From an uncultured Acidimicrobiales bacterium (GTDB lineage: Bacteria > Actinomycetota > Acidimicrobiia > Acidimicrobiales > Aldehydirespiratoraceae), in the NCBI GenBank assembly GCA_958296055.1, contig CATQHS010000001.1, forward strand, positions 124,001 to 188,000: a stretch of DNA of 64,000 nucleotides, written 5' to 3'. Positions 1-64,000 of the stretch are shown here, in pieces. A program made the translations under genes and the position numbers. The stretch's first letter is position 1, and the number at the start of each line of letters is the position of its first letter. The notes beneath the pieces were generated by a model. That model was not told where the DNA came from and did not search any database. It worked only from the letters and a program-made list of their open reading frames with translations.

Positions 1-426
1 GACGGGCCCCCAGCTCAGGGCCAGGCCCGGCGCGAGCTGGGCGTTGCGATCCCGGAAGATGAGCGACTCGAACAGGTTGCCGGTCACCACCCGGGCGGCC
101 CGGTCGTTGACGACCTGGGCGTCGAGGGTGGAGGGCTCGGTGGTGACCGCTATCACCAGCTCCTGGGGCTCCATGTCCTCCATCGGCGCCTCGGTGGTGG
201 GCGTCTCGCTCGGAGCTTCGGTGGTGTCCGGGGCCGGTGCTTCGGTGGTCTCCGCGGGCGCATCGCCGCCGCCGCCGCCGCCGTCATCGGCTGGCGCGGC
301 GGTGGTGACGGGCGCGGCCGGCTCGGCGCCGCCGTCGTCGTCGCCGCCGCACCCGGCGGCCACCAGCGCCATGACAGACACGGCGAGCAGCCAGCGAGCT
401 ACGGCTCGGTTCCGGTTGGGTCTCAT
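1..426 (-). CDS. ABC transporter solute-binding lipoprotein, family 5 (partial, N-terminal part)
   Basis: This is the first 142 codons of an extracellular solute-binding protein; the rest runs off the left edge. A short basic N-terminus and hydrophobic stretch end in the lipobox V-A-A-G-C with the lipidated Cys at residue 26. A Gly/Asp/Thr/Pro-rich linker extends to about residue 78. After it comes the mature fold start (ELVIAVTTEPSTLDAQ), typical of the SBP_bac_5 family of peptide, nickel or small-organic-molecule importers. A GAGGGG ribosome-binding site lies about 10 nt before the ATG. It follows the GlcG-like gene on the same strand, so it may import a compound handled by the upstream amidohydrolase. 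The substrate cannot be told from this piece. Confidence 0.85.
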   Translation of the reverse strand, partial: MRPNRNRAVARWLLAVSVMALVAAGCGGDDDGGAEPAAPVTTAAPADDGGGGGGDAPAETTEAPAPDTTEAPSETPTTEAPMEDMEPQELVIAVTTEPSTLDAQVVNDRAARVVTGNLFESLIFRDRNAQLAPGLALSWGPV

Positions 427-492
427 GTGTTTGTTTCCCCTCTGTGGTTGTTGGTCAGCTTGTCTATCGGGTGTGGGCGGTGACGCCGGCCG

Positions 493-912
493 CTAATCCG
501 GCGGCGGGGCCGGGGCCGTCTCGGGATAGGCGGAGGCGACCGCTTCGGCGATGCGCCGGTCGTTCTCCGGCGTGGAGCCGCCGACGCCGACCGCGCCCAC
601 GAACTCGTCGCCGTCGAAGACGGGGTGACCGCCCGGGTTGAGCGTCACCCCCCCGGGCAGGATGTCCACCAGGCTCTCGGCGAACAGCGGTCGGTCCTTC
701 CAGCGCTCGAGCAGATCGGCGGTGGGCTTGCGGAAGGCGGCGGCCAGCCGGGCCTTGCCCATGGCCATGTACGGGCCGTGCCAGGACCGGCCCCGGGCCA
801 GGGCCACGGGATGGCCGGCCGCGTCGGCCACGGCCACGGTGGCGGTGATCCCCTCCCGGGCGGCCAGCTCCCGCCCGATGGCGATCAGCTTCAGGGCCCG
901 GTCGGTCTCCAT
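493..912 (-). CDS. GlcG/HbpS family protein (DUF336)
   Basis: A 139-residue single-domain protein of the GlcG/HbpS family. Family features are visible: the early V-A-V-A-D-A-x-G-H strand, the G-K-A-R-x-A-A-x-F helix and the C-terminal G-G-H-P-V-F-D-G-D-E-F-V-G-A-V-G-V-G-G turn. Members bind haem or corrinoid-like ligands or accompany catabolic operons; the exact role is generally unknown. It begins 10 bp after the amidohydrolase stop, so the two genes are very probably co-transcribed. Confidence 0.85.
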   Translation of the reverse strand: METDRALKLIAIGRELAAREGITATVAVADAAGHPVALARGRSWHGPYMAMGKARLAAAFRKPTADLLERWKDRPLFAESLVDILPGGVTLNPGGHPVFDGDEFVGAVGVGGSTPENDRRIAEAVASAYPETAPAPPPD

Positions 913-922
913 CAGCCCTGAA

Positions 923-2227
923 TCAGCCGGCGTCGGCCCCGACCGGCTCGGCCGCGATGGCGCCCGGCTCGGCGGTGGCGTTCGACCCGGCGGTCTCGCC
1001 TGACCCGGCCGGCGGGGGGTCGGTCCACGGGTCGGTGAGCAGGCGCAGGTAGCGGGCCGCGTTCTCGCCCATCAGCTTGCGGGTGGCCTCGGGGCCCAGC
1101 ACCGGTTCCCAGGCCAGCACCCGGTCGGTGCTCTCGGGGTAGGTGCACTCCGGGTGGGGGAAGTCCGAGGCGTACATCAGCACGCCGTCGCCGAGCAGCT
1201 CGTTGACCGCCTTGGTCATGTGCGGGCCCTCGTGGGACTCGATGGCGCAGAACACCCGGCCCATCTGCACGTACTCCATGGGGGTGTGCTTGAGGTCCTT
1301 GGGGACCGCGCCCTTCACGTAGTCGATCTGGCTGGTGAGGCGGATGATCCAGTTGGGCAGCCAGCCGTGGCCGGTCTCCACCGCCGCCACCCTCAGGTTG
1401 GGGTGGCGGTCGAGCATCCCGCTGATCAGCACGTAGGCCAGCAGGCGCTGGGCGCCCCAGACGTGGGCGGCGGTGCGGGCCACGGCCACGTTGCCCCAGA
1501 TGTCTCGGTAGCCGGGGAAGTAGGGGGCCTCGTAGAAGAAGCTGTGGTGCATGATGGGCAGGTCGGCCTCGTTCATGGCCGCCCACACCGGCTCCAGGTC
1601 GGGGTCGTCCACCGGCAGGCCCTCGGGCAGCACCGGCCACACCGCCCCCAGCCACTCCCGGTCGGCGTGCTCGGCGATCATGGCCGCGGCCGCGGCCGGG
1701 TCGACGCAAGGGGCCAGCACCAAGCCCTTGAGCCGGCGGGGGTCGGCGGAGCAGTAGTCGTCCATGTAGCGGTGGTAGGCCCGGTACATCGACAGGGCCA
1801 GCGACGGGTCCAGGGCGCTGGAGCCGGGGGCCCAGGTGCCGGGGATCAACAGGTTTACGTCGACGCCCTCCACGTCCATGTTGGCCAGTCGCCCGGCGGC
1901 GTTGCCGTGTTGGATGCCCTCGGCGATCGGCTTGAGGGCCAGGTTCTGCACCCGGCCCTCCAGCGCCCCCCTGGCCCCGGCCCCCCGGGTATCGGGCTCG
2001 TCGTGCTCCTTGTGGCCGGCCACCCGGTTGTAGGGGTAGGGGTTGACCCGCACCACCCCGTACGGGTGGGCGGGGTGGCCCCGGCCCGGCGTGGGGGTGG
2101 TGACCCGGATGTGGGGCTCGAGTTCGTCCTTGCGGTCGAGCAGCTCCCGGTCGGCGTAGTTGAGCAGGTGCTCGATGGATGGGGTGACGTGGGTGTCGGC
2201 GTCGATTACCCGGTAGCCCTGGCGCAT
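923..2227 (-). CDS. Amidohydrolase family 2 protein
   Basis: A 434-residue metal-dependent hydrolase or decarboxylase of the amidohydrolase-2 (ACMSD-like) group. The N-terminal metal motif reads D-A-D-T-H (residues 9-13). Later come M-H-H-S-F, E-T-G-H-G-W and the terminal metal Asp in Y-A-S-D-F-P-H. The family cleaves C-C, C-N or C-O bonds in cyclic or aromatic acids; the substrate here is unknown. The ATG at 2227 is preceded 6 nt upstream by TAGCCT, so a leaderless transcript is likely. It heads the run that continues into the GlcG-like and solute-binding genes. Confidence 0.88.
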   Translation of the reverse strand: MRQGYRVIDADTHVTPSIEHLLNYADRELLDRKDELEPHIRVTTPTPGRGHPAHPYGVVRVNPYPYNRVAGHKEHDEPDTRGAGARGALEGRVQNLALKPIAEGIQHGNAAGRLANMDVEGVDVNLLIPGTWAPGSSALDPSLALSMYRAYHRYMDDYCSADPRRLKGLVLAPCVDPAAAAAMIAEHADREWLGAVWPVLPEGLPVDDPDLEPVWAAMNEADLPIMHHSFFYEAPYFPGYRDIWGNVAVARTAAHVWGAQRLLAYVLISGMLDRHPNLRVAAVETGHGWLPNWIIRLTSQIDYVKGAVPKDLKHTPMEYVQMGRVFCAIESHEGPHMTKAVNELLGDGVLMYASDFPHPECTYPESTDRVLAWEPVLGPEATRKLMGENAARYLRLLTDPWTDPPPAGSGETAGSNATAEPGAIAAEPVGADAG

Positions 2228-2233
2228 GCCCTC

Positions 2234-2239
2234 AGGCTA
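2234..2239 (-). promoter_or_regulatory. Leaderless -10 element of the amidohydrolase gene
   Basis: TAGCCT (TANNNT form) on the minus strand ends exactly 6 nt before the amidohydrolase ATG. The same hexamer-to-start spacing recurs at 2361 and 63190, which supports a functional leaderless promoter. Confidence 0.55.
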
Positions 2240-2283
2240 GTTGCCTGTCCCGCCAGTTGCCTTATCCGCCCCGCCGGTTGCCT

Positions 2284-2303
2284 CCGAGCCACCCGAGGCT
2301 CGG
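2284..2303. promoter_or_regulatory. Inverted repeat between divergent genes
   Basis: CCGAGCC and GGCTCGG form a perfect 7-bp dyad around a 6-nt centre. It lies between the divergent amidohydrolase and AbiEi-like genes and has no T-tract, so it reads better as an operator or structural element than as a terminator. AbiEi-type antitoxins are known to bind inverted repeats upstream of their own genes. Confidence 0.35.
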
Positions 2304-2360
2304 CTCGGTGCCTGCAAAGCGCATCGCCACGCGCTCTCCCGCGACAATTAGGAGGGACGC

Positions 2361-2366
2361 TAGGCT
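2361..2366 (+). promoter_or_regulatory. Leaderless -10 element of the AbiEi-like gene
   Basis: TAGGCT ends 6 nt before the ATG at 2373, matching the spacing at the amidohydrolase gene and at the IclR gene at 63202. A purine-rich GGAGGG lies too far upstream (about 17 nt) to serve as the ribosome-binding site. Confidence 0.55.
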
Positions 2367-2372
2367 GATGCC

Positions 2373-3245
2373 ATGTCTGACACCCGGGTTCATCCCCGGC
2401 ACTTGGCCGACTACCTGCTCGAACGGGGCGAGCGCTTCGTCACCGCCGAGCGCTGCGCCGAACTTCTACGGGTCAAGCCGGAGAACGTGAGCCGCAGCCT
2501 GGCCCCGGCCCGCCACGCCAACCAGATGGTGTCGGTCACCAACCGCGCCTGGGTGCCGGTCCCGCCGCCTAGGCGCAAAAAGGGCGCACCGCCTCTGCTC
2601 GATTACTTGGACTCGTTGATGGCGCACTTAGAACAGCCCTATTATCTCGGCTATCGGGCTGCCGCCGCCTTCTACGGCGTCTCTCATCACTCTTTCGCCC
2701 ATTATCACATCGTCACGCCCGCGCCCCACCGTGACCGCCGGATCGGGAGGTCTTTCCTCTGCTTTGTGCGCAGAGATCCAACCCGAACACCTACTGTTCG
2801 TAAACCGGTTGGATACGGGGTGAATGCCGATGTAATGGTATCAACACCGGAGGCTACCGCATTCGATCTCATACAGCGGCCTATCCTTAGCGGAGGTATC
2901 GACTATGTCGCAACGCTGATAGGAGACATGCTAACTGCGGGATTGTTAAATATAAACTCACTTTGCACAGTAGCCGATCTCTATCCGATGTCTGTTTTAC
3001 AACGCCTAGGGTATGTTGTTGAGATCATGCACGGGCATTTGCGATGGGCTATTCGCAACCCATTAGACGTAGAACCGCTGGCTAAGATAATTGCGGATCG
3101 AAGGGTCCGGGAAATCCGGCTGGTATACCCGTCACTGTCAGGTCAGACTGAGATCAGACCCACACCACTATGCCGTCGTTGGAGGCTAAAGGTTAACCAT
3201 ATATTAGAGCCCGATCAAAAATCACGTGGGCTGATTGTCGCGTGA
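2373..3245 (+). CDS. abiEi: AbiEi-type antitoxin / transcriptional regulator (orphan)
   Basis: A 290-residue protein of the type IV antitoxin AbiEi family. The N-terminal 60 residues form a winged helix-turn-helix (A-E-R-C-A-E-L-L-R-V-K-P-E-N-V-S-R). The antitoxin domain follows, with Y-Y-L-G-Y-R-A-A-A-A-F-Y-G-V-S-H-H-S and S-T-P-E-A-T-A-F-D-L. In intact systems it neutralises the AbiEii nucleotidyltransferase toxin and represses its own promoter. Base composition drops sharply in AT-rich direction from about position 2640, unlike the surrounding genes, which suggests transfer. The stop overlaps the GTG of a toxin remnant (GTGA), the coupling expected for abiEi-abiEii, but no full toxin follows. 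Confidence 0.75.
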   Translation: MSDTRVHPRHLADYLLERGERFVTAERCAELLRVKPENVSRSLAPARHANQMVSVTNRAWVPVPPPRRKKGAPPLLDYLDSLMAHLEQPYYLGYRAAAAFYGVSHHSFAHYHIVTPAPHRDRRIGRSFLCFVRRDPTRTPTVRKPVGYGVNADVMVSTPEATAFDLIQRPILSGGIDYVATLIGDMLTAGLLNINSLCTVADLYPMSVLQRLGYVVEIMHGHLRWAIRNPLDVEPLAKIIADRRVREIRLVYPSLSGQTEIRPTPLCRRWRLKVNHILEPDQKSRGLIVA

Positions 3246-3337
3246 TCCCTCAAGAAGCCTTATCCCACTGGAACAAATTATTGCTCAAAGGTGGCACTTG
3301 TCCCCACAAGTTGTGGTTAACAGATGTATATGACTAG
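3242..3337 (+). pseudogene. AbiEii-type nucleotidyltransferase toxin remnant
   Basis: A 31-codon frame opens with GTG overlapping the AbiEi stop. It encodes an M-I-P-Q-E-A-L start, usual for AbiEii proteins, and soon after L-L-L-K-G-G-T-C-P-H-K-L-W-L. That matches the family's conserved nucleotidyltransferase G-G-T-x-x-x-K region, which normally sits some 30-40 residues further in. The frame stops at TAG just where the catalytic S-E-D-x-D segment should follow. It therefore looks like a toxin gene with an internal deletion and a lost C-terminus. The assignment rests on motif and position only. Confidence 0.6.
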
Positions 3338-4070
3338 ATGCCGACCGACGGCTTTGCTTTTCGTTGCCGCTTTGTTCACTGCGGCATGCGCCGTAGAAAT
3401 GACATCGCCGTCAGCCGTAGAAATGACATCGCCGTGAGCCGTAGAGACAGTCCCGTCGGCGACCGCGCCGCTTGTCCTCGACGACATCGTGATCCCAGAG
3501 GTGCAGTGGTGCAATCCAGACGACGACCCGGATCTGACGGCGGCGATCGCAGCCGAGCGCGCATGGTTCAAGGGCGCGGCGGCTCAGGCCCGGTCGGAGC
3601 TGCTGGAGATGGCGGAGCGGCACTCGCCGGGCTCGACCGCCCGGGCCGCGCTGGAGTACTCCGCCGCGCAGACCGGCGTGAACTCCCGCCGGCGTCTGAT
3701 GGAGGTCGAAGCGGAGATCATCGCGTCTTGGCGCGAGAGATGCTTAGACAGCCTGGACAGGCAGGCCCGGCTGTCGGCGGACAACGGCCGCGCCCTGGTC
3801 CATCCCGATCAGATGCCCGGGCTGGCTTTGTGGAAGCAGCGGGTCACCGAGTCAATGCCCGCCGGATTGTCGGTGGTGGCGCGGACGGTCATGCTCTCAG
3901 CGGTGGACGCGGCGGCCTCTGGGGGCGGCCTCGAGCCGCTGGAGTCGGCATCGATGACGACCGTGCAGGCAAGCGGTGAAAACGTTGAATCCGACTTAGA
4001 ACGCTTGCTGCCGTTTATCGCAGAAGTCCTCGCAGACGCCAGGCTTAGGTTCCCTCTGACGCTTTCCTGA
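3324..4070 (+). pseudogene. Putative lipoprotein gene interrupted by an in-frame TGA
   Basis: The ATG at 3324 starts a lipoprotein signal: basic residues, a hydrophobic stretch A-L-L-F-V-A-A-L-F and a lipobox T-A-A-C with Cys at residue 22. The frame meets TGA at 3435-3437 (codon 38) and then stays open to 4070, giving about 248 residues if read through. The stop sits in the second copy of a 24-bp tandem repeat whose first copy has TCA (Ser) there, so one base change explains it. The downstream part is soluble, acidic and mostly helical (a V-Q-W-C-N-P-D-D-D-P start, W-F near 3570) and I do not recognise it. A GTG at 3489 could start a cytoplasmic product. Actual function is unknown. Confidence 0.6.
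3390..3446 (+). repeat. 24-bp tandem repeat (2.4 copies)
   Basis: Copies at 3390-3413 and 3414-3437 differ only in their last codon (TCA against TGA); a 9-bp partial third copy follows. The unit keeps the reading frame of the lipoprotein and encodes A-V-E-M-T-S-P-S just after the lipid-anchor Cys, a region that tolerates repeats. Confidence 0.85.
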
Positions 4071-4155
4071 GCCTCCACTACGGCCGATCTACTCAACAAC
4101 GAACGGCAAGAGCCCAATTAGCGCTCTAGCCGGAAGGGGTGAGGGGCTGGTTGGG

Positions 4156-5589
4156 CTAGAGCCATGCGAGGCGGGAGGAGCCTGGTTCGGAAGATGTGGC
4201 GGCGGGGTCGAGGTCGGTCTCGGCGAAGCTCACGGCGGTGAAGCGGTCTCGGGCGTCGAAGGGGACGGTGGCGTCGATGCCGACTTTGGTGCGCACTCCC
4301 CCGTCGGAGACCCGCACGTACTCGTGGCCTCGCATCCCCGGCATCACCACCAAGTCTTTCGAGGCCTCCACCCGGGTGGCCACCGCGTACTCCACGTGGT
4401 CGGGGTCGGTGATGTCGATGTCGCCGTCCACCACGATCACCTGGTCGAGGTCTTTGAGGGCGGCGAAGGCGGCCAGCATGGCGTTGCGCTGCATGCCCTC
4501 GTCCCGGCCGGAGCGCTTGGCCACTTGGATCACCAGGTGGAATCGGTACAGCCCGCCCGCGGTGAGCTCGGCGTCGGTGACGATGGGGTTGGCCTGGCGC
4601 AGTGCCCGCAGGGCGCTGGCCTCCAGCACGTGCTTGCGCAGCATCACCGTCTCCCGGCCCGCCCCGTTGATGGCGTGGTAGACGGGGTCTCGGCGCATGG
4701 TCAGGGCGGTGGCCTCGAACACCGGGGCCGGGCCGGAGTCGGACAGGTAGCCGACGAACTCGCCGAAGGGGCCCTCGGGGGTGGTTTGGTCGGGGTGGAC
4801 GACGCCTTCGAGGACGATCTCGGTCTCGGCCGGGACGGCCAGGGGCTGGGTGAGGCACGGGGCCAGCTCCAGGGGCTCGCCTTTGAGTCCGCCCGCGGCG
4901 GCCAGTTCGTCGGCGTCGGCTGGCATCTGCGATCCCATGTAGGCCCCGGCGTACATCAAGGCCACGTCGGTGCCGACGCACACCGCGATGGGCAGGGGCT
5001 CCCTGGCGGCCTGGGCGTTCTCGAAGGCCTGGCGGAGGTGGCGGCCGTAGTCGAGCTTTATGGCGGTACAGCCGCGGTCGATGAGCTGGAGCCGGTGGTA
5101 GGAGGCGTTGTGGACCCCGGTGGTGGGATCGCGCACGATCACCACCCCGGCGGTGACGAACCGGCCGCCGTCGTCGGGCGAGTGGCGCAGCACCGGCAGG
5201 TCGGCGCCGAGGTCGATGTCGTCGGCGGCGATCACCCGCTCCTGGGCCGGGACCGGGCCCGAGCTGTCGGGCGCGGTCACCGGCGGGAGGGGCCGATCCA
5301 GGGCCCGCAGCATCACTTGACGGATCTGGCCGCGGTCCAGCCCCAGAGCGGTCTCGACGTTGGCGGTGCAGCTCAAGAAGTTGCCCAACACCGGGATCTG
5401 GTGGCTGATCCCCCGGCTGGCTGCGGCCTCGAACAGCAGGGCCGGACCGCCGTCGGCCGCTTTCATGGCCCCGGCCACCTCGTCGATCAGCTCCAACCGC
5501 TGGGAGACCTTGACGAGCCGCCCGGCCGCGTCGAGCCGCCCCAGCGCAGTCCGGAACCCGGTGTTGATCGCCTCTGGGGCTTCGCTCAT
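4156..5589 (-). CDS. UbiD family decarboxylase
   Basis: A 477-residue member of the UbiD/Fdc1 family, which reversibly (de)carboxylates aromatic or alpha,beta-unsaturated acids with prenylated FMN. Visible signatures are the H-N-A-S-Y-H-R-L-Q segment (conserved Asn and Arg near the cofactor) and E-G-P-F-G-E-F-V-G-Y, carrying the two active-site glutamates. Length fits the family (about 480-500). An in-frame ATG at 5661 would add a low-complexity Pro/Arg N-terminus, so the internal ATG before S-E-A-P-E-A is preferred. No UbiX flavin prenyltransferase is in the window, so cofactor supply must come from elsewhere. Confidence 0.85.
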   Translation of the reverse strand: MSEAPEAINTGFRTALGRLDAAGRLVKVSQRLELIDEVAGAMKAADGGPALLFEAAASRGISHQIPVLGNFLSCTANVETALGLDRGQIRQVMLRALDRPLPPVTAPDSSGPVPAQERVIAADDIDLGADLPVLRHSPDDGGRFVTAGVVIVRDPTTGVHNASYHRLQLIDRGCTAIKLDYGRHLRQAFENAQAAREPLPIAVCVGTDVALMYAGAYMGSQMPADADELAAAGGLKGEPLELAPCLTQPLAVPAETEIVLEGVVHPDQTTPEGPFGEFVGYLSDSGPAPVFEATALTMRRDPVYHAINGAGRETVMLRKHVLEASALRALRQANPIVTDAELTAGGLYRFHLVIQVAKRSGRDEGMQRNAMLAAFAALKDLDQVIVVDGDIDITDPDHVEYAVATRVEASKDLVVMPGMRGHEYVRVSDGGVRTKVGIDATVPFDARDRFTAVSFAETDLDPAATSSEPGSSRLAWL

Positions 5590-5736
5590 GCCGCCTCGCT
5601 GGTCTCGCCGCTGGTTCCGGTTCGGCCGCGGAGGGTAGTTGGGGGCTGGCTCTCGTGCCATAGACCAAGCGTCCGACCAGTTGCCGTCGGCCGTGGGCCA
5701 ACCGGGTGGTTCTCAGTCGTCTGCGCTAGGCGGACG

Positions 5737-5848
5737 CCGAAATCAAAACAGACATAAAATCACTGTAACAAGATGTCTGCTTCTTAGGTTTCTGTTGAAA
5801 TACCAACCTTCCTGCCCGAAATCAAAACAGACATAAAATCACTGTAAC
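5737..5848. repeat. Pair of identical 33-bp direct repeats with a nested inverted repeat
   Basis: Two identical 33-bp AT-rich copies (5737-5769 and 5816-5848) are separated by 46 bp. CAGACAT inside copy 1 (5749-5755) pairs with ATGTCTG (5773-5779) just after it. The array lies directly ahead of the AAA ATPase and within the 5590-5884 gap. It may be an operator, iteron-like site or footprint of a mobile element. No cas genes are near, so a CRISPR reading is unlikely. Confidence 0.8.
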
Positions 5849-5884
5849 TCGCCCTAAGGCCCCAGCGACTGTAGTGTGGTTGAG

Positions 5885-7147
5885 ATGACCGGCAACCCGT
5901 TCAAGCCTAGCTTCGGGCAGTTACCGCCCCATCTGGCCGGGCGGGACGAGCTGCTGTCGAATGTCCGGGCAACGCTGAGCGCCGGGCCGGGCCGACCCGA
6001 GTTCACCTCGCTGGTGCTCGGCGCCCGCGGAACGGGCAAGACGGTGTGCCTTCTGGCCATCCGCGACGAGGCCGAAGCCGCCGGGTGGCACGTGATCCAG
6101 CGGGAGGCCTTGGTTCCCGAAGCGGGCGATGAGGTGGCGAGCGGCATCGCCGAAGACTGCTTGGGCGCCTTGGAGACGATCGATCCCCCACCGAAGCGGA
6201 GGCTGACCGACATCGGCATATTGAAACTCCTGAGCCTCAAGTGGGAGAACCGGGAAGCTCGGCCTCAGGACCTTCAGAAATCGCTTAGCAACTTGGTAGA
6301 GGCGACGCAGTCAGAGGGAGGTGCCGGAGTACTCTTGATCGTTGACGAGTTTCACAACATTAGAGCCAAAGATGCGAGTCGCATCGCATCTGCGTTGCAA
6401 CGCATAACTAAGGACCAGGGTAAGCCTTTGGCGTTTTTCGGTGCGGGACTGCCTCATATAGAATATACTCTATTACCCAACAAAGGCTTTACATTCTTTC
6501 AAAGGTGCTACCGACAAGATATAGAGCGAGTCAATCATAGTGATGCCATAAAAGCGGTCGTATTCCCCTTGCAAGAGTCGGGTGTACAGGTAGACACAGA
6601 GCACCTGAAGCTAGCCGTGGCTGCTACACAGGGATACCCATTCAGTCTGCAATCACTCGGGTTTCATATGTGGGAGCAGGCTGGCGCTCCTCACAACGAT
6701 ATAGCTGCTGAGCACATAGACGTTGCCGTTGAACTGATGCGTGACGAAGTGGCTCGCAAGGTCAGCGTCCCGACATGGAATCGATTGTCCCAGGTGGATC
6801 GCAGGTTCCTCGGGGCTATGGCCCAAGACGACGGGCCGTCTCGGAGCGCGGACATTGCCCGCCGCTTGGACGTTGACGGCAGGTATGTATCCACCTATCG
6901 TAAAAGGTTGCTCAATGAAGGTGTCGTCGTCGCCGCTGACAGAGGACTCCTCGCCTTCGCGAACCCCATGCTGCGAGATCTGGCGCTGGAGCACGAGGCG
7001 GAGGCGGCAGCTATGGAAGCGGCTCGTCAGCGCTATTCTATGAAACCGTCTAAGCCGCCCGCCTCTCGATGCGACGCTTGGATGCCTCGCTCGGAGGCTC
7101 GCTGCGTCCGGCCCGAGGGTCATGCCGGACCGCATCGCTCGCGATGA
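5885..7147 (+). CDS. AAA family ATPase with C-terminal winged helix
   Basis: A 420-residue ATPase of the P-loop/AAA type. Walker A reads G-A-R-G-T-G-K-T (about residue 50) and Walker B L-L-I-V-D-E-F-H-N (about 155). It resembles archaeal/MSP-type ATPases with a winged-helix tail, here S-A-D-I-A-R-R-L-D-V-D-G-R-Y-V-S. The extreme C-terminus has C-x6-7-C followed by H-x-G-x-H-R-S, a pattern seen at the ends of some actinobacterial proteins and possibly metal-binding. The middle third (about 6230-6750) is AT-richer than either end. TAGTGT lies 7 nt before the chosen ATG; a GTG three codons earlier is the alternative. Role unknown; phage or mobile-element links are possible. Confidence 0.75.
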   Translation: MTGNPFKPSFGQLPPHLAGRDELLSNVRATLSAGPGRPEFTSLVLGARGTGKTVCLLAIRDEAEAAGWHVIQREALVPEAGDEVASGIAEDCLGALETIDPPPKRRLTDIGILKLLSLKWENREARPQDLQKSLSNLVEATQSEGGAGVLLIVDEFHNIRAKDASRIASALQRITKDQGKPLAFFGAGLPHIEYTLLPNKGFTFFQRCYRQDIERVNHSDAIKAVVFPLQESGVQVDTEHLKLAVAATQGYPFSLQSLGFHMWEQAGAPHNDIAAEHIDVAVELMRDEVARKVSVPTWNRLSQVDRRFLGAMAQDDGPSRSADIARRLDVDGRYVSTYRKRLLNEGVVVAADRGLLAFANPMLRDLALEHEAEAAAMEAARQRYSMKPSKPPASRCDAWMPRSEARCVRPEGHAGPHRSR

Positions 7148-8406
7148 GGCGGCGGTGGGCGCGGCCCGCGGCGCTGGGCTTGCCCATGTTCCGCCGGTAC
7201 GCGGCCAGCCAGATGGCCAGCTCGGCGTCCCTGACCTGCCAGCGGGTGGCCGAGCTGTGGCTGGTGCTGGAGATAACCGGCAACGCCCTGTCGCTGGGGG
7301 TCAGCACCGCGCTGCGGACGGCACCGTCGCTGCTGCTGGCCGGGGCCGGGGGCGCGCTGGCCGACCGGTTCGACCGCCGGGCCCTGTTGGCCTGGACCCA
7401 GGGCGGCAAGGCGGTGGTGGGCGGGGGGTTCGCCTGGCTGGTGGCCGGGGGCGCGCCCGCCATCGGGACCGTCTACGGGCTGGTGCTGGCGCTGGGGTGC
7501 CTGAACGCGATTGACGCCCCCATCCGGAGAGCCGCGGTGCGCGAGGTGGTTGGCCCCGAGGAACTGGCCGGCGCGGCCAGCCTGCACACCGCCACCATCT
7601 CCACCGCCCGGGTGATCGGAGGGCTGCTGGCCGGACTGCTCATCGCCTGGTTTGGTATCCCGGCCGCCTTCGCCTTCGGGGCGGTCGCCTCCGCTGCGGC
7701 CGCGGTCGGGTTCCGGTCGCTTCGCTTCGCCGGGCCCGGCCCCGGCTCTGAGACCGATCCCGGCCCCACAGACCAGTCCCCGGCCGCGGCCCGGGCCGGG
7801 GGGCTGCTAGCCCGGCTCTGGTCTCCGGCCCTGCGGCCCGCCTATCTGTTCTTGGCCGTGTTCAGCGTCATCGGCTGGAACATCGACGTGGTGATACCGC
7901 TGCTGGCTGACGAGGTCCTCGGCGGCGGCGCGGTCACCTACGGGGTGCTGGTCACCTGCGTTAGCGTCGGCTCGTTCGCCGGATCGGTGGCCGCCGCGTC
8001 CTGGCGCTCGGGCCGCGGCGAGGTCGGGGCCGGGTCGGCGGCTGAGCCCAGCGGCGGGGTCGCGGATCTGACCCGATCGCTGCTGGTGTTCGCGGCGGTG
8101 CTGGCCACGGTGGCGGCCACGCCAGCCGCGGTTCCGGTGGCGGCTTCGCTTACCGCGGCCGGGTTCACCGGCGGGTTCTTCCTGTCGCGGGTCAACACCG
8201 AGGTGCAGCTCGGCGCCGACCGGGCCCTGCAGGGCCGCCAGGTGGCCGTCTACACCTTCGTGTTCATTGGGAGCCGGGCCCTGGGAGCCCCGCTGGTGGG
8301 GCTGGTGGCCGACTGGACCGGCCCCCGCCGGGCCGTGGTCGTGATGGCCGCGGCCACCTTCGGCTTGGGCCTGCTGGTGCGGGCCGCCTTCGCCCGCCGC
8401 CGCTAA
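7144..8406 (+). CDS. MFS transporter (MFS_3, EntS-like)
   Basis: A 420-residue major facilitator with about 12 hydrophobic segments, starting M-R-R-R-W-A-R-P and including the loop G-G-A-L-A-D-R-F-D-R-R between helices 2 and 3. It resembles EntS-type exporters of siderophores and drugs. The ATG overlaps the stop of the ATPase (ATGA), so the two are translationally coupled even though their composition differs. Its 3' end overlaps the convergent HpaB-like gene by 4 bp. The substrate is unknown. Confidence 0.85.
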   Translation: MRRRWARPAALGLPMFRRYAASQMASSASLTCQRVAELWLVLEITGNALSLGVSTALRTAPSLLLAGAGGALADRFDRRALLAWTQGGKAVVGGGFAWLVAGGAPAIGTVYGLVLALGCLNAIDAPIRRAAVREVVGPEELAGAASLHTATISTARVIGGLLAGLLIAWFGIPAAFAFGAVASAAAAVGFRSLRFAGPGPGSETDPGPTDQSPAAARAGGLLARLWSPALRPAYLFLAVFSVIGWNIDVVIPLLADEVLGGGAVTYGVLVTCVSVGSFAGSVAAASWRSGRGEVGAGSAAEPSGGVADLTRSLLVFAAVLATVAATPAAVPVAASLTAAGFTGGFFLSRVNTEVQLGADRALQGRQVAVYTFVFIGSRALGAPLVGLVADWTGPRRAVVVMAAATFGLGLLVRAAFARRR

Positions 8407-9860
8407 TCGGAGGGGTGGGGGTAGGAGGCCAGGACCGTATCGACCAGGGCGGTGGCCTCGTCCCAGTCGAAGGTCCTAAACGAATGAGCCTTGGTGACGA
8501 AGGTGGCCCCGGCGTAGAACATCTCGTACTGCTCGTGGCGGGACCCGAACTCCGAGCCCACCGCGTCCCAGGCCAGCTTGAACAGCTTGACCCGCTCGTC
8601 GCTGGAGGCGGCCGGCGACTGCTGAGTGCGAGCGATGAGCCCGCTCATCTCGGCGTTGCCGTAGTCCGCCTCTGAGGACGGGAGCATGATCATCCCGCCC
8701 CCGGCCAGCTCCCGCAGCCGGGACACGAACAGCCCGTAGAGCTGCTGGGTGAGGACCTGGGCGGTGTAGAGGGTGTGGCGGTCGGGGACGAAGTACCCGA
8801 ACCACTCCCGGCCGTTGGCCTCCATGGCCGCCACCAAGGCCTGCACCAGCTTGGCCTCGGCCGCGATCTGGCCCAGCATCTCCCGCACCTGCGGGATGCC
8901 GACGATGCCGTTGGTCTCGGCCATGCGGCGGGCCAGGCCGGCCAGGAACCGCATCTTCACCGACAGCCGGATCTGGGCCTGGTAGTTCTGGTACACGTGG
9001 GCCGGGGTCTCGTGGAACTGGGCCAGGGTCATGGCCACGTCTCGGTCCACGAACACCCGCTCCCAGCCGATCTTGGCGTCGTCGAAGTACAGCACCGCGT
9101 CGTTCTCGTCGAAACGGGAGGCCAGCGGGTTGTCGAACACCGACGGGGCGGCCGCCTCATAGGACTTGCGGGACAGCACCTTCAGCCCCGGAGTGTTCAT
9201 GGGGGCGACGAACGACACCGCGTAGCGGTCCTCGCCGGGCTGCAGGGGCTGGATGCAGGTGACCAGCATCTCGTTGGCCATCACCGCCCCGGTGCCCAGC
9301 ATCTTGGCCCCCCGGATGGTGAGGCCCTCGGCGTCGGCGTCCACCACCCCGGCGGTCAGGAACGGGTCGGCCTGCTCGCCCGCCGGCCGGGACCGGTCGG
9401 CCTGGGGGTTGATGATGACGTAGGACAGGTAGACGTCGTTGTCTCGGGCGTAGGCGTAGTAGTCGGCCAGGGCGTCGGCCCGGGCCGGGTCGTATTGGCG
9501 GAACCGGTCCCGGCCCATGTACATGCCGGAGATGCAGGAGGCCACGTGGTCGGGAGAGCGGCCCATGTACCCCAGGTGCTGCTCGTTCCAGGCCTCCAAG
9601 GCCTTGCGCCGCTCCACCAGCTCGCCGTGGCTGCGGGGAAGCTGCCAGATCCGGTTGGCCCTCGACCCGTCGCCGGGGTCATAGGTCATCAGCTCGGCGT
9701 TGGCCGGGTCGGCGACGAAGTCATAAAGCCGCCCCACCGACGCCACCGCCCGCCGATAGGCGCCGCTGGCGGTCACGTCGTCGACGACGGCGCCGTCGAG
9801 GTAGACGGTGCGGCCGTCTTGCAGCGAGGCGATGTGCTCAGCGCCGGTCTTGATCCCCAT
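8403..9860 (-). CDS. 4-hydroxyphenylacetate 3-hydroxylase (HpaB) family protein
   Basis: A 485-residue member of the HpaB / 4-hydroxybutyryl-CoA dehydratase fold. Recognisable parts include R-S-P-D-H-V-A-S-C-I-S-G-M-Y-M-G near residue 100, D-N-D-V-Y-L-S-Y-V-I-I-N-P-Q near 155 and G-G-G-M-I-M-L-P-S-S-E-A-D near 400, all usual in reduced-flavin-dependent ortho-hydroxylases of phenols. Such enzymes need a separate flavin reductase (HpaC), which I do not see nearby. It is divergent from the DUF2848-cupin pair. Confidence 0.85.
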   Translation of the reverse strand: MGIKTGAEHIASLQDGRTVYLDGAVVDDVTASGAYRRAVASVGRLYDFVADPANAELMTYDPGDGSRANRIWQLPRSHGELVERRKALEAWNEQHLGYMGRSPDHVASCISGMYMGRDRFRQYDPARADALADYYAYARDNDVYLSYVIINPQADRSRPAGEQADPFLTAGVVDADAEGLTIRGAKMLGTGAVMANEMLVTCIQPLQPGEDRYAVSFVAPMNTPGLKVLSRKSYEAAAPSVFDNPLASRFDENDAVLYFDDAKIGWERVFVDRDVAMTLAQFHETPAHVYQNYQAQIRLSVKMRFLAGLARRMAETNGIVGIPQVREMLGQIAAEAKLVQALVAAMEANGREWFGYFVPDRHTLYTAQVLTQQLYGLFVSRLRELAGGGMIMLPSSEADYGNAEMSGLIARTQQSPAASSDERVKLFKLAWDAVGSEFGSRHEQYEMFYAGATFVTKAHSFRTFDWDEATALVDTVLASYPHPSD

Positions 9861-9934
9861 TTGTGCCCGATGCCGACGGCCTGCTCATCGGGCAGACTGT
9901 AGGCGATGCTGCCGCCGAACCGGGCCGCCGGGCC

Positions 9935-10615
9935 GTGAGCCTGACCTTCGAGGTGGACGGCTCGACCCTGACCGTCGAGCCGGAGGCGGTGATCGTGGCC
10001 GGCTTCACCGGCCGGGACTCCGCCGCGGTCGAGGCCCACCTGGCCGAACTCGAGGCTCTCGGAGTGCCGGTACCGGCCTCGGCGCCGACCTTCTACCCGG
10101 CCCCGCCGGGCTCGGCGGTCCAGGCCCCGGCCGTGGCCGTCACCGGTGGCCAGACCTCGGGCGAGGCCGAGGCGGTGGTGGTGGTCGACGGCGACCGGAC
10201 CTGGCTCACATTGGGCTCGGACCACACCGACCGGGCCGCTGAAGCGGTCGACATCGCCCTGTCCAAGCTGGTCTGCCCCAAGCCGGTGGCCGCCCAGGCC
10301 TGGCCGCTGACCGAGGTGGCCGACCACTTGGATCAGCTTGAGATCACGAGCTGGATCGACGAAGGCGGGGTCCGCACCCTCTACCAGCAGGGCCGCCTCG
10401 GTGAGCTGATCGGACCGGCCGAACTAATCGAGGCGGCGCCGTTCGCCCGGCGGCCGGACCGATTCGTGCTGTTCACCGGCACTTTCGCCGCCGTCGGCGG
10501 GGTACGGCCCAGCCCGCGGTTCGAGGCCCGGCTCCACGACCCGGTCTTGGGCCGCTCGATCGGCTTGGCCTACAACATCGACGTCATCGACGTGCTCGAA
10601 GGGAGCCCGCCATGA
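9935..10615 (+). CDS. DUF2848 family protein
   Basis: A 227-residue DUF2848 protein. It begins S-L-T-F-E-V-D-G and carries the family landmarks V-A-G-F-T-G-R-D, Q-T-S-G-E-A-E, L-G-S-D-H-T-D-R and C-P-K-P-V-A. These point to a hydrolase- or isomerase-like fold of unknown reaction. The GTG at 9935 is chosen because it starts at the conserved S-L-T-F; an ATG at 9863 would add 24 unconserved residues. The stop overlaps the following cupin ATG (ATGA). DUF2848 proteins commonly accompany aromatic and organic-acid catabolism. Confidence 0.8.
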   Translation: MSLTFEVDGSTLTVEPEAVIVAGFTGRDSAAVEAHLAELEALGVPVPASAPTFYPAPPGSAVQAPAVAVTGGQTSGEAEAVVVVDGDRTWLTLGSDHTDRAAEAVDIALSKLVCPKPVAAQAWPLTEVADHLDQLEITSWIDEGGVRTLYQQGRLGELIGPAELIEAAPFARRPDRFVLFTGTFAAVGGVRPSPRFEARLHDPVLGRSIGLAYNIDVIDVLEGSPP

Positions 10616-10992
10616 TCCCCAAACCTCATCTGGAGTTCCACACCCTGGACATGGAAACCGGCTGGGAGACCCCGGAGGGGTACCCCGACGGCATCGAGCA
10701 GAAGATCCTGGCCGGATCGCTCGACGAGGAGGCCGGGACCGGCAACCGGACCCGGCTGCTGCGGTTCGGCCCCGGCGTGTACACCACCGTCCCGTTCCGC
10801 CACACCTACTGGGAGGAGGTCTACCTGCTCAGCGGCGACCTCACCGTGGGCAGCGACGAGCGGGGCGAGGGCGGCGACGGCTTCGGCCCCGGCACCTACG
10901 CCTGCCGCCCCCCCGGCGCGGACCACGGCCCGTTCAAAAGCCAGGCCGGCTGCCTGCTGCTAGAGGTCCACTACTACGACCCCGCCGCCTGA
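10612..10992 (+). CDS. Cupin domain protein (ChrR-like)
   Basis: A 126-residue single cupin. A H-T-Y-W-E-E-V-Y-L-L-S-G-D-L strand supplies the first metal motif, and G-T-Y-A-C-R-P-P-G-A-D-H-G-P-F the second. It resembles ChrR-like cupins and small dioxygenases or isomerases. It is coupled by ATGA to the DUF2848 gene and sits just before a Rieske oxygenase, so a role in the same catabolic step set is plausible but unproven. Confidence 0.8.
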   Translation: MIPKPHLEFHTLDMETGWETPEGYPDGIEQKILAGSLDEEAGTGNRTRLLRFGPGVYTTVPFRHTYWEEVYLLSGDLTVGSDERGEGGDGFGPGTYACRPPGADHGPFKSQAGCLLLEVHYYDPAA

Positions 10993-11040
10993 CCACCCCC
11001 CCCTCGGGGTTTCTGAGAAAACATGGAAAGGAAGGCGATG

Positions 11041-12030
11041 ATGCTTGAAACGATGCTGCAGCCGGCCTTGCGGCGGTACTGGCACCCGGTGGCGACGACC
11101 TCGGAGATCACGGCCGAGCCCAAGCGGGTGAAGCTGCTCGGGGAGGGCATCGTCGTGTACCGCGACGACCATGGCCTGGTGGCCATGCGGGACCAGTGCG
11201 TTCACCGAGGGGTGGCCCTGTCCACCGGCCGGGTGATCGACGGCCTCCTCGAATGCCCCTACCACGGCTGGCAGTACGACCGGTCCGGGGCGGTGGCCCA
11301 CATCCCCGCCCTGGGCGCCGACGGCACCGTGCCCAGCCAGGCTCGGGTCTGGTGCCACAACGTGCGGGAGGCCCACGGGGCGGTGTGGGTGGCACCCGAG
11401 GCCCCGATCGCCGACTTGCCGCCCTGGCCCGACGACGACTGGAACAGCCCCGACTGGCACGTGTTCCTGGTGGACACCTGGGTCTGGAAGGCCTCGGCGG
11501 GCCGGATGATCGAGAACGCCATCGACTTCGCCCACTTCAACTTCGTCCACGAGGGCTTCACCGAGCTGGCCGACGGGCCCTTCATCAAGCCTTTCGAGAT
11601 CACCCCGACCGACGACGGGATGGTCTACGCCTACGACGACACCCTGCTGATGCGCAGCTACACGCTGCACATGCCCTTCACCCTGCACGACCGCAAGTCG
11701 GTGATCGCCGCCAGCGGGGGCCGCACCTGGTCCGAGCAGGGCGACACCAAGGCCGGCGACGTGACCACCATCACCTTCATCGCCTCCCCCACCGACCGGG
11801 CCGAGACGCTCATCTTCGTGTTCTTGTCCCGCAACCACTCCTTCGACACCCCCGACGCCGAGTTCGCCGCCGGGTTCAACGAGGTGATGGAGCAGGACCG
11901 CATGGTGGTGGAGGCCCAAGACCCCCCGGAACTGCCCCTGGACCCCCGCGACGAGCTGCACCTGAAGCTGGCCGACTCCGGCTCCATCGCCTACCGCAAG
12001 CTGTTGAGGGAGCTGGCGCCCGCCTCCTGA
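11041..12030 (+). CDS. Rieske non-haem iron oxygenase, alpha subunit (VanA-like)
   Basis: A ring-hydroxylating or O-demethylating oxygenase of about 329 residues. The N-terminal Rieske [2Fe-2S] motif C-V-H-x16-C-P-Y-H-G-W is complete, and the mononuclear iron site is visible as E-N-A-I-D-F-A-H-F-N-F-V-H. Size and layout resemble vanillate demethylase VanA. AAGGAAGG lies just ahead of two adjacent ATGs (11038, 11041) and would overlap coding sequence if the ATG at 11023 were used, so a later ATG is favoured. No dedicated reductase is adjacent. The 3' end overlaps the convergent molybdenum-hydroxylase gene by 40 bp. Confidence 0.87.
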   Translation: MLETMLQPALRRYWHPVATTSEITAEPKRVKLLGEGIVVYRDDHGLVAMRDQCVHRGVALSTGRVIDGLLECPYHGWQYDRSGAVAHIPALGADGTVPSQARVWCHNVREAHGAVWVAPEAPIADLPPWPDDDWNSPDWHVFLVDTWVWKASAGRMIENAIDFAHFNFVHEGFTELADGPFIKPFEITPTDDGMVYAYDDTLLMRSYTLHMPFTLHDRKSVIAASGGRTWSEQGDTKAGDVTTITFIASPTDRAETLIFVFLSRNHSFDTPDAEFAAGFNEVMEQDRMVVEAQDPPELPLDPRDELHLKLADSGSIAYRKLLRELAPAS

Positions 12031-14303
12031 GAGAGGCGGTGGATCTGTTCGGGGGCGACCGGCAGGCGGCGCACCGCGCCGGGGCGGCCCAGGGCGTCGT
12101 CGATGGCCGAGGCCACCGCCGCCCCGCAGGCCGCGGTGCCGCCCTCCCCCGCGCCCTTCAGGCCCAGCGGGTTCAGCGGGCTGGGCGCGTCCTCCGACAG
12201 CACCACCTCCACCGGCGGGGTCTCGGCCGCGGTGGGCAGCAGGTAGTCCATGAACGAGGCGGCCAGGGGCTGCCCGTCGGCGTCGTAGACGAACTCCTCC
12301 AGCAGGGCGCCGCCGATGCCCTGGGCCGCCCCCCCCACCACCTGGCCCTCCACCAGCATGGGGTTGACGGCCCGGCCCACGTCGTAGGCCACCAGATAGC
12401 GCTCGACCACCGCCCGGCCGGTGTCGGCCTCGATGCGCACCACCGCGGCGTGGAACCCGTACGGGTAGGTCATGTGGGTGGTCTCGAACCAGTCCTCGCT
12501 CACCAGGCCGGGCCGGTCCCCGGCGGTGGGCCGGCCCGGCGCGACCGCGGCAGCCACCTCGCCCAGGGTCAGCGAGCGTCCGGGCGTGCCCGCCACCTGA
12601 ACCCGGCCGCCGGCCAGCTCCAGGTCGGCCGGGTCGGCCTCCAGCAACTCCGCGGCCGCGGCGGCGATCCGCTCCCGCAGGCCCAGAGCGGCCCGGTGGA
12701 CGGCGCTGCCGGTCATCACCGTGACCCGGCTGGCGAAGGCCCCCAGCCCGTAGGCCATCTGGTCGGTCTGGCCGTGGACCACGGCGATGCGGTCCAGTCC
12801 CACCCCGAGCACCTCGTCGCATATCTGGGCCAGCACCGTCTCCACGCCCTGGCCCACCGAGGCGGCCCCGGTGACCACCCGCACGTGCCCGGCCTCGTCG
12901 GCCTCCACCCTGGCCCCGGCGTAAGGGCCCAGGCCCGACTTCTCCACGAAGAAGCCGTACCCGACCCCCACCGCCTCGCCCGCCGCCCGCCGGTCCCGAA
13001 GCTCCCGCTCCAGAGCCGCCAGGTCCCAGTGGTGCAGGGCCCGCCGCAGGAGCCTCGGGTAGTCGCCGGAGTCGTACACCACCTTGGTGCCCAGGGCGTT
13101 GGTGCCCCGGTCGAAGGGCATCTCGGCCGGGTCGATGAGGTTGCGCCGCCGCACCTCCAGCCGGTCCAGCCCGACGGCGTCGGCCGCCGCGTCCAGCACC
13201 CGCTCCCGCACGAAGGTTCCCTCGTAGCGGCCCGGCGATCGGTAGGTCCCGGCCGGGGTCTTGTTGGTGAGCCGGACCCGGCCCGTCACCCGGTAGCTCG
13301 GGATCCGGTAGGGGCCGGGCAGCAGGGCCGCGGTGAGCGTCGGGACGGTGGCCCCGTGGGTGCGGACATAGGCGCCCTGGTCGGCCACGAAAGCCACATC
13401 GAGGCCGGTTATCACCCCGTCGGGGTCGATGGCGGCCCGCACCCGGTGGTGCTGGTCCCGGCTGTGGTTGGCGGCCACCATGTGCTCCCGGCGGTCCTCG
13501 ATCCACTTGACCGGGCGCCGCAGCCGCACCGCGGCCAGCGCGGTCAGCACGTCCTCGGGGTACAGCTCGCCCCTGATCCCGAACCCGCCGCCCACATGGC
13601 CCTCCCGCAGCACGACCCGGCTGGGCGGCATCCCCACCATCCGGGCCAGCTCGTCGCGGTTGTGGAACGGCACCTTGGCCGCCCCCAGCACCTCCAGCAC
13701 CCCGGTGTCGGGATGAAGGCAGGCCAGCGCCCCCCGGCACTCCAGGGGAATGCCGCTGTGGCGGCCCACCGACAGCTCCAGCTCGACCACCCGGTGGGCG
13801 GCGGCCAGGGCGGCCTCCACGTCGCCGACCTGCTCGGTGAAGACCAGCGCCTCGGTGTCGAGGCCGTCGCCGAAGTCGCCGGGCGCCGCCGTCGGGTCCA
13901 GCACCGGCTCCAGCGGGTCGATGTCGACGACCACCTCGTCGGCCGCGTCCTCGGCCCGGTAGGCGTCCTCGGCGAACACCGCCGCCACCGGCTCGCCCAC
14001 ATAACGCACCCGGTGACGGGCCAGGACCGGCTGGCGGTACGGCAGCATCTGCTCGAAGCCGGGCTGGCGGAGCCGGAAGTCGATGGGCTCGATGCCAGCC
14101 ACATCCGCGGCGGTCCACACCGCGGCCACGCCGGCGGCGGCCAGCGCGGCGCTGGCGTCGACGCCGAGCAGGCGGCCGCAGGCCACGTCGGATCGCACCA
14201 CCCGCATGTGAAGCTGCCGGGGCAGGTCGATGTCGGCGACGAACCGCCCCTCGCCCCGCAGCAGCGGCCCGTCCTCGACCCGCCGGGCCGACTCCCCGAT
14301 CAC
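11991..14303 (-). CDS. Molybdenum hydroxylase large subunit (CoxL/XdhB family), copy 1
   Basis: A 770-residue molybdopterin-binding large subunit of the xanthine oxidase family. Conserved segments are G-G-G-F-G-I-R-G-E, G-T-Y-R-S-P-G-R-Y-E, S-V-G-Q-G-V-E-T and the catalytic Glu loop L-K-G-A-G-E-G-G. The active-site loop is not the Cys-containing A-Y-x-C-S-F-R of true form-I CO dehydrogenase, so an N-heterocycle, aldehyde or other organic substrate is more likely than CO. The GTG start overlaps the small-subunit stop (GTGA). It is the last gene of the medium-large-small-large run and differs substantially from the other large subunit. Confidence 0.87.
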   Translation of the reverse strand: MIGESARRVEDGPLLRGEGRFVADIDLPRQLHMRVVRSDVACGRLLGVDASAALAAAGVAAVWTAADVAGIEPIDFRLRQPGFEQMLPYRQPVLARHRVRYVGEPVAAVFAEDAYRAEDAADEVVVDIDPLEPVLDPTAAPGDFGDGLDTEALVFTEQVGDVEAALAAAHRVVELELSVGRHSGIPLECRGALACLHPDTGVLEVLGAAKVPFHNRDELARMVGMPPSRVVLREGHVGGGFGIRGELYPEDVLTALAAVRLRRPVKWIEDRREHMVAANHSRDQHHRVRAAIDPDGVITGLDVAFVADQGAYVRTHGATVPTLTAALLPGPYRIPSYRVTGRVRLTNKTPAGTYRSPGRYEGTFVRERVLDAAADAVGLDRLEVRRRNLIDPAEMPFDRGTNALGTKVVYDSGDYPRLLRRALHHWDLAALERELRDRRAAGEAVGVGYGFFVEKSGLGPYAGARVEADEAGHVRVVTGAASVGQGVETVLAQICDEVLGVGLDRIAVVHGQTDQMAYGLGAFASRVTVMTGSAVHRAALGLRERIAAAAAELLEADPADLELAGGRVQVAGTPGRSLTLGEVAAAVAPGRPTAGDRPGLVSEDWFETTHMTYPYGFHAAVVRIEADTGRAVVERYLVAYDVGRAVNPMLVEGQVVGGAAQGIGGALLEEFVYDADGQPLAASFMDYLLPTAAETPPVEVVLSEDAPSPLNPLGLKGAGEGGTAACGAAVASAIDDALGRPGAVRRLPVAPEQIHRLSQEAGASSLNSLR

Positions 14304-14782
14304 GGAGTCATCTGGTCCCGGGCGGCTTGCACCGCGGCGACGATGTTCTGGTAGCCGGTGCAGCGGCACAGGTTCGACGACAGCGCCTCGCGCAGCTCGG
14401 CGTCGCCGATGCCGGGGTCCTGCTCCAGCACCGCGGCGGCCAGCATCAAGAAGCCAGGGGTGCAGAAGCCGCACTGGAGGCCGTGATGGTCCCAGAACGC
14501 CTGCTGGAGGGGGTGGAGGCGGTCGCCGTCGGCCAAGCCCTCCACCGTTCGGATCTCCCGGCCGCCGCACTGCACCGCGAACAGCAGGCAGGACCGGACC
14601 GGCTCGCCGTCGAGCAGCACCGTGCAGGCCCCGCACACCCCGTGCTCGCAGCCCAGGTGGGTGCCGGTGAGGCCGCAGTCCTCCCGCAGGGCGTCGGCCA
14701 GGGTCTTGCGGGGCTCCACGGCCACCTCGCGGTCTTCGCCGTTCACTCTCAGCGCCACCGCCCGTCTCGCCGTCGTGCTCAT
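14300..14782 (-). CDS. Molybdenum hydroxylase small [2Fe-2S] subunit (CoxS-like)
   Basis: A 160-residue electron-transfer subunit with two [2Fe-2S] clusters. The plant-type cluster is G-C-E-H-G-V-C-G-A-C-T-V. The second helical domain carries Q-C-G-F-C-T-P-G and L-C-R-C-T-G-Y. It passes electrons between the molybdenum subunit and the FAD subunit. ATG overlaps the stop of large subunit 2 (ATGA) and its own stop overlaps the GTG of large subunit 1, so it is translationally clamped between two alternative large partners. Confidence 0.93.
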   Translation of the reverse strand: MSTTARRAVALRVNGEDREVAVEPRKTLADALREDCGLTGTHLGCEHGVCGACTVLLDGEPVRSCLLFAVQCGGREIRTVEGLADGDRLHPLQQAFWDHHGLQCGFCTPGFLMLAAAVLEQDPGIGDAELREALSSNLCRCTGYQNIVAAVQAARDQMTP

Positions 14783-17241
14783 GGGCTCTTCTCCTGTTCG
14801 GCTCGCCGGATCAGGGCTCGGATGCGCTCGGGGGTGGCCGGCATCTCGTTCACCTCGATCCCCAGCGGGGCCAGGGCATCGGATATGGCGTTGAGGACCG
14901 CGGCCGGCGCCCCGATGGCGCCCCCCTCGCCCAAGCCCTTGGCCCCGGTGGCGGTGGCGTCGGCGGCGCCGACGGTGGCCAGATGGACGATCTCTATGTC
15001 GGGGATCTCGGCCGCGGTCGGGGGCAGGTAGTCCATCAGCGAGGCGGTGAGCAGGTTGCCGTCGGCGTCGTGCACCAGCTCTTCGTACAGGGCGTTGGCG
15101 ATCCCCTGGGCCACCCCGCCGTGGATCTGGCCGTCGGCGATCATGGGGTTGATCAGCACCCCGGCGTCCTCGACCACCACGAACCGCCCGATCCGCACCC
15201 CGCCGGTGTGGGGATCGACTTCCACCACCGCGGCGTGGCAGGCATTGGAGAAGGTGCCGGCCGGGTCGTAAGAGGCGGTGACGGCCAAGCCGGGCTCCAT
15301 GGGATCGGGGAGCCGGTGGGACCGGTGGTGGGCGGTGCGGGCCAGCTCGGCCACGGCCACGCCCACGCCGGTGCCGGCCACCACGGCCCGGCCCCCGGCC
15401 AGCACGATGTCGTCGGGGTGGGCTTCGAGCTGGTGGGCGGCGATGCGGGCCAGCCGGTCCCGGAGCCGCCGGGCGGCCAACTTCACCGCTCCCCCGGCGA
15501 TCACCGCCGAGCGGCTGGCGAAGGTGCCCCACCCGTAGGGGGTGGCGTCGGTGTCGCCGTGGATGACGCTCACCTGCTCGGGGGCGACGCCGATCTCGTC
15601 GGCGGCGATCTGGGCCAGGGCGGTGGCCAGCCCCTGGCCGTGGGGCGAGGCCCCGATGCGGGCGGTGACCCCTCCGGAGGGGTTCATGTCGAGCTGGACG
15701 GTCTCGTAGCCGGGGGTGATCTCCATGGCCCGGGCGGCGAAGGCCGGGGTGCCGTAGCCGGTGCGCTCCCCGAACACCGAGAACCCGACCCCGACGAAGC
15801 GGCCCTCGGAGCGGGCCCGGGCCTGCTCGGCCCGGAAGGCGTCCAAGTCGATGGCGGACTCGGCCCGCTCCAGCGACTCCCGGTAGGAGCCGGGGTCCAC
15901 CGGCATCCCGGTGGGCATGACGTGGGGGAACTCGGTGGCCAGGTTGGCCCGGCGCACATCGCCGGGGGTGAGGCCGAGCCGGCGGGCGGCCGCGTCCATC
16001 AGTCGCTCCACGGCCAGGGTGATGACCGGCCGCGACACCCCCCGGTAGGGGGCGATCGGGCACAGGTTGGTGGTGACCGCCCGGGCCCTCACCCGGTAGA
16101 CCGGCACCCGGTAGGGGCCGGTCAGCTCGGCCATGGCCATCAGCGGCTCCACCCCGAAGGTAACCGGGTAGTTGCCGTAGGCGCCGATGTTGCAGATCAG
16201 GTCGGCGTCGAGGGCCACCAGGGTGCCGTCGGGGTCGAACCCCCCGGCGATCCAGTAGTCATGGTCCCGGCTGTGCCAGGAGGCCAGCAGGTTCTCGGTT
16301 CGGTCCTCGATCCAGGCCACCGTGGCGCCCAGCCGCCGGGCCGCGGCCACCAGGGCCGCGTACTCCCGGGCCACGCACATCTTCTGCCCGAAGGCGCCGC
16401 CCACCTCGGGGGCCACCACCCGCAGGTCGGCCTCGTCGATGTCGAGCACGTCGGCTAGGGCGGTGCGCAGCATGTGGGGCATCTGGACGCTGGCGGTGAG
16501 GGTGGTGCGGCCCCCGGCCGGGTCGTGGGCGGCCACCGCGCCCCGGGCCTCGATGGGCAGGGCGCTCTGGCGGCGGGACCGGATGGACGCGGTGACGATC
16601 TCGTAGGCGTCGGCCATGATCCCGTCGATCCCGTGGTTGGTGTCGAACTCGGCTTGGAGGACCACGTTGTTGCCCATGGGCATGTCCAAGTGGGGGTGGA
16701 CGGCCGGGGACTGCGGTTTCATGGCCGCGCTGGCGTCGGTCACCGGCTCGGCCGGCTCGATGTCCACGACGACCTGCTCGGCCAGGTCCTCGGCCTCGGC
16801 CCGGCTGGCGGCCACCACCACGGCGATGGGCTCGCCGGCGTGGCGCACCGCGTCAGCGGCCAGCACCGGCGTCTCCAGGGTCACGAAGTCGGGGCGGTCG
16901 AGGCGGGCGGTGATCGGCTTGGCGTCTAGGTCCTCGGCGGTCAACACCACCGCCCCGGCCGGTTTGGCGATCGAGCGGATGGTCCCGGCCGGGACCGGGC
17001 TGCGCACGAAGGCGGCGTGCAGGGCGGCCGGGTGCCGGTCGGCCACGTCGGCCACGAACCGGCCCAGCCCCCGGACAAGGACCGGGTCCTCGAACCGCCG
17101 CAGCGGCCGCCCGGTCCAAGTCGGCGGGGCCGGCGCCGGTGCTGTCGCCTGCGCCGTCATCGGCTCGGGTGCGGCGCCGGGGGCTTGACGCCAGATCGGC
17201 TCGGGTGCGGCACCGGGAGCCTCATGCCAGAGCCTGCTCAA
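14779..17241 (-). CDS. Molybdenum hydroxylase large subunit (CoxL/XdhB family), copy 2
   Basis: An 820-codon frame for a second large subunit. It shows G-G-A-F-G-Q-K-M-C near the molybdopterin site, A-P-Y-R-G-V-S-R-P as active-site loop, P-H-G-Q-G-L-A-T and the catalytic K-G-L-G-E-G-G. It again lacks the form-I CO dehydrogenase Cys loop. The first 27 residues repeat A-P-G-A-A-P-E-P because of a 36-bp duplication (about 17158-17229), so the true start may be the internal ATG at 17160. The longer start overlaps the FAD-subunit stop by 20 bp. Confidence 0.87.
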   Translation of the reverse strand: MSRLWHEAPGAAPEPIWRQAPGAAPEPMTAQATAPAPAPPTWTGRPLRRFEDPVLVRGLGRFVADVADRHPAALHAAFVRSPVPAGTIRSIAKPAGAVVLTAEDLDAKPITARLDRPDFVTLETPVLAADAVRHAGEPIAVVVAASRAEAEDLAEQVVVDIEPAEPVTDASAAMKPQSPAVHPHLDMPMGNNVVLQAEFDTNHGIDGIMADAYEIVTASIRSRRQSALPIEARGAVAAHDPAGGRTTLTASVQMPHMLRTALADVLDIDEADLRVVAPEVGGAFGQKMCVAREYAALVAAARRLGATVAWIEDRTENLLASWHSRDHDYWIAGGFDPDGTLVALDADLICNIGAYGNYPVTFGVEPLMAMAELTGPYRVPVYRVRARAVTTNLCPIAPYRGVSRPVITLAVERLMDAAARRLGLTPGDVRRANLATEFPHVMPTGMPVDPGSYRESLERAESAIDLDAFRAEQARARSEGRFVGVGFSVFGERTGYGTPAFAARAMEITPGYETVQLDMNPSGGVTARIGASPHGQGLATALAQIAADEIGVAPEQVSVIHGDTDATPYGWGTFASRSAVIAGGAVKLAARRLRDRLARIAAHQLEAHPDDIVLAGGRAVVAGTGVGVAVAELARTAHHRSHRLPDPMEPGLAVTASYDPAGTFSNACHAAVVEVDPHTGGVRIGRFVVVEDAGVLINPMIADGQIHGGVAQGIANALYEELVHDADGNLLTASLMDYLPPTAAEIPDIEIVHLATVGAADATATGAKGLGEGGAIGAPAAVLNAISDALAPLGIEVNEMPATPERIRALIRRAEQEKSP

Positions 17242-18079
17242 GGGCCCGGGTCACCATGGCCCGCACCAAGTCCCGCCGGTACTCGGGCGATCCGTGGATG
17301 TCCCCGACCGGGTCGATGCCGTCGGCGGCTGCGGCTGCGGCGGCGGCGATGGCGTCCGGACCGGCCTCGGCCCCGGCCAGAACTTGCTCGGCGCCAGCGG
17401 CCCGCACCGGCCGGCCCGCCACCCCGCCCAGGGCGATCCGGGCGCCGCGTATCCCATCTCCGTCGAGGTCCAGCACGGCCACGGCCAGCACGATGGCGAA
17501 GTCGCCGGACCGGCGGGCGAACTCGGCCATCCCCACCCCGCTGCCGTCGGGCAGCCTGGGCAGCACAACCCGCTCCAGCAGCTCATGGGGTTCCAGCGCG
17601 GTGGTGAAGACCATCTCGAAGAAGTCGACGGCGGAGACGGTGCGGGCGCCGTCGGTGCGGCGGCAGTGCATCTCGGCGTCGAGGGCCCGGGCCAGCACGC
17701 ACCACTCGGCGGCCGGGTCGGCGTGGGCCAGGCTCCCGCCGAAGGTGCCCCGCACCCGAATCGGGTAGTGGCCTACCCAGCGGGCGGTGGCGGCCAGCAG
17801 CCTCCCGAGCGGGCCGCCGATCTGGTTTCGCTCAAGGTCAAGGTGGCGGACCCGGGCCCCGACGGCGACCGTGTCGGGGGCGGAGTCGTCGATGGCGGCC
17901 AGTTCGCCGAGGCGGCCGATGTCGACGATTGCCGCCGGGCGGGCCAGCCGGAAGTTCATGGCCGGGACCAGGCTCTGGCCGCCGGCCAGCACCTTGGCGT
18001 CGTCGCCGTGTTCGTGCAGGAGCCCGAGCGCCTCCTCGACGGTGTCGGGGGCGAAGTACTCGAAGGAGGCGGGCTTCAC
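17222..18079 (-). CDS. Molybdenum hydroxylase FAD-binding medium subunit (CoxM-like)
   Basis: A 285-residue FAD subunit. The FAD motifs A-G-G-Q-S-L-V-P and T-F-G-G-S-L-A-H-A-D-P-A-A-E-W are in their usual places (about residues 32 and 112), followed by the CO dehydrogenase-type C-terminal domain. It is first in the gene order medium-large-small-large and probably oxidises the iron-sulphur subunit for delivery to the respiratory chain. It starts at GTG, overlapped by the stop of a 25-codon upstream frame (GTGA). Confidence 0.9.
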   Translation of the reverse strand: MKPASFEYFAPDTVEEALGLLHEHGDDAKVLAGGQSLVPAMNFRLARPAAIVDIGRLGELAAIDDSAPDTVAVGARVRHLDLERNQIGGPLGRLLAATARWVGHYPIRVRGTFGGSLAHADPAAEWCVLARALDAEMHCRRTDGARTVSAVDFFEMVFTTALEPHELLERVVLPRLPDGSGVGMAEFARRSGDFAIVLAVAVLDLDGDGIRGARIALGGVAGRPVRAAGAEQVLAGAEAGPDAIAAAAAAAADGIDPVGDIHGSPEYRRDLVRAMVTRALEQALA

Positions 18080-18153
18080 GGCCGTTCGGCCCGGTGCCCC
18101 GAGGCGGCGGAGGTTGCGGGCCGTGCGGGGCGCCCCGAGGCGGCGGAGGTCAT
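18076..18153 (-). other. 25-codon upstream frame coupled to the FAD-subunit gene
   Basis: The ATG at 18153 opens a frame of 25 residues rich in Ala, Ser, Arg and Pro; its TGA overlaps the GTG of the CoxM-like gene. Two copies of a 19-bp core 36 bp apart (18096-18114, 18132-18150) encode its repeated T-S-A-A-S-G motif. Such a frame could set translation of the operon by coupling. It may equally be the by-product of a local duplication. Confidence 0.4.
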
Positions 18154-18224
18154 GGCCGTTTCATAGCATGAGCGGGCAAGGTTCCACGGCCCGGGGCGGA
18201 AGGCCCCGAGAAGGAGTTGACGAG

Positions 18225-18617
18225 GTGCCGCAGAAAGAAGAGATCCGAGTCGATCGGTTGAACCCGCCGCTCAGCCACTACACCGACGCCACCCGCTTCG
18301 GCGACCTGCTGTTCATCTCCGGGTGCGGACCCCTCGACGGCGACGGCAACCTGGTGGGCGGCGACGACGTGGCCGCCCAGGCCCGGGCCACCCTAGAGAA
18401 CATCGGGGCCATCCTGGAGGCGGCCGGGGCCACCTTCGCCGACGTGTTGAAGGTGATCGTGTACCTCACCGACATCGGCGACCGGGCCGCCATCAACCCG
18501 GTCCGCCAGGAGTTCTTCGGCGACAGCCGCCCGTGCAGCACCCTGATCGGGATCAACGAGCTGGTGGTGCCGGGCATGAAGGTCGAGATCGAGGCCATCG
18601 CTGGCATCGGTTCCTGA
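18225..18617 (+). CDS. RidA-family protein (YjgF/YER057c/UK114)
   Basis: A 130-residue Rid-fold protein. The GTG at 18225 is chosen because AAGGAG lies 8 nt before it. The fold is clear (F-I-S-G-C-G-P-L-D-G-D-G-N-L, V-L-K-V-I-V-Y-L-T-D, V-E-I-E-A-I-A-G). At the place of the catalytic Arg of true RidA imine deaminases the sequence reads S-R-P-C-S-T-L-I, which seems to lack the second Arg. It is therefore more likely one of the Rid4-7-like groups tied to catabolic gene clusters than a housekeeping RidA. Confidence 0.85.
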   Translation: MPQKEEIRVDRLNPPLSHYTDATRFGDLLFISGCGPLDGDGNLVGGDDVAAQARATLENIGAILEAAGATFADVLKVIVYLTDIGDRAAINPVRQEFFGDSRPCSTLIGINELVVPGMKVEIEAIAGIGS

Positions 18618-18677
18618 GCTTGCCGCCCGCAACAGGCCCCACCGATCACGCCGGGGACAACGTCACCGACACCACAA

Positions 18678-19523
18678 CTAGAGTTCCTCGGCGCCGTAGG
18701 CCAGGCGGTAGACGTCGGTGCGGCGGTCGGCTCGGGGCTGGATCAGCGGGCTGCGGGCCTGGGCCCGGCGGGCCTCGCCCACGTCGATGTCGGCGGTGGC
18801 GAGGCGCTCCTCATCCCCGGGCAGGGGGCCGGCGGCCAGCGAACCGTACGGGTCGACCAACACCGAGGACCCGAGCATCCTGAGTCCGCCGAAGGCACCG
18901 ACCTGGGAGGCGCAGGCGATGAACACCTGGCTCAGGTTGGCCTGCAGGACGGCCCCCTCGGCCTGGGGGCACAGCTCGCCGGGGTTCTGCGCCTTGCGGT
19001 CGAACCCGGTCACCCAGGCGGTGGGCACGCACACCAAATCGGCGCCGCGCAGGGCCAGGATCCGCACCACTTCCACGAACCGCAGGTCGTAGCAGACGCA
19101 GATCCCCATGGTCCCCCAGCGGGTCTCGAACACCGGCAGCCCCAGGTCGCCGGGCTCGAAGCAGTGCTTCTCCTCGGCGAACAGGTGCAGCTTGCGGTAG
19201 TGGCCGACCACGCCGCCGCCGTCCACCGCCACCGCTGAGTTGTAGATCCGGTCGCCGTCGCGCTCGCAGAACCCGCCCACCACCATCCCGCCGCTGTCGG
19301 TCGCGGCCGACTGCCAGGCGGACACGGTGGGGCCGTCGAGGGGTTCGGCCCGGGGGGCGATCTGGCCGGGGTCAACGCCGTACCAGGGCACGGTCAGCTC
19401 GGGCAGCACCGCGATGGCCGCGCCCTGCTCGAAGAGCCGGCGGGCGGCGTCGAGGCCGCGGTCCCGGTTGGCCTCGGTCTCGCCGGGGGGGCTGCCGATC
19501 TGGGCCAGACCGACGACGGTCAC
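18678..19523 (-). CDS. Carbon-nitrogen hydrolase (nitrilase superfamily amidase)
   Basis: A 281-residue nitrilase-fold enzyme. The catalytic triad is visible as Glu in L-P-E-L-T-V-P, Lys in Y-R-K-L-H-L-F and Cys in C-V-C-Y-D-L-R-F. It should hydrolyse an amide or N-carbamoyl bond. The C-terminal region is also typical (S-S-V-L-V-D-P-Y-G). It is followed on the same strand, upstream in transcription, by two cupin genes, and the group faces the RidA-like gene; substrate unknown. Confidence 0.9.
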   Translation of the reverse strand: MTVVGLAQIGSPPGETEANRDRGLDAARRLFEQGAAIAVLPELTVPWYGVDPGQIAPRAEPLDGPTVSAWQSAATDSGGMVVGGFCERDGDRIYNSAVAVDGGGVVGHYRKLHLFAEEKHCFEPGDLGLPVFETRWGTMGICVCYDLRFVEVVRILALRGADLVCVPTAWVTGFDRKAQNPGELCPQAEGAVLQANLSQVFIACASQVGAFGGLRMLGSSVLVDPYGSLAAGPLPGDEERLATADIDVGEARRAQARSPLIQPRADRRTDVYRLAYGAEEL

Positions 19524-19586
19524 TCCGCTCCCCCGCCCTCTCCCCGAGCGGTCACCGCCGCGGCGGCGCCGCTCGCCGGGCGGCGG

Positions 19587-19961
19587 TCACTCCACGCCCA
19601 GGAGGCGCAGCAGGTTGCGGTCGGGGGGACAGGGCCCGCCGATGCTGACCACCCGCTCCCCCCGGTCGGCCTTGACCGCGTGCTCCACCCCGGCGGGCAC
19701 GTGGATGGCCTGCCCGGCCTCGAAAGCCAGGTCGGCGCCGTTGGTGAGATCGCTCACCGTGCCCCGCCCCTCCAGGCAGAAGATGGTGTCCTCGGACTCC
19801 TGGTGGGTGTGGGCCACGTTGCGCTCCCCCGGCTCCAGCACCACATAGTTCATGTTGGCCACTTCAGCCCCCGAGCCGGGCCACACGATCAGCCGGGCGT
19901 CGGCGGAGATCATCGGCATCATCAGATCGGGCTCGTCTCGGTGAAAGATCCTGATAGCCAT
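19587..19961 (-). CDS. Cupin domain protein
   Basis: A 124-residue single cupin with metal motif residues in A-H-T-H-Q-E-S-E-D-T-I-F and G-V-E-H-A-V. It ends in I-G-G-P-C-P-P-D-R-N-L, and the neighbouring cupin ends in nearly the same motif, so the pair probably arose by duplication. Its ATG overlaps the neighbour's stop by one base. The His-rich first motif is more complete here than in the partner. Function unknown. Confidence 0.8.
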   Translation of the reverse strand: MAIRIFHRDEPDLMMPMISADARLIVWPGSGAEVANMNYVVLEPGERNVAHTHQESEDTIFCLEGRGTVSDLTNGADLAFEAGQAIHVPAGVEHAVKADRGERVVSIGGPCPPDRNLLRLLGVE

Positions 19962-20350
19962 CAGGCACCACCTCCTGGCGGGTACAGGGCCGGGTCGGGC
20001 GGGCACGGGCCGCCGATCAACACGGTGCCGGCTTCGGAGGATTCCACCCGGTAGGCGGTCCCGGCGTCGACGTGGAACATCGACCCCACCACGAGCCGGT
20101 GGCTCTGGCCGGTGTCGGGGTCGGTCACCGCGGCCGCGCCCGAGCACAGGTGGTAGACGGCGTCGGAGGGGTGGGTCAGCGCCGTGGTGCGGCCGCCTTC
20201 GTCGAGGCTGATCACGTGCATGGAGCGGTGGACGGCGCCGGTTCCGGGCCACACCACCGCCCGGGCCACACCCCCCCGCTCGATGATGGGAAGCTCCGGG
20301 CAGGCCTCGTCGGCGGTCAGGACCGCCACCGCGTCCACGGCTGCCGTCAA
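19961..20350 (-). CDS. Cupin domain protein (paralogue of the next gene)
   Basis: A 129-residue single cupin ending V-L-I-G-G-P-C-P-P-D-P-A-L-Y. The first metal motif is degenerate: it has T-H-P-S-D-A-V-Y-H-L where the paralogue has H-T-H and Glu. It may thus be the less active or regulatory half of a heteromeric pair. Stop and next start share one base (TGATG), so the two are coupled. Confidence 0.78.
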   Translation of the reverse strand: MTAAVDAVAVLTADEACPELPIIERGGVARAVVWPGTGAVHRSMHVISLDEGGRTTALTHPSDAVYHLCSGAAAVTDPDTGQSHRLVVGSMFHVDAGTAYRVESSEAGTVLIGGPCPPDPALYPPGGGA

Positions 20351-20409
20351 GGTCGCCCCTGCCCAACTCGGTGTGGAGATGCTGGGACCGCCCCTGCGTT
20401 CACGGCTGC

Positions 20410-20415
20410 CATACT
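20410..20415 (+). promoter_or_regulatory. Possible leaderless -10 element
   Basis: CATACT ends 6 nt before the GTG at 20422, the same spacing as TAGGCT/TAGCCT at three other genes. The first base departs from TANNNT, so confidence is modest. Confidence 0.4.
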
Positions 20416-20421
20416 ACCGGC

Positions 20422-21015
20422 GTGAGCCGACTGGCGAAGCTGACGCCCGACCGGATGAACGACGACCAGGCCGCCCTGTACGACGCCATCGCCAGCGGCG
20501 ACCGGGCCCGGGACAGCGCCTTCCCGCTGACCGAGAGCGACGGTGCCCTGGTCGGGCCGTTCAACTGCATGCTGTACAGCCCCCACGTAGGGGACGCGGT
20601 CCAGAAGGTGGGCTCGGCGGTGAGGTTCCACTCCGAGATGTCGGCCCGGGTGCGCGAGATCGTCACCTTGAGCGTGGCCCGCCACTGGCGCAGCGACTTC
20701 GAGTGGTGGGCCCACGACCTCATAGCCCGCCGGGCCGGGTTCTCTGAGGCCGAGCTGGCCGCCCTCAAGGACGGACGGGAGATCGACTTCGACGACCGGG
20801 CCGAGCGGACCGCCTACCGGTTCTGCCAGTCGATCCTCGACACCGGCGACGCGCCCGACGACCTCTACGCCGACGCGGTGGCCGACTTCGGCGAGTCCGG
20901 GGTGTGCGACCTGGTGGTGCTCATCGGCTACTACGGGCTGATCGCCCAGATGATGAGGGTGTTGAGGGTGGGCGTCCCCGACGGGGAGAACTCCGTGTTC
21001 GAGCCCGAGGGCTGA
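20422..21015 (+). CDS. Carboxymuconolactone decarboxylase family protein
   Basis: A 197-residue alpha-helical protein of the CMD/AhpD-like group, with the family segment V-R-E-I-V-T-L-S-V-A-R-H-W and F-E-W-W-A-H around residue 80-95. The C-x-x-C of AhpD is absent, so a decarboxylase, lactonase or unknown role is more likely than a peroxidase-reductant role. GTG at 20422 is preferred over an upstream start because it fits the family N-terminus (S-R-L-A-K-L-T-P-D-R-M) and the hexamer upstream. Confidence 0.83.
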   Translation: MSRLAKLTPDRMNDDQAALYDAIASGDRARDSAFPLTESDGALVGPFNCMLYSPHVGDAVQKVGSAVRFHSEMSARVREIVTLSVARHWRSDFEWWAHDLIARRAGFSEAELAALKDGREIDFDDRAERTAYRFCQSILDTGDAPDDLYADAVADFGESGVCDLVVLIGYYGLIAQMMRVLRVGVPDGENSVFEPEG

Positions 21016-21048
21016 CCGGGCTCAGATCGGGCAGGCCGGTGGGTGGCA

Positions 21049-21073
21049 CCCGTGACAGGACCCGCCGGCCGGG
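21049..21073. repeat. Dispersed 25-bp repeat, copy A
   Basis: A 25-bp sequence (CCCGTGACAGG plus a CCCGCCGGCC core) between the convergent CMD and ferredoxin genes. An identical copy lies 41 kb away at 62366-62390, with a 17-bp partial copy at 62405. GGGTG-G-CACCC just before it forms a small hairpin, so it could be a terminator-associated repetitive element. Confidence 0.7.
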
Positions 21074-21084
21074 GGCTTAGAAGG

Positions 21085-21273
21085 TTAGACGGCCCGGATG
21101 GCCCGGGTGGGGCAGGCCTCGACGGCTTGGGCGACCCGGGCGGCCAGCTCGGGGGCGGGCTCGGCGGCCAAGACGTGGGCCAGCCCGTCGTCGCGCACCT
21201 CGAACACCTCGGGGGCGAGCATCTCGCACGACCCGCTGCCGATGCACTTGCCGACGATCACCGTCACCTTCAC
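21085..21273 (-). CDS. [3Fe-4S] ferredoxin
   Basis: A 62-residue ferredoxin. The cluster ligands are C10 and C16 in K-C-I-G-S-G-S-C and C54 in V-E-A-C-P-T-R-A-I. The second position of the usual C-x2-C-x2-C is Gly, which specifies a 3Fe-4S rather than a 4Fe-4S cluster. Such ferredoxins usually feed cytochrome P450s in actinomycetes. No P450 lies in the window; the Rieske oxygenase at 11 kb is another candidate partner. Confidence 0.92.
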   Translation of the reverse strand: MKVTVIVGKCIGSGSCEMLAPEVFEVRDDGLAHVLAAEPAPELAARVAQAVEACPTRAIRAV

Positions 21274-21315
21274 CGGTTCCGACCCTATCGGGCCCGAGAT
21301 GCAAAGATCGGGCCC

Positions 21316-22218
21316 ATGATCTCGGAGCTGTTCGACCCCGAGGCCTGGCTACCGGTGGCCGGCTTCGAGGACCTGACCGACGTCACCTACCACCGGGCCG
21401 CCGACCAGGGCACGGTGCGGGTGGCCTTCGACCGGCCCGAGGTGCGCAACGCCTTCCGGCCCCACACCGTGGACGAGCTGTACCGGTGTCTGGACCACGC
21501 CCGCATGACCGGCGACGTGGGCTGCGTGCTGCTCACAGGCAACGGCCCGTCGCCCAAAGACGGGGGCTGGGCCTTCTGCTCGGGCGGCGACCAGCGCATC
21601 CGGGGCCGAGACGGCTACCGGTACGCCGACGGCGACACGGCCGAGGGCATCGACCCGGCCCGGTCCGGGCGCCTGCACATCCTTGAAGTGCAGCGCCTCA
21701 TCCGCACCATGCCCAAGGTGGTGGTGGCGGTGGTGCCGGGCTGGGCGGTGGGGGGCGGCCACAGCCTGCACGCCACCGCCGATTTGACCCTGGCCAGCGC
21801 CGAGCACGCCGTCTTCAAGCAGACCGACACCGACGTGGCCAGCTTCGACGGCGGGTTCGGCTCGGCCTACCTGGCCCGCCAGATCGGTCAGAAGCGGGCC
21901 CGGGAGATCTTCTTTCTGGGCCGCAGCTACTCCGCGGCCGAGGCTTTCGAGATGGGAATGGTGAACGCGGTGGTGCCCCACGCCGAGCTGGAGCCCACCG
22001 CGCTGGAGTGGGCCCGGGCGATCAACTCCAAGAGCCCGACCGCCCAGCGGATGGCGAAGTTCGCGCTGAACCTCATCGACGACGGGCTCATCGGCCAGCA
22101 GGTGTTCGCGGGCGAGGCCACCCGGCTGGCCTACATGACCGACGAGGCGGTCGAGGGGCGAGACGCCTTCCTGGCCAAGCGGCCCCCCGACTGGTCGCCC
22201 TTCCCCTGGTATTACTGA
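21316..22218 (+). CDS. menB: 1,4-dihydroxy-2-naphthoyl-CoA synthase (MenB)
   Basis: A 300-residue crotonase-fold enzyme. MenB markers are F-C-S-G-G-D-Q, W-A-V-G-G-G-H-S-L-H and T-D-V-A-S-F-D-G-G-F-G-S-A-Y-L-A-R. The C-terminus W-S-P-F-P-W-Y-Y is close to the usual MenB ending. It closes the second ring of menaquinone precursors from O-succinylbenzoyl-CoA. No other men genes are nearby, so it stands alone. The ATG follows AAAGAT by 7 nt. Confidence 0.9.
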   Translation: MISELFDPEAWLPVAGFEDLTDVTYHRAADQGTVRVAFDRPEVRNAFRPHTVDELYRCLDHARMTGDVGCVLLTGNGPSPKDGGWAFCSGGDQRIRGRDGYRYADGDTAEGIDPARSGRLHILEVQRLIRTMPKVVVAVVPGWAVGGGHSLHATADLTLASAEHAVFKQTDTDVASFDGGFGSAYLARQIGQKRAREIFFLGRSYSAAEAFEMGMVNAVVPHAELEPTALEWARAINSKSPTAQRMAKFALNLIDDGLIGQQVFAGEATRLAYMTDEAVEGRDAFLAKRPPDWSPFPWYY

Positions 22219-22243
22219 GTCGCGCCCTCCGGCCGGCGGGGCC

Positions 22244-23230
22244 TCAGTCGGCGATGCGGCGGCCGGTTTCTACCAGGTTGATCTCCCAGATGACTTGGGC
22301 CAGGGCGTCGTCGGCGGAGACGGTGGGATAGCGCAGCGGGTTGTCGCCGGTGACGCAGGTGGGCAGCGGGGCGAGCATGAACCAGGGGGCGGGGTGGGCG
22401 AACTGCACCACCGAGTAGCGGTCGCCGGTCTGGCCGGGCGAGGCCGCCACCCGGTGCCGCCCGGCCGGGATCATCCCGTTGGTGAGGTGCTCGAGCATGA
22501 TCCCGGTGTTGACGATGGCGCCGCCCTCGGGCGGGACGGCGTCGGTCCAGCCGCCGGCGGTGCGGACCTGCAGGCCGGCGGCGGTGGCCCGGGGCAGGGC
22601 GGTGATCAGGTTGATGTCGCAGTGCTCGCCGGCCCAGACGTGCTCGCCGCCGGGGGCCAGGTCCATGGCCGGGTAGTGGATGGCTCGGGTCATGGTGGCG
22701 CCGTCGGCCACCATGCGGTCGAAGTAGTCCTCGTGCGCGCCCACCCCGGCGCCGATGATCCGCAGCACCCGCCGCTGCAGATCGGCCACCCGCCGGTGGA
22801 AGGCCAGCAGCAGCTCGCCCGCGCCGGGCAGGTCGTCGTCGGGCAGGCGGGGCGGCCCGTAGCGGAACGGGTGGCGCTCCCGCAGGGGGTGGCCCTCCGG
22901 CTTGGGGTCGCTCCAGTTGAGCATCTCCTTCCAGTCCGGGACGTCCGAGGAGGCCGCGGTCTCCACCGCCAGGCCGGTGTAGCCGGTCTGGCCGCTGGCC
23001 CCCTCCACCGTGTAGCGGTTTTTGCGCTCGGCGGGCAGCGAGAAGAACGCCTCCAGGCAGGCATAGGCCCGGTCGAGCAAGTCGACGGGCAGGTCGTGCT
23101 CGACGTACACGAACCCGGTGCGCAGGCTGCGCATGACCCCGTCGACCACCGCGGCCCGGGCCGCCCGGCCTCCTCCCTCGAAGGCCAGCAGATCGACGTC
23201 GAGGATCTCCGCGCCGCTCACTTCCCGCAC
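22244..23230 (-). CDS. 2-oxoglutarate/Fe(II) oxygenase, isopenicillin-N-synthase-like
   Basis: A 328-residue oxygenase of the IPNS-like superfamily, with the non-haem N domain and the 2OG-Fe(II) core. Iron ligands are H-x-D in G-E-H-C-D-I-N and the distal His in A-G-R-H-R-V; R-Y-S supplies the 2OG-binding Arg and Ser. The first start is a GTG; the in-frame GTG at 23221 is 7 nt after TAGCGT and gives the natural start S-G-A-E-I-L-D-V-D, so it is a serious alternative. Substrate unknown. Confidence 0.87.
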   Translation of the reverse strand: MREVSGAEILDVDLLAFEGGGRAARAAVVDGVMRSLRTGFVYVEHDLPVDLLDRAYACLEAFFSLPAERKNRYTVEGASGQTGYTGLAVETAASSDVPDWKEMLNWSDPKPEGHPLRERHPFRYGPPRLPDDDLPGAGELLLAFHRRVADLQRRVLRIIGAGVGAHEDYFDRMVADGATMTRAIHYPAMDLAPGGEHVWAGEHCDINLITALPRATAAGLQVRTAGGWTDAVPPEGGAIVNTGIMLEHLTNGMIPAGRHRVAASPGQTGDRYSVVQFAHPAPWFMLAPLPTCVTGDNPLRYPTVSADDALAQVIWEINLVETGRRIAD

Positions 23231-23282
23231 GCTACCCGCGCCCCTCTCCCCCGGTCCGGGAAGGCTGCAGGCCTGACGGGGG

Positions 23283-23957
23283 TTAGGGCTGATCGGGGAT
23301 GGCCCAGTCCACCGGGTCGCGGCCGGCCGCGGCCAGAGCCTGGTTGGCCCGGCTGAAGGGGCGGCTGCCGAAGAAGCCCCGCGGCGCCGACAGCGGCGAC
23401 GGGTGAGCCGACTCGATGATGGCGTGGCGGCCGGTGTCGATCAGCGCCTTCTTGCGGCGGGCGTAAGAGCCCCACAGGATGAACACCACCGTCTCGGGCT
23501 TGGCCGACACGGCCCGGATCACCTCGTCGGTGAACGTCTCCCAGCCCCGCCGCTGGTGGCTGCCAGCCCGGCGGGCCCGCACGGTGAGAGTGGCGTTGAG
23601 CAGCAGCACCCCCTGGCGGGCCCAGTGCTCAAGCGAGCCGTGGCTCGGAACCGGGACCCCGAGGTCTTTGTGGAGCTCGGTCTGGATGTTCTCCAGCGAC
23701 GGGGGCACGGTCACGCCGGGGCGCACCGAGAAGCACAGCCCGTGGGCCTGGCCGGGCCCGTGATAGGGGTCCTGGCCCAGGATCATCACCTTCACCGACT
23801 CGTACGGGGTGAGGTGCAGGGCGGCGAACACCTCGTCGTGGGCCGGGTACACCGTGTTCCGGGACCGCTCGGTGTGGACGAACTCCTGGAGTTGCCTCCA
23901 GTAGGGCTTGTCGAACTCGGCTCTCAGCACCGGGTTCCAGTCGGTCTTGGCCGCCAT
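23283..23957 (-). CDS. ung: Uracil-DNA glycosylase, family 1
   Basis: A 224-residue UDG. The water-activating loop G-Q-D-P-Y-H-G-P-G-Q-A and the minor-groove loop H-P-S-P-L-S-A are intact, with L-N-A-T-L-T-V and F-I-L-W-G between them. It removes uracil from DNA at the start of base-excision repair. TAAGGT lies 8 nt before the ATG. It is the only clear housekeeping DNA repair gene in this window. Confidence 0.96.
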   Translation of the reverse strand: MAAKTDWNPVLRAEFDKPYWRQLQEFVHTERSRNTVYPAHDEVFAALHLTPYESVKVMILGQDPYHGPGQAHGLCFSVRPGVTVPPSLENIQTELHKDLGVPVPSHGSLEHWARQGVLLLNATLTVRARRAGSHQRRGWETFTDEVIRAVSAKPETVVFILWGSYARRKKALIDTGRHAIIESAHPSPLSAPRGFFGSRPFSRANQALAAAGRDPVDWAIPDQP

Positions 23958-23990
23958 CGCCGCCGACCTTAGACCCCGGCGCCCGCCGAC

Positions 23991-24995
23991 TCAGGCCGGC
24001 CGGGTTCCGACGATGCTGGCCCGCTCCATGACCCGGCTTTCGGGGTAGTAGTCGCTGACCGCGTAGTGCTGGACCGAGCGGTTGTCCCAGAACACCACCG
24101 TGTCGGGCGCCCACCGCACCCGGTACTGGTATTCGGGCATTCCGGCCTGGCCGGCCAGGAACTTCACCAGTTCCCGGCTCTCGTCGGGGTCGAGGCCCTC
24201 GATGAAGGCGGTGAAGAAGCAGTTGACGAAGATCAGCTTGCGGCCCGTCTCGGGGTGGGTGCACACCACCGGGTGGCGAACCTGCGGGTAGCGGGACCGG
24301 AACTCGGCCTCCTGGCCCTTGGGCACCATGTGACCGAAAGCCTGGGCGAAGTCGTGCACCGCCCACAGGCCGTCGATGCGCTCCTTGACCTCGTCGCCGA
24401 GGCCGTCGTAGGCGGCGCACATGTCGGCGAAGAGGGTGTCGCCCCCGGTGGGGGGCACATGGACGGCGTGCAGCACCGCGCCCATGGAGGGGATCGCCCG
24501 CCAAGTCACGTCGTGGTGCCAGCAGTTCTCGAACCCGCCGGTGGCGGCCCCCTTCTCGAAGCGGACCAGCTCGGGGTGCTCGGGGTTGCCGATGATGAAC
24601 GGATGGATCTCCAGCTTGCCGAAGCGGCGGGCGAAGGCCGTGTGCTGGGCCGAGGTGAGGGGCTGGTCCCGGAAGACGATCACCTTGTAGTCGAGCAGGG
24701 CTTGGCGGATCTCGGCGATGACGGGTTCTTCGACATCGCCGGTGAGGTCGACGCCGGTGATCTCGGCCCCCAGCGTCGCCCCCTGGGGGGTTACTTCGAT
24801 GTGATCGAAATCGGGGCGGGCCAGCCGGGTCCGCTCGGCGGCGAGATGGACCCAGGGGCCGGCCTCCACCATGTAGGAGGTGAGGGTGATCCGGCCCGGG
24901 ACGATGCCGCTGGCCGGGTCGGCGACCCCGGGCGCGTCGGCTGATTCGGGCTCGTTGGCAGATTCGGCGACGGCGGTTTCGGCGATCGCGGTCAC
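23991..24995 (-). CDS. TauD/TfdA family 2-oxoglutarate dioxygenase
   Basis: A 334-residue dioxygenase. Iron ligands are H and D in C-W-H-H-D-V-T-W and the distal His in N-R-S-V-Q-H-Y-A-V, with a 2OG-binding Arg near the end. Family members release sulphite from taurine or alkyl sulphates, or cleave 2,4-D and other ethers. The frame is open further upstream to 25076, but TAATCT lies 7 nt before the GTG at 24995. An internal ATG (24872) would also keep the core domain. Confidence 0.88.
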   Translation of the reverse strand: MTAIAETAVAESANEPESADAPGVADPASGIVPGRITLTSYMVEAGPWVHLAAERTRLARPDFDHIEVTPQGATLGAEITGVDLTGDVEEPVIAEIRQALLDYKVIVFRDQPLTSAQHTAFARRFGKLEIHPFIIGNPEHPELVRFEKGAATGGFENCWHHDVTWRAIPSMGAVLHAVHVPPTGGDTLFADMCAAYDGLGDEVKERIDGLWAVHDFAQAFGHMVPKGQEAEFRSRYPQVRHPVVCTHPETGRKLIFVNCFFTAFIEGLDPDESRELVKFLAGQAGMPEYQYRVRWAPDTVVFWDNRSVQHYAVSDYYPESRVMERASIVGTRPA

Positions 24996-25002
24996 GGCCG
25001 GG

Positions 25003-25008
25003 AGATTA
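25003..25008 (-). promoter_or_regulatory. Leaderless -10 element of the TauD-like gene
   Basis: TAATCT on the minus strand, 7 nt before the GTG at 24995. It is the best TANNNT match in the divergent gap shared with the HNH nuclease gene and is the main reason for preferring that start. Confidence 0.5.
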
Positions 25009-25070
25009 GCTAGGTTTGAGGAGATTCCGCAGTCTCGACGGGGTGGCGGTTCAGAGGGGTCGAAGGGTTG

Positions 25071-26114
25071 ATGCATCGGGTTGTCTTGGCGGTCTATTTC
25101 GCCCTTTCGCTGGCTGCCGCGCCAGCCTCGACCCCGGCTCTCGACCCGCCGTCCGCCCTGCCGGTCTTCGTTGATCCTTTAGGCGCGGAACCTCTGGAGC
25201 CCATAGAGGCCCCGGCAGTAGAGGCACAGGCGGAATCGGCGGTGCCCGAACCGGCGGTGACGGCACCGACTCTTGCCCCGCCGGCCCCAGAGCCCACGCC
25301 CGGGCCGGCGCCGACCACAGAATCGGCCGCCGACCCGCCGGTTGCCGCGGTCGTGACCCAGGACGCTCCGCCCGCTCCCGCTGCCGTCGGGCAAACCCCA
25401 GAGACGACGCCGCTGGCGGTTGCGGCCGCCGGTGCTGGCTTCGTTGACTTGACGGTTGAGCCGGAACAATCGAGGCCCAGCCCGCTGCCTGACCGGCCCC
25501 GTTGGACCGACGCCGTAGACGAAGCGCTCGGATGGAGAACCGACACCTGCAAGTTCGCCTATTACGCGGTCGGGCCGCGGGACTGCCGCGGCGACGTCCA
25601 CCGCGACCATCTCGTCGCCTGGGCCGAGGCGTGGGATTCCGGGCTCGGCTTTGCCGACGCCGAAGGGTGGTATCTGGACGACGACAATCTGTGGGTGATG
25701 CCAGCCGGGGAGAACATCTCCAAGTCCGACGAAGATCCGGCCGAATGGAAGCCCCGAGACCCCGCCGACTGGTGCCGCTACGCCCGAAACTGGATCGCGG
25801 TCAAAGCGGCATGGAGCCTCACCGCCGATCAGGCCGAAGCCGACGCCCTCCGAGAGATGCTCTTCACCTGCACCGGCGCCCTGCCGCCGGAACCCGCCGC
25901 CGACACCCTGGACGCAGCGTCGCCGCCGGAATCAGCCGACAGCTCGGGCCAGCCGCCGGATGCCCCGGATTTGGACGAGCAGCTACAAGAGGTGCGGTCG
26001 ACCCCGTGCGGTGAATGGGGTGCCGAAGAGCGAGCCATTGCCCGACAAGCCCCCGCCGGATTCGACTGGGGCCGCCGAGACGGCGACAACGACGGCACTC
26101 CCTGCGATATATAG
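25071..26114 (+). CDS. Secreted HNH nuclease (GmrSD C-terminal/DUF1524-like) with Excalibur-type tail
   Basis: A 347-residue exported protein. A signal peptide (M-H-R-V-V-L-A-V-Y-F-A-L-S-L-A-A-A) is followed by a Pro/Ala/Thr-rich linker to about residue 145. The nuclease domain has V-H-R-D-H-L-V-A-W-A-E-A-W, D-D-N-L-W-V, I-S-K-S-D-E-D-P-A-E-W-K-P and W-C-R-Y-A-R-N-W-I-A-V-K, the pattern of extracellular actinobacterial DUF1524 HNH proteins. The C-terminus D-G-D-N-D-G-T-P-C matches the calcium-binding Excalibur motif. It probably degrades external DNA. The ATG at 25071 follows an overlapping TTG. Confidence 0.85.
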   Translation: MHRVVLAVYFALSLAAAPASTPALDPPSALPVFVDPLGAEPLEPIEAPAVEAQAESAVPEPAVTAPTLAPPAPEPTPGPAPTTESAADPPVAAVVTQDAPPAPAAVGQTPETTPLAVAAAGAGFVDLTVEPEQSRPSPLPDRPRWTDAVDEALGWRTDTCKFAYYAVGPRDCRGDVHRDHLVAWAEAWDSGLGFADAEGWYLDDDNLWVMPAGENISKSDEDPAEWKPRDPADWCRYARNWIAVKAAWSLTADQAEADALREMLFTCTGALPPEPAADTLDAASPPESADSSGQPPDAPDLDEQLQEVRSTPCGEWGAEERAIARQAPAGFDWGRRDGDNDGTPCDI

Positions 26115-26186
26115 CGGGCCGAACGCGGCCACCCGCCGCCGCTCGCCCGGCGCTGCCCCGGTCGCCGGTAGCTTCAGGGGGAAGGT

Positions 26187-26969
26187 ATGAGCACCTCAGT
26201 CGCCCCTGCCAGCCCGGTAGAGCCTGTGCGCGCCGTCGATCTGACCGTGCGCTTCGGGTCGATCACCGCCCTCGACGGCGTGCGCCACGCCTTCGGGCCG
26301 GGCACGACCACTGCGGTGATGGGGCCCAACGGGGCGGGCAAGACCACCCTGCTGGAGTGCCTGGCCGGGCTGCTGCGGCCCAGTTCGGGCCGGGTGACCG
26401 GCGCGCCGGACCGGGTGGGCTACGTCCGCCAGCAGCCCCCTCTGGTATGGATGCCCCTGACCGCCCGGGAGGTCCTGGCCATGGGCCGCTACCGGGCCCG
26501 GGGGCTGATCGGCCGGCTCACCGCCGCCGACCGGGCCGTAATGCGGGCCGCGGCCGACCGCCTCGACGTGGCCGATCTCCTGAGCCGACCCTACGGCGAC
26601 CTGAGCGACGGCCAGCGCCAGCGGGTGGTGATCGCCCAGGCTCTGGCCCTCGAACCGGGCCTGTTGCTGCTGGACGAGCCCATCAGCGGCCTGGATCTGC
26701 CCAGCCAGGAGCGCATCCTGGCCGTGCTGGACGAGAGCGCGGCCTCAGGCCTGGCGGTGGTGGTCACCACTCATCATCTTGATGAGGCCCGCCACTGTCA
26801 TGAGGTGCTGCTGCTGGCCCACCGGCTGGTGGCCGCGGGCCCGCCCGAAGAGGTGCTGACCCCTGACTGGCTCCGGGAGACGTTCGGGCCCCGCACCCTG
26901 GGCGACCACGATCGCCACGACCACGACCACTCCCTGTTGGTCCTCGACGACCACGGCCATTCCCACTGA
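26187..26969 (+). CDS. znuC: Zinc/manganese ABC transporter ATP-binding protein (ZnuC-like)
   Basis: A 260-residue ABC ATPase. Walker A is G-P-N-G-A-G-K-T-T, the signature L-S-D-G-Q-R-Q-R and Walker B L-L-L-L-D-E-P. The C-terminus is His/Asp-rich (D-H-D-R-H-D-H-D-H and H-G-H-S-H), as in many zinc transport ATPases. GGGGGAAGG precedes the ATG. No permease or binding protein is adjacent; the only metal permease and binding protein in the window, at 41.5-43.5 kb, lack an ATPase, so the two parts may work together. Confidence 0.87.
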   Translation: MSTSVAPASPVEPVRAVDLTVRFGSITALDGVRHAFGPGTTTAVMGPNGAGKTTLLECLAGLLRPSSGRVTGAPDRVGYVRQQPPLVWMPLTAREVLAMGRYRARGLIGRLTAADRAVMRAAADRLDVADLLSRPYGDLSDGQRQRVVIAQALALEPGLLLLDEPISGLDLPSQERILAVLDESAASGLAVVVTTHHLDEARHCHEVLLLAHRLVAAGPPEEVLTPDWLRETFGPRTLGDHDRHDHDHSLLVLDDHGHSH

Positions 26970-26978
26970 GAGCGGCCG

Positions 26979-27129
26979 GTGACCGTCGAACGCTGCGACG
27001 CGGCCCCGGCGGTCGGTAGGCCGAGCCGGGGGTCGCGGCGGTGACCGTGGAGCGCTGCGACGCGGCCACGGCGGTCAGCCGGACGGGTCGGGGGTCGCAG
27101 CGGTGACCGTGGAGCGCTGCGACGTGGCC
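26979..27129 (+). repeat. Three tandem 62-bp units carrying copies of a gene start
   Basis: GTG at 26979, 27041 and 27103 begin near-identical segments encoding V-T-V-E-R-C-D-x-A, exactly 62 bp apart. The third is the start of the flavoprotein gene. Each of the first two opens a 21-codon frame whose TGA overlaps the next GTG (GTGA), because 62 = 3 x 21 - 1. The result is a chain of two mini-frames coupled to the real gene. Confidence 0.85.
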
Positions 27130-28437
27130 GTGATCGGGGCCGGGCCGGCCGGGGCGGCCACGGCCATAGAAGCGGCCCGGGGCGGGGCTGAGGTGGTGAT
27201 GTTCGAGAAGGCCCAGGCCGGGCGGGACAAGGTGTGCGGCGACGGGCTCACCCCCCGGGCGGTGGCCGCGCTCGACGATCTGGGCGTGGCCCTCGACGGG
27301 GCTCACCGCATCGACGGGTTGCGGATGATCGCGGGCCGGGTCCGGCGCGAGCTGCCGTGGCCCGCCAGCGGGCGCTTCGGCCCCCACGGCGCGGTCTGGC
27401 CCCGCCGGGAGCTGGACAAGCGCCTGGTGGAAGCGGCCGCCGAAGCCGGAGCGATGGTGGTGTGGGAGACCGAGGCCCTGCCGGTGGTAGAAGCCGACGG
27501 CTCGGTGACCGGGGTGGACGCCGGGGGCCGGAGATGGGCGGCCGGTCTAGTGGTGGTGGCTGCCGGGGCTCAGGGGGCAGCGGCCCGGATGCTGGGGGCC
27601 GGGCGCGACGCGGCCGAGCCCTTCGGCCTGGCCATCCGGACTTACGCCCCCAGCCCCCGCCACGACGACCGCTACCTGGAGGCCTGCCTCACCCTGCGCG
27701 ACGACCGCGGCGCCCAGGTGCCCGGCTACGGCTGGATGTTCCCGGCCGGCGACGGCACCGTGAACATCGGGGTCGGAGCCCTGTCCACCATGCGGGGCTT
27801 CCGCCGGCTCAACCTCAATCGGCTGCTGGAGGGTTACCGGGCCCAGGTGGCCGGCGAGTGGGGGCTGGGCGAGAGCCTGGAGCGGCCCCGGGCCTGGCGG
27901 CTGCCCATGAGCGCCGTCCGCCGCCACGGGCCGGGCTGGGTGGCGGTGGGGGACGCGGCCGGGCTGATCAACCCCATGAACGGCGAGGGCATCGACTACG
28001 GGCTGGAGTCGGGGATGCTGGCCGCGTCGCTGTTCTTGGCCGACCCGGCCACGGCTCCCGGCGCCTACGACCGGGCCCTGGCCCAGCGCTTCGACCGGTT
28101 CCTGCGCACCGGCCGCCGGTTCAGCTTCCTGATCGGCCACCCCTGGATCTTGCGCAGCGGGCTGCGCTTGGCCGTCGGATCGGAGGCGGTGGCCAACATC
28201 ACCTTGCAGGTGATGGGCAACCTGATCGACGACGACTCCCCCGGCGCGGCCGGCCGGGTGCTGCGCCTAGCCGACCGGGCCCTAGCCGCCACCGACAACC
28301 GCCTCCGCCGCAGCCACGCCCGCCGGTCAGGTTATCCAGCGAACGTCGCGGCCAACGAGGACTTGTCCGAGGACGACGCCACGGATTTGGCGGTCAATGA
28401 GGTCAGGGCGGTGCGCCGCCGTCGTCGATCACGCTGA
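27103..28437 (+). CDS. Geranylgeranyl reductase family FAD-dependent oxidoreductase
   Basis: A 444-residue flavoprotein. The Rossmann motif V-I-G-A-G-P-A-G-A-A-T-A is near the N-terminus, and A-V-G-D-A-A-G-L-I-N-P-M-N-G-E-G near residue 285 is the second FAD contact. The family hydrogenates isoprenoid chains of menaquinone or polar lipids. The usual length is about 400. The last 35-40 residues look foreign (E-D-L-S-E-D-D-A-T-D-L-A then a run of Arg) with less GC-biased codons, and may be the tail of an antitoxin fused by a deletion, since a truncated PIN toxin follows at once. Confidence 0.85.
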   Translation: MTVERCDVAVIGAGPAGAATAIEAARGGAEVVMFEKAQAGRDKVCGDGLTPRAVAALDDLGVALDGAHRIDGLRMIAGRVRRELPWPASGRFGPHGAVWPRRELDKRLVEAAAEAGAMVVWETEALPVVEADGSVTGVDAGGRRWAAGLVVVAAGAQGAAARMLGAGRDAAEPFGLAIRTYAPSPRHDDRYLEACLTLRDDRGAQVPGYGWMFPAGDGTVNIGVGALSTMRGFRRLNLNRLLEGYRAQVAGEWGLGESLERPRAWRLPMSAVRRHGPGWVAVGDAAGLINPMNGEGIDYGLESGMLAASLFLADPATAPGAYDRALAQRFDRFLRTGRRFSFLIGHPWILRSGLRLAVGSEAVANITLQVMGNLIDDDSPGAAGRVLRLADRALAATDNRLRRSHARRSGYPANVAANEDLSEDDATDLAVNEVRAVRRRRRSR

Positions 28438-28446
28438 TTCATCTTG

Positions 28447-28557
28447 ATGCGGGTTGTGCTGGACGCGAACGTGTTCGTGTCGGCTGCGATCCAACGGGAC
28501 ACACAGACAACCTGTGACTGGCCAGGTCTCGCGCCCTCTACGGCTGGCTGTCAATGA
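28447..28557 (+). pseudogene. PIN-domain (VapC-like) toxin remnant
   Basis: A 36-codon frame starts M-R-V-V-L-D-A-N-V-F-V-S-A, the first beta-strand of a PIN ribonuclease with its first catalytic Asp. After about residue 18 it departs from the family and ends where the convergent GcvT-family gene begins. A full VapC has about 130 residues, so this is a 5' remnant. It begins 9 nt after the upstream stop, the spacing expected after an antitoxin gene. Confidence 0.6.
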
Positions 28558-29662
28558 AGGGCAGGGGGGTTACCAGTCCCGATCTCACGCCGGTTGGGTC
28601 GTGTACTGCCACCTCGGCGCCGGGGCGGTGGTGGGGCGCGTCGAGCACGGCCACGCCGATGTTGCGGCCCAGCCTCGGGGAGCGGGCCGCGGCTCTCACG
28701 GTGCCTGCCGGGCGGCCTGAAACGGTGACCGGCCAGGGGTGCTCGGGGGGTGCCACCGGGCCGCCGTCGATGAATACCCCCACCCGGCGACGCCGGGGCC
28801 CGATCCGCCGGATCTCGGCCAAGGCGGCGCGGCCGATGAAATCGACCCCCGAGTCCAGGTCGACGAAGCGCTCCAGGCCGGCCTCGAACGGGTCGCTGTC
28901 GTCGAGGGTGTCGGCCCTATAGGACAGCAGGCCGCTCTCCATGCGCTCGGTGTAGTTGGGGGCGCCGGGGCCGATGCCGCAGGGCCGGCCCGCCTCAGCC
29001 ACCAGCCGCCACAGGTCGCTCCCCCGCTCCCGGCCCCGCAGGTAGATCTCGAAGCCCCCCTGCCCGGACCAGCCGGAGCGGCCCAGGAGCACCTCGATGC
29101 CGTCCACCGCCGCCGGGCGGAACCGGAAGCGGGGCAGGCCCCGGACCCAGTCGCCGAACAGGCTGGCCACCACATCGGCGGCCCGGGGGCCCTGAACGGC
29201 CAGCGGGAACACGTCGGGCTGGGTCACCTCGGCGTCCAGGCCCCGCTCGGCCCCCACCGCCCGGCACCAGAACAGCATGTCGCTGTCGGCCAGCGACAGC
29301 CACCAGCGGTCCTCGTCCACCCGCAGCGCCACCGGGTCGTTCATCAGCCGGCCCCGGTGGTCGACCATGGGGGCGTACTTGGCCCGGCCCAGCGCCATGC
29401 CGGTCAGGTCGCGGCACACCACGGCCTGGGCCAGCGCCCCGGCGTCGGGGCCGGTCAGCTCCACCTGCACCTGGCAGGCCACGTCCCACATGGCCACGGC
29501 CTCGATCAGCCGCCAGTACTCCGCCTCGTCGTCGCCGTAGGAGGTCGGCATCCAAGTGTGGTTGTAGACGGAGAAGGAAACGGCCCCGGCGGCCACCGTC
29601 TCGGCGAAGAAAGGCGACTTGGCCACCCGGGTGCCGAAGGTGAGGCCGAGCCGGCCGTTCAT
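28538..29662 (-). CDS. GcvT-family aminomethyltransferase, DmdA-like (DMSP demethylase type)
   Basis: A 374-residue tetrahydrofolate-dependent methyltransferase-fold protein. Its order of motifs follows DMSP demethylase DmdA closely: S-V-Y-N-H-T-W-M-P-T, M-W-D-V-A-C-Q-V-Q-V-E, M-V-D-H-R-G-R-L-M-N-D-P-V, S-L-A-D-S-D, F-P-L-A-V-Q-G-P and G-Q-G-G-F-E-I-Y. It differs from T-protein of glycine cleavage in length and context. A strong GGAGGT lies 7 nt before the ATG and is duplicated 42 bp upstream. Related subgroups with other methyl donors exist, so the substrate is not certain. Confidence 0.65.
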   Translation of the reverse strand: MNGRLGLTFGTRVAKSPFFAETVAAGAVSFSVYNHTWMPTSYGDDEAEYWRLIEAVAMWDVACQVQVELTGPDAGALAQAVVCRDLTGMALGRAKYAPMVDHRGRLMNDPVALRVDEDRWWLSLADSDMLFWCRAVGAERGLDAEVTQPDVFPLAVQGPRAADVVASLFGDWVRGLPRFRFRPAAVDGIEVLLGRSGWSGQGGFEIYLRGRERGSDLWRLVAEAGRPCGIGPGAPNYTERMESGLLSYRADTLDDSDPFEAGLERFVDLDSGVDFIGRAALAEIRRIGPRRRRVGVFIDGGPVAPPEHPWPVTVSGRPAGTVRAAARSPRLGRNIGVAVLDAPHHRPGAEVAVHDPTGVRSGLVTPLPFIDSQP

Positions 29663-29739
29663 TCGCTGACCTCCGAGGTTGAGGTCGAGCGGGCTGCCGC
29701 CCGAGCGCTGACCTCCGGGGCGGTAACGTAGCGCTTCCC

Positions 29740-29802
29740 ATGGCCCGAGGCAGGATCATCGCTCGGTTCGCCCGGCGGACGGCGGCTGCTTCCGGCCGGT
29801 GA
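29740..29802 (+). other. 20-codon upstream frame coupled to the carboxyltransferase gene
   Basis: ATG at 29740 opens a short basic frame (M-A-R-G-R-I-I-A-R-F-A-R-R) whose TGA overlaps the GTG of the carboxyltransferase gene (GTGA). No ribosome-binding site is evident for the GTG itself, so translation may depend on this frame. Whether it is made is unknown. Confidence 0.35.
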
Positions 29803-31481
29803 CCCGACGCCTGCTCGCCCCGCCGCTGGCCACCTCGGTCGACCCGGCCGACGAGGTCTTCCGGGCCAACCGGGCCGACATGCTCGAGCAGCTCGCCGAG
29901 ATCGAGGGACTGCTCGATGAGGCCGCGGCCGGGGGCGGCGAGCGGGCCGTCCGCCGACTGCGGGGCCGGGGCAAGCTGCCCATCCGGGAGCGGATCGCCA
30001 ACCTGTTGGACCCCGCCAGCCCCTTCATGGAGATCAGCGCCCTGGCCGCCTACGGCTCCGACTACGCCTTAGGCGGGGGCATGGTGGTGGGCGTCGGGGT
30101 GGTGGCCGGAACCGAGTGCGTGATCATGGGCAACGACCCCACCGTGCTGGCCGGCGCCCTCACCCCGTACTCGAGCAAGAAGTGGATGCGGGCCTTGGAG
30201 ATCGCCCGCGACAACCGGCTCCCCTACGTGAGCTTCGTCGAGTCCGCCGGCGGCGACCTCCGGGGCGGCGGCTCGGGAAGCGGCGGGGGCTCGGGCGGGG
30301 GCGGCGCTGAGGGAGGGCGGCCCCGGCGGCTGCTCAGCGTGGACCACTTCGCCGAGTCGGGCCGGTTTTTCTACGAGCTGATCGAGCTGTCCAAGCTGGG
30401 CATCCCCACCGTGTGCGTGGTGTTCGGGTCCTCCACCGCCGGGGGGGCCTACCAGCCCGGCCTCTCCGACTACAACATCGTGGTGAAGGACCAGTCCAAG
30501 GTGTTTCTGGGCGGCCCCCCGCTGGTGAAGATGGCCACCGGCGAGGAATCCGACGACGAGACCCTGGGCGGGGCCCGGCTCCACGCCGAGACATCGGGCC
30601 TGGGCGACTACCTGGCCGACGACGAGATGGACGCCATCCGCCTGTGCCGGGAGGTGGTGTCCCATCTCAACGTGCGCAAGCCCGGCGGCGGCCCGAGCCT
30701 GGACCCCGAGCCCCCGGCGCACGACCCCGAGGAGCTGCTGGGATTGGTGGCCCGGGACCTGCGGCGGCCCCTCGACATGCGGGAGGTGATCGCCCGGGTG
30801 GCCGACGGCTCCCGCTTCGAGGAGTACAAGGCCCGGTACGGGTCCACGCTGGTGTGCGGCTGGGCCTCGATTCACGGCTACCCGGTGGGCGTGCTGGGCA
30901 ACAACGGGGTGCTGTACCCCGACTCGGCCCAGAAGGGCGGCACCTTCATCCAGCTCTGCAACCAGATCGACGTGCCGCTGGTGTTCCTCCAGAACATCAC
31001 CGGCTTCATGGTGGGCAAGGACTTCGAGGCCGACGGCGTGATCAAGAAGGGCTCGCAGATGCTCAACGCCGTCGCCAACTCGACGGTGCCGCACCTGACT
31101 GTGATCATCGGCGCGTCCTACGGGGCCGGCACCTACGGGATGTCGGGCCGGGCCTTCGGCAACCGCTTCACCTGGCTGTGGCCCACGGCCAAGATCGCCA
31201 TCATGGGCCCCAAGCAGATCGCCGGGGTGATGTCGGAGGTGCGCCGGGGCCAGGCCGCCCGGCGGGGCGAGGACTTCGACGAGGCGGCCGACGCCGAGAT
31301 CGTGGCCCGGGTGGAGCAGGCCCACGAGCGGGGCTCGCTGGCGCTGCGGGCCACCGGAGCCATCAGCGACGACGGCATCATCGACCCCCGCGACACCCGC
31401 CTGGTGCTGGGCATGTGCCTGTCGGTGGCGGCCAACCGGGCCGTGGCCGGCGCCGAGGGCTACGGGGTGTTCCGGCTGTGA
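29799..31481 (+). CDS. atuC: Acyl-CoA carboxylase, carboxyltransferase (beta) subunit, AtuC/methylcrotonyl type
   Basis: A 560-residue carboxyltransferase of the methylcrotonyl-/geranyl-CoA carboxylase group. It carries the crotonase-like N half (N-D-P-T-V-L-A-G-A-L-T, S-S-T-A-G-G-A-Y) and C half (G-N-N-G-V-L-Y-P-D-S-A-Q-K-G, Q-N-I-T-G-F-M-V-G, G-A-S-Y-G-A-G-T-Y). It moves carboxyl from biotin to an unsaturated acyl-CoA. A Gly/Ser-rich insert around residue 155-170 is unusual. Followed by the biotin carboxylase and AtuA genes, it fits an acyclic-terpene (geranyl/citronellyl) or leucine-like pathway. Confidence 0.85.
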   Translation: MTRRLLAPPLATSVDPADEVFRANRADMLEQLAEIEGLLDEAAAGGGERAVRRLRGRGKLPIRERIANLLDPASPFMEISALAAYGSDYALGGGMVVGVGVVAGTECVIMGNDPTVLAGALTPYSSKKWMRALEIARDNRLPYVSFVESAGGDLRGGGSGSGGGSGGGGAEGGRPRRLLSVDHFAESGRFFYELIELSKLGIPTVCVVFGSSTAGGAYQPGLSDYNIVVKDQSKVFLGGPPLVKMATGEESDDETLGGARLHAETSGLGDYLADDEMDAIRLCREVVSHLNVRKPGGGPSLDPEPPAHDPEELLGLVARDLRRPLDMREVIARVADGSRFEEYKARYGSTLVCGWASIHGYPVGVLGNNGVLYPDSAQKGGTFIQLCNQIDVPLVFLQNITGFMVGKDFEADGVIKKGSQMLNAVANSTVPHLTVIIGASYGAGTYGMSGRAFGNRFTWLWPTAKIAIMGPKQIAGVMSEVRRGQAARRGEDFDEAADAEIVARVEQAHERGSLALRATGAISDDGIIDPRDTRLVLGMCLSVAANRAVAGAEGYGVFRL

Positions 31482-31539
31482 GGGCGGCGGGCGCGGCAGA
31501 CCCGCGGGCCGGGGCGAGCCGCCCCGGCGGGGTGCGCCC

Positions 31540-33627
31540 ATGACCGCCTTCTCCTCGGTGCTGGTGGCCAACCGGGGCGAGATCGCCCGGCGGGTGTTCC
31601 GCACCGCCCGGGCCATGGGCCTGGGCTGCGCCGCCGTGTACACCTCCGCCGACGCCGACGAGCCCTTCGTGAAGGAGGCTGACCGGGCCGTGCGCCTCTC
31701 CACCGGCTACCTCGACGGCGAGGCGGTGGTGGCCGCGGCCCGGGCCGTCGGCGCCGACGCCGTCCACCCCGGATACGGGTTTCTGTCCGAGAACGCCGCC
31801 TTCGCCCGGGCGGTGGCCGAGGCGGGCCTGGCGTGGGTGGGGCCGAGCCCGGAGGTCATCGAGACGATGGGCGACAAGCCGGCCGCCCGGGCGGCGGCGG
31901 CCGCGGCCGGTCTGGCCGTCCTGCCCTCGTCTTCGGACGCGGCCGACCCCGCTCCGACGGGGTTCCCGCTGCTGGTGAAGGCGGCGGCCGGGGGCGGCGG
32001 CAAGGGCATGCGCCTGGTGGCCGACCCGGCCGGCCTGGCCCCGGCGGTGGCCGCGGCCCGGCGCGAGGCGGAGCGGGCCTTCGGCGACGACCGGGTGTAC
32101 CTGGAGCGGTACGTGGCCCGGGCCCGCCACGTCGAGATCCAGATCCTGGCCGACGCCCACGGAAACTGCGTCCAGTTGGGCGAGCGGGAGTGCTCTATCC
32201 AGCGCCGCCACCAGAAGATCGTCGAGGAGTCGCCGTCGCCCGCGGTGGACGCCGGCCTGCGGGCCCGGATGGGCGAGGCTGCGGTGGCGCTGGCCTCATC
32301 GGTCGGCTACCGGTCGGCGGGCACGGTGGAGTTTCTGCTCGATGCCGACACCGGCCAGTTCTATTTCTTAGAGGTCAACACCCGGCTCCAAGTCGAGCAC
32401 CCCGTCACCGAGGAGGTGACCGGCATCGACTTGGTCCGCGAGCAGATCCGGGTGGCGGCGGGCGAGCCCCTGGGCTTCGCTCAGGGCGACGTGGCCGCGG
32501 CCGGGCACGCCATCGAGGCCCGGCTCTACGCCGAGGACCCGGCGGCCGGGTTCCTGCCCGCCGTCGGGACCCTGGCCGCCTTCGAGCCGGCCGCCGAGCC
32601 GGCCGTGCGCTGGGACAGCGGGGTGGAAGCCGGCTCCACGGTGACGGTGGACTTCGACCCCATGCTGGCCAAGGTGATCGCCTGCGCCCCCACCCGGGCG
32701 GAGGCCGCGGCCCGGCTGGCCCTGGCCTTGGACCGCCTGCACATCGGCGGGGTGACCACCAACCGCCACTACCTCACCGAGGTGCTGCGCTCCGAAGCCT
32801 TCCGGGCCGGCGACACCACCACCGACTTCGTGGAGCGGGTCGAGTTGGCCCCCCATCGGGTTATGGACGGCGCCGAGCGGGAGTCGGCAACGGTGGCCGC
32901 GGCCATGTGGCTGGCCGCGGCGGCCAGGGCCGAGGCCCCGGTGCTGGGGTTCATGCCCGCAGGCTGGCGGCTGGGCCGCCTGATCGACGAGCGGATCGAT
33001 CTGGAGATAGGCAGCCTCAGGGCGACGGTCTCCTACCGCCCCAACCGGGACAGCTCCTTCGCGGTGTCGGTCGCATCGGGCGGTGAAGATCCAGCCGGAG
33101 AGGTGGTCGCTGAGGACGTTGCCGCGGACGGCTCGGACCCGGCGGGCGAAGGCGTCGCTGTGGTTCACCGGTGGTCGCGGGAGCGGATCGAGACGGAGTG
33201 GAACGGGCGCCGGACCGGCTACCGGGTCACCCGGGCCGGCGATGAGATGCACCTCACCGGACCCCGGGGGACGGTGACGGTCGGGGTCGTGCCCCGGTTC
33301 AAGCCCCTCGGCCGGGTCGGGGCGGTGGGCGGCGGGCTGGCCGCGCCCATGCCCGGCAAGGTCTTGGAGGTGAGCGTCGAGCCCGGCCAGCGGGTGGAGG
33401 CGGGCCGAGTGCTGGTGGTGCTGGAGGCCATGAAGATGGAGCACCGGGTTCACGCCCCCGCCGACGGGACGGTGACCGCGGTGCTGGTGGCGGCCGGCGA
33501 CCAGGTGGCCACCGGGGCCGAGCTGCTGGCCTTCACCCCCGACAGCGCCGACGGCGCCGCCGAAAACGCCGAGGGCGCAGGCGCATCGGATCGGGGCCCA
33601 GGCGGCGAGAGGAGCGGCGATGGCTGA
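31540..33627 (+). CDS. atuF: Acyl-CoA carboxylase, biotin carboxylase/carrier (alpha) subunit
   Basis: A 695-residue alpha subunit. The N-terminal biotin carboxylase domain (V-A-N-R-G-E-I-A-R-R, K-A-A-A-G-G-G-G-K-G-M, E-V-N-T-R-L-Q-V-E-H) is followed by a linker and a C-terminal biotin carrier domain with E-A-M-K-M-E-H near residue 629. It carboxylates biotin with bicarbonate and ATP and hands it to the beta subunit upstream. The stop overlaps the next start by 8 bp. The symbol follows from the AtuC and AtuA neighbours. Confidence 0.87.
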   Translation: MTAFSSVLVANRGEIARRVFRTARAMGLGCAAVYTSADADEPFVKEADRAVRLSTGYLDGEAVVAAARAVGADAVHPGYGFLSENAAFARAVAEAGLAWVGPSPEVIETMGDKPAARAAAAAAGLAVLPSSSDAADPAPTGFPLLVKAAAGGGGKGMRLVADPAGLAPAVAAARREAERAFGDDRVYLERYVARARHVEIQILADAHGNCVQLGERECSIQRRHQKIVEESPSPAVDAGLRARMGEAAVALASSVGYRSAGTVEFLLDADTGQFYFLEVNTRLQVEHPVTEEVTGIDLVREQIRVAAGEPLGFAQGDVAAAGHAIEARLYAEDPAAGFLPAVGTLAAFEPAAEPAVRWDSGVEAGSTVTVDFDPMLAKVIACAPTRAEAAARLALALDRLHIGGVTTNRHYLTEVLRSEAFRAGDTTTDFVERVELAPHRVMDGAERESATVAAAMWLAAAARAEAPVLGFMPAGWRLGRLIDERIDLEIGSLRATVSYRPNRDSSFAVSVASGGEDPAGEVVAEDVAADGSDPAGEGVAVVHRWSRERIETEWNGRRTGYRVTRAGDEMHLTGPRGTVTVGVVPRFKPLGRVGAVGGGLAAPMPGKVLEVSVEPGQRVEAGRVLVVLEAMKMEHRVHAPADGTVTAVLVAAGDQVATGAELLAFTPDSADGAAENAEGAGASDRGPGGERSGDG

Positions 33628-35398
33628 GCCGGTCCGGGTGGCCAACTGCTCGGGCTTTTACGGCGACCGCCTGTCGGCCGCGGCCGAAATGGTGGAGGGC
33701 GGGCCCATCGACTTCCTCACCGGCGACTGGCTGGCCGAGCTGACCATGCTCATCTTGTCCCGCACCCGGGCCAAACGGCCGGGGGGCGGCTACGCCCGCA
33801 CCTTCGTAGCCCAGATGGAGCAGGTCATGGGGACCTGTCTGGACGCCGGGATCAAGGTGGTGTCCAACGCGGGCGGGCTCGACCCCCGGGGCTGCGCCGA
33901 GGCGGTGGCGGCCGCAGCCGACCGGCTGGGGCTGGCCCCGGTCGTCGCCTGCGTGGAGGGCGACGACCTCATGGGCCGCCTCGGCGAGCTGGCCGCGGGC
34001 GGACAGCTTCGCCATCACGGCGCCGGCGGGCCGATCACCGACCCCGAGCGCTTCGTCACCGCCAACGCCTATCTGGGCTGCTGGGGGATCGTAGAGGCCC
34101 TGGACCGGGGGGCCGACATCGTGGTCACCGGCCGGGTCACCGACGCCTCGGTGGCGGTCGGCCCCGCGGCCTGGCGCCACCGCTGGCCTCGGGACGCCTG
34201 GGACGAGCTGGCCGGGGCCACCGTGGCCGGCCACGTCATCGAGTGCGGAACCCAGGCCACCGGGGGCAACTACTCCTTCTTCACCGAAGTCGGCGGCATG
34301 GCCAGGGTCGGGTTCCCCTGGGCCGAGATCGCCGCCGACGGCTCGGCGGTGATCGGCAAGCACGACGGAACCGGCGGCGAGGTCACCGTGGGCACGGTCA
34401 CCTCCCAGCTTCTCTACGAGATCGACGGCCCGGCCTACCTGGGGCCGGACGTCACCGCCCGCTTCGACTCGATCTCCCTGGAGCAGGCCGGCCGCGACCG
34501 GGTCCGCATCGCCCCGGTGACCGGCGAGCCCCCTCCCCCGACCCTCAAGGTGGCCATGAACGAGATGGGCGGGTTCCGCCGCGACGTGGAGGTGGCGCTC
34601 ACCGGCCTGGACATCGAGGCCAAGGCCGAGCTGGTGTCCGAGGCGTTCTGGCGGGCCTGCCCGCACGGCCCCGGCGACTACGACCGGGTAACGGCCCGGC
34701 TGGTGCGCACCGACAAGTCCGACCCGGCCTCCAACGAGGAGGCGGTGGCGCGGTGGAGGCTCAGCCTGGCCGGCCGCGACGAGGCCAAGCTGGGCCGCGC
34801 TGTCTCCGACGCGGTCAACGAGCTGGCCCTGGCCACCATCCCGGGCATGTTCGCCCCCGGCGGAGGGGGCCGGCCCCGGGCCTTCGGGATCTACCGGCCC
34901 GCCTCGGTGCCGGCCGACCTGGTGCCGGCCTGCGTGTCGATCCTCGGCGGCGACCGCACGGTGGTGGACTCGGCGGCCGCCGATCCGACGGCTGCCAGCT
35001 CGACCGTGGTGTTTGCCGGCCCGGCTGGGTCGGCCCCGCCCCCGGCGGCTGCGCCGGGCGGTCCCACAGTGGACGCGCCGTTGGGGCGGGTGGTCGGGGC
35101 CCGCTCCGGCGACAAGGGCGGCAACGCCAACCTGGGGGTGTTCGCCCGCTCCCCCGCCGCCTTCGCCTGGCTCGATGGGTTCCTGACCGCCGAGCGGCTC
35201 CGGGAACTGCTTCCCGAGGCCGCCGACCTGGAGATCGACCGCCACCGGCTGCCCAACATCTTGGCGCTCAACTTTGTGATCCGGGGGCTGCTGGGCGAGG
35301 GCGTGGCCTCCTCTACCCGCTTCGACGGCCAGGCCAAGAGCCTGGGCGAGTGGCTCCGGGCTCGGGTGGCACCCGTGCCCGAGGATCTGCTGACGTGA
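33620..35398 (+). CDS. atuA: Acyclic terpene utilization AtuA family protein (DUF1446)
   Basis: A 592-residue AtuA protein. It begins V-R-V-A-N-C-S-G-F-Y-G-D-R-L-S-A-A and contains L-T-G-D-W-L-A-E-L-T-M, V-V-T-G-R-V-T-D-A-S-V-A and H-V-I-E-C-G-T-Q-A-T-G-G-N-Y, all typical. A C-terminal domain of about 100 residues (G-A-R-S-G-D-K-G-G-N-A-N-L-G-V-F) is the common extension. AtuA is needed for growth on citronellol or geraniol in Pseudomonas, but its reaction is not established. Overlapped at both ends by neighbours. Confidence 0.9.
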   Translation: MAEPVRVANCSGFYGDRLSAAAEMVEGGPIDFLTGDWLAELTMLILSRTRAKRPGGGYARTFVAQMEQVMGTCLDAGIKVVSNAGGLDPRGCAEAVAAAADRLGLAPVVACVEGDDLMGRLGELAAGGQLRHHGAGGPITDPERFVTANAYLGCWGIVEALDRGADIVVTGRVTDASVAVGPAAWRHRWPRDAWDELAGATVAGHVIECGTQATGGNYSFFTEVGGMARVGFPWAEIAADGSAVIGKHDGTGGEVTVGTVTSQLLYEIDGPAYLGPDVTARFDSISLEQAGRDRVRIAPVTGEPPPPTLKVAMNEMGGFRRDVEVALTGLDIEAKAELVSEAFWRACPHGPGDYDRVTARLVRTDKSDPASNEEAVARWRLSLAGRDEAKLGRAVSDAVNELALATIPGMFAPGGGGRPRAFGIYRPASVPADLVPACVSILGGDRTVVDSAAADPTAASSTVVFAGPAGSAPPPAAAPGGPTVDAPLGRVVGARSGDKGGNANLGVFARSPAAFAWLDGFLTAERLRELLPEAADLEIDRHRLPNILALNFVIRGLLGEGVASSTRFDGQAKSLGEWLRARVAPVPEDLLT

Positions 35399-36216
35399 GC
35401 AGTGCAACTGCCGGGGCCGCCGGGGTAATGGCCGGGCTGATGGCCGACCTCGAGGCTGAGCAGCGTCAGCTCGACCAGATCGCAGCCGGACTCAGCGCCA
35501 GCCAGTGGGATGCTCCCACCCCCAGCCCGGGCTGGACCGTCGCCGATCAGATCGGCCACCTGTGCTACTTCGACGGCGCCGCCGTCGCCGCTATCACCGA
35601 CCCCGACGCCTTCGCCGGCCTGGCGAAAGACCTCTTCGAGGCGGGGCGGTCCGGCCCCGGCGGGGTCGACGACCTCACCCTGGGCCCCTTCAGGACTTTG
35701 GACCCGCAGGGGCGGCTGGAGGCGTGGCGGCGCAACCGCCGGGCCCTCTCCGAAGCCGCCGCCGGCCTGGGCGAGCGGGACCGGGTGGGCTGGTACGGGC
35801 CGTCCATGGGGGCCAAATCGTTCCTCACCGCCCGGCTCATGGAGGTCTGGGCCCACGGCACCGATGTGTGCGACGCGGTCGAGGCCAGCCGGCCGCCCAC
35901 CGACCGGCTCCGTCACATCGCCCATCTGGGCTACGTCACCCGATCCTGGTCCTACGCGAACCGGGGTCTGGAGCCCCCGGCCGCAAGCGTGCGGTTGGAG
36001 CTGACCGCCCCGTCCGGCGCAGTGTGGACCTGGGGCGACAACGCCGCTGGCGAACAGGTGCGGGGGTCGGCTCTGGACTTCTGTCTGGTCGTGACCCAGC
36101 GCCGCCACATCGACGACACCGACCTGGAGACCTCGGGCGAGAGCGCGGCGGACTGGATGGGCAAGGCCCAAGCCTTCGCCGGCCCGCCCACCGACGGCCC
36201 CGAGCCGAGACGATGA
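35395..36216 (+). CDS. TIGR03084/maleylpyruvate-isomerase-like (DinB-fold) protein
   Basis: A 273-residue protein with an N-terminal four-helix metal-binding domain (W-T-V-A-D-Q-I-G-H-L, later V-W-A-H-G-T-D-V-C-D) of the mycothiol-dependent maleylpyruvate isomerase fold, then a smaller C-terminal domain (W-T-W-G-D, F-C-L-V-V-T-Q-R-R-H). GTG at 35395 overlaps the AtuA stop (GTGA). It often accompanies Atu-type gene sets in actinomycetes, but its reaction is unknown; a thiol-dependent isomerase or transferase is possible. Confidence 0.8.
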   Translation: MSSATAGAAGVMAGLMADLEAEQRQLDQIAAGLSASQWDAPTPSPGWTVADQIGHLCYFDGAAVAAITDPDAFAGLAKDLFEAGRSGPGGVDDLTLGPFRTLDPQGRLEAWRRNRRALSEAAAGLGERDRVGWYGPSMGAKSFLTARLMEVWAHGTDVCDAVEASRPPTDRLRHIAHLGYVTRSWSYANRGLEPPAASVRLELTAPSGAVWTWGDNAAGEQVRGSALDFCLVVTQRRHIDDTDLETSGESAADWMGKAQAFAGPPTDGPEPRR

Positions 36217-37088
36217 GCGCGGTGGAGTCGAGCCTGGCCGGCGGGGTTCTCACCGTCACCCTGGCCGACGAGGCCAACCGCAACGCCCTGAGCGGCCCCT
36301 TGGTGGCCGAGCTGACCGAGGCCCTGGACCGGGCCGAGGATGACCCCGAGGTGCGGGTGGTGGTGCTCACCAACCGGGGGTCGGTGTTCTGCGCCGGTGC
36401 CGACCTGCGCGAGCGCTCGGGCCGGAAACCGGCGGGACCGGGTCGGGGGCCCGGCGCGGTGCCGGGTCGGCCGCCACCGGCTGACCGCCTGGAGGGGTCG
36501 GACCAGCCGCCACCGGCTAACCACCCGGAGAGATCGCCGTCCCAGCGGTCGTTCACCAGTCCGGTGGTGGAGTTGTTCGGGCGGTTCCGCCGGTCGCCGA
36601 AGCCCTATGTGGGCCGCATCGCCGGCCACTGCGTGGCCGGGGGCATGGGCCTGGCCGCGGCCATGGACATATCGATCGCCACTAGCGAGGCCAAGTTCGG
36701 GTTCACCGAGGTCCGCTTGGGGCTGGCCCCGGCCATGATCTCGGTGCTGTGCCTGCCCAAGATGTCGAGAGCCGACGCCGCGTCCGCCTTCCTGAGGGGC
36801 AACCGGTTCGGCGCGGCCGAGGCGGCCCGCATGGGCCTGATCACCGCCGCCGTCCCGTCGCACCGCCTCGACTCCGCCGTCGGCGCGGCCGTGGCCGACC
36901 TGCTGGCCGGGAGCCCTCAGGGGCTGGCCGCGGCCAAGAGGCTGCTGGAGCGGGTCCCGGCCCTGGGATTCGACGAGGCCCTGGAGTGGGCCGGGTCCCT
37001 GTCAGCCGAGCTGTTCGCCAGCGAGGAGGGGGCCGAGGGAATGGCCGCCTTCCTAGAAAAGCGCCCGCCCCGTTGGGTGCCCCGGTGA
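36213..37088 (+). CDS. Enoyl-CoA hydratase/isomerase family protein (AtuE-like)
   Basis: A 291-residue crotonase-fold protein. The oxyanion-hole segments are F-C-A-G-A-D-L-R-E-R and H-C-V-A-G-G-M-G-L. It would hydrate the carboxylated enoyl-CoA made by the upstream carboxylase, as AtuE does. Between the two oxyanion strands lies an unusual insert of about 50 residues (about 70-120), Pro/Arg-rich and containing an internal DNA repeat (R-P-P-P-A-D-R and Q-P-P-P-A-N-H). ATG overlaps the previous stop (ATGA). Confidence 0.82.
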   Translation: MSAVESSLAGGVLTVTLADEANRNALSGPLVAELTEALDRAEDDPEVRVVVLTNRGSVFCAGADLRERSGRKPAGPGRGPGAVPGRPPPADRLEGSDQPPPANHPERSPSQRSFTSPVVELFGRFRRSPKPYVGRIAGHCVAGGMGLAAAMDISIATSEAKFGFTEVRLGLAPAMISVLCLPKMSRADAASAFLRGNRFGAAEAARMGLITAAVPSHRLDSAVGAAVADLLAGSPQGLAAAKRLLERVPALGFDEALEWAGSLSAELFASEEGAEGMAAFLEKRPPRWVPR

Positions 37089-37148
37089 CCCGTCAGGCCG
37101 CGGCAGCAGGCATCCGGTGAGCTGTCGGGCCGCGGCAGCGGCCGCCCC
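37085..37148 (+). repeat. 32-bp tandem duplication including a stop-start overlap
   Basis: GTG at 37085 overlaps the hydratase stop and opens an 11-codon frame; its TGA overlaps a second GTG at 37117. The two segments share the core GGCCGCGGCAGC and lie 32 bp apart (3 x 11 - 1), repeating the GTGA coupling. This repeats the logic of the 62-bp units at 26979. Confidence 0.6.
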
Positions 37149-37209
37149 GGTGGCGGCGGGCCGGTGGGTCTAGGGTTGCCGTGGACACGACCGGAGGGAG
37201 GGACGCGAC

Positions 37210-38304
37210 GTGGCCGAGATACTGAAGACGCTTTCGGACATGACTCCGGCCTGGCTGACCGAGGCCCTGACCGAGGCCGGGCACGAGCCCCCGCCGGTGA
37301 CGGCGGTGGAGGTCCGGCCCATGGACGGGTTCACCGGCGCCATCGGCGAGGTGGGCGTGGTCACCGTCGAATACGGCGCCGACACCGACCTGCCCGCCGA
37401 GCTGGTGGCCAAGTGCCCCCTCAACGACGAGCTGGCCCGGCTCTACGCCTCGGTCATGCTGTCCTACAAGCGCGAGGCCGGGTTCTACGCCGACATGGCC
37501 GGGCCGGTGGCCGAGAGGGCCGGGCTATCCGTCCCGGCCTGCTACGTCAACCTGTTCGACCCCGAGACCCATGACGCCACCCTGCTCATCGAGCGGATCG
37601 CCCCGGCCGAGCCGGGCGACATCCTGGCCGGCACCACCTTCGAGCGGATGCGGGCGCTGGTGGACGCCATGGCCGCCATGCACGGCCGGTTCTGGATGGA
37701 CCCGGCCCTTTCCAGCCTCGAATGGCTCATCGACTGGAACGAGCCCAACCTCAAGTTCGGCATCCCCATCCACATCGAGTGCTGGGACAACATCAAGCGG
37801 CGCGACCCCGACCGCTACCCCCCCGAGGTGGCCGCGCTGGTCAACGACTGCTGGATGGCCGACATCGAGGGGTGGCTGGACCGGTTCACCCAGCGGCCCT
37901 GGACCTTCACCCACATCGACTACGAACTCGACAACGTGCTGTTCCGGGGGGGCCGGCCGGTCATCGTCGACTGGCAGACCAGCATGCGGTCGTTTCCGGG
38001 CGCGGACCTGGCCTGGCTGCTGGCCACCAGCCACTCCCCCGAGACCCTGGCCCGGGAGCCGGAGCTGCTGGAGGCCTACCGCCGCGGCCTGGCCGCCGAG
38101 GGCGGGCCCGACTGGACCGAGGCCGAGTTGGCCGAGGAGCTGGCCTGGGGCGCCTTCTACTGGGCCTCGGTGGGGGTCATCCCCTACATGCACACCAGCG
38201 AAGCGCCCGAAGGCGATCGGGCCCACCACCGGTTCCGGGCCATGCTGGAGGGATCGATCGCCGCGGCCGTGCGTTGGGACGCGGCGGGCCACATCGCCGG
38301 GTGA
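37210..38304 (+). CDS. Phosphotransferase (aminoglycoside/ecdysteroid-kinase-like fold)
   Basis: A 364-residue kinase-fold protein. The catalytic loop is F-T-H-I-D-Y-E-L-D-N (H-x-D-x4-N) and the metal Asp is in V-I-V-D-W-Q-T. Such proteins phosphorylate small hydroxyl compounds, choline or acyl intermediates; in actinomycetes they often neighbour acyl-CoA pathways. GGAGGGAGGG precedes the GTG start by a suitable distance, with a TAGGGT hexamer near 37171. Resistance to an aminoglycoside is not implied. Confidence 0.83.
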   Translation: MAEILKTLSDMTPAWLTEALTEAGHEPPPVTAVEVRPMDGFTGAIGEVGVVTVEYGADTDLPAELVAKCPLNDELARLYASVMLSYKREAGFYADMAGPVAERAGLSVPACYVNLFDPETHDATLLIERIAPAEPGDILAGTTFERMRALVDAMAAMHGRFWMDPALSSLEWLIDWNEPNLKFGIPIHIECWDNIKRRDPDRYPPEVAALVNDCWMADIEGWLDRFTQRPWTFTHIDYELDNVLFRGGRPVIVDWQTSMRSFPGADLAWLLATSHSPETLAREPELLEAYRRGLAAEGGPDWTEAELAEELAWGAFYWASVGVIPYMHTSEAPEGDRAHHRFRAMLEGSIAAAVRWDAAGHIAG

Positions 38305-38392
38305 GCTGCGCCAGCCGGGCGGAGCCGAGTGAGCCGATGCCGAGTGAACCGATGCCGAGTGAAACCACTGCCGAATGACCAGAGCCGAGTGA
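38301..38392 (+). repeat. Short-repeat stretch with a chain of coupled mini-frames
   Basis: The kinase stop overlaps GTG 38301, which opens a 25-codon frame encoding a repeated E-P-M-P-S motif; its TGA overlaps ATG 38375, which opens a 5-codon frame ending at 38392. The unit GCCGAGTGAR recurs several times. It fills the gap before the alcohol dehydrogenase gene and may tie its translation to that of the kinase. Confidence 0.5.
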
Positions 38393-38405
38393 GGGGGCGG
38401 GCCGG

Positions 38406-39494
38406 ATGCGGGCACTGATATGCGAGGGGACCACCGTCGATAGCGTCCGGCTGTCCGATGACGTCGAGCTGGTCGAGGGGCCCGGGCCCCGCCAGGTTCG
38501 GGTGGAGATCAAAGCGGCCGGGGTGTGCGGCAGCGACCTGAGCTGCGTTCACGGCAAGTACTTCATGCCCACCCCTCTGGTTCCGGGCCACGAGGCGGCC
38601 GGGGTGGTGGCCGAGGTGGGCTCGGCGGTGACCTACTGCGAGGTCGGCGACCATGTGGTGCTGTCCACGTTCGGCAACTGCGGCCACTGCGGCGACTGCG
38701 AGGCCGGCGATCCGGGCAACTGCCCGTCGTCGATGGGCGGGCTGCGCCAGCCCTACGCCGAGGGCGGCCGGCCGCTGTACAACTTCGCCAACATCGGGGC
38801 CTTCACCCAACAGACGGTGGTACACGAGAACCAGTGCGTCCCCATCCCCAAGGCGGTGCCGCTGACGGTGGCGGCCCTGATCGGCTGCGGGGTGGTCACC
38901 GGGACCGGGGCGGTGTTCAACCGGGCCCGGGTCCGGCCCGGCGACACCGTGGCCGTGATCGGGGCCGGCGGGGTGGGGCTCAACGTGATCCAGGCCGCCC
39001 GGCTGGCCGGGGCCTCGGCCATCGTGGCCATCGACCGGGTGGAGGCCAAGGAGGCCCTGGCCCGGGAGTTCGGGGCCACCGACTTCGTGACCGCCGGCGG
39101 CGAGGGCTTCGACATGGCCAAGGCGGTGCAGTCCGTGTGCCCGGGCGGGGTCCACCACGCCTTCGAGGTGGTGGGGGTGCCCGAGTTGCTGGCCGGGGCC
39201 ATGGCCATGACCCGGCCCGGCGGCAACATCGCCGCGGTGGGGGTGCCCGACCTGAGCGCCACCGTCACCTACCCGTTCATGGCCCTGCACCAGAACAAGA
39301 GCCTGCTGGGGATCAGGGCCGGGGGGGCCCGGCCCCGCCGCGACTTCCCGATGCTGGCCGACCTCTACCTGAGGGGCCGGCTGGAGCTGGACCGGCTGGT
39401 GTCGCGCACCGCCGGCCTCAACGGCCTGGCCGCCGCCTTCGCCGCCCTGGAGACCGGCGCCGAGGCCCGCACCGTCCTACTCCCCTGGGACTAG
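38406..39494 (+). CDS. Zinc-dependent alcohol dehydrogenase (MDR family)
   Basis: A 362-residue medium-chain dehydrogenase. Catalytic zinc ligands begin in V-C-G-S-D-L-S-C-V-H-G with P-G-H-E-A-A-G; the structural zinc site is C-G-H-C-G-D-C-x7-C. The NAD(P) motif G-A-G-G-V-G-L-N-V lies near residue 185. Length fits class III-like or acyl/terpene alcohol dehydrogenases. It could oxidise the alcohol that feeds the Atu-type cluster just upstream, but the substrate is inferred. Confidence 0.9.
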   Translation: MRALICEGTTVDSVRLSDDVELVEGPGPRQVRVEIKAAGVCGSDLSCVHGKYFMPTPLVPGHEAAGVVAEVGSAVTYCEVGDHVVLSTFGNCGHCGDCEAGDPGNCPSSMGGLRQPYAEGGRPLYNFANIGAFTQQTVVHENQCVPIPKAVPLTVAALIGCGVVTGTGAVFNRARVRPGDTVAVIGAGGVGLNVIQAARLAGASAIVAIDRVEAKEALAREFGATDFVTAGGEGFDMAKAVQSVCPGGVHHAFEVVGVPELLAGAMAMTRPGGNIAAVGVPDLSATVTYPFMALHQNKSLLGIRAGGARPRRDFPMLADLYLRGRLELDRLVSRTAGLNGLAAAFAALETGAEARTVLLPWD

Positions 39495-39503
39495 GGGAGA
39501 AGG

Positions 39504-39974
39504 TCAGAGTTTGGAGAGGATCTCGGCGGCGTGGTCGCCCACTTTGGGGCGCTTGAACACGTGCTCGATGATCCCGTCGGGGCCGATCAGGAACGTGGTC
39601 CGCTGCAGGCCCATGAAGGCCCGGCCGTAGTTCATCCTCGACCCCCACACCCCGTAGGCCCCGATGATGTCGCGGTCGGGGTCGGCTACCAGCGGGAACG
39701 GCAGGAGGTGCTTGCCCGCGAATTTCTCGTGGCTGGAGTCGCGGTCGGGCGAGACCCCGATCACGACCACGCCCCGCCCGGCCAGCGTCTCCCAGTTGTC
39801 CCGCAGGTTGCGGGCCTGGCGGGTGCAGCCCGGCGTGTTGTCCTTGGGGTAGAAGTACAGCGCCACCCGCCGTCCCCGGTAGTCGGCCAGCGAGACGGTC
39901 TCGCCCGAGAAGGTGGTGGCGGTGAAGTCAGGGGCGGGCTGGCCCGCCTCCAGCGGCTGGGGTTTGGCGGCCAT
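39504..39974 (-). CDS. bcp: Peroxiredoxin, BCP/PrxQ family
   Basis: A 156-residue thiol peroxidase. The peroxidatic Cys is in N-T-P-G-C-T-R-Q-A. The resolving Cys five residues later, present in two-Cys BCPs, is replaced (A-R-N-L), so it works as a one-Cys enzyme or uses another partner. The ATG at 39974 starts the conserved domain 12 residues before A-P-D-F; the longer upstream frame is repetitive DNA. CACACT lies 6 nt before this ATG. Confidence 0.92.
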   Translation of the reverse strand: MAAKPQPLEAGQPAPDFTATTFSGETVSLADYRGRRVALYFYPKDNTPGCTRQARNLRDNWETLAGRGVVVIGVSPDRDSSHEKFAGKHLLPFPLVADPDRDIIGAYGVWGSRMNYGRAFMGLQRTTFLIGPDGIIEHVFKRPKVGDHAAEILSKL

Positions 39975-40020
39975 GGCCCCAGTGTGCCCGCCGGCGGGCC
40001 AGGCACCTACCGAGCCGGTC

Positions 40021-40096
40021 CGGGCCGTCAACCGCCGACCGGGCCGTCAACCGCCGACCGGGCCTTGGACTGCCGACCGGGCCGTCAACCGGCGAC
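40021..40096. repeat. Four tandem 19-bp units over a stop codon
   Basis: Units at 40021, 40040, 40059 and 40078 are 19 bp each; three are nearly identical and the third has drifted. The last contains the TGA of the sugar-lactone oxidase gene (40085-40087), so the expansion grew out from the end of that gene towards the peroxiredoxin gene. Confidence 0.85.
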
Positions 40097-41398
40097 GGGG
40101 CCGAGGACCCGGTCGGTGTAGGAGTTGGCGAAGCGCCCGTCGGGATCGAGTTCGCCGCGGGCCTCGGCGAAGGCGCCCCACTGGGGGTAGCGGGGGGCCA
40201 GGGAGGCCCGATCCTGGAAGTGCAGCTTCCCCCAGTGGGGGCGCCCGCCGTAGTCGTCCATGATCTCCTCGAAGCCGCGGAAGTAGGCCCCATAGGGCCG
40301 GCCCCGGCGCACGTGGGCCGCGATCCAGGCGGTGTCGCGCCCGAAGGCGGGGGACAGCGGGATGTCGTCGGCGGCCGAGACCCGCACCTCCAGCGGGAAC
40401 ACCACCGGCCGGGCCAGCCCCGACGCCAAGGCCCGGACCCGGGCGAAGGCCTCGGGCAGCGCCGCCCGCTCAATGGCGTACTCCATCTCGTGGAACCGGA
40501 CCCAGCGAGGGCTGGTGAGGACCCGGTGGCTCTCGTCGATCAGGTCCCGGTCCGATAGGCCAGCCTCGAGTAGCCGGGTGACCGGCCCCGCCGCGCCCGG
40601 GACTCGGGCGCCGAGCGTGTTGAGGGCGGCGAAGGCCAGGTTCTCCCCGGCGATCTTGTCCCGCAGGTAGGCCAGCCGGGGCTGAGGACGGCGGGGCTCG
40701 GAGGTCCGGTTGGCCCGCTTCACCTGGCAGCGCCGGCTGCCGGGCATCCAGTACAGCTCGAAGTGGTCGTTGGCCGCCGCCTGCTCGTCGAAGCCCTCCA
40801 GCACCTCGTCGAGGGGCTCGACGGTCTCGACCGCGTGGAGGTCGAAGGCGGGCACGCACCGCAGCGTCACCTCGGTGACGACCCCCAGCGCGCCCACCCC
40901 TACCCGGGCGACCCGCAGCAGGTCGGGCCGCCGCTGATCGTCGCAGCGGATCAGCCGGCCCGAGCCGTCGACGATCTCCATCCCGACCACGGCCGAGGCC
41001 AGGCCAGCGAGCCGGGCCCCGGTGCCGTGGGTGGCGGTGGCGACGGCACCGGCCACGGACTGGCGGTCGATGTCGCCCAGGTTGGGCAGGGCCAGGCCGG
41101 CCGCGGCCAGCTCCCGGTTGAGGGCGCCGAGGCGGATGCCAGCCCCCACCACGGCCCGGCCCTGCTCGGGGTCGATGGAGACGACGGCGTCGAGCCGGTC
41201 GGTGGCGATATGGGTGCCGTCGGTGCTGGCCACGGCGTTGAACGAGTGGCCGGCCCCCACCGCCTTGACCGGCAGACCGCAGGCCGCGGCCCGGGCCACC
41301 GCAGCCGCCGTCTCTTCGGCCGAGCCGGGGGCGGGCCGGACGGCGGGGCGGCCCAAGCGGTCGCCCGACCAGTTGCGGAACTCCGACCGCCTCGTCAC
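40085..41398 (-). CDS. FAD-linked sugar-1,4-lactone oxidase (gulonolactone/arabinonolactone oxidase-like)
   Basis: A 437-residue VAO-fold flavoprotein. The FAD loop is V-G-A-G-H-S-F-N, the second contact V-A-G-A-V-A-T-A-T-H-G-T-G, and the C-terminal ALO domain includes R-P-H-W-G-K-L-H. The position before G-H-S is Ala, as in enzymes with little covalent FAD. It should oxidise an aldono-lactone or a related polyol with O2 or another acceptor. GTG start, with a 28-bp copy of this start region 61 bp upstream. Confidence 0.88.
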   Translation of the reverse strand: MTRRSEFRNWSGDRLGRPAVRPAPGSAEETAAAVARAAACGLPVKAVGAGHSFNAVASTDGTHIATDRLDAVVSIDPEQGRAVVGAGIRLGALNRELAAAGLALPNLGDIDRQSVAGAVATATHGTGARLAGLASAVVGMEIVDGSGRLIRCDDQRRPDLLRVARVGVGALGVVTEVTLRCVPAFDLHAVETVEPLDEVLEGFDEQAAANDHFELYWMPGSRRCQVKRANRTSEPRRPQPRLAYLRDKIAGENLAFAALNTLGARVPGAAGPVTRLLEAGLSDRDLIDESHRVLTSPRWVRFHEMEYAIERAALPEAFARVRALASGLARPVVFPLEVRVSAADDIPLSPAFGRDTAWIAAHVRRGRPYGAYFRGFEEIMDDYGGRPHWGKLHFQDRASLAPRYPQWGAFAEARGELDPDGRFANSYTDRVLGPVAG

Positions 41399-41481
41399 CC
41401 GGCGGGCCCGGACGGGGCGCTGGCCGCGGCCTTCACCCCGGCCTCCATCGCTTCGTCACCCGGCGGGCCCGGACGAGGCGC
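41393..41481. repeat. 28-bp direct repeat at a gene junction
   Basis: Copies at 41393-41420 and 41454-41481 differ at one base. The upstream copy holds the last codons and stop of the metal permease plus GTGACGA; the downstream copy holds the start GTGACGAGG of the oxidase. A 17-codon frame (41448 to 41395) ends in the same S-G-P-A-G as the permease and its stop overlaps the oxidase GTG. Confidence 0.8.
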
Positions 41482-42364
41482 CTGCCACCAGCTCGCGGCG
41501 CGGCGAGCCCACTGAGCGGGACCGGGCGGTCAGCAGCGTCCTGAGGGTCAGGGCCGCGGCGAACATCGCCACCGCAGCCAGGGCGACGGTGGCCCCCGCG
41601 GCCGTGTCGTTGTGGTAGCTGACCAGCAGGCCGATCACCACCGAAGCAGCCCCGATGGCCGCGGCCGCGGCCATTATCACCGGCACCCGCCGCACCAGCA
41701 GCGAAGCGGCGGCGGGCGGGGCCACCAGCACCGCGAACACCAGCAGGCTCCCGACCGCCTCGAACGACGCCACGATGGACACGGCCAGCAGCACTAGCAG
41801 CACGGCGTGGGCCAGCCGGGGCCGCAGCCCCAGCAGCCGGGCCTGGACCTCGTCGAAGGTCATCACCAAAAAGGCTCGGTGGAACAGGGCGGCGATGGCC
41901 AGGGTGAAGACGGCGGCCACCCCTTGGCGGCGGAGGTCGGCGTCGTCCACCCCGGTTATCGACCCGAACAGGAAGCGGTTGAGGTCGCCGACCCAGGCCC
42001 CGGCCCGGCTGGACATGATCACCACGGCCAAAGCCAGGAACCCGACGAACAGCACCCCGATGGAGGTGTCCTCCCCCAGCGGCGAGCGGGCCCGGATCAG
42101 GTTGATCCCCCCCACCATGGCCAGCGCCGCCAATAACGCCCCCGCCGTGGTGCTCTGGCCCAGCACGAAGGCGATGGCGATCCCGGGCAGCACGCCGTGG
42201 GCCAGTGCCTCGCCGAAGAAGCTCATGCCCCGCAGCACCACCCAGGTGCCGACCACCGAAGTGGTGGCCACCACCAGCAGCCCGGCCCACAGGGCGTTGC
42301 GCATGAACCCGTTGGAGACGAACGGGTCCAGCCACCAGGCCGCCGGGTCGGTGATCCACTCCAT
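41456..42364 (-). CDS. znuB: Zinc/manganese ABC transporter permease (ZnuB-like)
   Basis: A 302-residue membrane protein with about eight hydrophobic segments in the ABC-3 family. Typical parts are F-M-R-N-A-L-W-A-G-L, G-M-S-F-F-G-E-A-L-A-H-G-V-L-P-G and S-F-E-A-V-G-S-L-L-V-F-A-V-L-V-A-P-P-A-A-A. It forms the channel for the divalent metal delivered by the upstream binding protein. No ATPase gene is adjacent. Confidence 0.92.
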   Translation of the reverse strand: MEWITDPAAWWLDPFVSNGFMRNALWAGLLVVATTSVVGTWVVLRGMSFFGEALAHGVLPGIAIAFVLGQSTTAGALLAALAMVGGINLIRARSPLGEDTSIGVLFVGFLALAVVIMSSRAGAWVGDLNRFLFGSITGVDDADLRRQGVAAVFTLAIAALFHRAFLVMTFDEVQARLLGLRPRLAHAVLLVLLAVSIVASFEAVGSLLVFAVLVAPPAAASLLVRRVPVIMAAAAAIGAASVVIGLLVSYHNDTAAGATVALAAVAMFAAALTLRTLLTARSRSVGSPRRELVAGASSGPAG

Positions 42365-42389
42365 TCGGGGTCCTGGCCCGGCTCGGTTC

Positions 42390-43538
42390 CTACTCGTCGG
42401 CGAGCGCCGGGCTGGTTCGGCCCACCAGGGCGGCGGCGATGGTGCGGGCGTTGGTGCGCATGAACCCGGCGTAGGTGTCCGCGCCGGAGCCGGGCGGGCC
42501 CAGCGAGCCGGTGTGAAGCACGGCCATCTCCACCCGGCCGGCCCGGTCGGCCAGGGCCTCGACGGTGTCGGTTGAGCGGCCCGTCTCGGCGAACACCGCC
42601 TTCACTCCGGTTTCGGCGATGGTTTCGGCCAGTTCTTCCAGGGCGGCCGGGTTGGTCTCGGCCATGGTGGACATGGCGGGTATGACCGTGCCGATCACCT
42701 CGAACTCGTACCGGTCGGCGAAGTACTCCAGGGCATCGTGGTCGGTGACCAGCTTGCGGTCGGCGGGCGGCACCTCGGCCAGGATTGTTTCGATCTCGGA
42801 GTGCAGGGCGCTCAGCTCGGCCCGGTACCCGTCCCGGCAGGCGTCTACGGCGTCGGGGTCAAGCCCGGCGTCGTCGATGAGACGATGGGCCAGTTCGTCC
42901 AACACCCCCGTGACCAGAACCGGGTCGAACCAAATGTGAGGATCAACCCCGCCGTGGTCGTGGTCGTCGCCTTCATGGTCATCGGCTTCGTCGTCGTGGT
43001 CGCCTTCATGGTCATCGGCTTCGTCGTCGTGGTCGCCTTCATGGTCATCGGCCTCGTCGTCGTGGTCGCCTTCATGGTCATCGGCTTCGTCGTCGTGGTC
43101 GTCGCCTTCATGGTCATCGGCCTCATCGCCGTGGTCGTCTTCGGCGCTGTCTGGAGTCTCGACGTGGTCGCCCACCCGGAAGACCGGCGTGCCCGCCCCG
43201 GCCACCGCTTCGAGGGTGTCGTCGAGGCCTTCCTCCAAACCCAGTCCGTTGGCCACCACCAAGGCCGCCTCCTCCATCCTGGCCCGGTCGGCCAGCGACG
43301 GTTCGAACCCGTGGGGGTCAACCCCCGGCTCCATGACCGACTCCACCGAAGCCAGCCCGCCGCAGGCCAGATTGGCGGTCACGTCGGCCCAGATGCTGGT
43401 GGTGGCCAGCACCAGCGGTTTGTTGGCATCAGGTTCGGCGGGCTCTTCGGTTCCGTCACCGCCGGGGCCGCAGCTCGCAACCAGCAGTGCCAGACCGGCG
43501 ATGGGCACAACGGTCCACTTAGTAAGAATGATTCTCAT
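42390..43538 (-). CDS. znuA: Zinc ABC transporter substrate-binding lipoprotein (ZnuA-like)
   Basis: A 382-residue cluster A-I binding protein. Signal peptide and lipobox (L-L-V-A-S-C at about residue 23) are present. Metal ligands lie in V-D-P-H-G-F-E-P-S, D-P-H-I-W-F-D-P, V-T-D-H-D-A-L-E-Y and the late F-A-E-T-G-R-S segment. Between the first two is a very long Asp/His/Glu loop built from an 11-12-residue unit repeated about five times, longer than in most ZnuA proteins. A Zur-like palindrome overlaps its start codon. Confidence 0.93.
   Translation of the reverse strand: MRIILTKWTVVPIAGLALLVASCGPGGDGTEEPAEPDANKPLVLATTSIWADVTANLACGGLASVESVMEPGVDPHGFEPSLADRARMEEAALVVANGLGLEEGLDDTLEAVAGAGTPVFRVGDHVETPDSAEDDHGDEADDHEGDDHDDEADDHEGDHDDEADDHEGDHDDEADDHEGDHDDEADDHEGDDHDHGGVDPHIWFDPVLVTGVLDELAHRLIDDAGLDPDAVDACRDGYRAELSALHSEIETILAEVPPADRKLVTDHDALEYFADRYEFEVIGTVIPAMSTMAETNPAALEELAETIAETGVKAVFAETGRSTDTVEALADRAGRVEMAVLHTGSLGPPGSGADTYAGFMRTNARTIAAALVGRTSPALADE
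42950..43140 (-). repeat. Tandem repeats coding the His/Asp-rich loop of ZnuA
   Basis: About five copies of a 33-36-bp unit encode E-A-D-D-H-E-G-D-H-D-D. Such loops bind or buffer zinc loosely. Copy number probably varies between strains by slippage without breaking the frame. Confidence 0.85.
43523..43537 (-). promoter_or_regulatory. Zur-box-like operator overlapping the ZnuA start
   Basis: The minus strand reads TGAGAATCATTCTTA, 12 of 15 positions matching the actinobacterial Zur consensus TGAAAATCATTTTCA as I recall it, and centred on a perfect AATGA/TCATT dyad. It covers the first codons of ZnuA. The remaining 43539-43735 gap holds only a poly-A stretch and small hairpins; I see no gene there. 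Confidence 0.6.
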
Positions 43539-43735
43539 TATTTTTTTCTACCTACTCTCGGAGGCAACCGCAACCACGGAGCGGAAGTTTCCTGGAGAAC
43601 CGGGTTATGGCCGGACGGTGCCGCCTGCCAGATGCCCGGTCACGCCGACACCGGCGGAGCGGGCCTGGTCAGAAAAGCACGCATACCCGACAAGTCTCCG
43701 GGGGCGGACCGTCGATGGCCACTACCAGCAGTCTG

Positions 43736-44557
43736 TCAATCAAGAGCCTCTAGCACGAAGTCGTATGCGCAGGCGCCGCCGGACATGTCGACGATCAACG
43801 AATCGCGCACGCCGAACACCGCGTCAGAGTCGAGATAGTCGCTGGTCGAGTCGAAGAGATGCGTGATGACCGTCTTGTGGCCAGCCGCGGAGACGACGAA
43901 ATGCACATGGGCGGGTCGCCAGTTGTGGCGACCGTTGGCGAACAGCAACTCCCCGGCGGGACCGTCGCCGGGGATCGGGTAGGCCGCAGGTCTCACAGTG
44001 CGGATCTCGTAGGCGCCGTCGGCGCTGGTGGTGAACACCCCCCGGAGGTTCATCGGCGTCTGCTGCTGGTCCTGCACGTCGTAGAGGCCGTTGGGCGCGG
44101 CCTGCCACACGTCGAGTTCGGCGCCCTCGACGGGACGGCCCCGAAGGTCGCGGACGGTGCCGGTGATGACGAGGGGCTCGCCGGCGCCGGTCGGGTCGGC
44201 CGCGATGCTCTCCCCCATCTCCCGCCGAGGGGCGCCGTCCACGTGGAACGGGCCGAACACTGTTGGCTCGGTGGTGCCCTCAGCCGCGGCGTGGTTGATC
44301 ATCTCCACCAGCATCGACACCCCCAGGGTGTCGGAGAGCAAGATGAACTCCTGGCGCTGCCCGTCGCACATGTGCCCGGTGCGGGTGAGGGCCTGAACCC
44401 CGGCGAACCACTCTTCCCGGGTGAGGCCCACCTCGGCCACGAACTCGTGCAGGTGGCGGATGAGCGCCTTGGTGATCTCGGCTAGCCGCGGGGTGGGCGA
44501 GCCGTCGTAGCGGTCTAGCACCTCGGCAAGATGCTCGGCGGGGGTGACGGATGGCAT
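43736..44557 (-). CDS. Intradiol ring-cleavage dioxygenase (hydroxyquinol/catechol 1,2-dioxygenase family)
   Basis: A 273-residue non-haem Fe(III) dioxygenase. An N-terminal helical dimer domain (F-V-A-E-V-G-L-T-R-E-E-W) precedes the catalytic beta domain. Fe ligands are Tyr in N-G-L-Y-D-V-Q, Tyr in A-A-Y-P-I-P and two His in R-P-A-H-V-H-F. Hydroxyquinol 1,2-dioxygenase is the best guess because maleylacetate, its product, is the substrate of a reductase encoded upstream in the same run. AGGAGG precedes the ATG. Confidence 0.88.
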   Translation of the reverse strand: MPSVTPAEHLAEVLDRYDGSPTPRLAEITKALIRHLHEFVAEVGLTREEWFAGVQALTRTGHMCDGQRQEFILLSDTLGVSMLVEMINHAAAEGTTEPTVFGPFHVDGAPRREMGESIAADPTGAGEPLVITGTVRDLRGRPVEGAELDVWQAAPNGLYDVQDQQQTPMNLRGVFTTSADGAYEIRTVRPAAYPIPGDGPAGELLFANGRHNWRPAHVHFVVSAAGHKTVITHLFDSTSDYLDSDAVFGVRDSLIVDMSGGACAYDFVLEALD

Positions 44558-44613
44558 GGGTGCCTCCTGGGTCGTTTCGGGCGATGGGGGCGGCGACGAC
44601 GAGCGGCCGGCGG

Positions 44614-45669
44614 TCACGAACTGTCGGCACCGGGGCCGATGAGGCGGCGGCGCACGGGGAAGAACTGGAGCGGGCGCCAGCGTTGGATCAGGCCGTAGAG
44701 CCCCCTGGGCGCGACGATGGCCATGACCGCGGCGATCCCGCCCAGAACGATGAACCGCCAGGCTTCGGCGTCGGACAACTGCTCGTCGATGAACCAGAAC
44801 ACCAGCACGCCCAAGACGGGCCCGGTAGTGCTGCCCACCCCGCCGATGACCACGATGAAGATCACCAAGGCCATCCACCGCGATACCGAGAAGGCCGAGG
44901 CCGCGGTGGTGGACGGGGCGCTGAGCAGGATCACCGCTCCCGCGCACCCGGTCCAGAAGGCGGCGACCACCCACACCAGCGCCTTGGTGCGGATCACATC
45001 GATGCCGAGGCTGCGGGCCCCGTCCTCGCTGTCTCGCACCGACCGCAAGGCCAGCCCCACCCGGGATCGCAGCACCACCACCACGATGGCCGTGCCCCCG
45101 ACTGCTAGGGCCAGGGCCAGCCAGTAGGTGACGTTGGCGCGGGTTTCGAGGGAGTAATCCCCCAGCGACTCGCGGGTTAGGGAGCGCACGTCGCCTCCCC
45201 GCAGGTCGTTGCTTTCGGTAACCAGCAGTCGGACCGCTTCGGCGGCCACCCAGGTGCCGATGGCGAAATAGCCGCCGGACAGCCGGAAGGCGAACAGCGC
45301 CACCGGCGCCGACAGGGCTGCCGCCACCAGCCCGGCTGCCGGCACCGACAGCCACGGGTCCAGGCCCCACGCCTCGGCGAACTGCAGCAGTGCATAAGTC
45401 CCGGCGCCCACGAACATCTGCTGGCCTATGGAGATCATTCCCGCGAAGCCGGCCAGGAGGTTCCACATCTGGGCCAGACCCAGGTAGTACAGCACCACCA
45501 CCAGCGGCGTCTGAAGGCTGCCGTCGCTGTCCCACCACGGCAGGGTGAACAGCACGATCACCAGCAGGGCCGAGCCGGCCAGCCCGGCCTTGGACTCCGC
45601 GGTGGACCGGCTGATCCGGTAGGCGGTCGCACCCGGCGCCGCGGGCTGGCCGGTCCGGCGGACGCTCAC
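44614..45669 (-). CDS. livM: Branched-chain-type ABC transporter permease (LivM-like)
   Basis: A 351-residue inner-membrane permease with about ten hydrophobic stretches and the family segments N-L-L-A-G-F-A-G-M-I-S-I-G-Q, G-G-Y-F-A-I-G-T-W and the cytoplasmic loop S-V-R-D-S-E-D-G-A-R-S-L-G-I. GTG start overlaps the LivH stop (GTGA). With its four partners it probably imports an aromatic acid or phenolic substrate rather than leucine, judging from the catabolic genes on both sides. Confidence 0.9.
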   Translation of the reverse strand: MSVRRTGQPAAPGATAYRISRSTAESKAGLAGSALLVIVLFTLPWWDSDGSLQTPLVVVLYYLGLAQMWNLLAGFAGMISIGQQMFVGAGTYALLQFAEAWGLDPWLSVPAAGLVAAALSAPVALFAFRLSGGYFAIGTWVAAEAVRLLVTESNDLRGGDVRSLTRESLGDYSLETRANVTYWLALALAVGGTAIVVVVLRSRVGLALRSVRDSEDGARSLGIDVIRTKALVWVVAAFWTGCAGAVILLSAPSTTAASAFSVSRWMALVIFIVVIGGVGSTTGPVLGVLVFWFIDEQLSDAEAWRFIVLGGIAAVMAIVAPRGLYGLIQRWRPLQFFPVRRRLIGPGADSS

Positions 45670-46547
45670 GCCCGCCTCCCGGCGCCGAGGAGCCCGGTGG
45701 GTCTGAAGGCCAACGCGGCCAAGAAGATGAGATGCCCGAACAGCGGCCCGGACAGGAAGTTGAACTCCACGTCGATCTGGTTGCCCACCGTCTGGCTCAC
45801 ACCCAAGACGACCCCGCCGAGGAGGGTGCCCCACAGCGAGCCGATGCCGCCGATCACCACCGCCTCGAAGGCGAAGATGAGCTGGGCCGGGCCGTCGCTG
45901 GGACCGAACGTCTGGCGCATGCCCAGAAAGAGGCCGGCCATCGCCACAGTGGCGAAGGCGACGGCCATTACCGCGGCGTAGACGCGGCGGTCGTCGATGC
46001 CCATCAGCCGGGCCGTGGACGGGTCATCTGAGGTGGCCCGGAAGGCTCGGCCCATCCTGGTCCGGGACAAGAAGAGCTGGAGGCCGACAAGCACGACGGC
46101 GGCCACCGCAGCCATCAGCAGCGGGAACCATCCCACGGCGATGCCGCCGGGCAGTTCGACGCTGGCGGTCTCTATCGGGCCCGCATCGAGCCCCTGCGAG
46201 TCGGCGCTGTACCCCTCCAGCAAGGCGTTCTGGATCACCACGCTCAGGCCGAAGGTGACCAGGATCGACGGGAGCGGATCGGGGCCCATGGTGCGGTTGA
46301 AGGCGTACCGCTGGAGCAGGTAGCCGACCGCGGCCATGGCCGGGACCACCACCAGCAGGGACCAGAAGGGGTTGACGCCGAGCCCGCCGGTGACGGACAC
46401 GGCCAAGAAGGCGGCCAGGACGGCCAGGTCGCCGTGAGCCAAGTTCACGAACCGCATCACTCCGAAGGCGAGCGAGAGCCCGGTGGCGAACAGGGCCAGC
46501 AGTCCCCCCAGCAGCAGGCCCTGCACTACGGCGTTGGCCCAGATCAC
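45666..46547 (-). CDS. livH: Branched-chain-type ABC transporter permease (LivH-like)
   Basis: A 293-residue permease with about eight hydrophobic stretches. Family signs are the N-terminal G-L-L-L-G-G-L-L-A-L-F-A-T-G-L-S-L, F-V-N-L-A-H-G-D and the loop R-A-T-S-D-D-P-S-T-A-R-L-M-G-I. It pairs with LivM as a heterodimer. Its stop overlaps the LivM start; about 50 bp separate it from the ATPase gene upstream. Confidence 0.93.
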   Translation of the reverse strand: MIWANAVVQGLLLGGLLALFATGLSLAFGVMRFVNLAHGDLAVLAAFLAVSVTGGLGVNPFWSLLVVVPAMAAVGYLLQRYAFNRTMGPDPLPSILVTFGLSVVIQNALLEGYSADSQGLDAGPIETASVELPGGIAVGWFPLLMAAVAAVVLVGLQLFLSRTRMGRAFRATSDDPSTARLMGIDDRRVYAAVMAVAFATVAMAGLFLGMRQTFGPSDGPAQLIFAFEAVVIGGIGSLWGTLLGGVVLGVSQTVGNQIDVEFNFLSGPLFGHLIFLAALAFRPTGLLGAGRRA

Positions 46548-46596
46548 CGCCGGACCCCCGTACTCGGATCCCAGGCGGCCTGGCGCGCGGCCTGGT

Positions 46597-47310
46597 TCAC
46601 GTCTCGGCCTTCATGCCGAAATAGGCGGCGACGATGTCACCGCGGGTCAGGCAGTCCGGGTCGCCTTCGAGGACGACTCGGCCCTCTAGTAGGCATACCA
46701 GCCGGTCGGCCGCGGCGGCGGCTTGGCCGATGTCCTGCTCCACCACCAGCACCGTGGTCCCGGCTTCGACTACCTCGGGCAAGGCCGCGTAGAGCTGCTT
46801 CACCACCAGCGGCGCCAGGCCCAGCGACACCTCGTCGAGCAGCATCAGCCGGGGGTTGGCCATCAGGGCCCGCCCGATGGCCACCGCTTGCTTCTCGCCG
46901 CCGGACAGCACTTCGGAGGGTCGTCCCAGCAGCGGGGCCAGCAGAGGGAAGACCTCGATCACCCGGTCCAGGTTCCAGCGGCCCCCCCGGCGGGCGTGGG
47001 CGCCGATCAGGAGGTTCTCCCGGACGTCGAGGCTGGGGAAGAGCATGCGCCCCTCGGGCACCAGGGAGATGCCATGGCCCACCCGCTTCCAGGCGGGCAC
47101 GGCCAGCAGATCGGCCCCCGCGAAGCGAACCGTTCCCGAGGAGGCCGGCACCAGCCCAGCCAGGGTCCGCAGGAGGGTGGTCTTGCCCGCGCCGTTGGCC
47201 CCGATGATGGCCAGCGTCTCGCCCTCCTCCACCGCCATGTACACCTCGAACAGGGCTTGGAAGTCTCCGTAACCCGCCGAGAGTCCCCGGACATCCAGCA
47301 GAGCGGTCAT
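46597..47310 (-). CDS. livF: Branched-chain-type ABC transporter ATPase (LivF-like)
   Basis: A 237-residue ATPase. Walker A is G-A-N-G-A-G-K-T-T, the signature L-S-G-G-E-K-Q and Walker B L-M-L-L-D-E-V-S-L-G-L-A-P, the latter being diagnostic for the LivF group. It powers the permease pair with LivG. Confidence 0.93.
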   Translation of the reverse strand: MTALLDVRGLSAGYGDFQALFEVYMAVEEGETLAIIGANGAGKTTLLRTLAGLVPASSGTVRFAGADLLAVPAWKRVGHGISLVPEGRMLFPSLDVRENLLIGAHARRGGRWNLDRVIEVFPLLAPLLGRPSEVLSGGEKQAVAIGRALMANPRLMLLDEVSLGLAPLVVKQLYAALPEVVEAGTTVLVVEQDIGQAAAAADRLVCLLEGRVVLEGDPDCLTRGDIVAAYFGMKAET

Positions 47311-47341
47311 GCCGGCACTGCTCGGGTCTTGCGCCGGGAAG

Positions 47342-48067
47342 TCACCCCGGCGCCACCCCCAGGTACACCTCTTGCACTTCGGGGCTGTTCATAACCGTCT
47401 CGGGGTCGCCCTCGGCGATCTTGCGGCCGAAGCTCATGGCCATGATCCGGTCGACCACGGCTAGCAGGGCGTGCACGATGTGCTCGATCCACACCAAGGT
47501 GACACCGTCGGCGCGGATCGAGCCGATCGTGTCGATGAGCTCGCCCACCTCGGTCTCGGTGAGGCCGCCCGCGATCTCGTCCAGCAGCAGCACCCGAGGC
47601 TGGGTGGCCAAGGCCCGGGCCAGCTCGAGCCGCTTGCGGTCGAGCAGCGTCAGCGCCCCGGCCCTCCGGTTGGCCTTCGCCAGCAGCCCGGACCGCCGTA
47701 GTGCCTCCGCGGCCGGCTCGGTCGCCTCCCTCTCCGACAGCGGGAACCCGGACCCGAAGACGGCGCCCGCCAGCACATTCTCGAACACGGTCATGGCCTC
47801 GAACGGACGGGGAATCTGCGAGGTCCGGCCGATCCCGGCCCGGCACCGCTGGTCGGCCCGGTCAGAAGTTATGTCGCGGCCTTCGAGGAGCACCCTTCCC
47901 CCGTCGGGCCGCAGGTCGCCGGCGACGAGATTGAGCAGCGTCGTCTTGCCCGCTCCGTTGGGCCCGACGATGCCGAGGGCGTCGCCCGGCGACACGGACA
48001 GGGAAAGATCGTCGATGACCTTCACGCCGAAGGACTTCGAGAGTCCTTCGACGGCGACCAGATCCAC
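47342..48067 (-). CDS. livG: Branched-chain-type ABC transporter ATPase (LivG-like)
   Basis: A 241-residue ATPase with Walker A G-P-N-G-A-G-K-T-T, a long LivG-type middle region (R-C-R-A-G-I-G-R-T-S-Q-I-P-R-P-F) and Walker B V-L-L-L-D-E-I-A-G-G-L. The signature is slightly degenerate (T-L-L-D-R-K-R-L). It begins 7 bp after the binding-protein stop, so it is co-transcribed. Confidence 0.9.
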   Translation of the reverse strand: MDLVAVEGLSKSFGVKVIDDLSLSVSPGDALGIVGPNGAGKTTLLNLVAGDLRPDGGRVLLEGRDITSDRADQRCRAGIGRTSQIPRPFEAMTVFENVLAGAVFGSGFPLSEREATEPAAEALRRSGLLAKANRRAGALTLLDRKRLELARALATQPRVLLLDEIAGGLTETEVGELIDTIGSIRADGVTLVWIEHIVHALLAVVDRIMAMSFGRKIAEGDPETVMNSPEVQEVYLGVAPG

Positions 48068-48074
48068 GGTGCCG

Positions 48075-49451
48075 TCAGCTCATGGGCTGGATGGTCGCGT
48101 CCACGGCCAGTTCGGGGAGTTGGGTGTTGACGGTGACGGCCAGCTCCAGCGGGTACCTCTGCCCGGCCACCCACTGGCCGGCCACCAGCGGAGTCTTGGC
48201 CACGCCGGGGACGGGCCCGGCGCGGAAGTCGATCGGGCCCACCACGGTGTCGAGGCTGGTAGACCCGAGAGCCTCGTTCAGGGCGCCCCGGTCGGCGGCG
48301 CCGGCCCGGCGGGCCGCGTCCACCGCTATCTCGAAAGCGGCGTGGGCGAACCCGAGCGGCTGGGTCCACTGCACTCCGTTGGCCTCTTCGAAGGCCGCGG
48401 CCAGTTCGGCCGCGGTCTGACCGGTGACCGACGACGCGAACGGGTGCCGGTTCGTCCACCAGATCTCGGTGCTCAGGCCCTCGCCTTGCGGGTATGTCGA
48501 GACGGCGGACGGGAACAGCAGCGCCTTGGCCATGGTCATCACCGGAGGGTTGAAGTCCTGCTGAAGAGCTTGGGTCTGGAAGGTGGCGAAGACGGGCGGG
48601 GGCACCACCCCCGAGACGATCTGGACGCCCGCCTCCTTGAACTGACCGATGATGGCGCTGTAGTCCTGGGTGGCCAGGTCGAAGCGGCCAACGTCGACCA
48701 CGGTGAAGCCGGCCGCCTCCAAGGCGGGCGGGAATCCCACCGCGGCGTTGCCCCAGGCGTTGCCGTCGGGGTCGTTGGGCCACATGCCGCCGACCACCTT
48801 GTCCGCGCCAGACTGCTCCCACAGCTCGATGAAGTTTGAGATGACGTCCTCGAGACCCCAGAAAAAGTGGAAGTTCCAGGCCGAGGCCACCGGAGGCTCT
48901 GGGAAGTCCGGTCCCAGCCCGCCGCCGAGCCCCAGATAGTGGGGCTGCCAGGGGGCGATGGTGGTGACGCAGGGCACCTCGCCCAAGTCGCAGGCCGCGG
49001 CCACGGGCACCGAGACGTCGGGGGTGCCGCCGGCCAGGATGATGTGGGCCCCCTCGCTGATCAGCTCCTGGGTGGCCTGCCCGGCCTTGGCCGAGTCGGA
49101 CTCGCAGTCCCGGTCGGCGATCTCCACCGCGCCTCCGAGGGCCGCGGCCATGGCCCCGAGCACGAACGAGTCGGCTTCGCCGAAGGGAGCCAGGGGCCCG
49201 GTCCGGGGGGTCACATAGCCGATCTTGATCTCGGGCATGTCTCCCGACCCGCCTGGGCTGGGGGCGGCGGTGGTGGTCGGGGCGGCGGCTGTGGTGGTGG
49301 CCTCTCCGCTGGACGGCTCCGACGCGCCGTCGCCGTCATCGCCGCAGGCGGCCAAGATCACCGGGCTCAGGCCCAAGGCGGCTGCGCCCCCTACGAACCG
49401 TCGGCGTGACAGCTTGGCCAGCGGCAGTCTTTCCAGCCGGTTGTCTTTCAT
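48075..49451 (-). CDS. ABC transporter substrate-binding protein (LivK/peripla_BP_6), Tat-exported lipoprotein
   Basis: A 458-residue binding protein. It begins with a twin-arginine signal (S-R-R-R-F-V-G-G) ending in the lipobox I-L-A-A-C near residue 37, then a Thr/Ala-rich linker. The type-I periplasmic fold follows (I-K-I-G-Y-V-T-P-R-T-G-P-L-A-P-F-G). GAGGAGG precedes the ATG at 49451. The ligand is probably an aromatic or short organic acid from the surrounding pathway; this is inference from position only. Confidence 0.9.
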   Translation of the reverse strand: MKDNRLERLPLAKLSRRRFVGGAAALGLSPVILAACGDDGDGASEPSSGEATTTAAAPTTTAAPSPGGSGDMPEIKIGYVTPRTGPLAPFGEADSFVLGAMAAALGGAVEIADRDCESDSAKAGQATQELISEGAHIILAGGTPDVSVPVAAACDLGEVPCVTTIAPWQPHYLGLGGGLGPDFPEPPVASAWNFHFFWGLEDVISNFIELWEQSGADKVVGGMWPNDPDGNAWGNAAVGFPPALEAAGFTVVDVGRFDLATQDYSAIIGQFKEAGVQIVSGVVPPPVFATFQTQALQQDFNPPVMTMAKALLFPSAVSTYPQGEGLSTEIWWTNRHPFASSVTGQTAAELAAAFEEANGVQWTQPLGFAHAAFEIAVDAARRAGAADRGALNEALGSTSLDTVVGPIDFRAGPVPGVAKTPLVAGQWVAGQRYPLELAVTVNTQLPELAVDATIQPMS

Positions 49452-49464
49452 GTTGTCCCTCCTC

Positions 49465-50583
49465 TTAGTCGGGCGGCGCCCCGGTCGGCCTGCGGCCCCA
49501 GAACGCGTCATCCAGCATCCGGCGGATGCCTTGTGTGTCGGGCGGCCGCACGTTGGCGGCCGCTTCGACCGCGACCCGTCGGGCCGCTTCGTCGAGTCCG
49601 CTCGACGGCATGCCGATCGACTCGAGACTGATGGGCGCGCCGATGGCGGCGGCCAAGTCGTACAGGGCGCCCGGAGCGTCGGCCGCCGTGGTCCTGACGG
49701 CTTCGGCGATGCGGGTCATCTCCTCGCCGAGGGCCGGGGAGTTGTAGGCCAGCGCGTGGCCCAGCACCGCCGCGTTCATGTCGCCGTGGTTCAGCCCGAA
49801 CATCCCGCCCAGCACGTGGCAGGTCTTGTGGTGCAGGGCGGTTCCGCCCGAGGCCAGGGCCGCTCCGGCCAGATAGGCGCCGTAGAGCGCGTCGCTGCGG
49901 GCGGCGAGGTCGGCGGGTCCGGCCGCTACCCGGGGCAAGGCCGACACCAGGGCCCGGATGCCCTCGAGGGCCATTGCCGAGGTCACGGGGTTGGCGCCGG
50001 GACCGTAGAGAGCCTCCACCGAGTGGGCCAAGGCGTTCATGCCGGAAGGGCCGGCGATGCGGGGCGGCAGGGACAGGGTCAGCTCCGGGTCGTACACCAC
50101 CGTTCGGGGCTTGACCCGGGGGTCGTGGCCGGTCAGCTTGCGGTCGCCGTCGGTCTTACCCCATATGGCGGTCATCTCCGATCCGGCGTAGGTGGTGGGC
50201 ACGGCCATGATCTCCACGTCCAGTTCGAGAGCGATGGCCTTGCCGAAGCCGGTGGCCGACCCTCCCCCGATGGTGGCGACGGCATCGGCCCCCAGTTCTC
50301 GGGCCAGAGCGGCCGCCTCGGCCGCCCGGTCGGCGGGGACGTGTTGGACGACCCGGTCGAACCGGCCCACAACCCGCTCCCCCAGGACGGCGGCCGCCTC
50401 CTCCGCCATCTGGCCCTCCTCTTGGCCCGCGACGATCATGACTCTTCGCGAGCCGAGCCGGTCGGCCTCCTCGCCCAGACGGGCGCGCGCCCCGGCACCG
50501 AACACGACCCGGCCCGCCAGGGCGTCGTAGGTGAAGTCGAGCCCGGTGGCGCCCCCGGTCCGGGTCGGGCCGGGCGCGATCAT
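49465..50583 (-). CDS. Maleylacetate reductase (iron-containing alcohol dehydrogenase family)
   Basis: A 372-residue NAD(P)H-dependent reductase. The NAD region T-I-G-G-G-S-A-T-G-F-G-K, the segment T-T-Y-A-G-S-E-M-T and the metal-region Hs in N-A-L-A-H-S-V-E and L-H-H-K-T-C-H-V-L-G match maleylacetate reductases. It converts maleylacetate to 3-oxoadipate, the meeting point of the hydroquinone and hydroxyquinol routes. ATG overlaps the stop of the CoA-transferase B gene (ATGA). Confidence 0.9.
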   Translation of the reverse strand: MIAPGPTRTGGATGLDFTYDALAGRVVFGAGARARLGEEADRLGSRRVMIVAGQEEGQMAEEAAAVLGERVVGRFDRVVQHVPADRAAEAAALARELGADAVATIGGGSATGFGKAIALELDVEIMAVPTTYAGSEMTAIWGKTDGDRKLTGHDPRVKPRTVVYDPELTLSLPPRIAGPSGMNALAHSVEALYGPGANPVTSAMALEGIRALVSALPRVAAGPADLAARSDALYGAYLAGAALASGGTALHHKTCHVLGGMFGLNHGDMNAAVLGHALAYNSPALGEEMTRIAEAVRTTAADAPGALYDLAAAIGAPISLESIGMPSSGLDEAARRVAVEAAANVRPPDTQGIRRMLDDAFWGRRPTGAPPD

Positions 50584-51332
50584 CCCTGCAACTCCCGCAG
50601 CACGGACAATTCCTCGTCGGAGGGGGGCGGGGTCACATCGAGATCGGGCGCCACCCGCAGGTCCCAGCCAGTTTCGGCGGCCACATCGGCCGCCTCCACG
50701 CCGGGATGCACGCTGGTCAGTGTGAGTTCTTTGGTCTCCGGGTCCGGCTGCAGCACTCCCAGGTCGGTTATGACCGTGCCGGGCCCCCGGCCCCGCAGTC
50801 GCAGCCGCTCCCGGTGGTCTCCGCCGTCGCCGTGGCCGAGGCTGGTGATGAAGTCGATCTCCTCGACTAAGGACCGCCGCCCGTGGCGCAGGGTGATGAC
50901 GACCTCGCCGCAGTTGGCCGCGATCTCGGGGGCCCCGCCCGCGCCGGGCAGGCGCACCTTCGGCGCCTGGTAACCGCCTATGACGGTGGTGTTGATGTTG
51001 GCGAAACGGTCGATCTGGGCCGCTCCGAGGAAGCCGACGTCGATGCGGCCGCCCTGGAGCCAGTAGGCGAAGATCTCGGGGACGCCGATCACCGCGTCGG
51101 CGGTATCCGACAGCACCCCGTCGCCGATGGAGGATGGCAGTGTCCCGGGCTTGGCGCCGATGCAGCCCGATTCGTAGATGAGAACCGCGTCGGGGGCGTG
51201 CATCCGCCGGGCCAGGTTGGCGGCGCTGCTGGGCAGGCCGATGCCCACGAAGCAAACGGCTCGGTCGGGCAGGGCCCGGGCCGCGGCCACCGTCATCATC
51301 TCGTCGGCGGTCCAGCCGTTCGCCGCCGTCAT
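50580..51332 (-). CDS. CoA-transferase, beta subunit (3-oxoadipate/glutaconate type)
   Basis: A 250-residue family-I CoA-transferase subunit. It shows C-F-V-G-I-G-L-P-S, the catalytic-side L-I-Y-E-S-G-C-I-G and I-D-V-G-F-L-G-A-A-Q-I-D-R-F-A-N. With the alpha subunit it activates 3-oxoadipate (product of maleylacetate reductase) as the CoA ester for thiolysis. The corresponding thiolase is not in the window. Confidence 0.87.
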   Translation of the reverse strand: MTAANGWTADEMMTVAAARALPDRAVCFVGIGLPSSAANLARRMHAPDAVLIYESGCIGAKPGTLPSSIGDGVLSDTADAVIGVPEIFAYWLQGGRIDVGFLGAAQIDRFANINTTVIGGYQAPKVRLPGAGGAPEIAANCGEVVITLRHGRRSLVEEIDFITSLGHGDGGDHRERLRLRGRGPGTVITDLGVLQPDPETKELTLTSVHPGVEAADVAAETGWDLRVAPDLDVTPPPSDEELSVLRELQG

Positions 51333-51372
51333 CGGCTCGCCGTTTTGGCCCGGGCGCCCCGCCGCCGCCCGG

Positions 51373-52185
51373 TCACGCCGCCACCCCGTCGCGCATGCCG
51401 CCGAGCCAGGCTTCGAACGCCCGGCGGTCCCGGCTGATGGGGTCCCAGGCCGCGTAGTAGTCGTTGTCGCGTTCGCTGAAGTCGTGGGCGTAGGAAGGGT
51501 GGGCGCCTCCGGGCACCACGCACACCGCGTCGATTGTCCACGACGGCAGCACCACCCCGTTCACCCGGGGCTCGAAGGAGTCGACCACCTCCTCGACCGT
51601 GACGATGCTGCGCCGGCTGGACAGCACGCACTCTTTTTGGACTCCCGAGATCCCCCAGAGCATGACGTTGCCGGCCCGGTCGGCCTGCTGGGCGTGGATG
51701 ATCCCCACGTCGGGGTTGAGGGCGGGCACGGCCGCGAGCTCCTCGCCGGTGAAGGGGCAGGCGATCGGGGCGATGGTCAGGGTGTGGTCGGCCAAGCTGG
51801 TGCCCGAATAGCCCCGCAGCACCCCGAAGGGCAGCCCGGCCGCGCCGGCCCGCCACCGTTCGGCTAGGCCGGCGTGGCTGTGCTCATCGATCTCCAGCGG
51901 GCGGGGCCAGCCGTTCTCCACCGCGTCCCGGAACCGGTGCAGCGACCCGACTCCGGGATTGCCGCCCCAGGAGAAGACGAGCTTGCGGGCGCAGCCGGCC
52001 CCGATCATCTGGTCGTAGACCACGTCAGGCGTCATGCGCACCAGGGTGAGGTCCCGGCGGCCCTGGCGGATGATCTCGTGGCCGGCCGCGAACGAGATCA
52101 GGTGGGTGAACCCCTCAACGGCCACTGTGTCGCCGTCGCCGACGTGGGCGGCCACCGCCTCGGCCAGGCCGGCGAACCGACTCAC
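51373..52185 (-). CDS. CoA-transferase, alpha subunit (3-oxoadipate/glutaconate type)
   Basis: A 270-residue subunit with V-E-G-F-T-H-L-I-S-F-A-A, L-V-R-M-T-P-D-V-V-Y-D-Q, F-S-W-G-G-N-P-G and I-H-A-Q-Q-A-D-R-A-G-N, matching the glutaconate CoA-transferase alpha type. GTG start overlaps the aldehyde dehydrogenase stop (GTGA). It lies 40 bp before its beta partner. Confidence 0.87.
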   Translation of the reverse strand: MSRFAGLAEAVAAHVGDGDTVAVEGFTHLISFAAGHEIIRQGRRDLTLVRMTPDVVYDQMIGAGCARKLVFSWGGNPGVGSLHRFRDAVENGWPRPLEIDEHSHAGLAERWRAGAAGLPFGVLRGYSGTSLADHTLTIAPIACPFTGEELAAVPALNPDVGIIHAQQADRAGNVMLWGISGVQKECVLSSRRSIVTVEEVVDSFEPRVNGVVLPSWTIDAVCVVPGGAHPSYAHDFSERDNDYYAAWDPISRDRRAFEAWLGGMRDGVAA

Positions 52186-53702
52186 CGCGGGTACCAGGGC
52201 GGGATCCGGGCGTCGACGTTGACCCACACCGATTTGGCCTCGGTGTACTCGCGCATGGCCTCGAAGCCCATCTCCCGGCCGTAGCCGGACCGGCCGACTC
52301 CGCCGAAAGGTGAGCCGGGGTTGACCCGCTTGTAGCTGTTGATCCACACCATCCCGGTGCGGAAGGCGGCGGCCACTCGGTGGGCCCGGGCCAGGTCCGA
52401 GGTCCACAAGCCCCCGCCGAGCCCGTATTCGGCGTCGTTGATCAACCCGATTGCCTCGTCGTCGTCCGCGAAGGTCGAAACGGTGACGAGCGGTCCGAAC
52501 ACCTCCTCCCGGCACACCCGGTCGCCGGGCTCGGCCCTCACCACGGTGGGCTCCACGTAGCAGCCCCGGGCCAGGTCGGGGTCGTCGGGGGCTCGGCCCC
52601 CGGTGAGGATCTCGCCGCCCTCGTCGACGGCGATCTTCACGTACGACAGCACCCGGTCCCGGTGCTCGGGAGAGGTGAGCGGGCCCAGCTCGGTGCCCGG
52701 CGCCAGCGGGTCGCCGACCTTTATGGAGGACGCCAGGTCGATAAAGCGCTCGACGAACTCGTCGGCTATGGCCTCGTGCAGCAGCAGCCGGGATCCGGCG
52801 ATGCAGGCCTGGCCCTGGTTGTGGAACGCGGCAAAGGCGGCGCCGGCGACCGCGGCGGGCAGGTCGGCATCGGCGAAAACCGCGTTGGCGCCCTTGCCGC
52901 CCAGCTCGAGGTGGACCCGCTTGAGGGTGCCCGCGGCGGCGGCCGCGACCAGCCGGCCGGTGGCGGTGGACCCGGTGAAAGACACCTTGGCGACGTCGGG
53001 GTGCTCGACGATGCGGGCCCCGGCGGTGTGGCCGTAGCCGGGGACGACGTTGACGACTCCGGGCGGCACGCCCGCGTCGGCCATCAACTCGCAGATGCGC
53101 AGCGTGGACAGCGGCGCCAGCTCGGAGGGCTTCATCACCACCGTGTTGCCCGCGGCCAGAGCGGGGCCGAGCTTCCAACTCGCGAACATGACCGGGAAGT
53201 TCCAGGGAACGATCTGGCCCACTACCCCCACCGGCTCGCGGGTCACGTAGTTGAGGAAGCCCGGCTCCACCGGCGGGACGCTGCCTTGGTGCTTGTCGGC
53301 CATGCCGCCGAAGTAGCGGAAGGTGGCGGCGGTGCGGGGCACGTCCAGCGTCGCGGTGTCCCTGAGCGGGTGGCCGGTGTCGACCGATTCGAGCCGGGCC
53401 AGTTCCTCCGCGTCGTCCTCGATGGCATCGGCCAGCCTGAGCAGCAGCCTGCCCCGGTCGGCGGCGGGGGTGGCGGCCCATCCCCCGAAAGCGGCGACCG
53501 CCGCGTCCACCGCCCGGTCCACGTCGGCCTCGCGGGCCTCGGCCACCTCCGCCAGCAGGGTCCCGTCGTGAGGGCTGCGCACTTCGACCGCTCCCCCGGC
53601 GGCGGCGGCCGTGAACTCTCCGCCGATGAACAGCCTGTCCTGATAGAGGCTCACGGGGCGGCCGCCCGTGCCGGGGGCCGGGGCGGGTTCCACGGGGGGC
53701 AT
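52182..53702 (-). CDS. Aldehyde dehydrogenase, probable 4-hydroxymuconic semialdehyde dehydrogenase
   Basis: A 506-residue NAD(P)-dependent dehydrogenase. It has the pocket P-W-N-F-P, cofactor motif F-T-G-S-T-A-T-G, catalytic Glu in L-E-L-G-G-K-G and catalytic Cys in N-Q-G-Q-A-C-I-A-G. Directly after a two-subunit hydroquinone dioxygenase it should oxidise 4-hydroxymuconic semialdehyde to maleylacetate (PnpE/HapE role). ATG shares a base with the upstream stop (TAATG). Confidence 0.88.
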   Translation of the reverse strand: MPPVEPAPAPGTGGRPVSLYQDRLFIGGEFTAAAAGGAVEVRSPHDGTLLAEVAEAREADVDRAVDAAVAAFGGWAATPAADRGRLLLRLADAIEDDAEELARLESVDTGHPLRDTATLDVPRTAATFRYFGGMADKHQGSVPPVEPGFLNYVTREPVGVVGQIVPWNFPVMFASWKLGPALAAGNTVVMKPSELAPLSTLRICELMADAGVPPGVVNVVPGYGHTAGARIVEHPDVAKVSFTGSTATGRLVAAAAAGTLKRVHLELGGKGANAVFADADLPAAVAGAAFAAFHNQGQACIAGSRLLLHEAIADEFVERFIDLASSIKVGDPLAPGTELGPLTSPEHRDRVLSYVKIAVDEGGEILTGGRAPDDPDLARGCYVEPTVVRAEPGDRVCREEVFGPLVTVSTFADDDEAIGLINDAEYGLGGGLWTSDLARAHRVAAAFRTGMVWINSYKRVNPGSPFGGVGRSGYGREMGFEAMREYTEAKSVWVNVDARIPPWYPR

Positions 53703-54664
53703 TAGAAGTCGACGGGGTGGACCGAGGCCTCGCCCTTGGCGATCATCTCGGGGATGCGGGGCGAGCCGTTCTCCCACACCAGCAGCATCGAGCGCTTGGG
53801 CGCGTACCCCTGGTGGCGGATGTCGGCGGGCATGGCGGCCACATCGCCGGCCTTCATCACCACCCGGGCCCGCTTGGCCCCGGTGTCGCGGTCCTCCACG
53901 TCCCACTGGATCTCGTCGCTGAGCTGAACGAACCACTCCACCCGGTCGTTGCCGTGTATCACCGGGAGGATGAACTCCTCGGTGGTGGGGCAGTACAGGC
54001 TTTCTTTGCACGCCGACACCACCGACGGGTTCCAAGTCACGTCGGATCGGGACAGGTAGGCGAACAGATTGAAAGCGCACACCTCACCCTCGTAGCCGGG
54101 CTCGGCCTCGATGATCGGCTCGTCTTGAGCTACGTCGGCGAAGCCCCGGTTCACCGGATGCCCGGTCTCGTCGCTGCGAAGCGGCTCGTCGCCGGGTATC
54201 CCCACCATGCGGCTGGCCACCACCCGGCGGCGGCTGATGGCCTCGTCGTTGTGGCCGCGGCTGGGGCCGAAGGCCGAGCCGGTCTCCATGGGGGCCGCGA
54301 ACGGGTCGTAGCCCTCGTTGGTCCAGTCAGACAACATGGCCTTAAAGCAGCCCAGCAGATCATCGTGTTCGAAGTTCTCGCTGTAGTCCACCTCGGCCCG
54401 GCGGTAGGCGTCGTTGAACCGGCCCGCGAACATGTCCACGTTGCCGTAGTGGTTCATGGTGCCGATCACGCTGTCGAAGTTGACGATTCCGTAGAAGAAG
54501 CCCCAGGCGATGTCGCGCTGCAGGCAGCGCAGCCACTGGTCGATGGCCATCTGATGGCTTCCGGTGGGCCACTCGACGGTGACGAAGTACTCGTCCCGGC
54601 TGAACTTGAACTCGCCTATGGCGAAACTCTTGTAGCCCGAGGCGTTGGGGGCGGTTTGGGTCAT
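53702..54664 (-). CDS. pnpD: Hydroquinone 1,2-dioxygenase, large subunit (PnpD/HapD-like)
   Basis: A 320-residue protein with no close resemblance to intradiol or extradiol enzymes and a cupin-like C-terminal half (H-G-N-D-R-V-E-W-F-V-Q, M-K-A-G-D-V-A-A-M-P-A-D-I-R-H-Q-G). Size, pairing with a 165-residue partner and the genes that follow (semialdehyde dehydrogenase, maleylacetate reductase) match the Fe(II) hydroquinone dioxygenase of 4-nitrophenol degradation. ATG 54664 has AGGAG upstream; a longer start at 54748 is unlikely. Confidence 0.72.
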   Translation of the reverse strand: MTQTAPNASGYKSFAIGEFKFSRDEYFVTVEWPTGSHQMAIDQWLRCLQRDIAWGFFYGIVNFDSVIGTMNHYGNVDMFAGRFNDAYRRAEVDYSENFEHDDLLGCFKAMLSDWTNEGYDPFAAPMETGSAFGPSRGHNDEAISRRRVVASRMVGIPGDEPLRSDETGHPVNRGFADVAQDEPIIEAEPGYEGEVCAFNLFAYLSRSDVTWNPSVVSACKESLYCPTTEEFILPVIHGNDRVEWFVQLSDEIQWDVEDRDTGAKRARVVMKAGDVAAMPADIRHQGYAPKRSMLLVWENGSPRIPEMIAKGEASVHPVDF

Positions 54665-54720
54665 GGTCACGGTTGGCTCCTCCGTTCGGAGTTTGGACTC
54701 GAAGGTCTTGACGACGGGTT

Positions 54721-55218
54721 TCAGACGGTCTGGCAGATCTCGGCCCACCGGTGCACGGTGTCGGGCCCCTCGATGGTCTGGAGCAGCACCACGGCGACGC
54801 CGTCGCTGTGGAGGCGGTAGGCCTTGCCGGCCGGCAGCAGGGCCATGTGGCCCGGACCGGCGGTGACTCGGCCCATGCGCGACCCGGCCGGCTCGGAGGC
54901 GAGCGCCACCGACCCCTGGGCCTCGGAGTCCACTAGCCCGTCGTCGGGGTCGATCAGCTCCACCTGGAGAGTGCCGTCCATGACCAAAGCGAACTCGTCA
55001 TGGGGGGCGGCCCGCCACTCGTCGGTCCCCTCGGCCCGTATGACCTCCAGCACGTACTCGAGGTTCTTGGCCACCGCCACCTTCTCGTAGGGCGCGGCCC
55101 GGCCCGCCACCTCGAACATGTTGGAGAAGGCGTAGTACTTGGGGTCGTCGTCGATCACCTCCACCCCGCCTTTGGCGTAGTCGTCCAATGACCCGAACAC
55201 CGTGGTGTACTGCGTCAT
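54721..55218 (-). CDS. pnpC: Hydroquinone 1,2-dioxygenase, small subunit (PnpC/HapC-like)
   Basis: A 165-residue protein with a cupin-type fold: Y-A-F-S-N-M-F-E-V-A, P-Y-E-K-V-A-V-A-K-N-L-E-Y-V, A-P-H-D-E-F-A-L-V-M-D-G and G-P-G-H-M-A-L-L-P-A-G. It matches what is known of the small subunit of two-component hydroquinone dioxygenases in size and position. AGGAGG lies 9 nt before the ATG at 55218. It is the first gene of the long catabolic run, 57 bp before the large subunit. Confidence 0.72.
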   Translation of the reverse strand: MTQYTTVFGSLDDYAKGGVEVIDDDPKYYAFSNMFEVAGRAAPYEKVAVAKNLEYVLEVIRAEGTDEWRAAPHDEFALVMDGTLQVELIDPDDGLVDSEAQGSVALASEPAGSRMGRVTAGPGHMALLPAGKAYRLHSDGVAVVLLQTIEGPDTVHRWAEICQTV

Positions 55219-55317
55219 CGCCTCGTCCTCCTGCATCTGTCGGTGCCGGTGCTCCTGTCGGCTCCGGCCGCTCGCCCCGCGGACCGGGCCCCGGCTTGAC
55301 CGCCGAGGCTCTTTCCC

Positions 55318-55344
55318 ACTATTGTTCGCTAAGCGCACAATAGT
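55318..55344. promoter_or_regulatory. IclR/PcaR-type operator palindrome
   Basis: A 27-bp palindrome, arms of 13 bp with one mismatch around a single A, centred at 55331. Its core GTTCGCTAAGCGCAC (55324-55338) is close to the PcaR site GTTCGATAATCGCAC as I recall it for 3-oxoadipate regulators of the IclR family. A second GTTCG-started 15-mer begins at 55343. It lies just downstream of the predicted pnp-type start and upstream of the IclR gene, suited to control both. Confidence 0.7.
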
Positions 55345-55358
55345 TCGTATAGAGAACG

Positions 55359-55387
55359 ACTATAGAGCGGTTTCAAGGGGGCGTCAA
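55359..55387 (-). promoter_or_regulatory. Sigma70-type promoter of the hydroquinone operon
   Basis: On the minus strand TTGACG (55382-55387) is followed after exactly 17 nt by TATAGT (55359-55364). Transcription would start near 55352 and run into the PnpC-like gene with a leader of about 130 nt that contains the palindrome. Confidence 0.65.
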
Positions 55388-55391
55388 GCCG

Positions 55392-56147
55392 ATGGCCGAA
55401 TTCGTGCAGTCGCTGGAGCGGGGCCTCTCCGTCATTCGCTCCTTCTCCCAGGAGCGCCCTCGCCAGACCCTGGCCGACGTGGCCCGACGGACCGAGCTAA
55501 CCCGGGCCACGGCCCGGCGGCTGCTGCTCACCCTCAGACAGCTCGGCTACGTGCGCAGCGACGGCCGATACTTCGAGCTCACCGCCCGGGTGCTGGACCT
55601 CAGCCACTCGTTCGTCTCGTCTCTGGGCCTCACCGACATCGCCCAGCCCCACCTGGAGTCCTTCAGCGAGGCAGTCAGGGAATCGTCATCGGTGGCAGTG
55701 CTCGACGACACCGACATGGTGTACGTGGCCCGGGTCCCGGCCAAGCGGATCATGACCGTTTCCATCGGCCTCGGATCGCGGTTCCCGGCCTACCAGACCT
55801 CGATGGGCCGAGTGCTGCTGGCCGAGCTAGCCGACGACGAGATCGTCTCCGTCTTCGAGCGCAGCGGCGCCGAGTACATCACCGAGCACACCGTCCGGTC
55901 GCCGGCGACCCTGCTGGAGAAGATCGAGGAGGTGAGGGCCGACGGTTGGGCCATGGTGGACCAGGAACTGGAGGTCGGACTCCGGTCGATCGCCGCGCCC
56001 CTGCGGGCCGCCGGTGGGGTGGCCGTGGCCGCCGTGAACGTGAGCACCTACACCGGACGCACCTCTCTCGACGAGCTGCGCGCCGACTTCCTGCCCCCCC
56101 TGCTGGATGTGGCCGCCCAGATCAGCGCGGCCCTAGCGCTGCGGTGA
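55392..56147 (+). CDS. IclR family regulator (PcaR/PobR/CatR-like)
   Basis: A 251-residue regulator. The winged helix (T-L-A-D-V-A-R-R-T-E-L-T-R-A-T-A-R-R-L-L-L-T-L) is at residues 25-50; the effector domain follows with V-A-R-V-P-A-K-R-I-M-T-V, Y-Q-T-S-M-G-R-V-L and S-I-A-A-P-L-R. This Arg-rich type of effector domain is common in protocatechuate and 3-oxoadipate regulators. It is divergent from the hydroquinone genes and its stop overlaps the next GTG (GTGA). AAGGGGG precedes the ATG. Confidence 0.9.
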   Translation: MAEFVQSLERGLSVIRSFSQERPRQTLADVARRTELTRATARRLLLTLRQLGYVRSDGRYFELTARVLDLSHSFVSSLGLTDIAQPHLESFSEAVRESSSVAVLDDTDMVYVARVPAKRIMTVSIGLGSRFPAYQTSMGRVLLAELADDEIVSVFERSGAEYITEHTVRSPATLLEKIEEVRADGWAMVDQELEVGLRSIAAPLRAAGGVAVAAVNVSTYTGRTSLDELRADFLPPLLDVAAQISAALALR

Positions 56148-57475
56148 CGGCGGCTTCGGCCCGCGAGGCGGGCGATGCGCCGGCTGACCCGGAGGCGGGC
56201 GATGCTCTGGTCGGCCGGGTGATCGACTTGGGCCGCTTGCTCCAGGCCGGTGGCGTCGATGTGGCCCAAGCCGAGCTGATCGACGCGGGCCGGGCCGCCA
56301 CGGTTGTCGACCTGGGTTCCCGGGAGGAGCTGCGGACCGCGCTGCGGGCGACGATGGTCAAGGAATCGCGCCATTTCGGTATCTTCGACGCCGCCTTCGA
56401 GCGACTGTTCCCGCTGCTGGCCGTCGGCGGCACCGACGAAGACCTGACGAGGGCCGGCCTGGCCCGGCTGATCGCCTCGGGTGGAAACCTGGGCCCGGCC
56501 GCAGCCCGGCTGGTGGACGAGTTGGGGGGTCTCGACCGCGACCACCGGGGCGAGCGCCACCATGTCCAGCGGGTCTGCCGGGGGGCCGATCTGGCCCGAC
56601 TGATGTCGGAGGCCCTCCGGGCCGACCCCGGCGCCGCCCCCCAGGACCTGCGGCTGCGGGTCGAGGAGCTGAAGCGGCTGATCGCGTCGGAGGTCCGGGC
56701 CCGGCTCGGCGATCCCCAGACCGACGAGACCGAAGGGCCGTTGGAGGATGTCGAGTTTCTGAAGGCGTCCCGAGCCGAGCTGGATCGGGTCCGCCAGGCC
56801 GTGCGCCCCCTGGCCCGCAAGCTGGCCGGGCGACTGGCTCGGCGGCGGCGCAGCCTGCGGTCGGGGCGGGTGAACATGCGGCGCACCGTCCGCCAGTCGG
56901 TCTCCAGCGGGGGCGTGCCCTTCGACGTGGCCTTCAAGCGGCGGAGCCCCCGCCGGCCCGAACTCTTCGTGCTGTGCGACATCAGCGGGTCGGTGGCCGA
57001 GTTCTCGCTGTTCACGCTGACGCTGATGGCCGCGCTGTCGGCCGAGGTAGCCCGAACTCGGTCTTTCGTCTTCGTCGGCGCCGTCGACGAGGTCACAGCG
57101 CTGTTGAAGGCGACCGGCCACGGCATCGAACCCTGGCAGATCATGCGCAACACCAACGTGATCGGCGCCGACGGCCACTCCGACTACGGCCGGGTGCTGG
57201 ACCAGTTCTGGGCCGAGACCGCCGATCGCGACCTCCGGCCCTCGGCCACGGTGCTGATCACCGGAGACGCCCGCACCAACTACCGGCCGGCTGGCGCCGA
57301 GGCACTGGCCCGGATCGGGGGCCGGGCCCGCCGCCTGTACTGGCTGAACCCCGAGCCCAAGGACCGCTGGGACACCCACGATTCCCAGATGAGCGCCTAC
57401 GCCCGGTCGTGCGCGGAGGTGTTCGAGGTGAGGAACCTCCGCCAGCTCGCAAGCTGCGTAGAGCGGATACTGTGA
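56144..57475 (+). CDS. VWA domain protein (CoxE-like)
   Basis: A 443-residue protein with a helical N half and a C-terminal von Willebrand A domain. The MIDAS motif is L-C-D-I-S-G-S-V-A near residue 285, followed by the Thr region and L-I-T-G-D-A-R-T-N-Y. CoxE-type proteins assist insertion of the Mo/Cu site or act with MoxR ATPases (CoxD). No MoxR gene is here. GTG start overlaps the IclR stop. It might serve the Mo hydroxylases at 12-18 kb, but that is a guess. Confidence 0.83.
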   Translation: MTAASAREAGDAPADPEAGDALVGRVIDLGRLLQAGGVDVAQAELIDAGRAATVVDLGSREELRTALRATMVKESRHFGIFDAAFERLFPLLAVGGTDEDLTRAGLARLIASGGNLGPAAARLVDELGGLDRDHRGERHHVQRVCRGADLARLMSEALRADPGAAPQDLRLRVEELKRLIASEVRARLGDPQTDETEGPLEDVEFLKASRAELDRVRQAVRPLARKLAGRLARRRRSLRSGRVNMRRTVRQSVSSGGVPFDVAFKRRSPRRPELFVLCDISGSVAEFSLFTLTLMAALSAEVARTRSFVFVGAVDEVTALLKATGHGIEPWQIMRNTNVIGADGHSDYGRVLDQFWAETADRDLRPSATVLITGDARTNYRPAGAEALARIGGRARRLYWLNPEPKDRWDTHDSQMSAYARSCAEVFEVRNLRQLASCVERIL

Positions 57476-57480
57476 GGTAA

Positions 57481-59127
57481 ATGCCTTCAGCCCCCGACCC
57501 TGCCCCGGCAGCCTCGGGGCCAGGGCCGGCATCGGGCTCCGGTTCAGCTCGGCGCCACGACTTGGATGCGCTGCGGGGGTTCGCCATGCTGCTGGGGGTC
57601 GGCCTGCACGCCTCGCTGTCCTTCTTTCCCAGCTTCTGGCCGGCGCAGGACTCCACCAGCAACCTGGACGGGCCTTTCGACGAGTTCCTGTGGGCCGTCC
57701 ACGGGTTCCGGATGCCGGTGTTCTTCCTGCTCAGCGGGTTCTTCACCGCCATGCTGTGGCGACGGCGGGGGCTGGGGAGGCTCATGGGGCACCGGGTGCG
57801 CCGGATCGCCCTGCCCCTGGCGGCGGGCATGGTCACCATCGTGCCGCTGGTGGACTGGGTGTCGGAGCGGGCCGTCGACCGGACCGCGGCCGTCGCCGCG
57901 GTGGAACAGGGCGACCTGAGGGGCGCGGTCTTCACCACCGACGCCGACGCGGTGGCCGAGCTGCTCGACCGGGGCATCAGCCCCGACTACCGGCCCGAGT
58001 GGGACCCGAGGGGGTGGACGCCGCTTCACGCCGCGGTGAGTGTCGGGAGCGTCGAGATCATCGAGCTGCTGCTCGACCGGGGGGCCGAGCCCGGCGCCAA
58101 GGCGGTCGAGGTGGGCGCCGACGGCGAGGTGGCCAACGTCTACACCGCGCTGGACTTGGCCGTCTGGTACGGCCAGGCCGAGGTGGCCGACTCGCTGGTG
58201 GCCGGAGGCGCGGCCGATGTCCGCCGGCCCGGCCAGGAGTGGTCCGACCTGGACTGGTGGCGGGAGGGCGCGACCGATGGCGAAGAGGGCGACGACTTCG
58301 CCCTGTCCACCTGGCTGTCCAGCTTCCATCACCTGTGGTTCTTGTGGTTCCTGTGCTGGATGGTGGCCGGGTTCGCGGCGGTGGTCGGGCTGGCCAGGCT
58401 GGCGGGCCGGGCCCGAGGCCGCCCCCGGGCCGGCGCTGGCGACGATGCCAGCAGCGGCGCTGGCGACCCCAGCGGCGGCCCGGGGGCAGCCCGGTCGAGC
58501 CGGTGGTGGCCGTGGCTGCTGGTTCCGGTCACCGTGGTCCCCCAGTTGGCCATGGGCGGCGGCGGGGCCTTCCCGGTGTTCGGCCCCGACACCGCCGCGG
58601 GGCTGTGGCCGCCCGCCCACGTGCTGGCCTACTACGGGCTGTTCTTCGCCTTCGGGGCGCTGATATACGACCGCCGGGACCGGTCGGACCGGCTCCTGAT
58701 CGACACCGTGGGCCGGCACTGGTTCGTGTGGCTGCCGGTGACGGTGTTGGTGATCCTGCCGACGGGGCTCGGGTTCACCTTCACCGAGGGCGGGTCCTGG
58801 CTGGCGGCCTCGGTGGCCCAGGTGGCCTACACGTGGGCCATGTCCTTCGCCCTCATCGGCCTGTTCCGGCAGGTGCTGCCCGCCGAGCGCCGCAGCGTCC
58901 GATACCTGTCAGACGCCTCCTACTGGATCTATCTGGCCCACCTGCCCCTAGTCATCGAGCTGCAGGTGCTGACCCGGGATTGGGACCTGCCCGCCACGGT
59001 GAAGTTCACCGGCCTGTGCCTGGTCGTCACCGCGGTGCTGCTGGCCGCCTATCAGGCCGGGGTGCGCCACACCCCCATCGGCTGGCTCCTAAACGGCCGC
59101 CGCCGCGCCAGTGTCAACAGTCGATAG
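57481..59127 (+). CDS. Acyltransferase-3 membrane protein with inserted ankyrin repeats
   Basis: A 548-residue protein. Residues 28-120 hold the first acyltransferase-3 helices (R-R-H-D-L-D-A-L-R-G-F-A with the motif H, and F-F-L-L-S-G-F-F). Residues about 137-245 carry two to three ankyrin repeats (G-W-T-P-L-H-A-A-V, E-L-L-L-D-R-G-A, T-A-L-D-L-A-V-W-Y-G-Q). The remaining membrane helices follow (Y-W-I-Y-L-A-H-L-P). Acyltransferase-3 proteins O-acylate cell-wall or exported glycans; the ankyrin insert is not usual and should lie in a loop. Confidence 0.82.
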   Translation: MPSAPDPAPAASGPGPASGSGSARRHDLDALRGFAMLLGVGLHASLSFFPSFWPAQDSTSNLDGPFDEFLWAVHGFRMPVFFLLSGFFTAMLWRRRGLGRLMGHRVRRIALPLAAGMVTIVPLVDWVSERAVDRTAAVAAVEQGDLRGAVFTTDADAVAELLDRGISPDYRPEWDPRGWTPLHAAVSVGSVEIIELLLDRGAEPGAKAVEVGADGEVANVYTALDLAVWYGQAEVADSLVAGGAADVRRPGQEWSDLDWWREGATDGEEGDDFALSTWLSSFHHLWFLWFLCWMVAGFAAVVGLARLAGRARGRPRAGAGDDASSGAGDPSGGPGAARSSRWWPWLLVPVTVVPQLAMGGGGAFPVFGPDTAAGLWPPAHVLAYYGLFFAFGALIYDRRDRSDRLLIDTVGRHWFVWLPVTVLVILPTGLGFTFTEGGSWLAASVAQVAYTWAMSFALIGLFRQVLPAERRSVRYLSDASYWIYLAHLPLVIELQVLTRDWDLPATVKFTGLCLVVTAVLLAAYQAGVRHTPIGWLLNGRRRASVNSR

Positions 59128-59150
59128 CGGCTCGCAGCGATCAGGTCCGC

Positions 59151-61517
59151 TCACCACGGCTCTTCGAGGATTGACTCGCGGAGCGAAGCCATGGCGACGG
59201 CATTCTCAGCGGCCTCCTCAGTGGCGCTTAGAGGAATTCGCCGGTAGCCCTCGACGATGGAGTGATCGATTGTTTTGCGGTCTTCTAGTTCGGTGAGGAG
59301 GCGGGTTAGCAGGGGGTTGCCCCAGGTCAACAGGCTGAGGCCGTCGGCGGAGTCGTAGCGGCGGGGGTCGAAGGTGACCGGGTGCTTGCCGTCGGCCAGC
59401 TCCAGCAGCCAGGCATCGGCCCAGCCGTGGGGGTGGTCGCCAAACCGGGCCCGGGCGGCGTCGATCCCGAACAGCCGGTCCCGCAGCCCAGTCAGGGTCA
59501 TGGCCGGGTCCAGCTCGGACGAGTGGACCGGCACCCGGTCCAGGGCGGCGGGGCGCAGCGGGGCGGCGGCCAGGCGCTCCATGCCCGCCTCGAGTTCGTC
59601 GAGCACCTCGCCCTCGTTCCTCTCCCCGAGCACGCAGTCGGCGATGACGTGCTCGGACAACACCGGGGCGGCCGGGCCGAGCACGGCCCCGAACCGCTGG
59701 TGGCACTCGGTGATCCGCCGGAAGATGCGCTCCTCGATGGTGTCGGCGTACATGAGGTTGGCGACGCGCACCGCGGGCTGCCCGCCGATGCGGTCCACCC
59801 GGCCGATGCGCTGCTCCACCCGGGTGAAGTTCCAGGGCAGGTCGAAGTTCACCAGCCAGTCCGAGGCCTGCAGGTTGAGGCCTTCGGACATGGAGTCGGT
59901 GCCGATCATGATGCTGATGGCGCCGGGGGCCCGGAACCGGGCCTTGACCTGCTCCTTGCCGATCCGGTCCCAGCCGCCGAGGCGGTCGTCCCAGCGCTCG
60001 CCCCGACCGCCGTAGTAGCAGACCAGCACGTCGCGCCATCCCTCCAGGGCGTCGCGGATGAACCGCAGGGTGTCGGTGTACTGGGTGAAGACCACCAGCT
60101 TGGTGTGCCCGTCCTCGACCGCCTCCCGGATGAGGGTGTGCAGGGCGGCCATCTTGGGCTCGCGGTCGTCTAGTTCGGTGAGCCGGTCGAGCGCGCCCAG
60201 GATCCGGTCGAGTTCGGCCACCTCCTCGGCCACCACCTTCCGCACCGAGGCCGCCTCGGCCGCGGCCACCGCGGGGGCGAAGCTCTCGGGGATGTCGCCG
60301 TCGACGGCCTCGTCGTCCTCGTCGAACAGCCCCTCGACGCCTAGGCCGGCGCCGGGGCCCGAGCCGGCCCGCCCGCTCATCGCCGCGGTCAGCGCCTCGC
60401 GCCGGCGTTCCAGCGAGCAGCGCACGGCGTGGAACGACGAGGTGAGCCGACGGCGGTAGACGGCCATGATCCACCCCACCGGCACCGCCCGCTTCTTGCC
60501 CAGCACCCGCTTGTACTTGGCGTAGGTGTGGCGCACGTAGTCGTCGATGGCGTCGTAGAGGCTCCGGGCCGGTCCCTCCAGCGTCAGGGCCTTGTCGGAG
60601 ATGGCGCGCTCGGGGATGACGGTGGCCGGGTCGAGCTCCCCGGTGTCGCGGTAGCCGCGCAGGGTCCGCCGGGTGGTGCGGAACACCCGGTCGGCCACCG
60701 GGGTGGACGCCCCCAGCCACTTGTCCCAAGCGGCTCGGGCGCCGTCGTCCCTCTGGGCCGCCTCCCGGTTGGTCCAGCCGGTCTGGGCGAAGCCGGTGAT
60801 CCGGCTGACCTCCACCGCCCCGATCCCGCTGTCGGCCAGCCCGGCCCGCACGCCGGGATCGACGGTGCATTTCTGCTCGAATCCCTCCACCATGCGGCGC
60901 AGCCGCTCCCAGTTGCGCCGGTCGAATCCCTCGGCCAGTTCCGAGAAGTAGCCCTCCAGGTCCTCCAGGCGGCGCCACTGCGGCGGCAGGCCCATCAGGT
61001 CGAGCAGGTCGAACAGGTCGAGGGCGTGCATCTGCATGGGCGTGGCCGACGCGGCCAGAAGCATCCGCCATTTGCCGCGGGCTCGCATGGCCTGCAGGAG
61101 CCCCAGCATCCGGTTGGGCCGGGCGTTCGGGTGGCCGGCCGGGGAGCGGCGGGCGTGGTGGGCCTCGTCGACCACCACCACGTCCCATCCGGGGGCTTCC
61201 AGCAGGTCGTCTTGCTGGTCTTGGCGGCGGGCCAGGTGCGACGACGCCAGCAGCAGCTTCGAGGAGTGCCAGACGTTGCCGGCTATGGGCATGACCGACC
61301 CGTCGGGCCAGGCCAGCACCCGGTTGGCCCGGTCGAGGCGGGGCACCTCCAGCAGCAGCTTCTCGGCCAACTCCTCTTGCCATTGGATCATCACCGACGC
61401 CGGCACCAGCACCAGCGCGGTGGAGGCCCGGCCCGACAGCAGCAGCTCCCGCAGGGCCAGGCCGATCTCGATGGTCTTGCCCAGCCCCACCTCGTCGGCC
61501 AGCAGGTGCGATTTGCC
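59151..61517 (-). pseudogene. SNF2-family helicase, 5'-truncated (DISARM/Hma-type)
   Basis: About 789 codons of a superfamily-2 helicase. The frame enters at G-K-S-H-L-L-A-D-E-V-G-L-G-K-T, the Walker A of SNF2 helicases, which normally lies hundreds of residues from the N-terminus. D-E-A-H-H, S-A-T-P-M-Q, the C-terminal T-D-S-M-S-E-G-L-N-L-Q and R-I-G-R-V-D-R are intact. Any start at the GTG in the V-G-L-G-K-T motif would be artificial. Beyond 61517 the sequence becomes a different gene on the opposite strand, so the front is missing. Confidence 0.8.
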
Positions 61518-62424
61518 TGGCCGAGTTGCGCAGCGCCGCGGTCGGGGCGAAGCGGGTGCGGGCGGCGGTGGACGCCTTAGAAGCCCGGCTGTTGACCCTG
61601 ATCGCAGACCGGACCTTCGACCCCGCCGCGGGCATCGAGCTGCTGCGCGACTCTGGGGGCTGTTCTCAGCGCGAGGCCCGCCGACGGCTGCACCGAGCCG
61701 AGGTTTTGGACCAGATGCCCGCGGTGGCCGGCGCCCTGGCCGAGGGCGACATCACCGCCGAACACGCCGACGCCCTGGTGCAAGCCGCCCGGGCGACCTC
61801 GGCCGAGACGGTGGACACCGACACGGCCTTGCTGGACCGGGCCAAGGAACTGCCCGCCGATCTGGCCGCCCGGGAGGTCACCGACTGGACCAGCCGCCAC
61901 CAGACGATGGCGGACCGCGAGGCCAAGTTCCGCCGCCAGCGGGCCATGCGCAGCCACCGGGCCTGGTCCGACGCCGAAGGCATGGTCAACTTCCGCACTC
62001 GCTTGGACCCCGTCACCGGCGCCCAAGCCCGGGCCATCATCGACGACATCGCCAACCGCCTCTACCGAGCCGACGGCGGCCGAAACGCCAAACCCGACCA
62101 AACCCGCACCTGGGACCAGCACAACGCCGACGCCCTAACCGCCGCCCTAGGAATAACCCCCACCCACGCCCCGAACCCCGACAATGGAGCTGGCAGCAAC
62201 CCCTCACCTCGCCGCCGAGCCAGTGAGCAAGAACTCAACCACGGGCCCGTCTCCGACAGCCGCGCCAACACGGCCGGTGAGCAAGAGCCTGGGCCGGAGC
62301 CCGGTGCGCCAGGCCGGGGGGTGGCACGGGGGTCAGCGTCGTCGCCGCTCGCGGCGACGACCGCCCCCGTGACAGGACCCGCCGGCCGGGACACCCCGCA
62401 ACCGCCCGTGACAGGACCCGCGGC
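61514..62424 (+). pseudogene. DUF222-type HNH protein fragment
   Basis: The frame opens as C-L-A-E-L-R-S-A-A-V-G-A-K-R-V-R without a start and continues with S-Q-R-E-A-R-R-R-L, G-D-I-T-A-E-H-A-D-A-L and V-T-G-A-Q-A-R-A-I-I-D-D, the DUF222 domain of actinobacterial HNH proteins. It then decays into a Pro/Gly-rich stretch with a repeated P-V-T-G-P and never reaches an HNH domain. Both ends are therefore lost. TTG at 61526 is not a convincing start. It probably moved with mobile DNA. Confidence 0.7.
62366..62421. repeat. Dispersed 25-bp repeat, copies B and C
   Basis: 62366-62390 is identical to the 25-bp element at 21049; 62405-62421 is a 17-bp partial copy. They lie in the junction between the DUF222 and DUF499 fragments, so recombination between such copies may have made the join. 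Confidence 0.7.
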
Positions 62425-62426
62425 AG

Positions 62427-63125
62427 TGTCCCATCAAGTGCGACACGCTCAACCTCGACAACTTCCAGGTCCGCCAGATCGCGGGCAAGCTGAAGGAGTC
62501 GCACAAGACCGTCGACGACCGGGTGGCCGAGACCTACCAGTGGGTGCTCAACCCGAACCAGTCCATAGACAACCCCACCGGGCCGGTCCGCTGGGACGCC
62601 ATCCGGGTTTCGGGCTTGGGGACGCTGGCCGAGCGGGTGGCGGAGAAGCTGAAGGGCGAGGAGGCGCTGATCCCGGCCTATTCCGGCACCCGGCTGCGCC
62701 TCGACATCGACCGCATTCCGCTGTGGCGGGGCGACCACGTGGGGATCGATCAGTTGTGGGACGACTACACGCAGTACCTGTACCTGCCCCGCCTGGTGAA
62801 GCGCTCGGTGCTGGAGGAGGCGGTCCGGGACGGGGTGCTGGCGCTTACGTGGGAGACGGACGGCTTCGCCTATGCCGACGGCCACGACGGCGAGCGGTAC
62901 GTGGGGCTCAGGGCGTACGAACAGCTCGCCGCGGTCGCTCCGAGCGGGCTGTTGGTCAATCCCGTTGCGGCGGTTGCGCAGCGCTCGGCCGAGCGTCCTG
63001 CGGCCGCTCCGGGCTCGCCCGGGGATGGGGATCGGACCGAGCCGGGGGACCAGGGTCCCTTGCCCGTTCCGAGTTCAGGGGGCGCTCTAGTGGAATATAA
63101 CAAAATAGCGCATCTGTCTTCGTAG
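62427..63125 (+). pseudogene. DUF499 ATPase fragment (C-terminal region)
   Basis: About 232 codons matching the late part of DUF499 anti-phage-associated ATPases: T-Y-Q-W-V-L-N-P-N-Q, V-R-W-D-A-I-R-V-S-G, I-P-L-W-R-G-D-H-V and Y-L-Y-L-P-R-L. The frame opens at T-L-N-L-D-N-F-Q without a plausible start, so the ATPase core is missing. After L-L-V-N-P it drifts into unrelated sequence to TAG at 63123. Intact homologues run to about 1000 residues. Confidence 0.7.
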
Positions 63126-63150
63126 CCGCGGCATCCCGGCCCCGGACCAG

Positions 63151-63171
63151 GCGTTCCACATCGTGGAACGC
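63151..63171. promoter_or_regulatory. Perfect palindrome, IclR-type operator
   Basis: GCGTTCCAC and GTGGAACGC form perfect 9-bp arms around ATC. It is centred 41 bp before the ATG of the second IclR gene, at the -35 region of its leaderless promoter, as expected for autorepression. Confidence 0.7.
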
Positions 63172-63189
63172 CCGCCGGAGGTTCGCCGG

Positions 63190-63195
63190 TAGGCT
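63190..63195 (+). promoter_or_regulatory. Leaderless -10 element of the second IclR gene
   Basis: TAGGCT ends 6 nt before the ATG at 63202, identical in sequence and spacing to the element before the AbiEi-like gene. Confidence 0.6.
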
Positions 63196-63201
63196 GAGCG
63201 C

Positions 63202-63945
63202 ATGTCGATCCAGACCATCGAGCGGGCCTTCGCACTGCTGCGGACGCTGGCCCTAGGACCGGTGGGGGTAACCGAGCTGGCCGAGCGGGTCGAGTTGCCC
63301 AAGAGCACCGTGGCCCGACTGCTGGCCGCTCTGGAAGCCGAGAACGCGGTCGAGCAGATAGAGAGCGGGGGCGGGTACCGGCTCGGCCCCGGCTTGGTCG
63401 ACATCGCCGGCGGCGCCCAGCCCGGCCGCAACCTCATCGCCTCGGCCCGGCCCCACCTGCTGGAGCTGGCCGAGAAAACCGACGAGGTGGCCGGGCTGTC
63501 GATCATCGACGACGGCCAAGTCCTGTACCTCGACCAGACCGAGTCGTCGTCCAGCGTGCAAGTGAGGGACTGGTCCGGCGAGTACGCGCCGCTGCACGCC
63601 GTGGCGGCGGGGCTGGTGATGCTGGCCCACATGCCCGACGACGAGATCGAGGGCTACCTAGCCAAGCCGCTGCCCAAGTGCACCGACCTCACCATGACCG
63701 ACCCCGACGACCTGTTGGAGCGGCTGGAGCACGTCCGCCACCTCGGCTACGCCTGGAGTTACGAGGAGTTCGCCGAGGGCCTCAACTCGGTGGCCGCGCC
63801 CATCGTCATGCCCGACGGCCGGGTGGAGTCGGCCTTGCACGTCCACGGCCCGGCCTACCGCTTCCCCGACCCCGACCAGGCCCACGACCACGGCCTGGCC
63901 GTGATTGAAGCCGCCGCCCGCCTGGCCGAACAACTCGCCGACTGA
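63202..63945 (+). CDS. IclR family transcriptional regulator
   Basis: A 247-residue regulator. The winged helix has G-V-T-E-L-A-E-R-V-E-L-P-K-S-T-V-A-R-L-L-A-A-L at about residues 22-44. The effector domain shows L-Y-L-D-Q-T-E-S, A-P-L-H-A-V-A-A-G and S-V-A-A-P-I. It differs from the IclR at 55 kb mainly in the effector domain. Its target genes probably lie beyond the right edge. The last 55 bases of the window after its stop show no gene. Confidence 0.92.
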   Translation: MSIQTIERAFALLRTLALGPVGVTELAERVELPKSTVARLLAALEAENAVEQIESGGGYRLGPGLVDIAGGAQPGRNLIASARPHLLELAEKTDEVAGLSIIDDGQVLYLDQTESSSSVQVRDWSGEYAPLHAVAAGLVMLAHMPDDEIEGYLAKPLPKCTDLTMTDPDDLLERLEHVRHLGYAWSYEEFAEGLNSVAAPIVMPDGRVESALHVHGPAYRFPDPDQAHDHGLAVIEAAARLAEQLAD

Positions 63946-64000
63946 CAACCCCCGGCCGGGCGGGGTCATCCCCAGAGGCCGGCGATGGGAACGGCTTCGA

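Follow-up and report, generated by a model that had tools for sequence, protein, structure and literature searches.

Gene fragments and junctions at the locus

The window, i.e. the whole stretch of DNA that was analysed (64,000 nucleotides, C1:124001-188000), contains a series of abutting gene fragments near its right-hand end. From left to right, these are a helicase pseudogene on the minus strand (59151..61511), a fragment of a DUF222 gene on the plus strand (61515..62421), a filler of 18 bp (62422..62439) and an internal fragment of the gene for the DUF499 ATPase HmaC (62440..63085, plus strand), followed by an intact IclR regulator gene (63202..63945, plus strand). To the left of the helicase lies an ORF for an acyltransferase-3-like membrane protein (57481..59127), in which apparent ankyrin-like repeats (PEWDPRGWTPLHAAVSVGSVEIIELLLDRGAEPG) were observed mid-protein. 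An earlier note on this DNA had placed a DUF222 fragment, on the opposite strand to the helicase, and a DUF499 fragment here. Both are real, with matches far above chance to PF02720 (E=1.3e-14) and HmaC (E=7.3e-36), as is the match of the helicase piece to Helicase_C (E=4.4e-14).

The pieces had been said to abut at 61511-61517 and near 62424, and the limits of homology (61511/61515 and ~62421/62440) agree with this within a few bases. At the first junction (J1, 61512..61514), the helicase alignment stops at 61511 and the other DUF222 copies begin at 61515, and the two sides show no mutual homology. At the second (J2, 62422..62439), homology to DUF222 and its repeat reaches ~62421 and homology to HmaC starts at 62440; the 18 bp in between have no counterpart in the sister DUF222 proteins at that point, nor in HmaC. 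The limits of homology reveal a third break that had not been named before (J3, 63086..63153), where 68 bp separate the HmaC fragment from the upstream region of the IclR gene. Here, HmaC homology ends at 63085, before the end of the HmaC gene, and the gene located downstream of HmaC in the intact island is missing. Every piece is cut at its own place in its own gene, and homology reaches right up to the junction.

A frame that is open across the junction (61526-63100, 524 aa) might be taken for a functional new fusion protein. We give this reading next to no credence, as the joined ORF crosses the HmaC part out of frame, so that its second half does not encode HmaC sequence, and stops are rare in DNA of 70% G+C. 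Another explanation would be an assembly error in which distant pieces were joined via the repeated DUF222 sequence and the palindrome it carries (HP, see below). Both are multi-copy, which is the usual source of false joins, and the genome is perhaps metagenome-derived (completeness 95%, contamination 1.7%). However, the main contig covers 3.27 Mb of the 3.3 Mb genome, and a false join would pass through the shared repeat, whereas both junction flanks are unlike any other DUF222 copy. In addition, the window DUF222 copy is at most ~89% identical to its sister copies, and the HmaC fragment differs from the intact gene at 23 sites. Since both junctions lie outside shared sequence and no piece is identical to its nearest copy, a misassembly seems very unlikely. 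Homologous recombination between DUF222 copies as the origin of J1 or J2 was likewise rejected, as no shared sequence is found at the junctions.

Remnants of two defence systems

In the helicase piece, the Pfam domains SNF2-rel_dom (from profile position 21) and Helicase_C were detected. Its residue 1 corresponds to residue 326 of a relative from genome G011 that has 1052 residues (47% identity), so that ~325 front residues are gone; that the front is lacking had been noted before. Intact relatives are 1050-1170 aa long and those of the sister genus carry a PLD-like front; this PLD domain is absent from the window. Immediately upstream of the G011 relative lies a DUF1156-type methylase gene. 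The family NF042964 (PLD anti-phage protein) combines a PLD-like N-terminal domain with an SNF2 helicase; the window helicase has lost the former with its front and scored 232 bits against a cut-off of 1100, aligned from profile position 253. With DISARM DrmD it reached 236 bits, also below the cut-off (610). A search of its own genome with the remaining part as query revealed no closer helicase, only more distant ones with ~34% identity or lower over longer alignments.

The DUF499 piece was assigned to HmaC by PADLOC (profile positions 637-822 of 941) and comprises residues ~804-1019 of 1108. The Hma defence system, consisting of the helicase HmaA, the methylase HmaB and the ATPase HmaC, goes back to a proposal in PMC8565338; PMC12839542 treats it as one of the BREX-related DUF499 systems. 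Over 646 bp, the fragment can be aligned without gaps to an intact HmaC gene at C1 3,010,636-3,011,281 (96.4% identity). This gene belongs to a complete Hma system at a distance of about 450 kb (C1 ~3.010-3.027 Mb), in which HmaA, HmaB and HmaC occur together (1478, 1003 and 1023 bits, respectively), along with a second HmaB and a Swt1-like HEPN fused to DUF499. In the window, this combination is absent. The 23 substitutions between the two HmaC copies change 22 codons, 14 of them nonsynonymously, and the resulting values (dN 0.030, dS 0.056) are compatible with one copy being relaxed. The fragment is an extra copy of HmaC and not a lost part of the helicase's system. The helicase of the intact Hma system is of another kind than that in the window. 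As the intact HmaC sits in a complete system with this other helicase, the window joins remnants of two systems.

These results bear on how the locus had been read in the earlier note, namely as a broken defence island related to Hma-like systems with the methylase and ATPase cores missing. This much holds: truncated remnants of a PLD-SNF2 helicase and of HmaC are present, an intact Hma is found elsewhere in the genome, and a search for the partner genes of both systems detected no further part of either an Hma or a PLD-type system in the window. The idea that helicase and DUF499 protein formed one system has to be given up, since the former is of the PLD-SNF2 type, with a relative next to a DUF1156-type methylase, and the latter is the HmaC of Hma. 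Nor do the data favour parts scattered by a shattering of the island, given that the HmaC piece is a duplicate that differs from the intact gene and that the genome's helicase matches are only more distant ones. The search for missing parts that had been suggested was thus successful for HmaC, for which the intact gene was found, and yielded only distant relatives for the helicase.

The surroundings of HmaC are also shared between the two places. Both in the window and in the intact Hma locus, HmaC is followed by an IclR start, and these starts are 83% identical over 112 bp (window 63154-63265, locus L018 5470-5581); a third copy was not found elsewhere in the genome. The duplicated stretch comprises the first ~20 codons and an operator-like palindrome. 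In the intact island, a 247-codon gene lies between HmaC and the IclR start, and this gene is gone in the window. It has no Pfam match; by eye it looks like a HEPN candidate. Because the IclR starts share 83% identity and the HmaC pieces 96.4%, a single duplication reaching from HmaC to IclR would need extra steps.

Taken together, we consider it likely that the region is an eroded defence island left by three deletions in an ancestral island. In the ancestor, the acyltransferase and IclR genes would have flanked three elements: a minus-strand PLD-SNF2 helicase system, a plus-strand DUF222-HNH gene and, ahead of IclR, a second Hma copy with HmaC and the small gene following it, also on the plus strand. 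Three deletions without long homology would then have made the junctions. As helicase and DUF222 gene stand head to head, one deletion can remove both starts, and the J1 deletion would have taken the helicase front, anything upstream of it and the start of the DUF222 gene. For the collinear DUF222 and HmaC genes, a single deletion can likewise account for both losses; the J2 deletion would have taken the HNH half of the DUF222 gene and the HmaC front, leaving the 18 bp filler. Filler of this kind is often left by end joining. The J3 deletion would have taken the HmaC tail together with the small gene that followed. We infer deletions rather than translocations as the cause of the joins, and likewise their order; starting from an island with intact genes, this would be the simplest route. 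With no PLD domain, no ATPase core and no methylase, the remains no longer form a working defence system. The site brings together remnants of two related defence systems, and an intact copy of one of them persists elsewhere.

A repeated DUF222-HNH gene and its palindrome

The DUF222 piece matched PF02720 with 54.7 bits (gathering cut-off 24.4). It lacks ~18 N-terminal codons and the C-terminal HNH domain, both of which are present in sister copies. The genome has ~30 DUF222 genes, the highest number among 51 genomes of the family, and the window piece is a copy of this repeated DUF222-HNH gene and no defence gene, so its earlier placement as a piece of the island does not apply. Two types can be told apart. 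In A-type genes (about ten and the window copy), a variable linker connects the DUF222 part with the HNH part; the roughly fifteen B-type genes encode proteins with 65-83% identity to a reference copy. No convincing PDB relative of DUF222-HNH was found (best E 0.31). In M. tuberculosis, REP13E12 (DUF222) genes are known as conversion hot spots without a defined function (PMC13061034).

Within the linker of the window copy, an 83-bp REPIN-like palindrome, HP, lies in frame (62307..62389, plus strand), followed by a partial second copy of its right-hand motif (CCCGTGACAGGACCCGC, 62405..62421), which is cut by J2. Counted from search hits, HP occurs in ~42 copies in this genome. Its termini are almost invariant (GGCCGGGGGGTGGCACGGGGG ... 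CCCGTGACAGGACCCGCCGGCCGG) and flank a variable stem. In an alignment of 40 distinct copies, 96.3% of the cells are paired, and the covariation score of 0.116 lay above all controls, i.e. 500 shuffles (0.062 +/- 0.005) and slid alignments (<=0.037). Folded as single-stranded DNA, three copies gave z-scores of -5.3 to -6.8. HP therefore has the make-up of a REPIN as defined in PMC3116915: two inverted REP-type motifs with a spacer, forming one hairpin and present in many copies. Of ~85,000 genomes, only MAGs of Acidimicrobiia/Actinomycetota contained the exact motif. A remnant with the termini alone (GGCCGGTGGGTGGCAC and CCGTGACAGGACCCGCCGGCC), its inner hairpin deleted, is seen at 21034..21072 (plus strand) of the window. 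Short arrays of the right-hand motif with ~30-bp spacers also occur outside HPs near B-type genes (L018 2427-2700 and 4375-4450; flanks of L024, L027 and L029).

HP does not correspond to a known RNA family: ten HP loci were compared with Rfam up to E=1, and the sole match was the unrelated PYLIS_3. This pyrrolysine insertion element of mttB lies at L040 2011-2110 (56.1 bits, cut-off 38), by an old HP copy of this actinobacterial genome. A RAYT as the mover of HP was also discarded, as no match to PF01797 was found in this genome and 16 genomes of the sister genus, with control genomes positive.

HP is strongly linked to DUF222 genes in this genome. Of the 42 HPs, 28 lie in a DUF222 gene or no more than 350 bp from one, compared with an expectation of 0.8 and a maximum of 8 in 2000 random draws. 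HP is inserted in frame before the HNH part in six A-type genes, including the window copy, and is absent from four, indicating that HP comes and goes. At B-type genes, all HPs point outward (8 of 8 upstream and 11 of 11 downstream), and four such genes have HP on both sides. The palindromes are thus inverted around the nuclease gene in 19 of 19 cases, as in a REPtron; the HP-flanked copies share descent, so these are not 19 independent events. Most HPs close to DUF222 genes share 93-98% identity with the window HP, and the flanked B-type genes are far less alike. This suggests that HPs have a more recent history of spread or homogenisation than the genes, or that they are under stronger constraint. 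Between relA and hisS, the genome has a B-type gene with HP on each side. In ten relatives from four genera, relA and hisS are adjacent, separated by about 60-400 bp without DUF222, so the DUF222-HP unit was most likely inserted there.

This raises the possibility that a mobile DUF222-HP element also jumped into the island and broke its neighbours by insertion. The extra DNA at relA/hisS and the HP copies found within ORFs would fit. On the other hand, the window DUF222 copy is itself truncated at both ends, and its flanks are not halves of one target but derive from two unrelated genes, each lacking a different part, which makes an insertion quite improbable. We also considered that HNH-made breaks at right-hand motifs of HP might drive rearrangements, with J2 as a putative healed DUF222-HNH cut. 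J2 falls within the second right-hand motif, the HP of L037 is cut at a similar place, a B-type gene fragment of L036 ends at the edge of an HP, and other DUF222 copies retain the HNH domain. Two or three such cases are anecdotal, however, and J1 and J3 lie away from these motifs. We therefore regard this explanation as unlikely. The breakpoint itself is most likely the result of ordinary island decay.

Outside this genus, the linkage was not observed. None of 30 HP loci in the sister genus lies beside a DUF222 gene, and the HP motif is absent from 40 DUF222 loci in six genomes, which represent four genera including the sister genus. Around the DUF222 genes of these six genomes no shared inverted repeats were detected, conservation being limited to short stretches upstream and to the ends of genes. 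A general rule linking DUF222 and HP is thus rejected, and the linkage may be a peculiarity of a single genus. HP may then insert preferentially near DUF222 genes or hitch-hike on their duplication. In the sister genus, HP sites lie between genes and inside nuoG. At the nuoG site (L227-L243; L103, L113), where HP is in frame, three sister-genus genomes are empty and three carry one inner stem. In nine others, the same termini enclose a second, different stem, and in one genome the inner stem is lost; the two inner palindromes belong to different species. These variants suggest that the middle was swapped by conversion or that insertion occurred repeatedly at one place.

The arrangement of HP and DUF222-HNH has the anatomy of a REPtron in which the HNH gene replaces the RAYT. 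HP may represent a new sort of bacterial mobile DNA. We put forward, as a rather doubtful option, that DUF222-HNH, a large actinobacterial protein family, could be the mobiliser of REPIN-like palindromes, the gene and two outward hairpins forming a REPtron-like unit in this lineage. If this nuclease does move hairpins, a role would be given to the DUF222/13E12 genes, with consequences for the question raised in PMC3733652 of how REP families spread when they have no dedicated transposase. No link between DUF222 or HNH genes and REPINs was found in the open-licence papers searched.

Comparison with known systems

The window helicase resembles the helicase of the anti-phage set of PLD-helicase, DUF1156 and DUF499 proteins (NCBIfam NF042962-NF042964, PADLOC PLD_Helicase) from SNF2 motif I on, and its relatives have a PLD-like front, one of them with a DUF1156-type neighbour. 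It differs from this set by lacking the front and by a score far below the curated cut-off. The fragment at 62440-63085 is HmaC and a complete Hma system is present in the same genome, yet the window has only an internal piece and a helicase of another type.

As in the REP13E12 / DUF222-HNH genes of actinobacteria, the DUF222 genes described here are multi-copy and chromosome-wide. In contrast to REP13E12, many copies have the 83-bp palindrome in frame, or alongside and pointing outward. Rickettsia palindromic elements insert in frame into protein genes, a property shared with HP, whereas sequence and lineage are unrelated. Some of these elements are CGTC REPs, a type without a dedicated transposase (PMC3733652). 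In structure, HP resembles REPINs and REPtrons (PMC3116915, PMC2817692, PMC3733652). In these, no less than in HP, short inverted motifs form a hairpin that is present in many copies, some of them in genes. HP differs in that no RAYT was found, its consensus has no GTAG tag and the flanked gene is DUF222-HNH; the REPtron layout, with a nuclease gene between palindromes in inverted orientation, is common to both.
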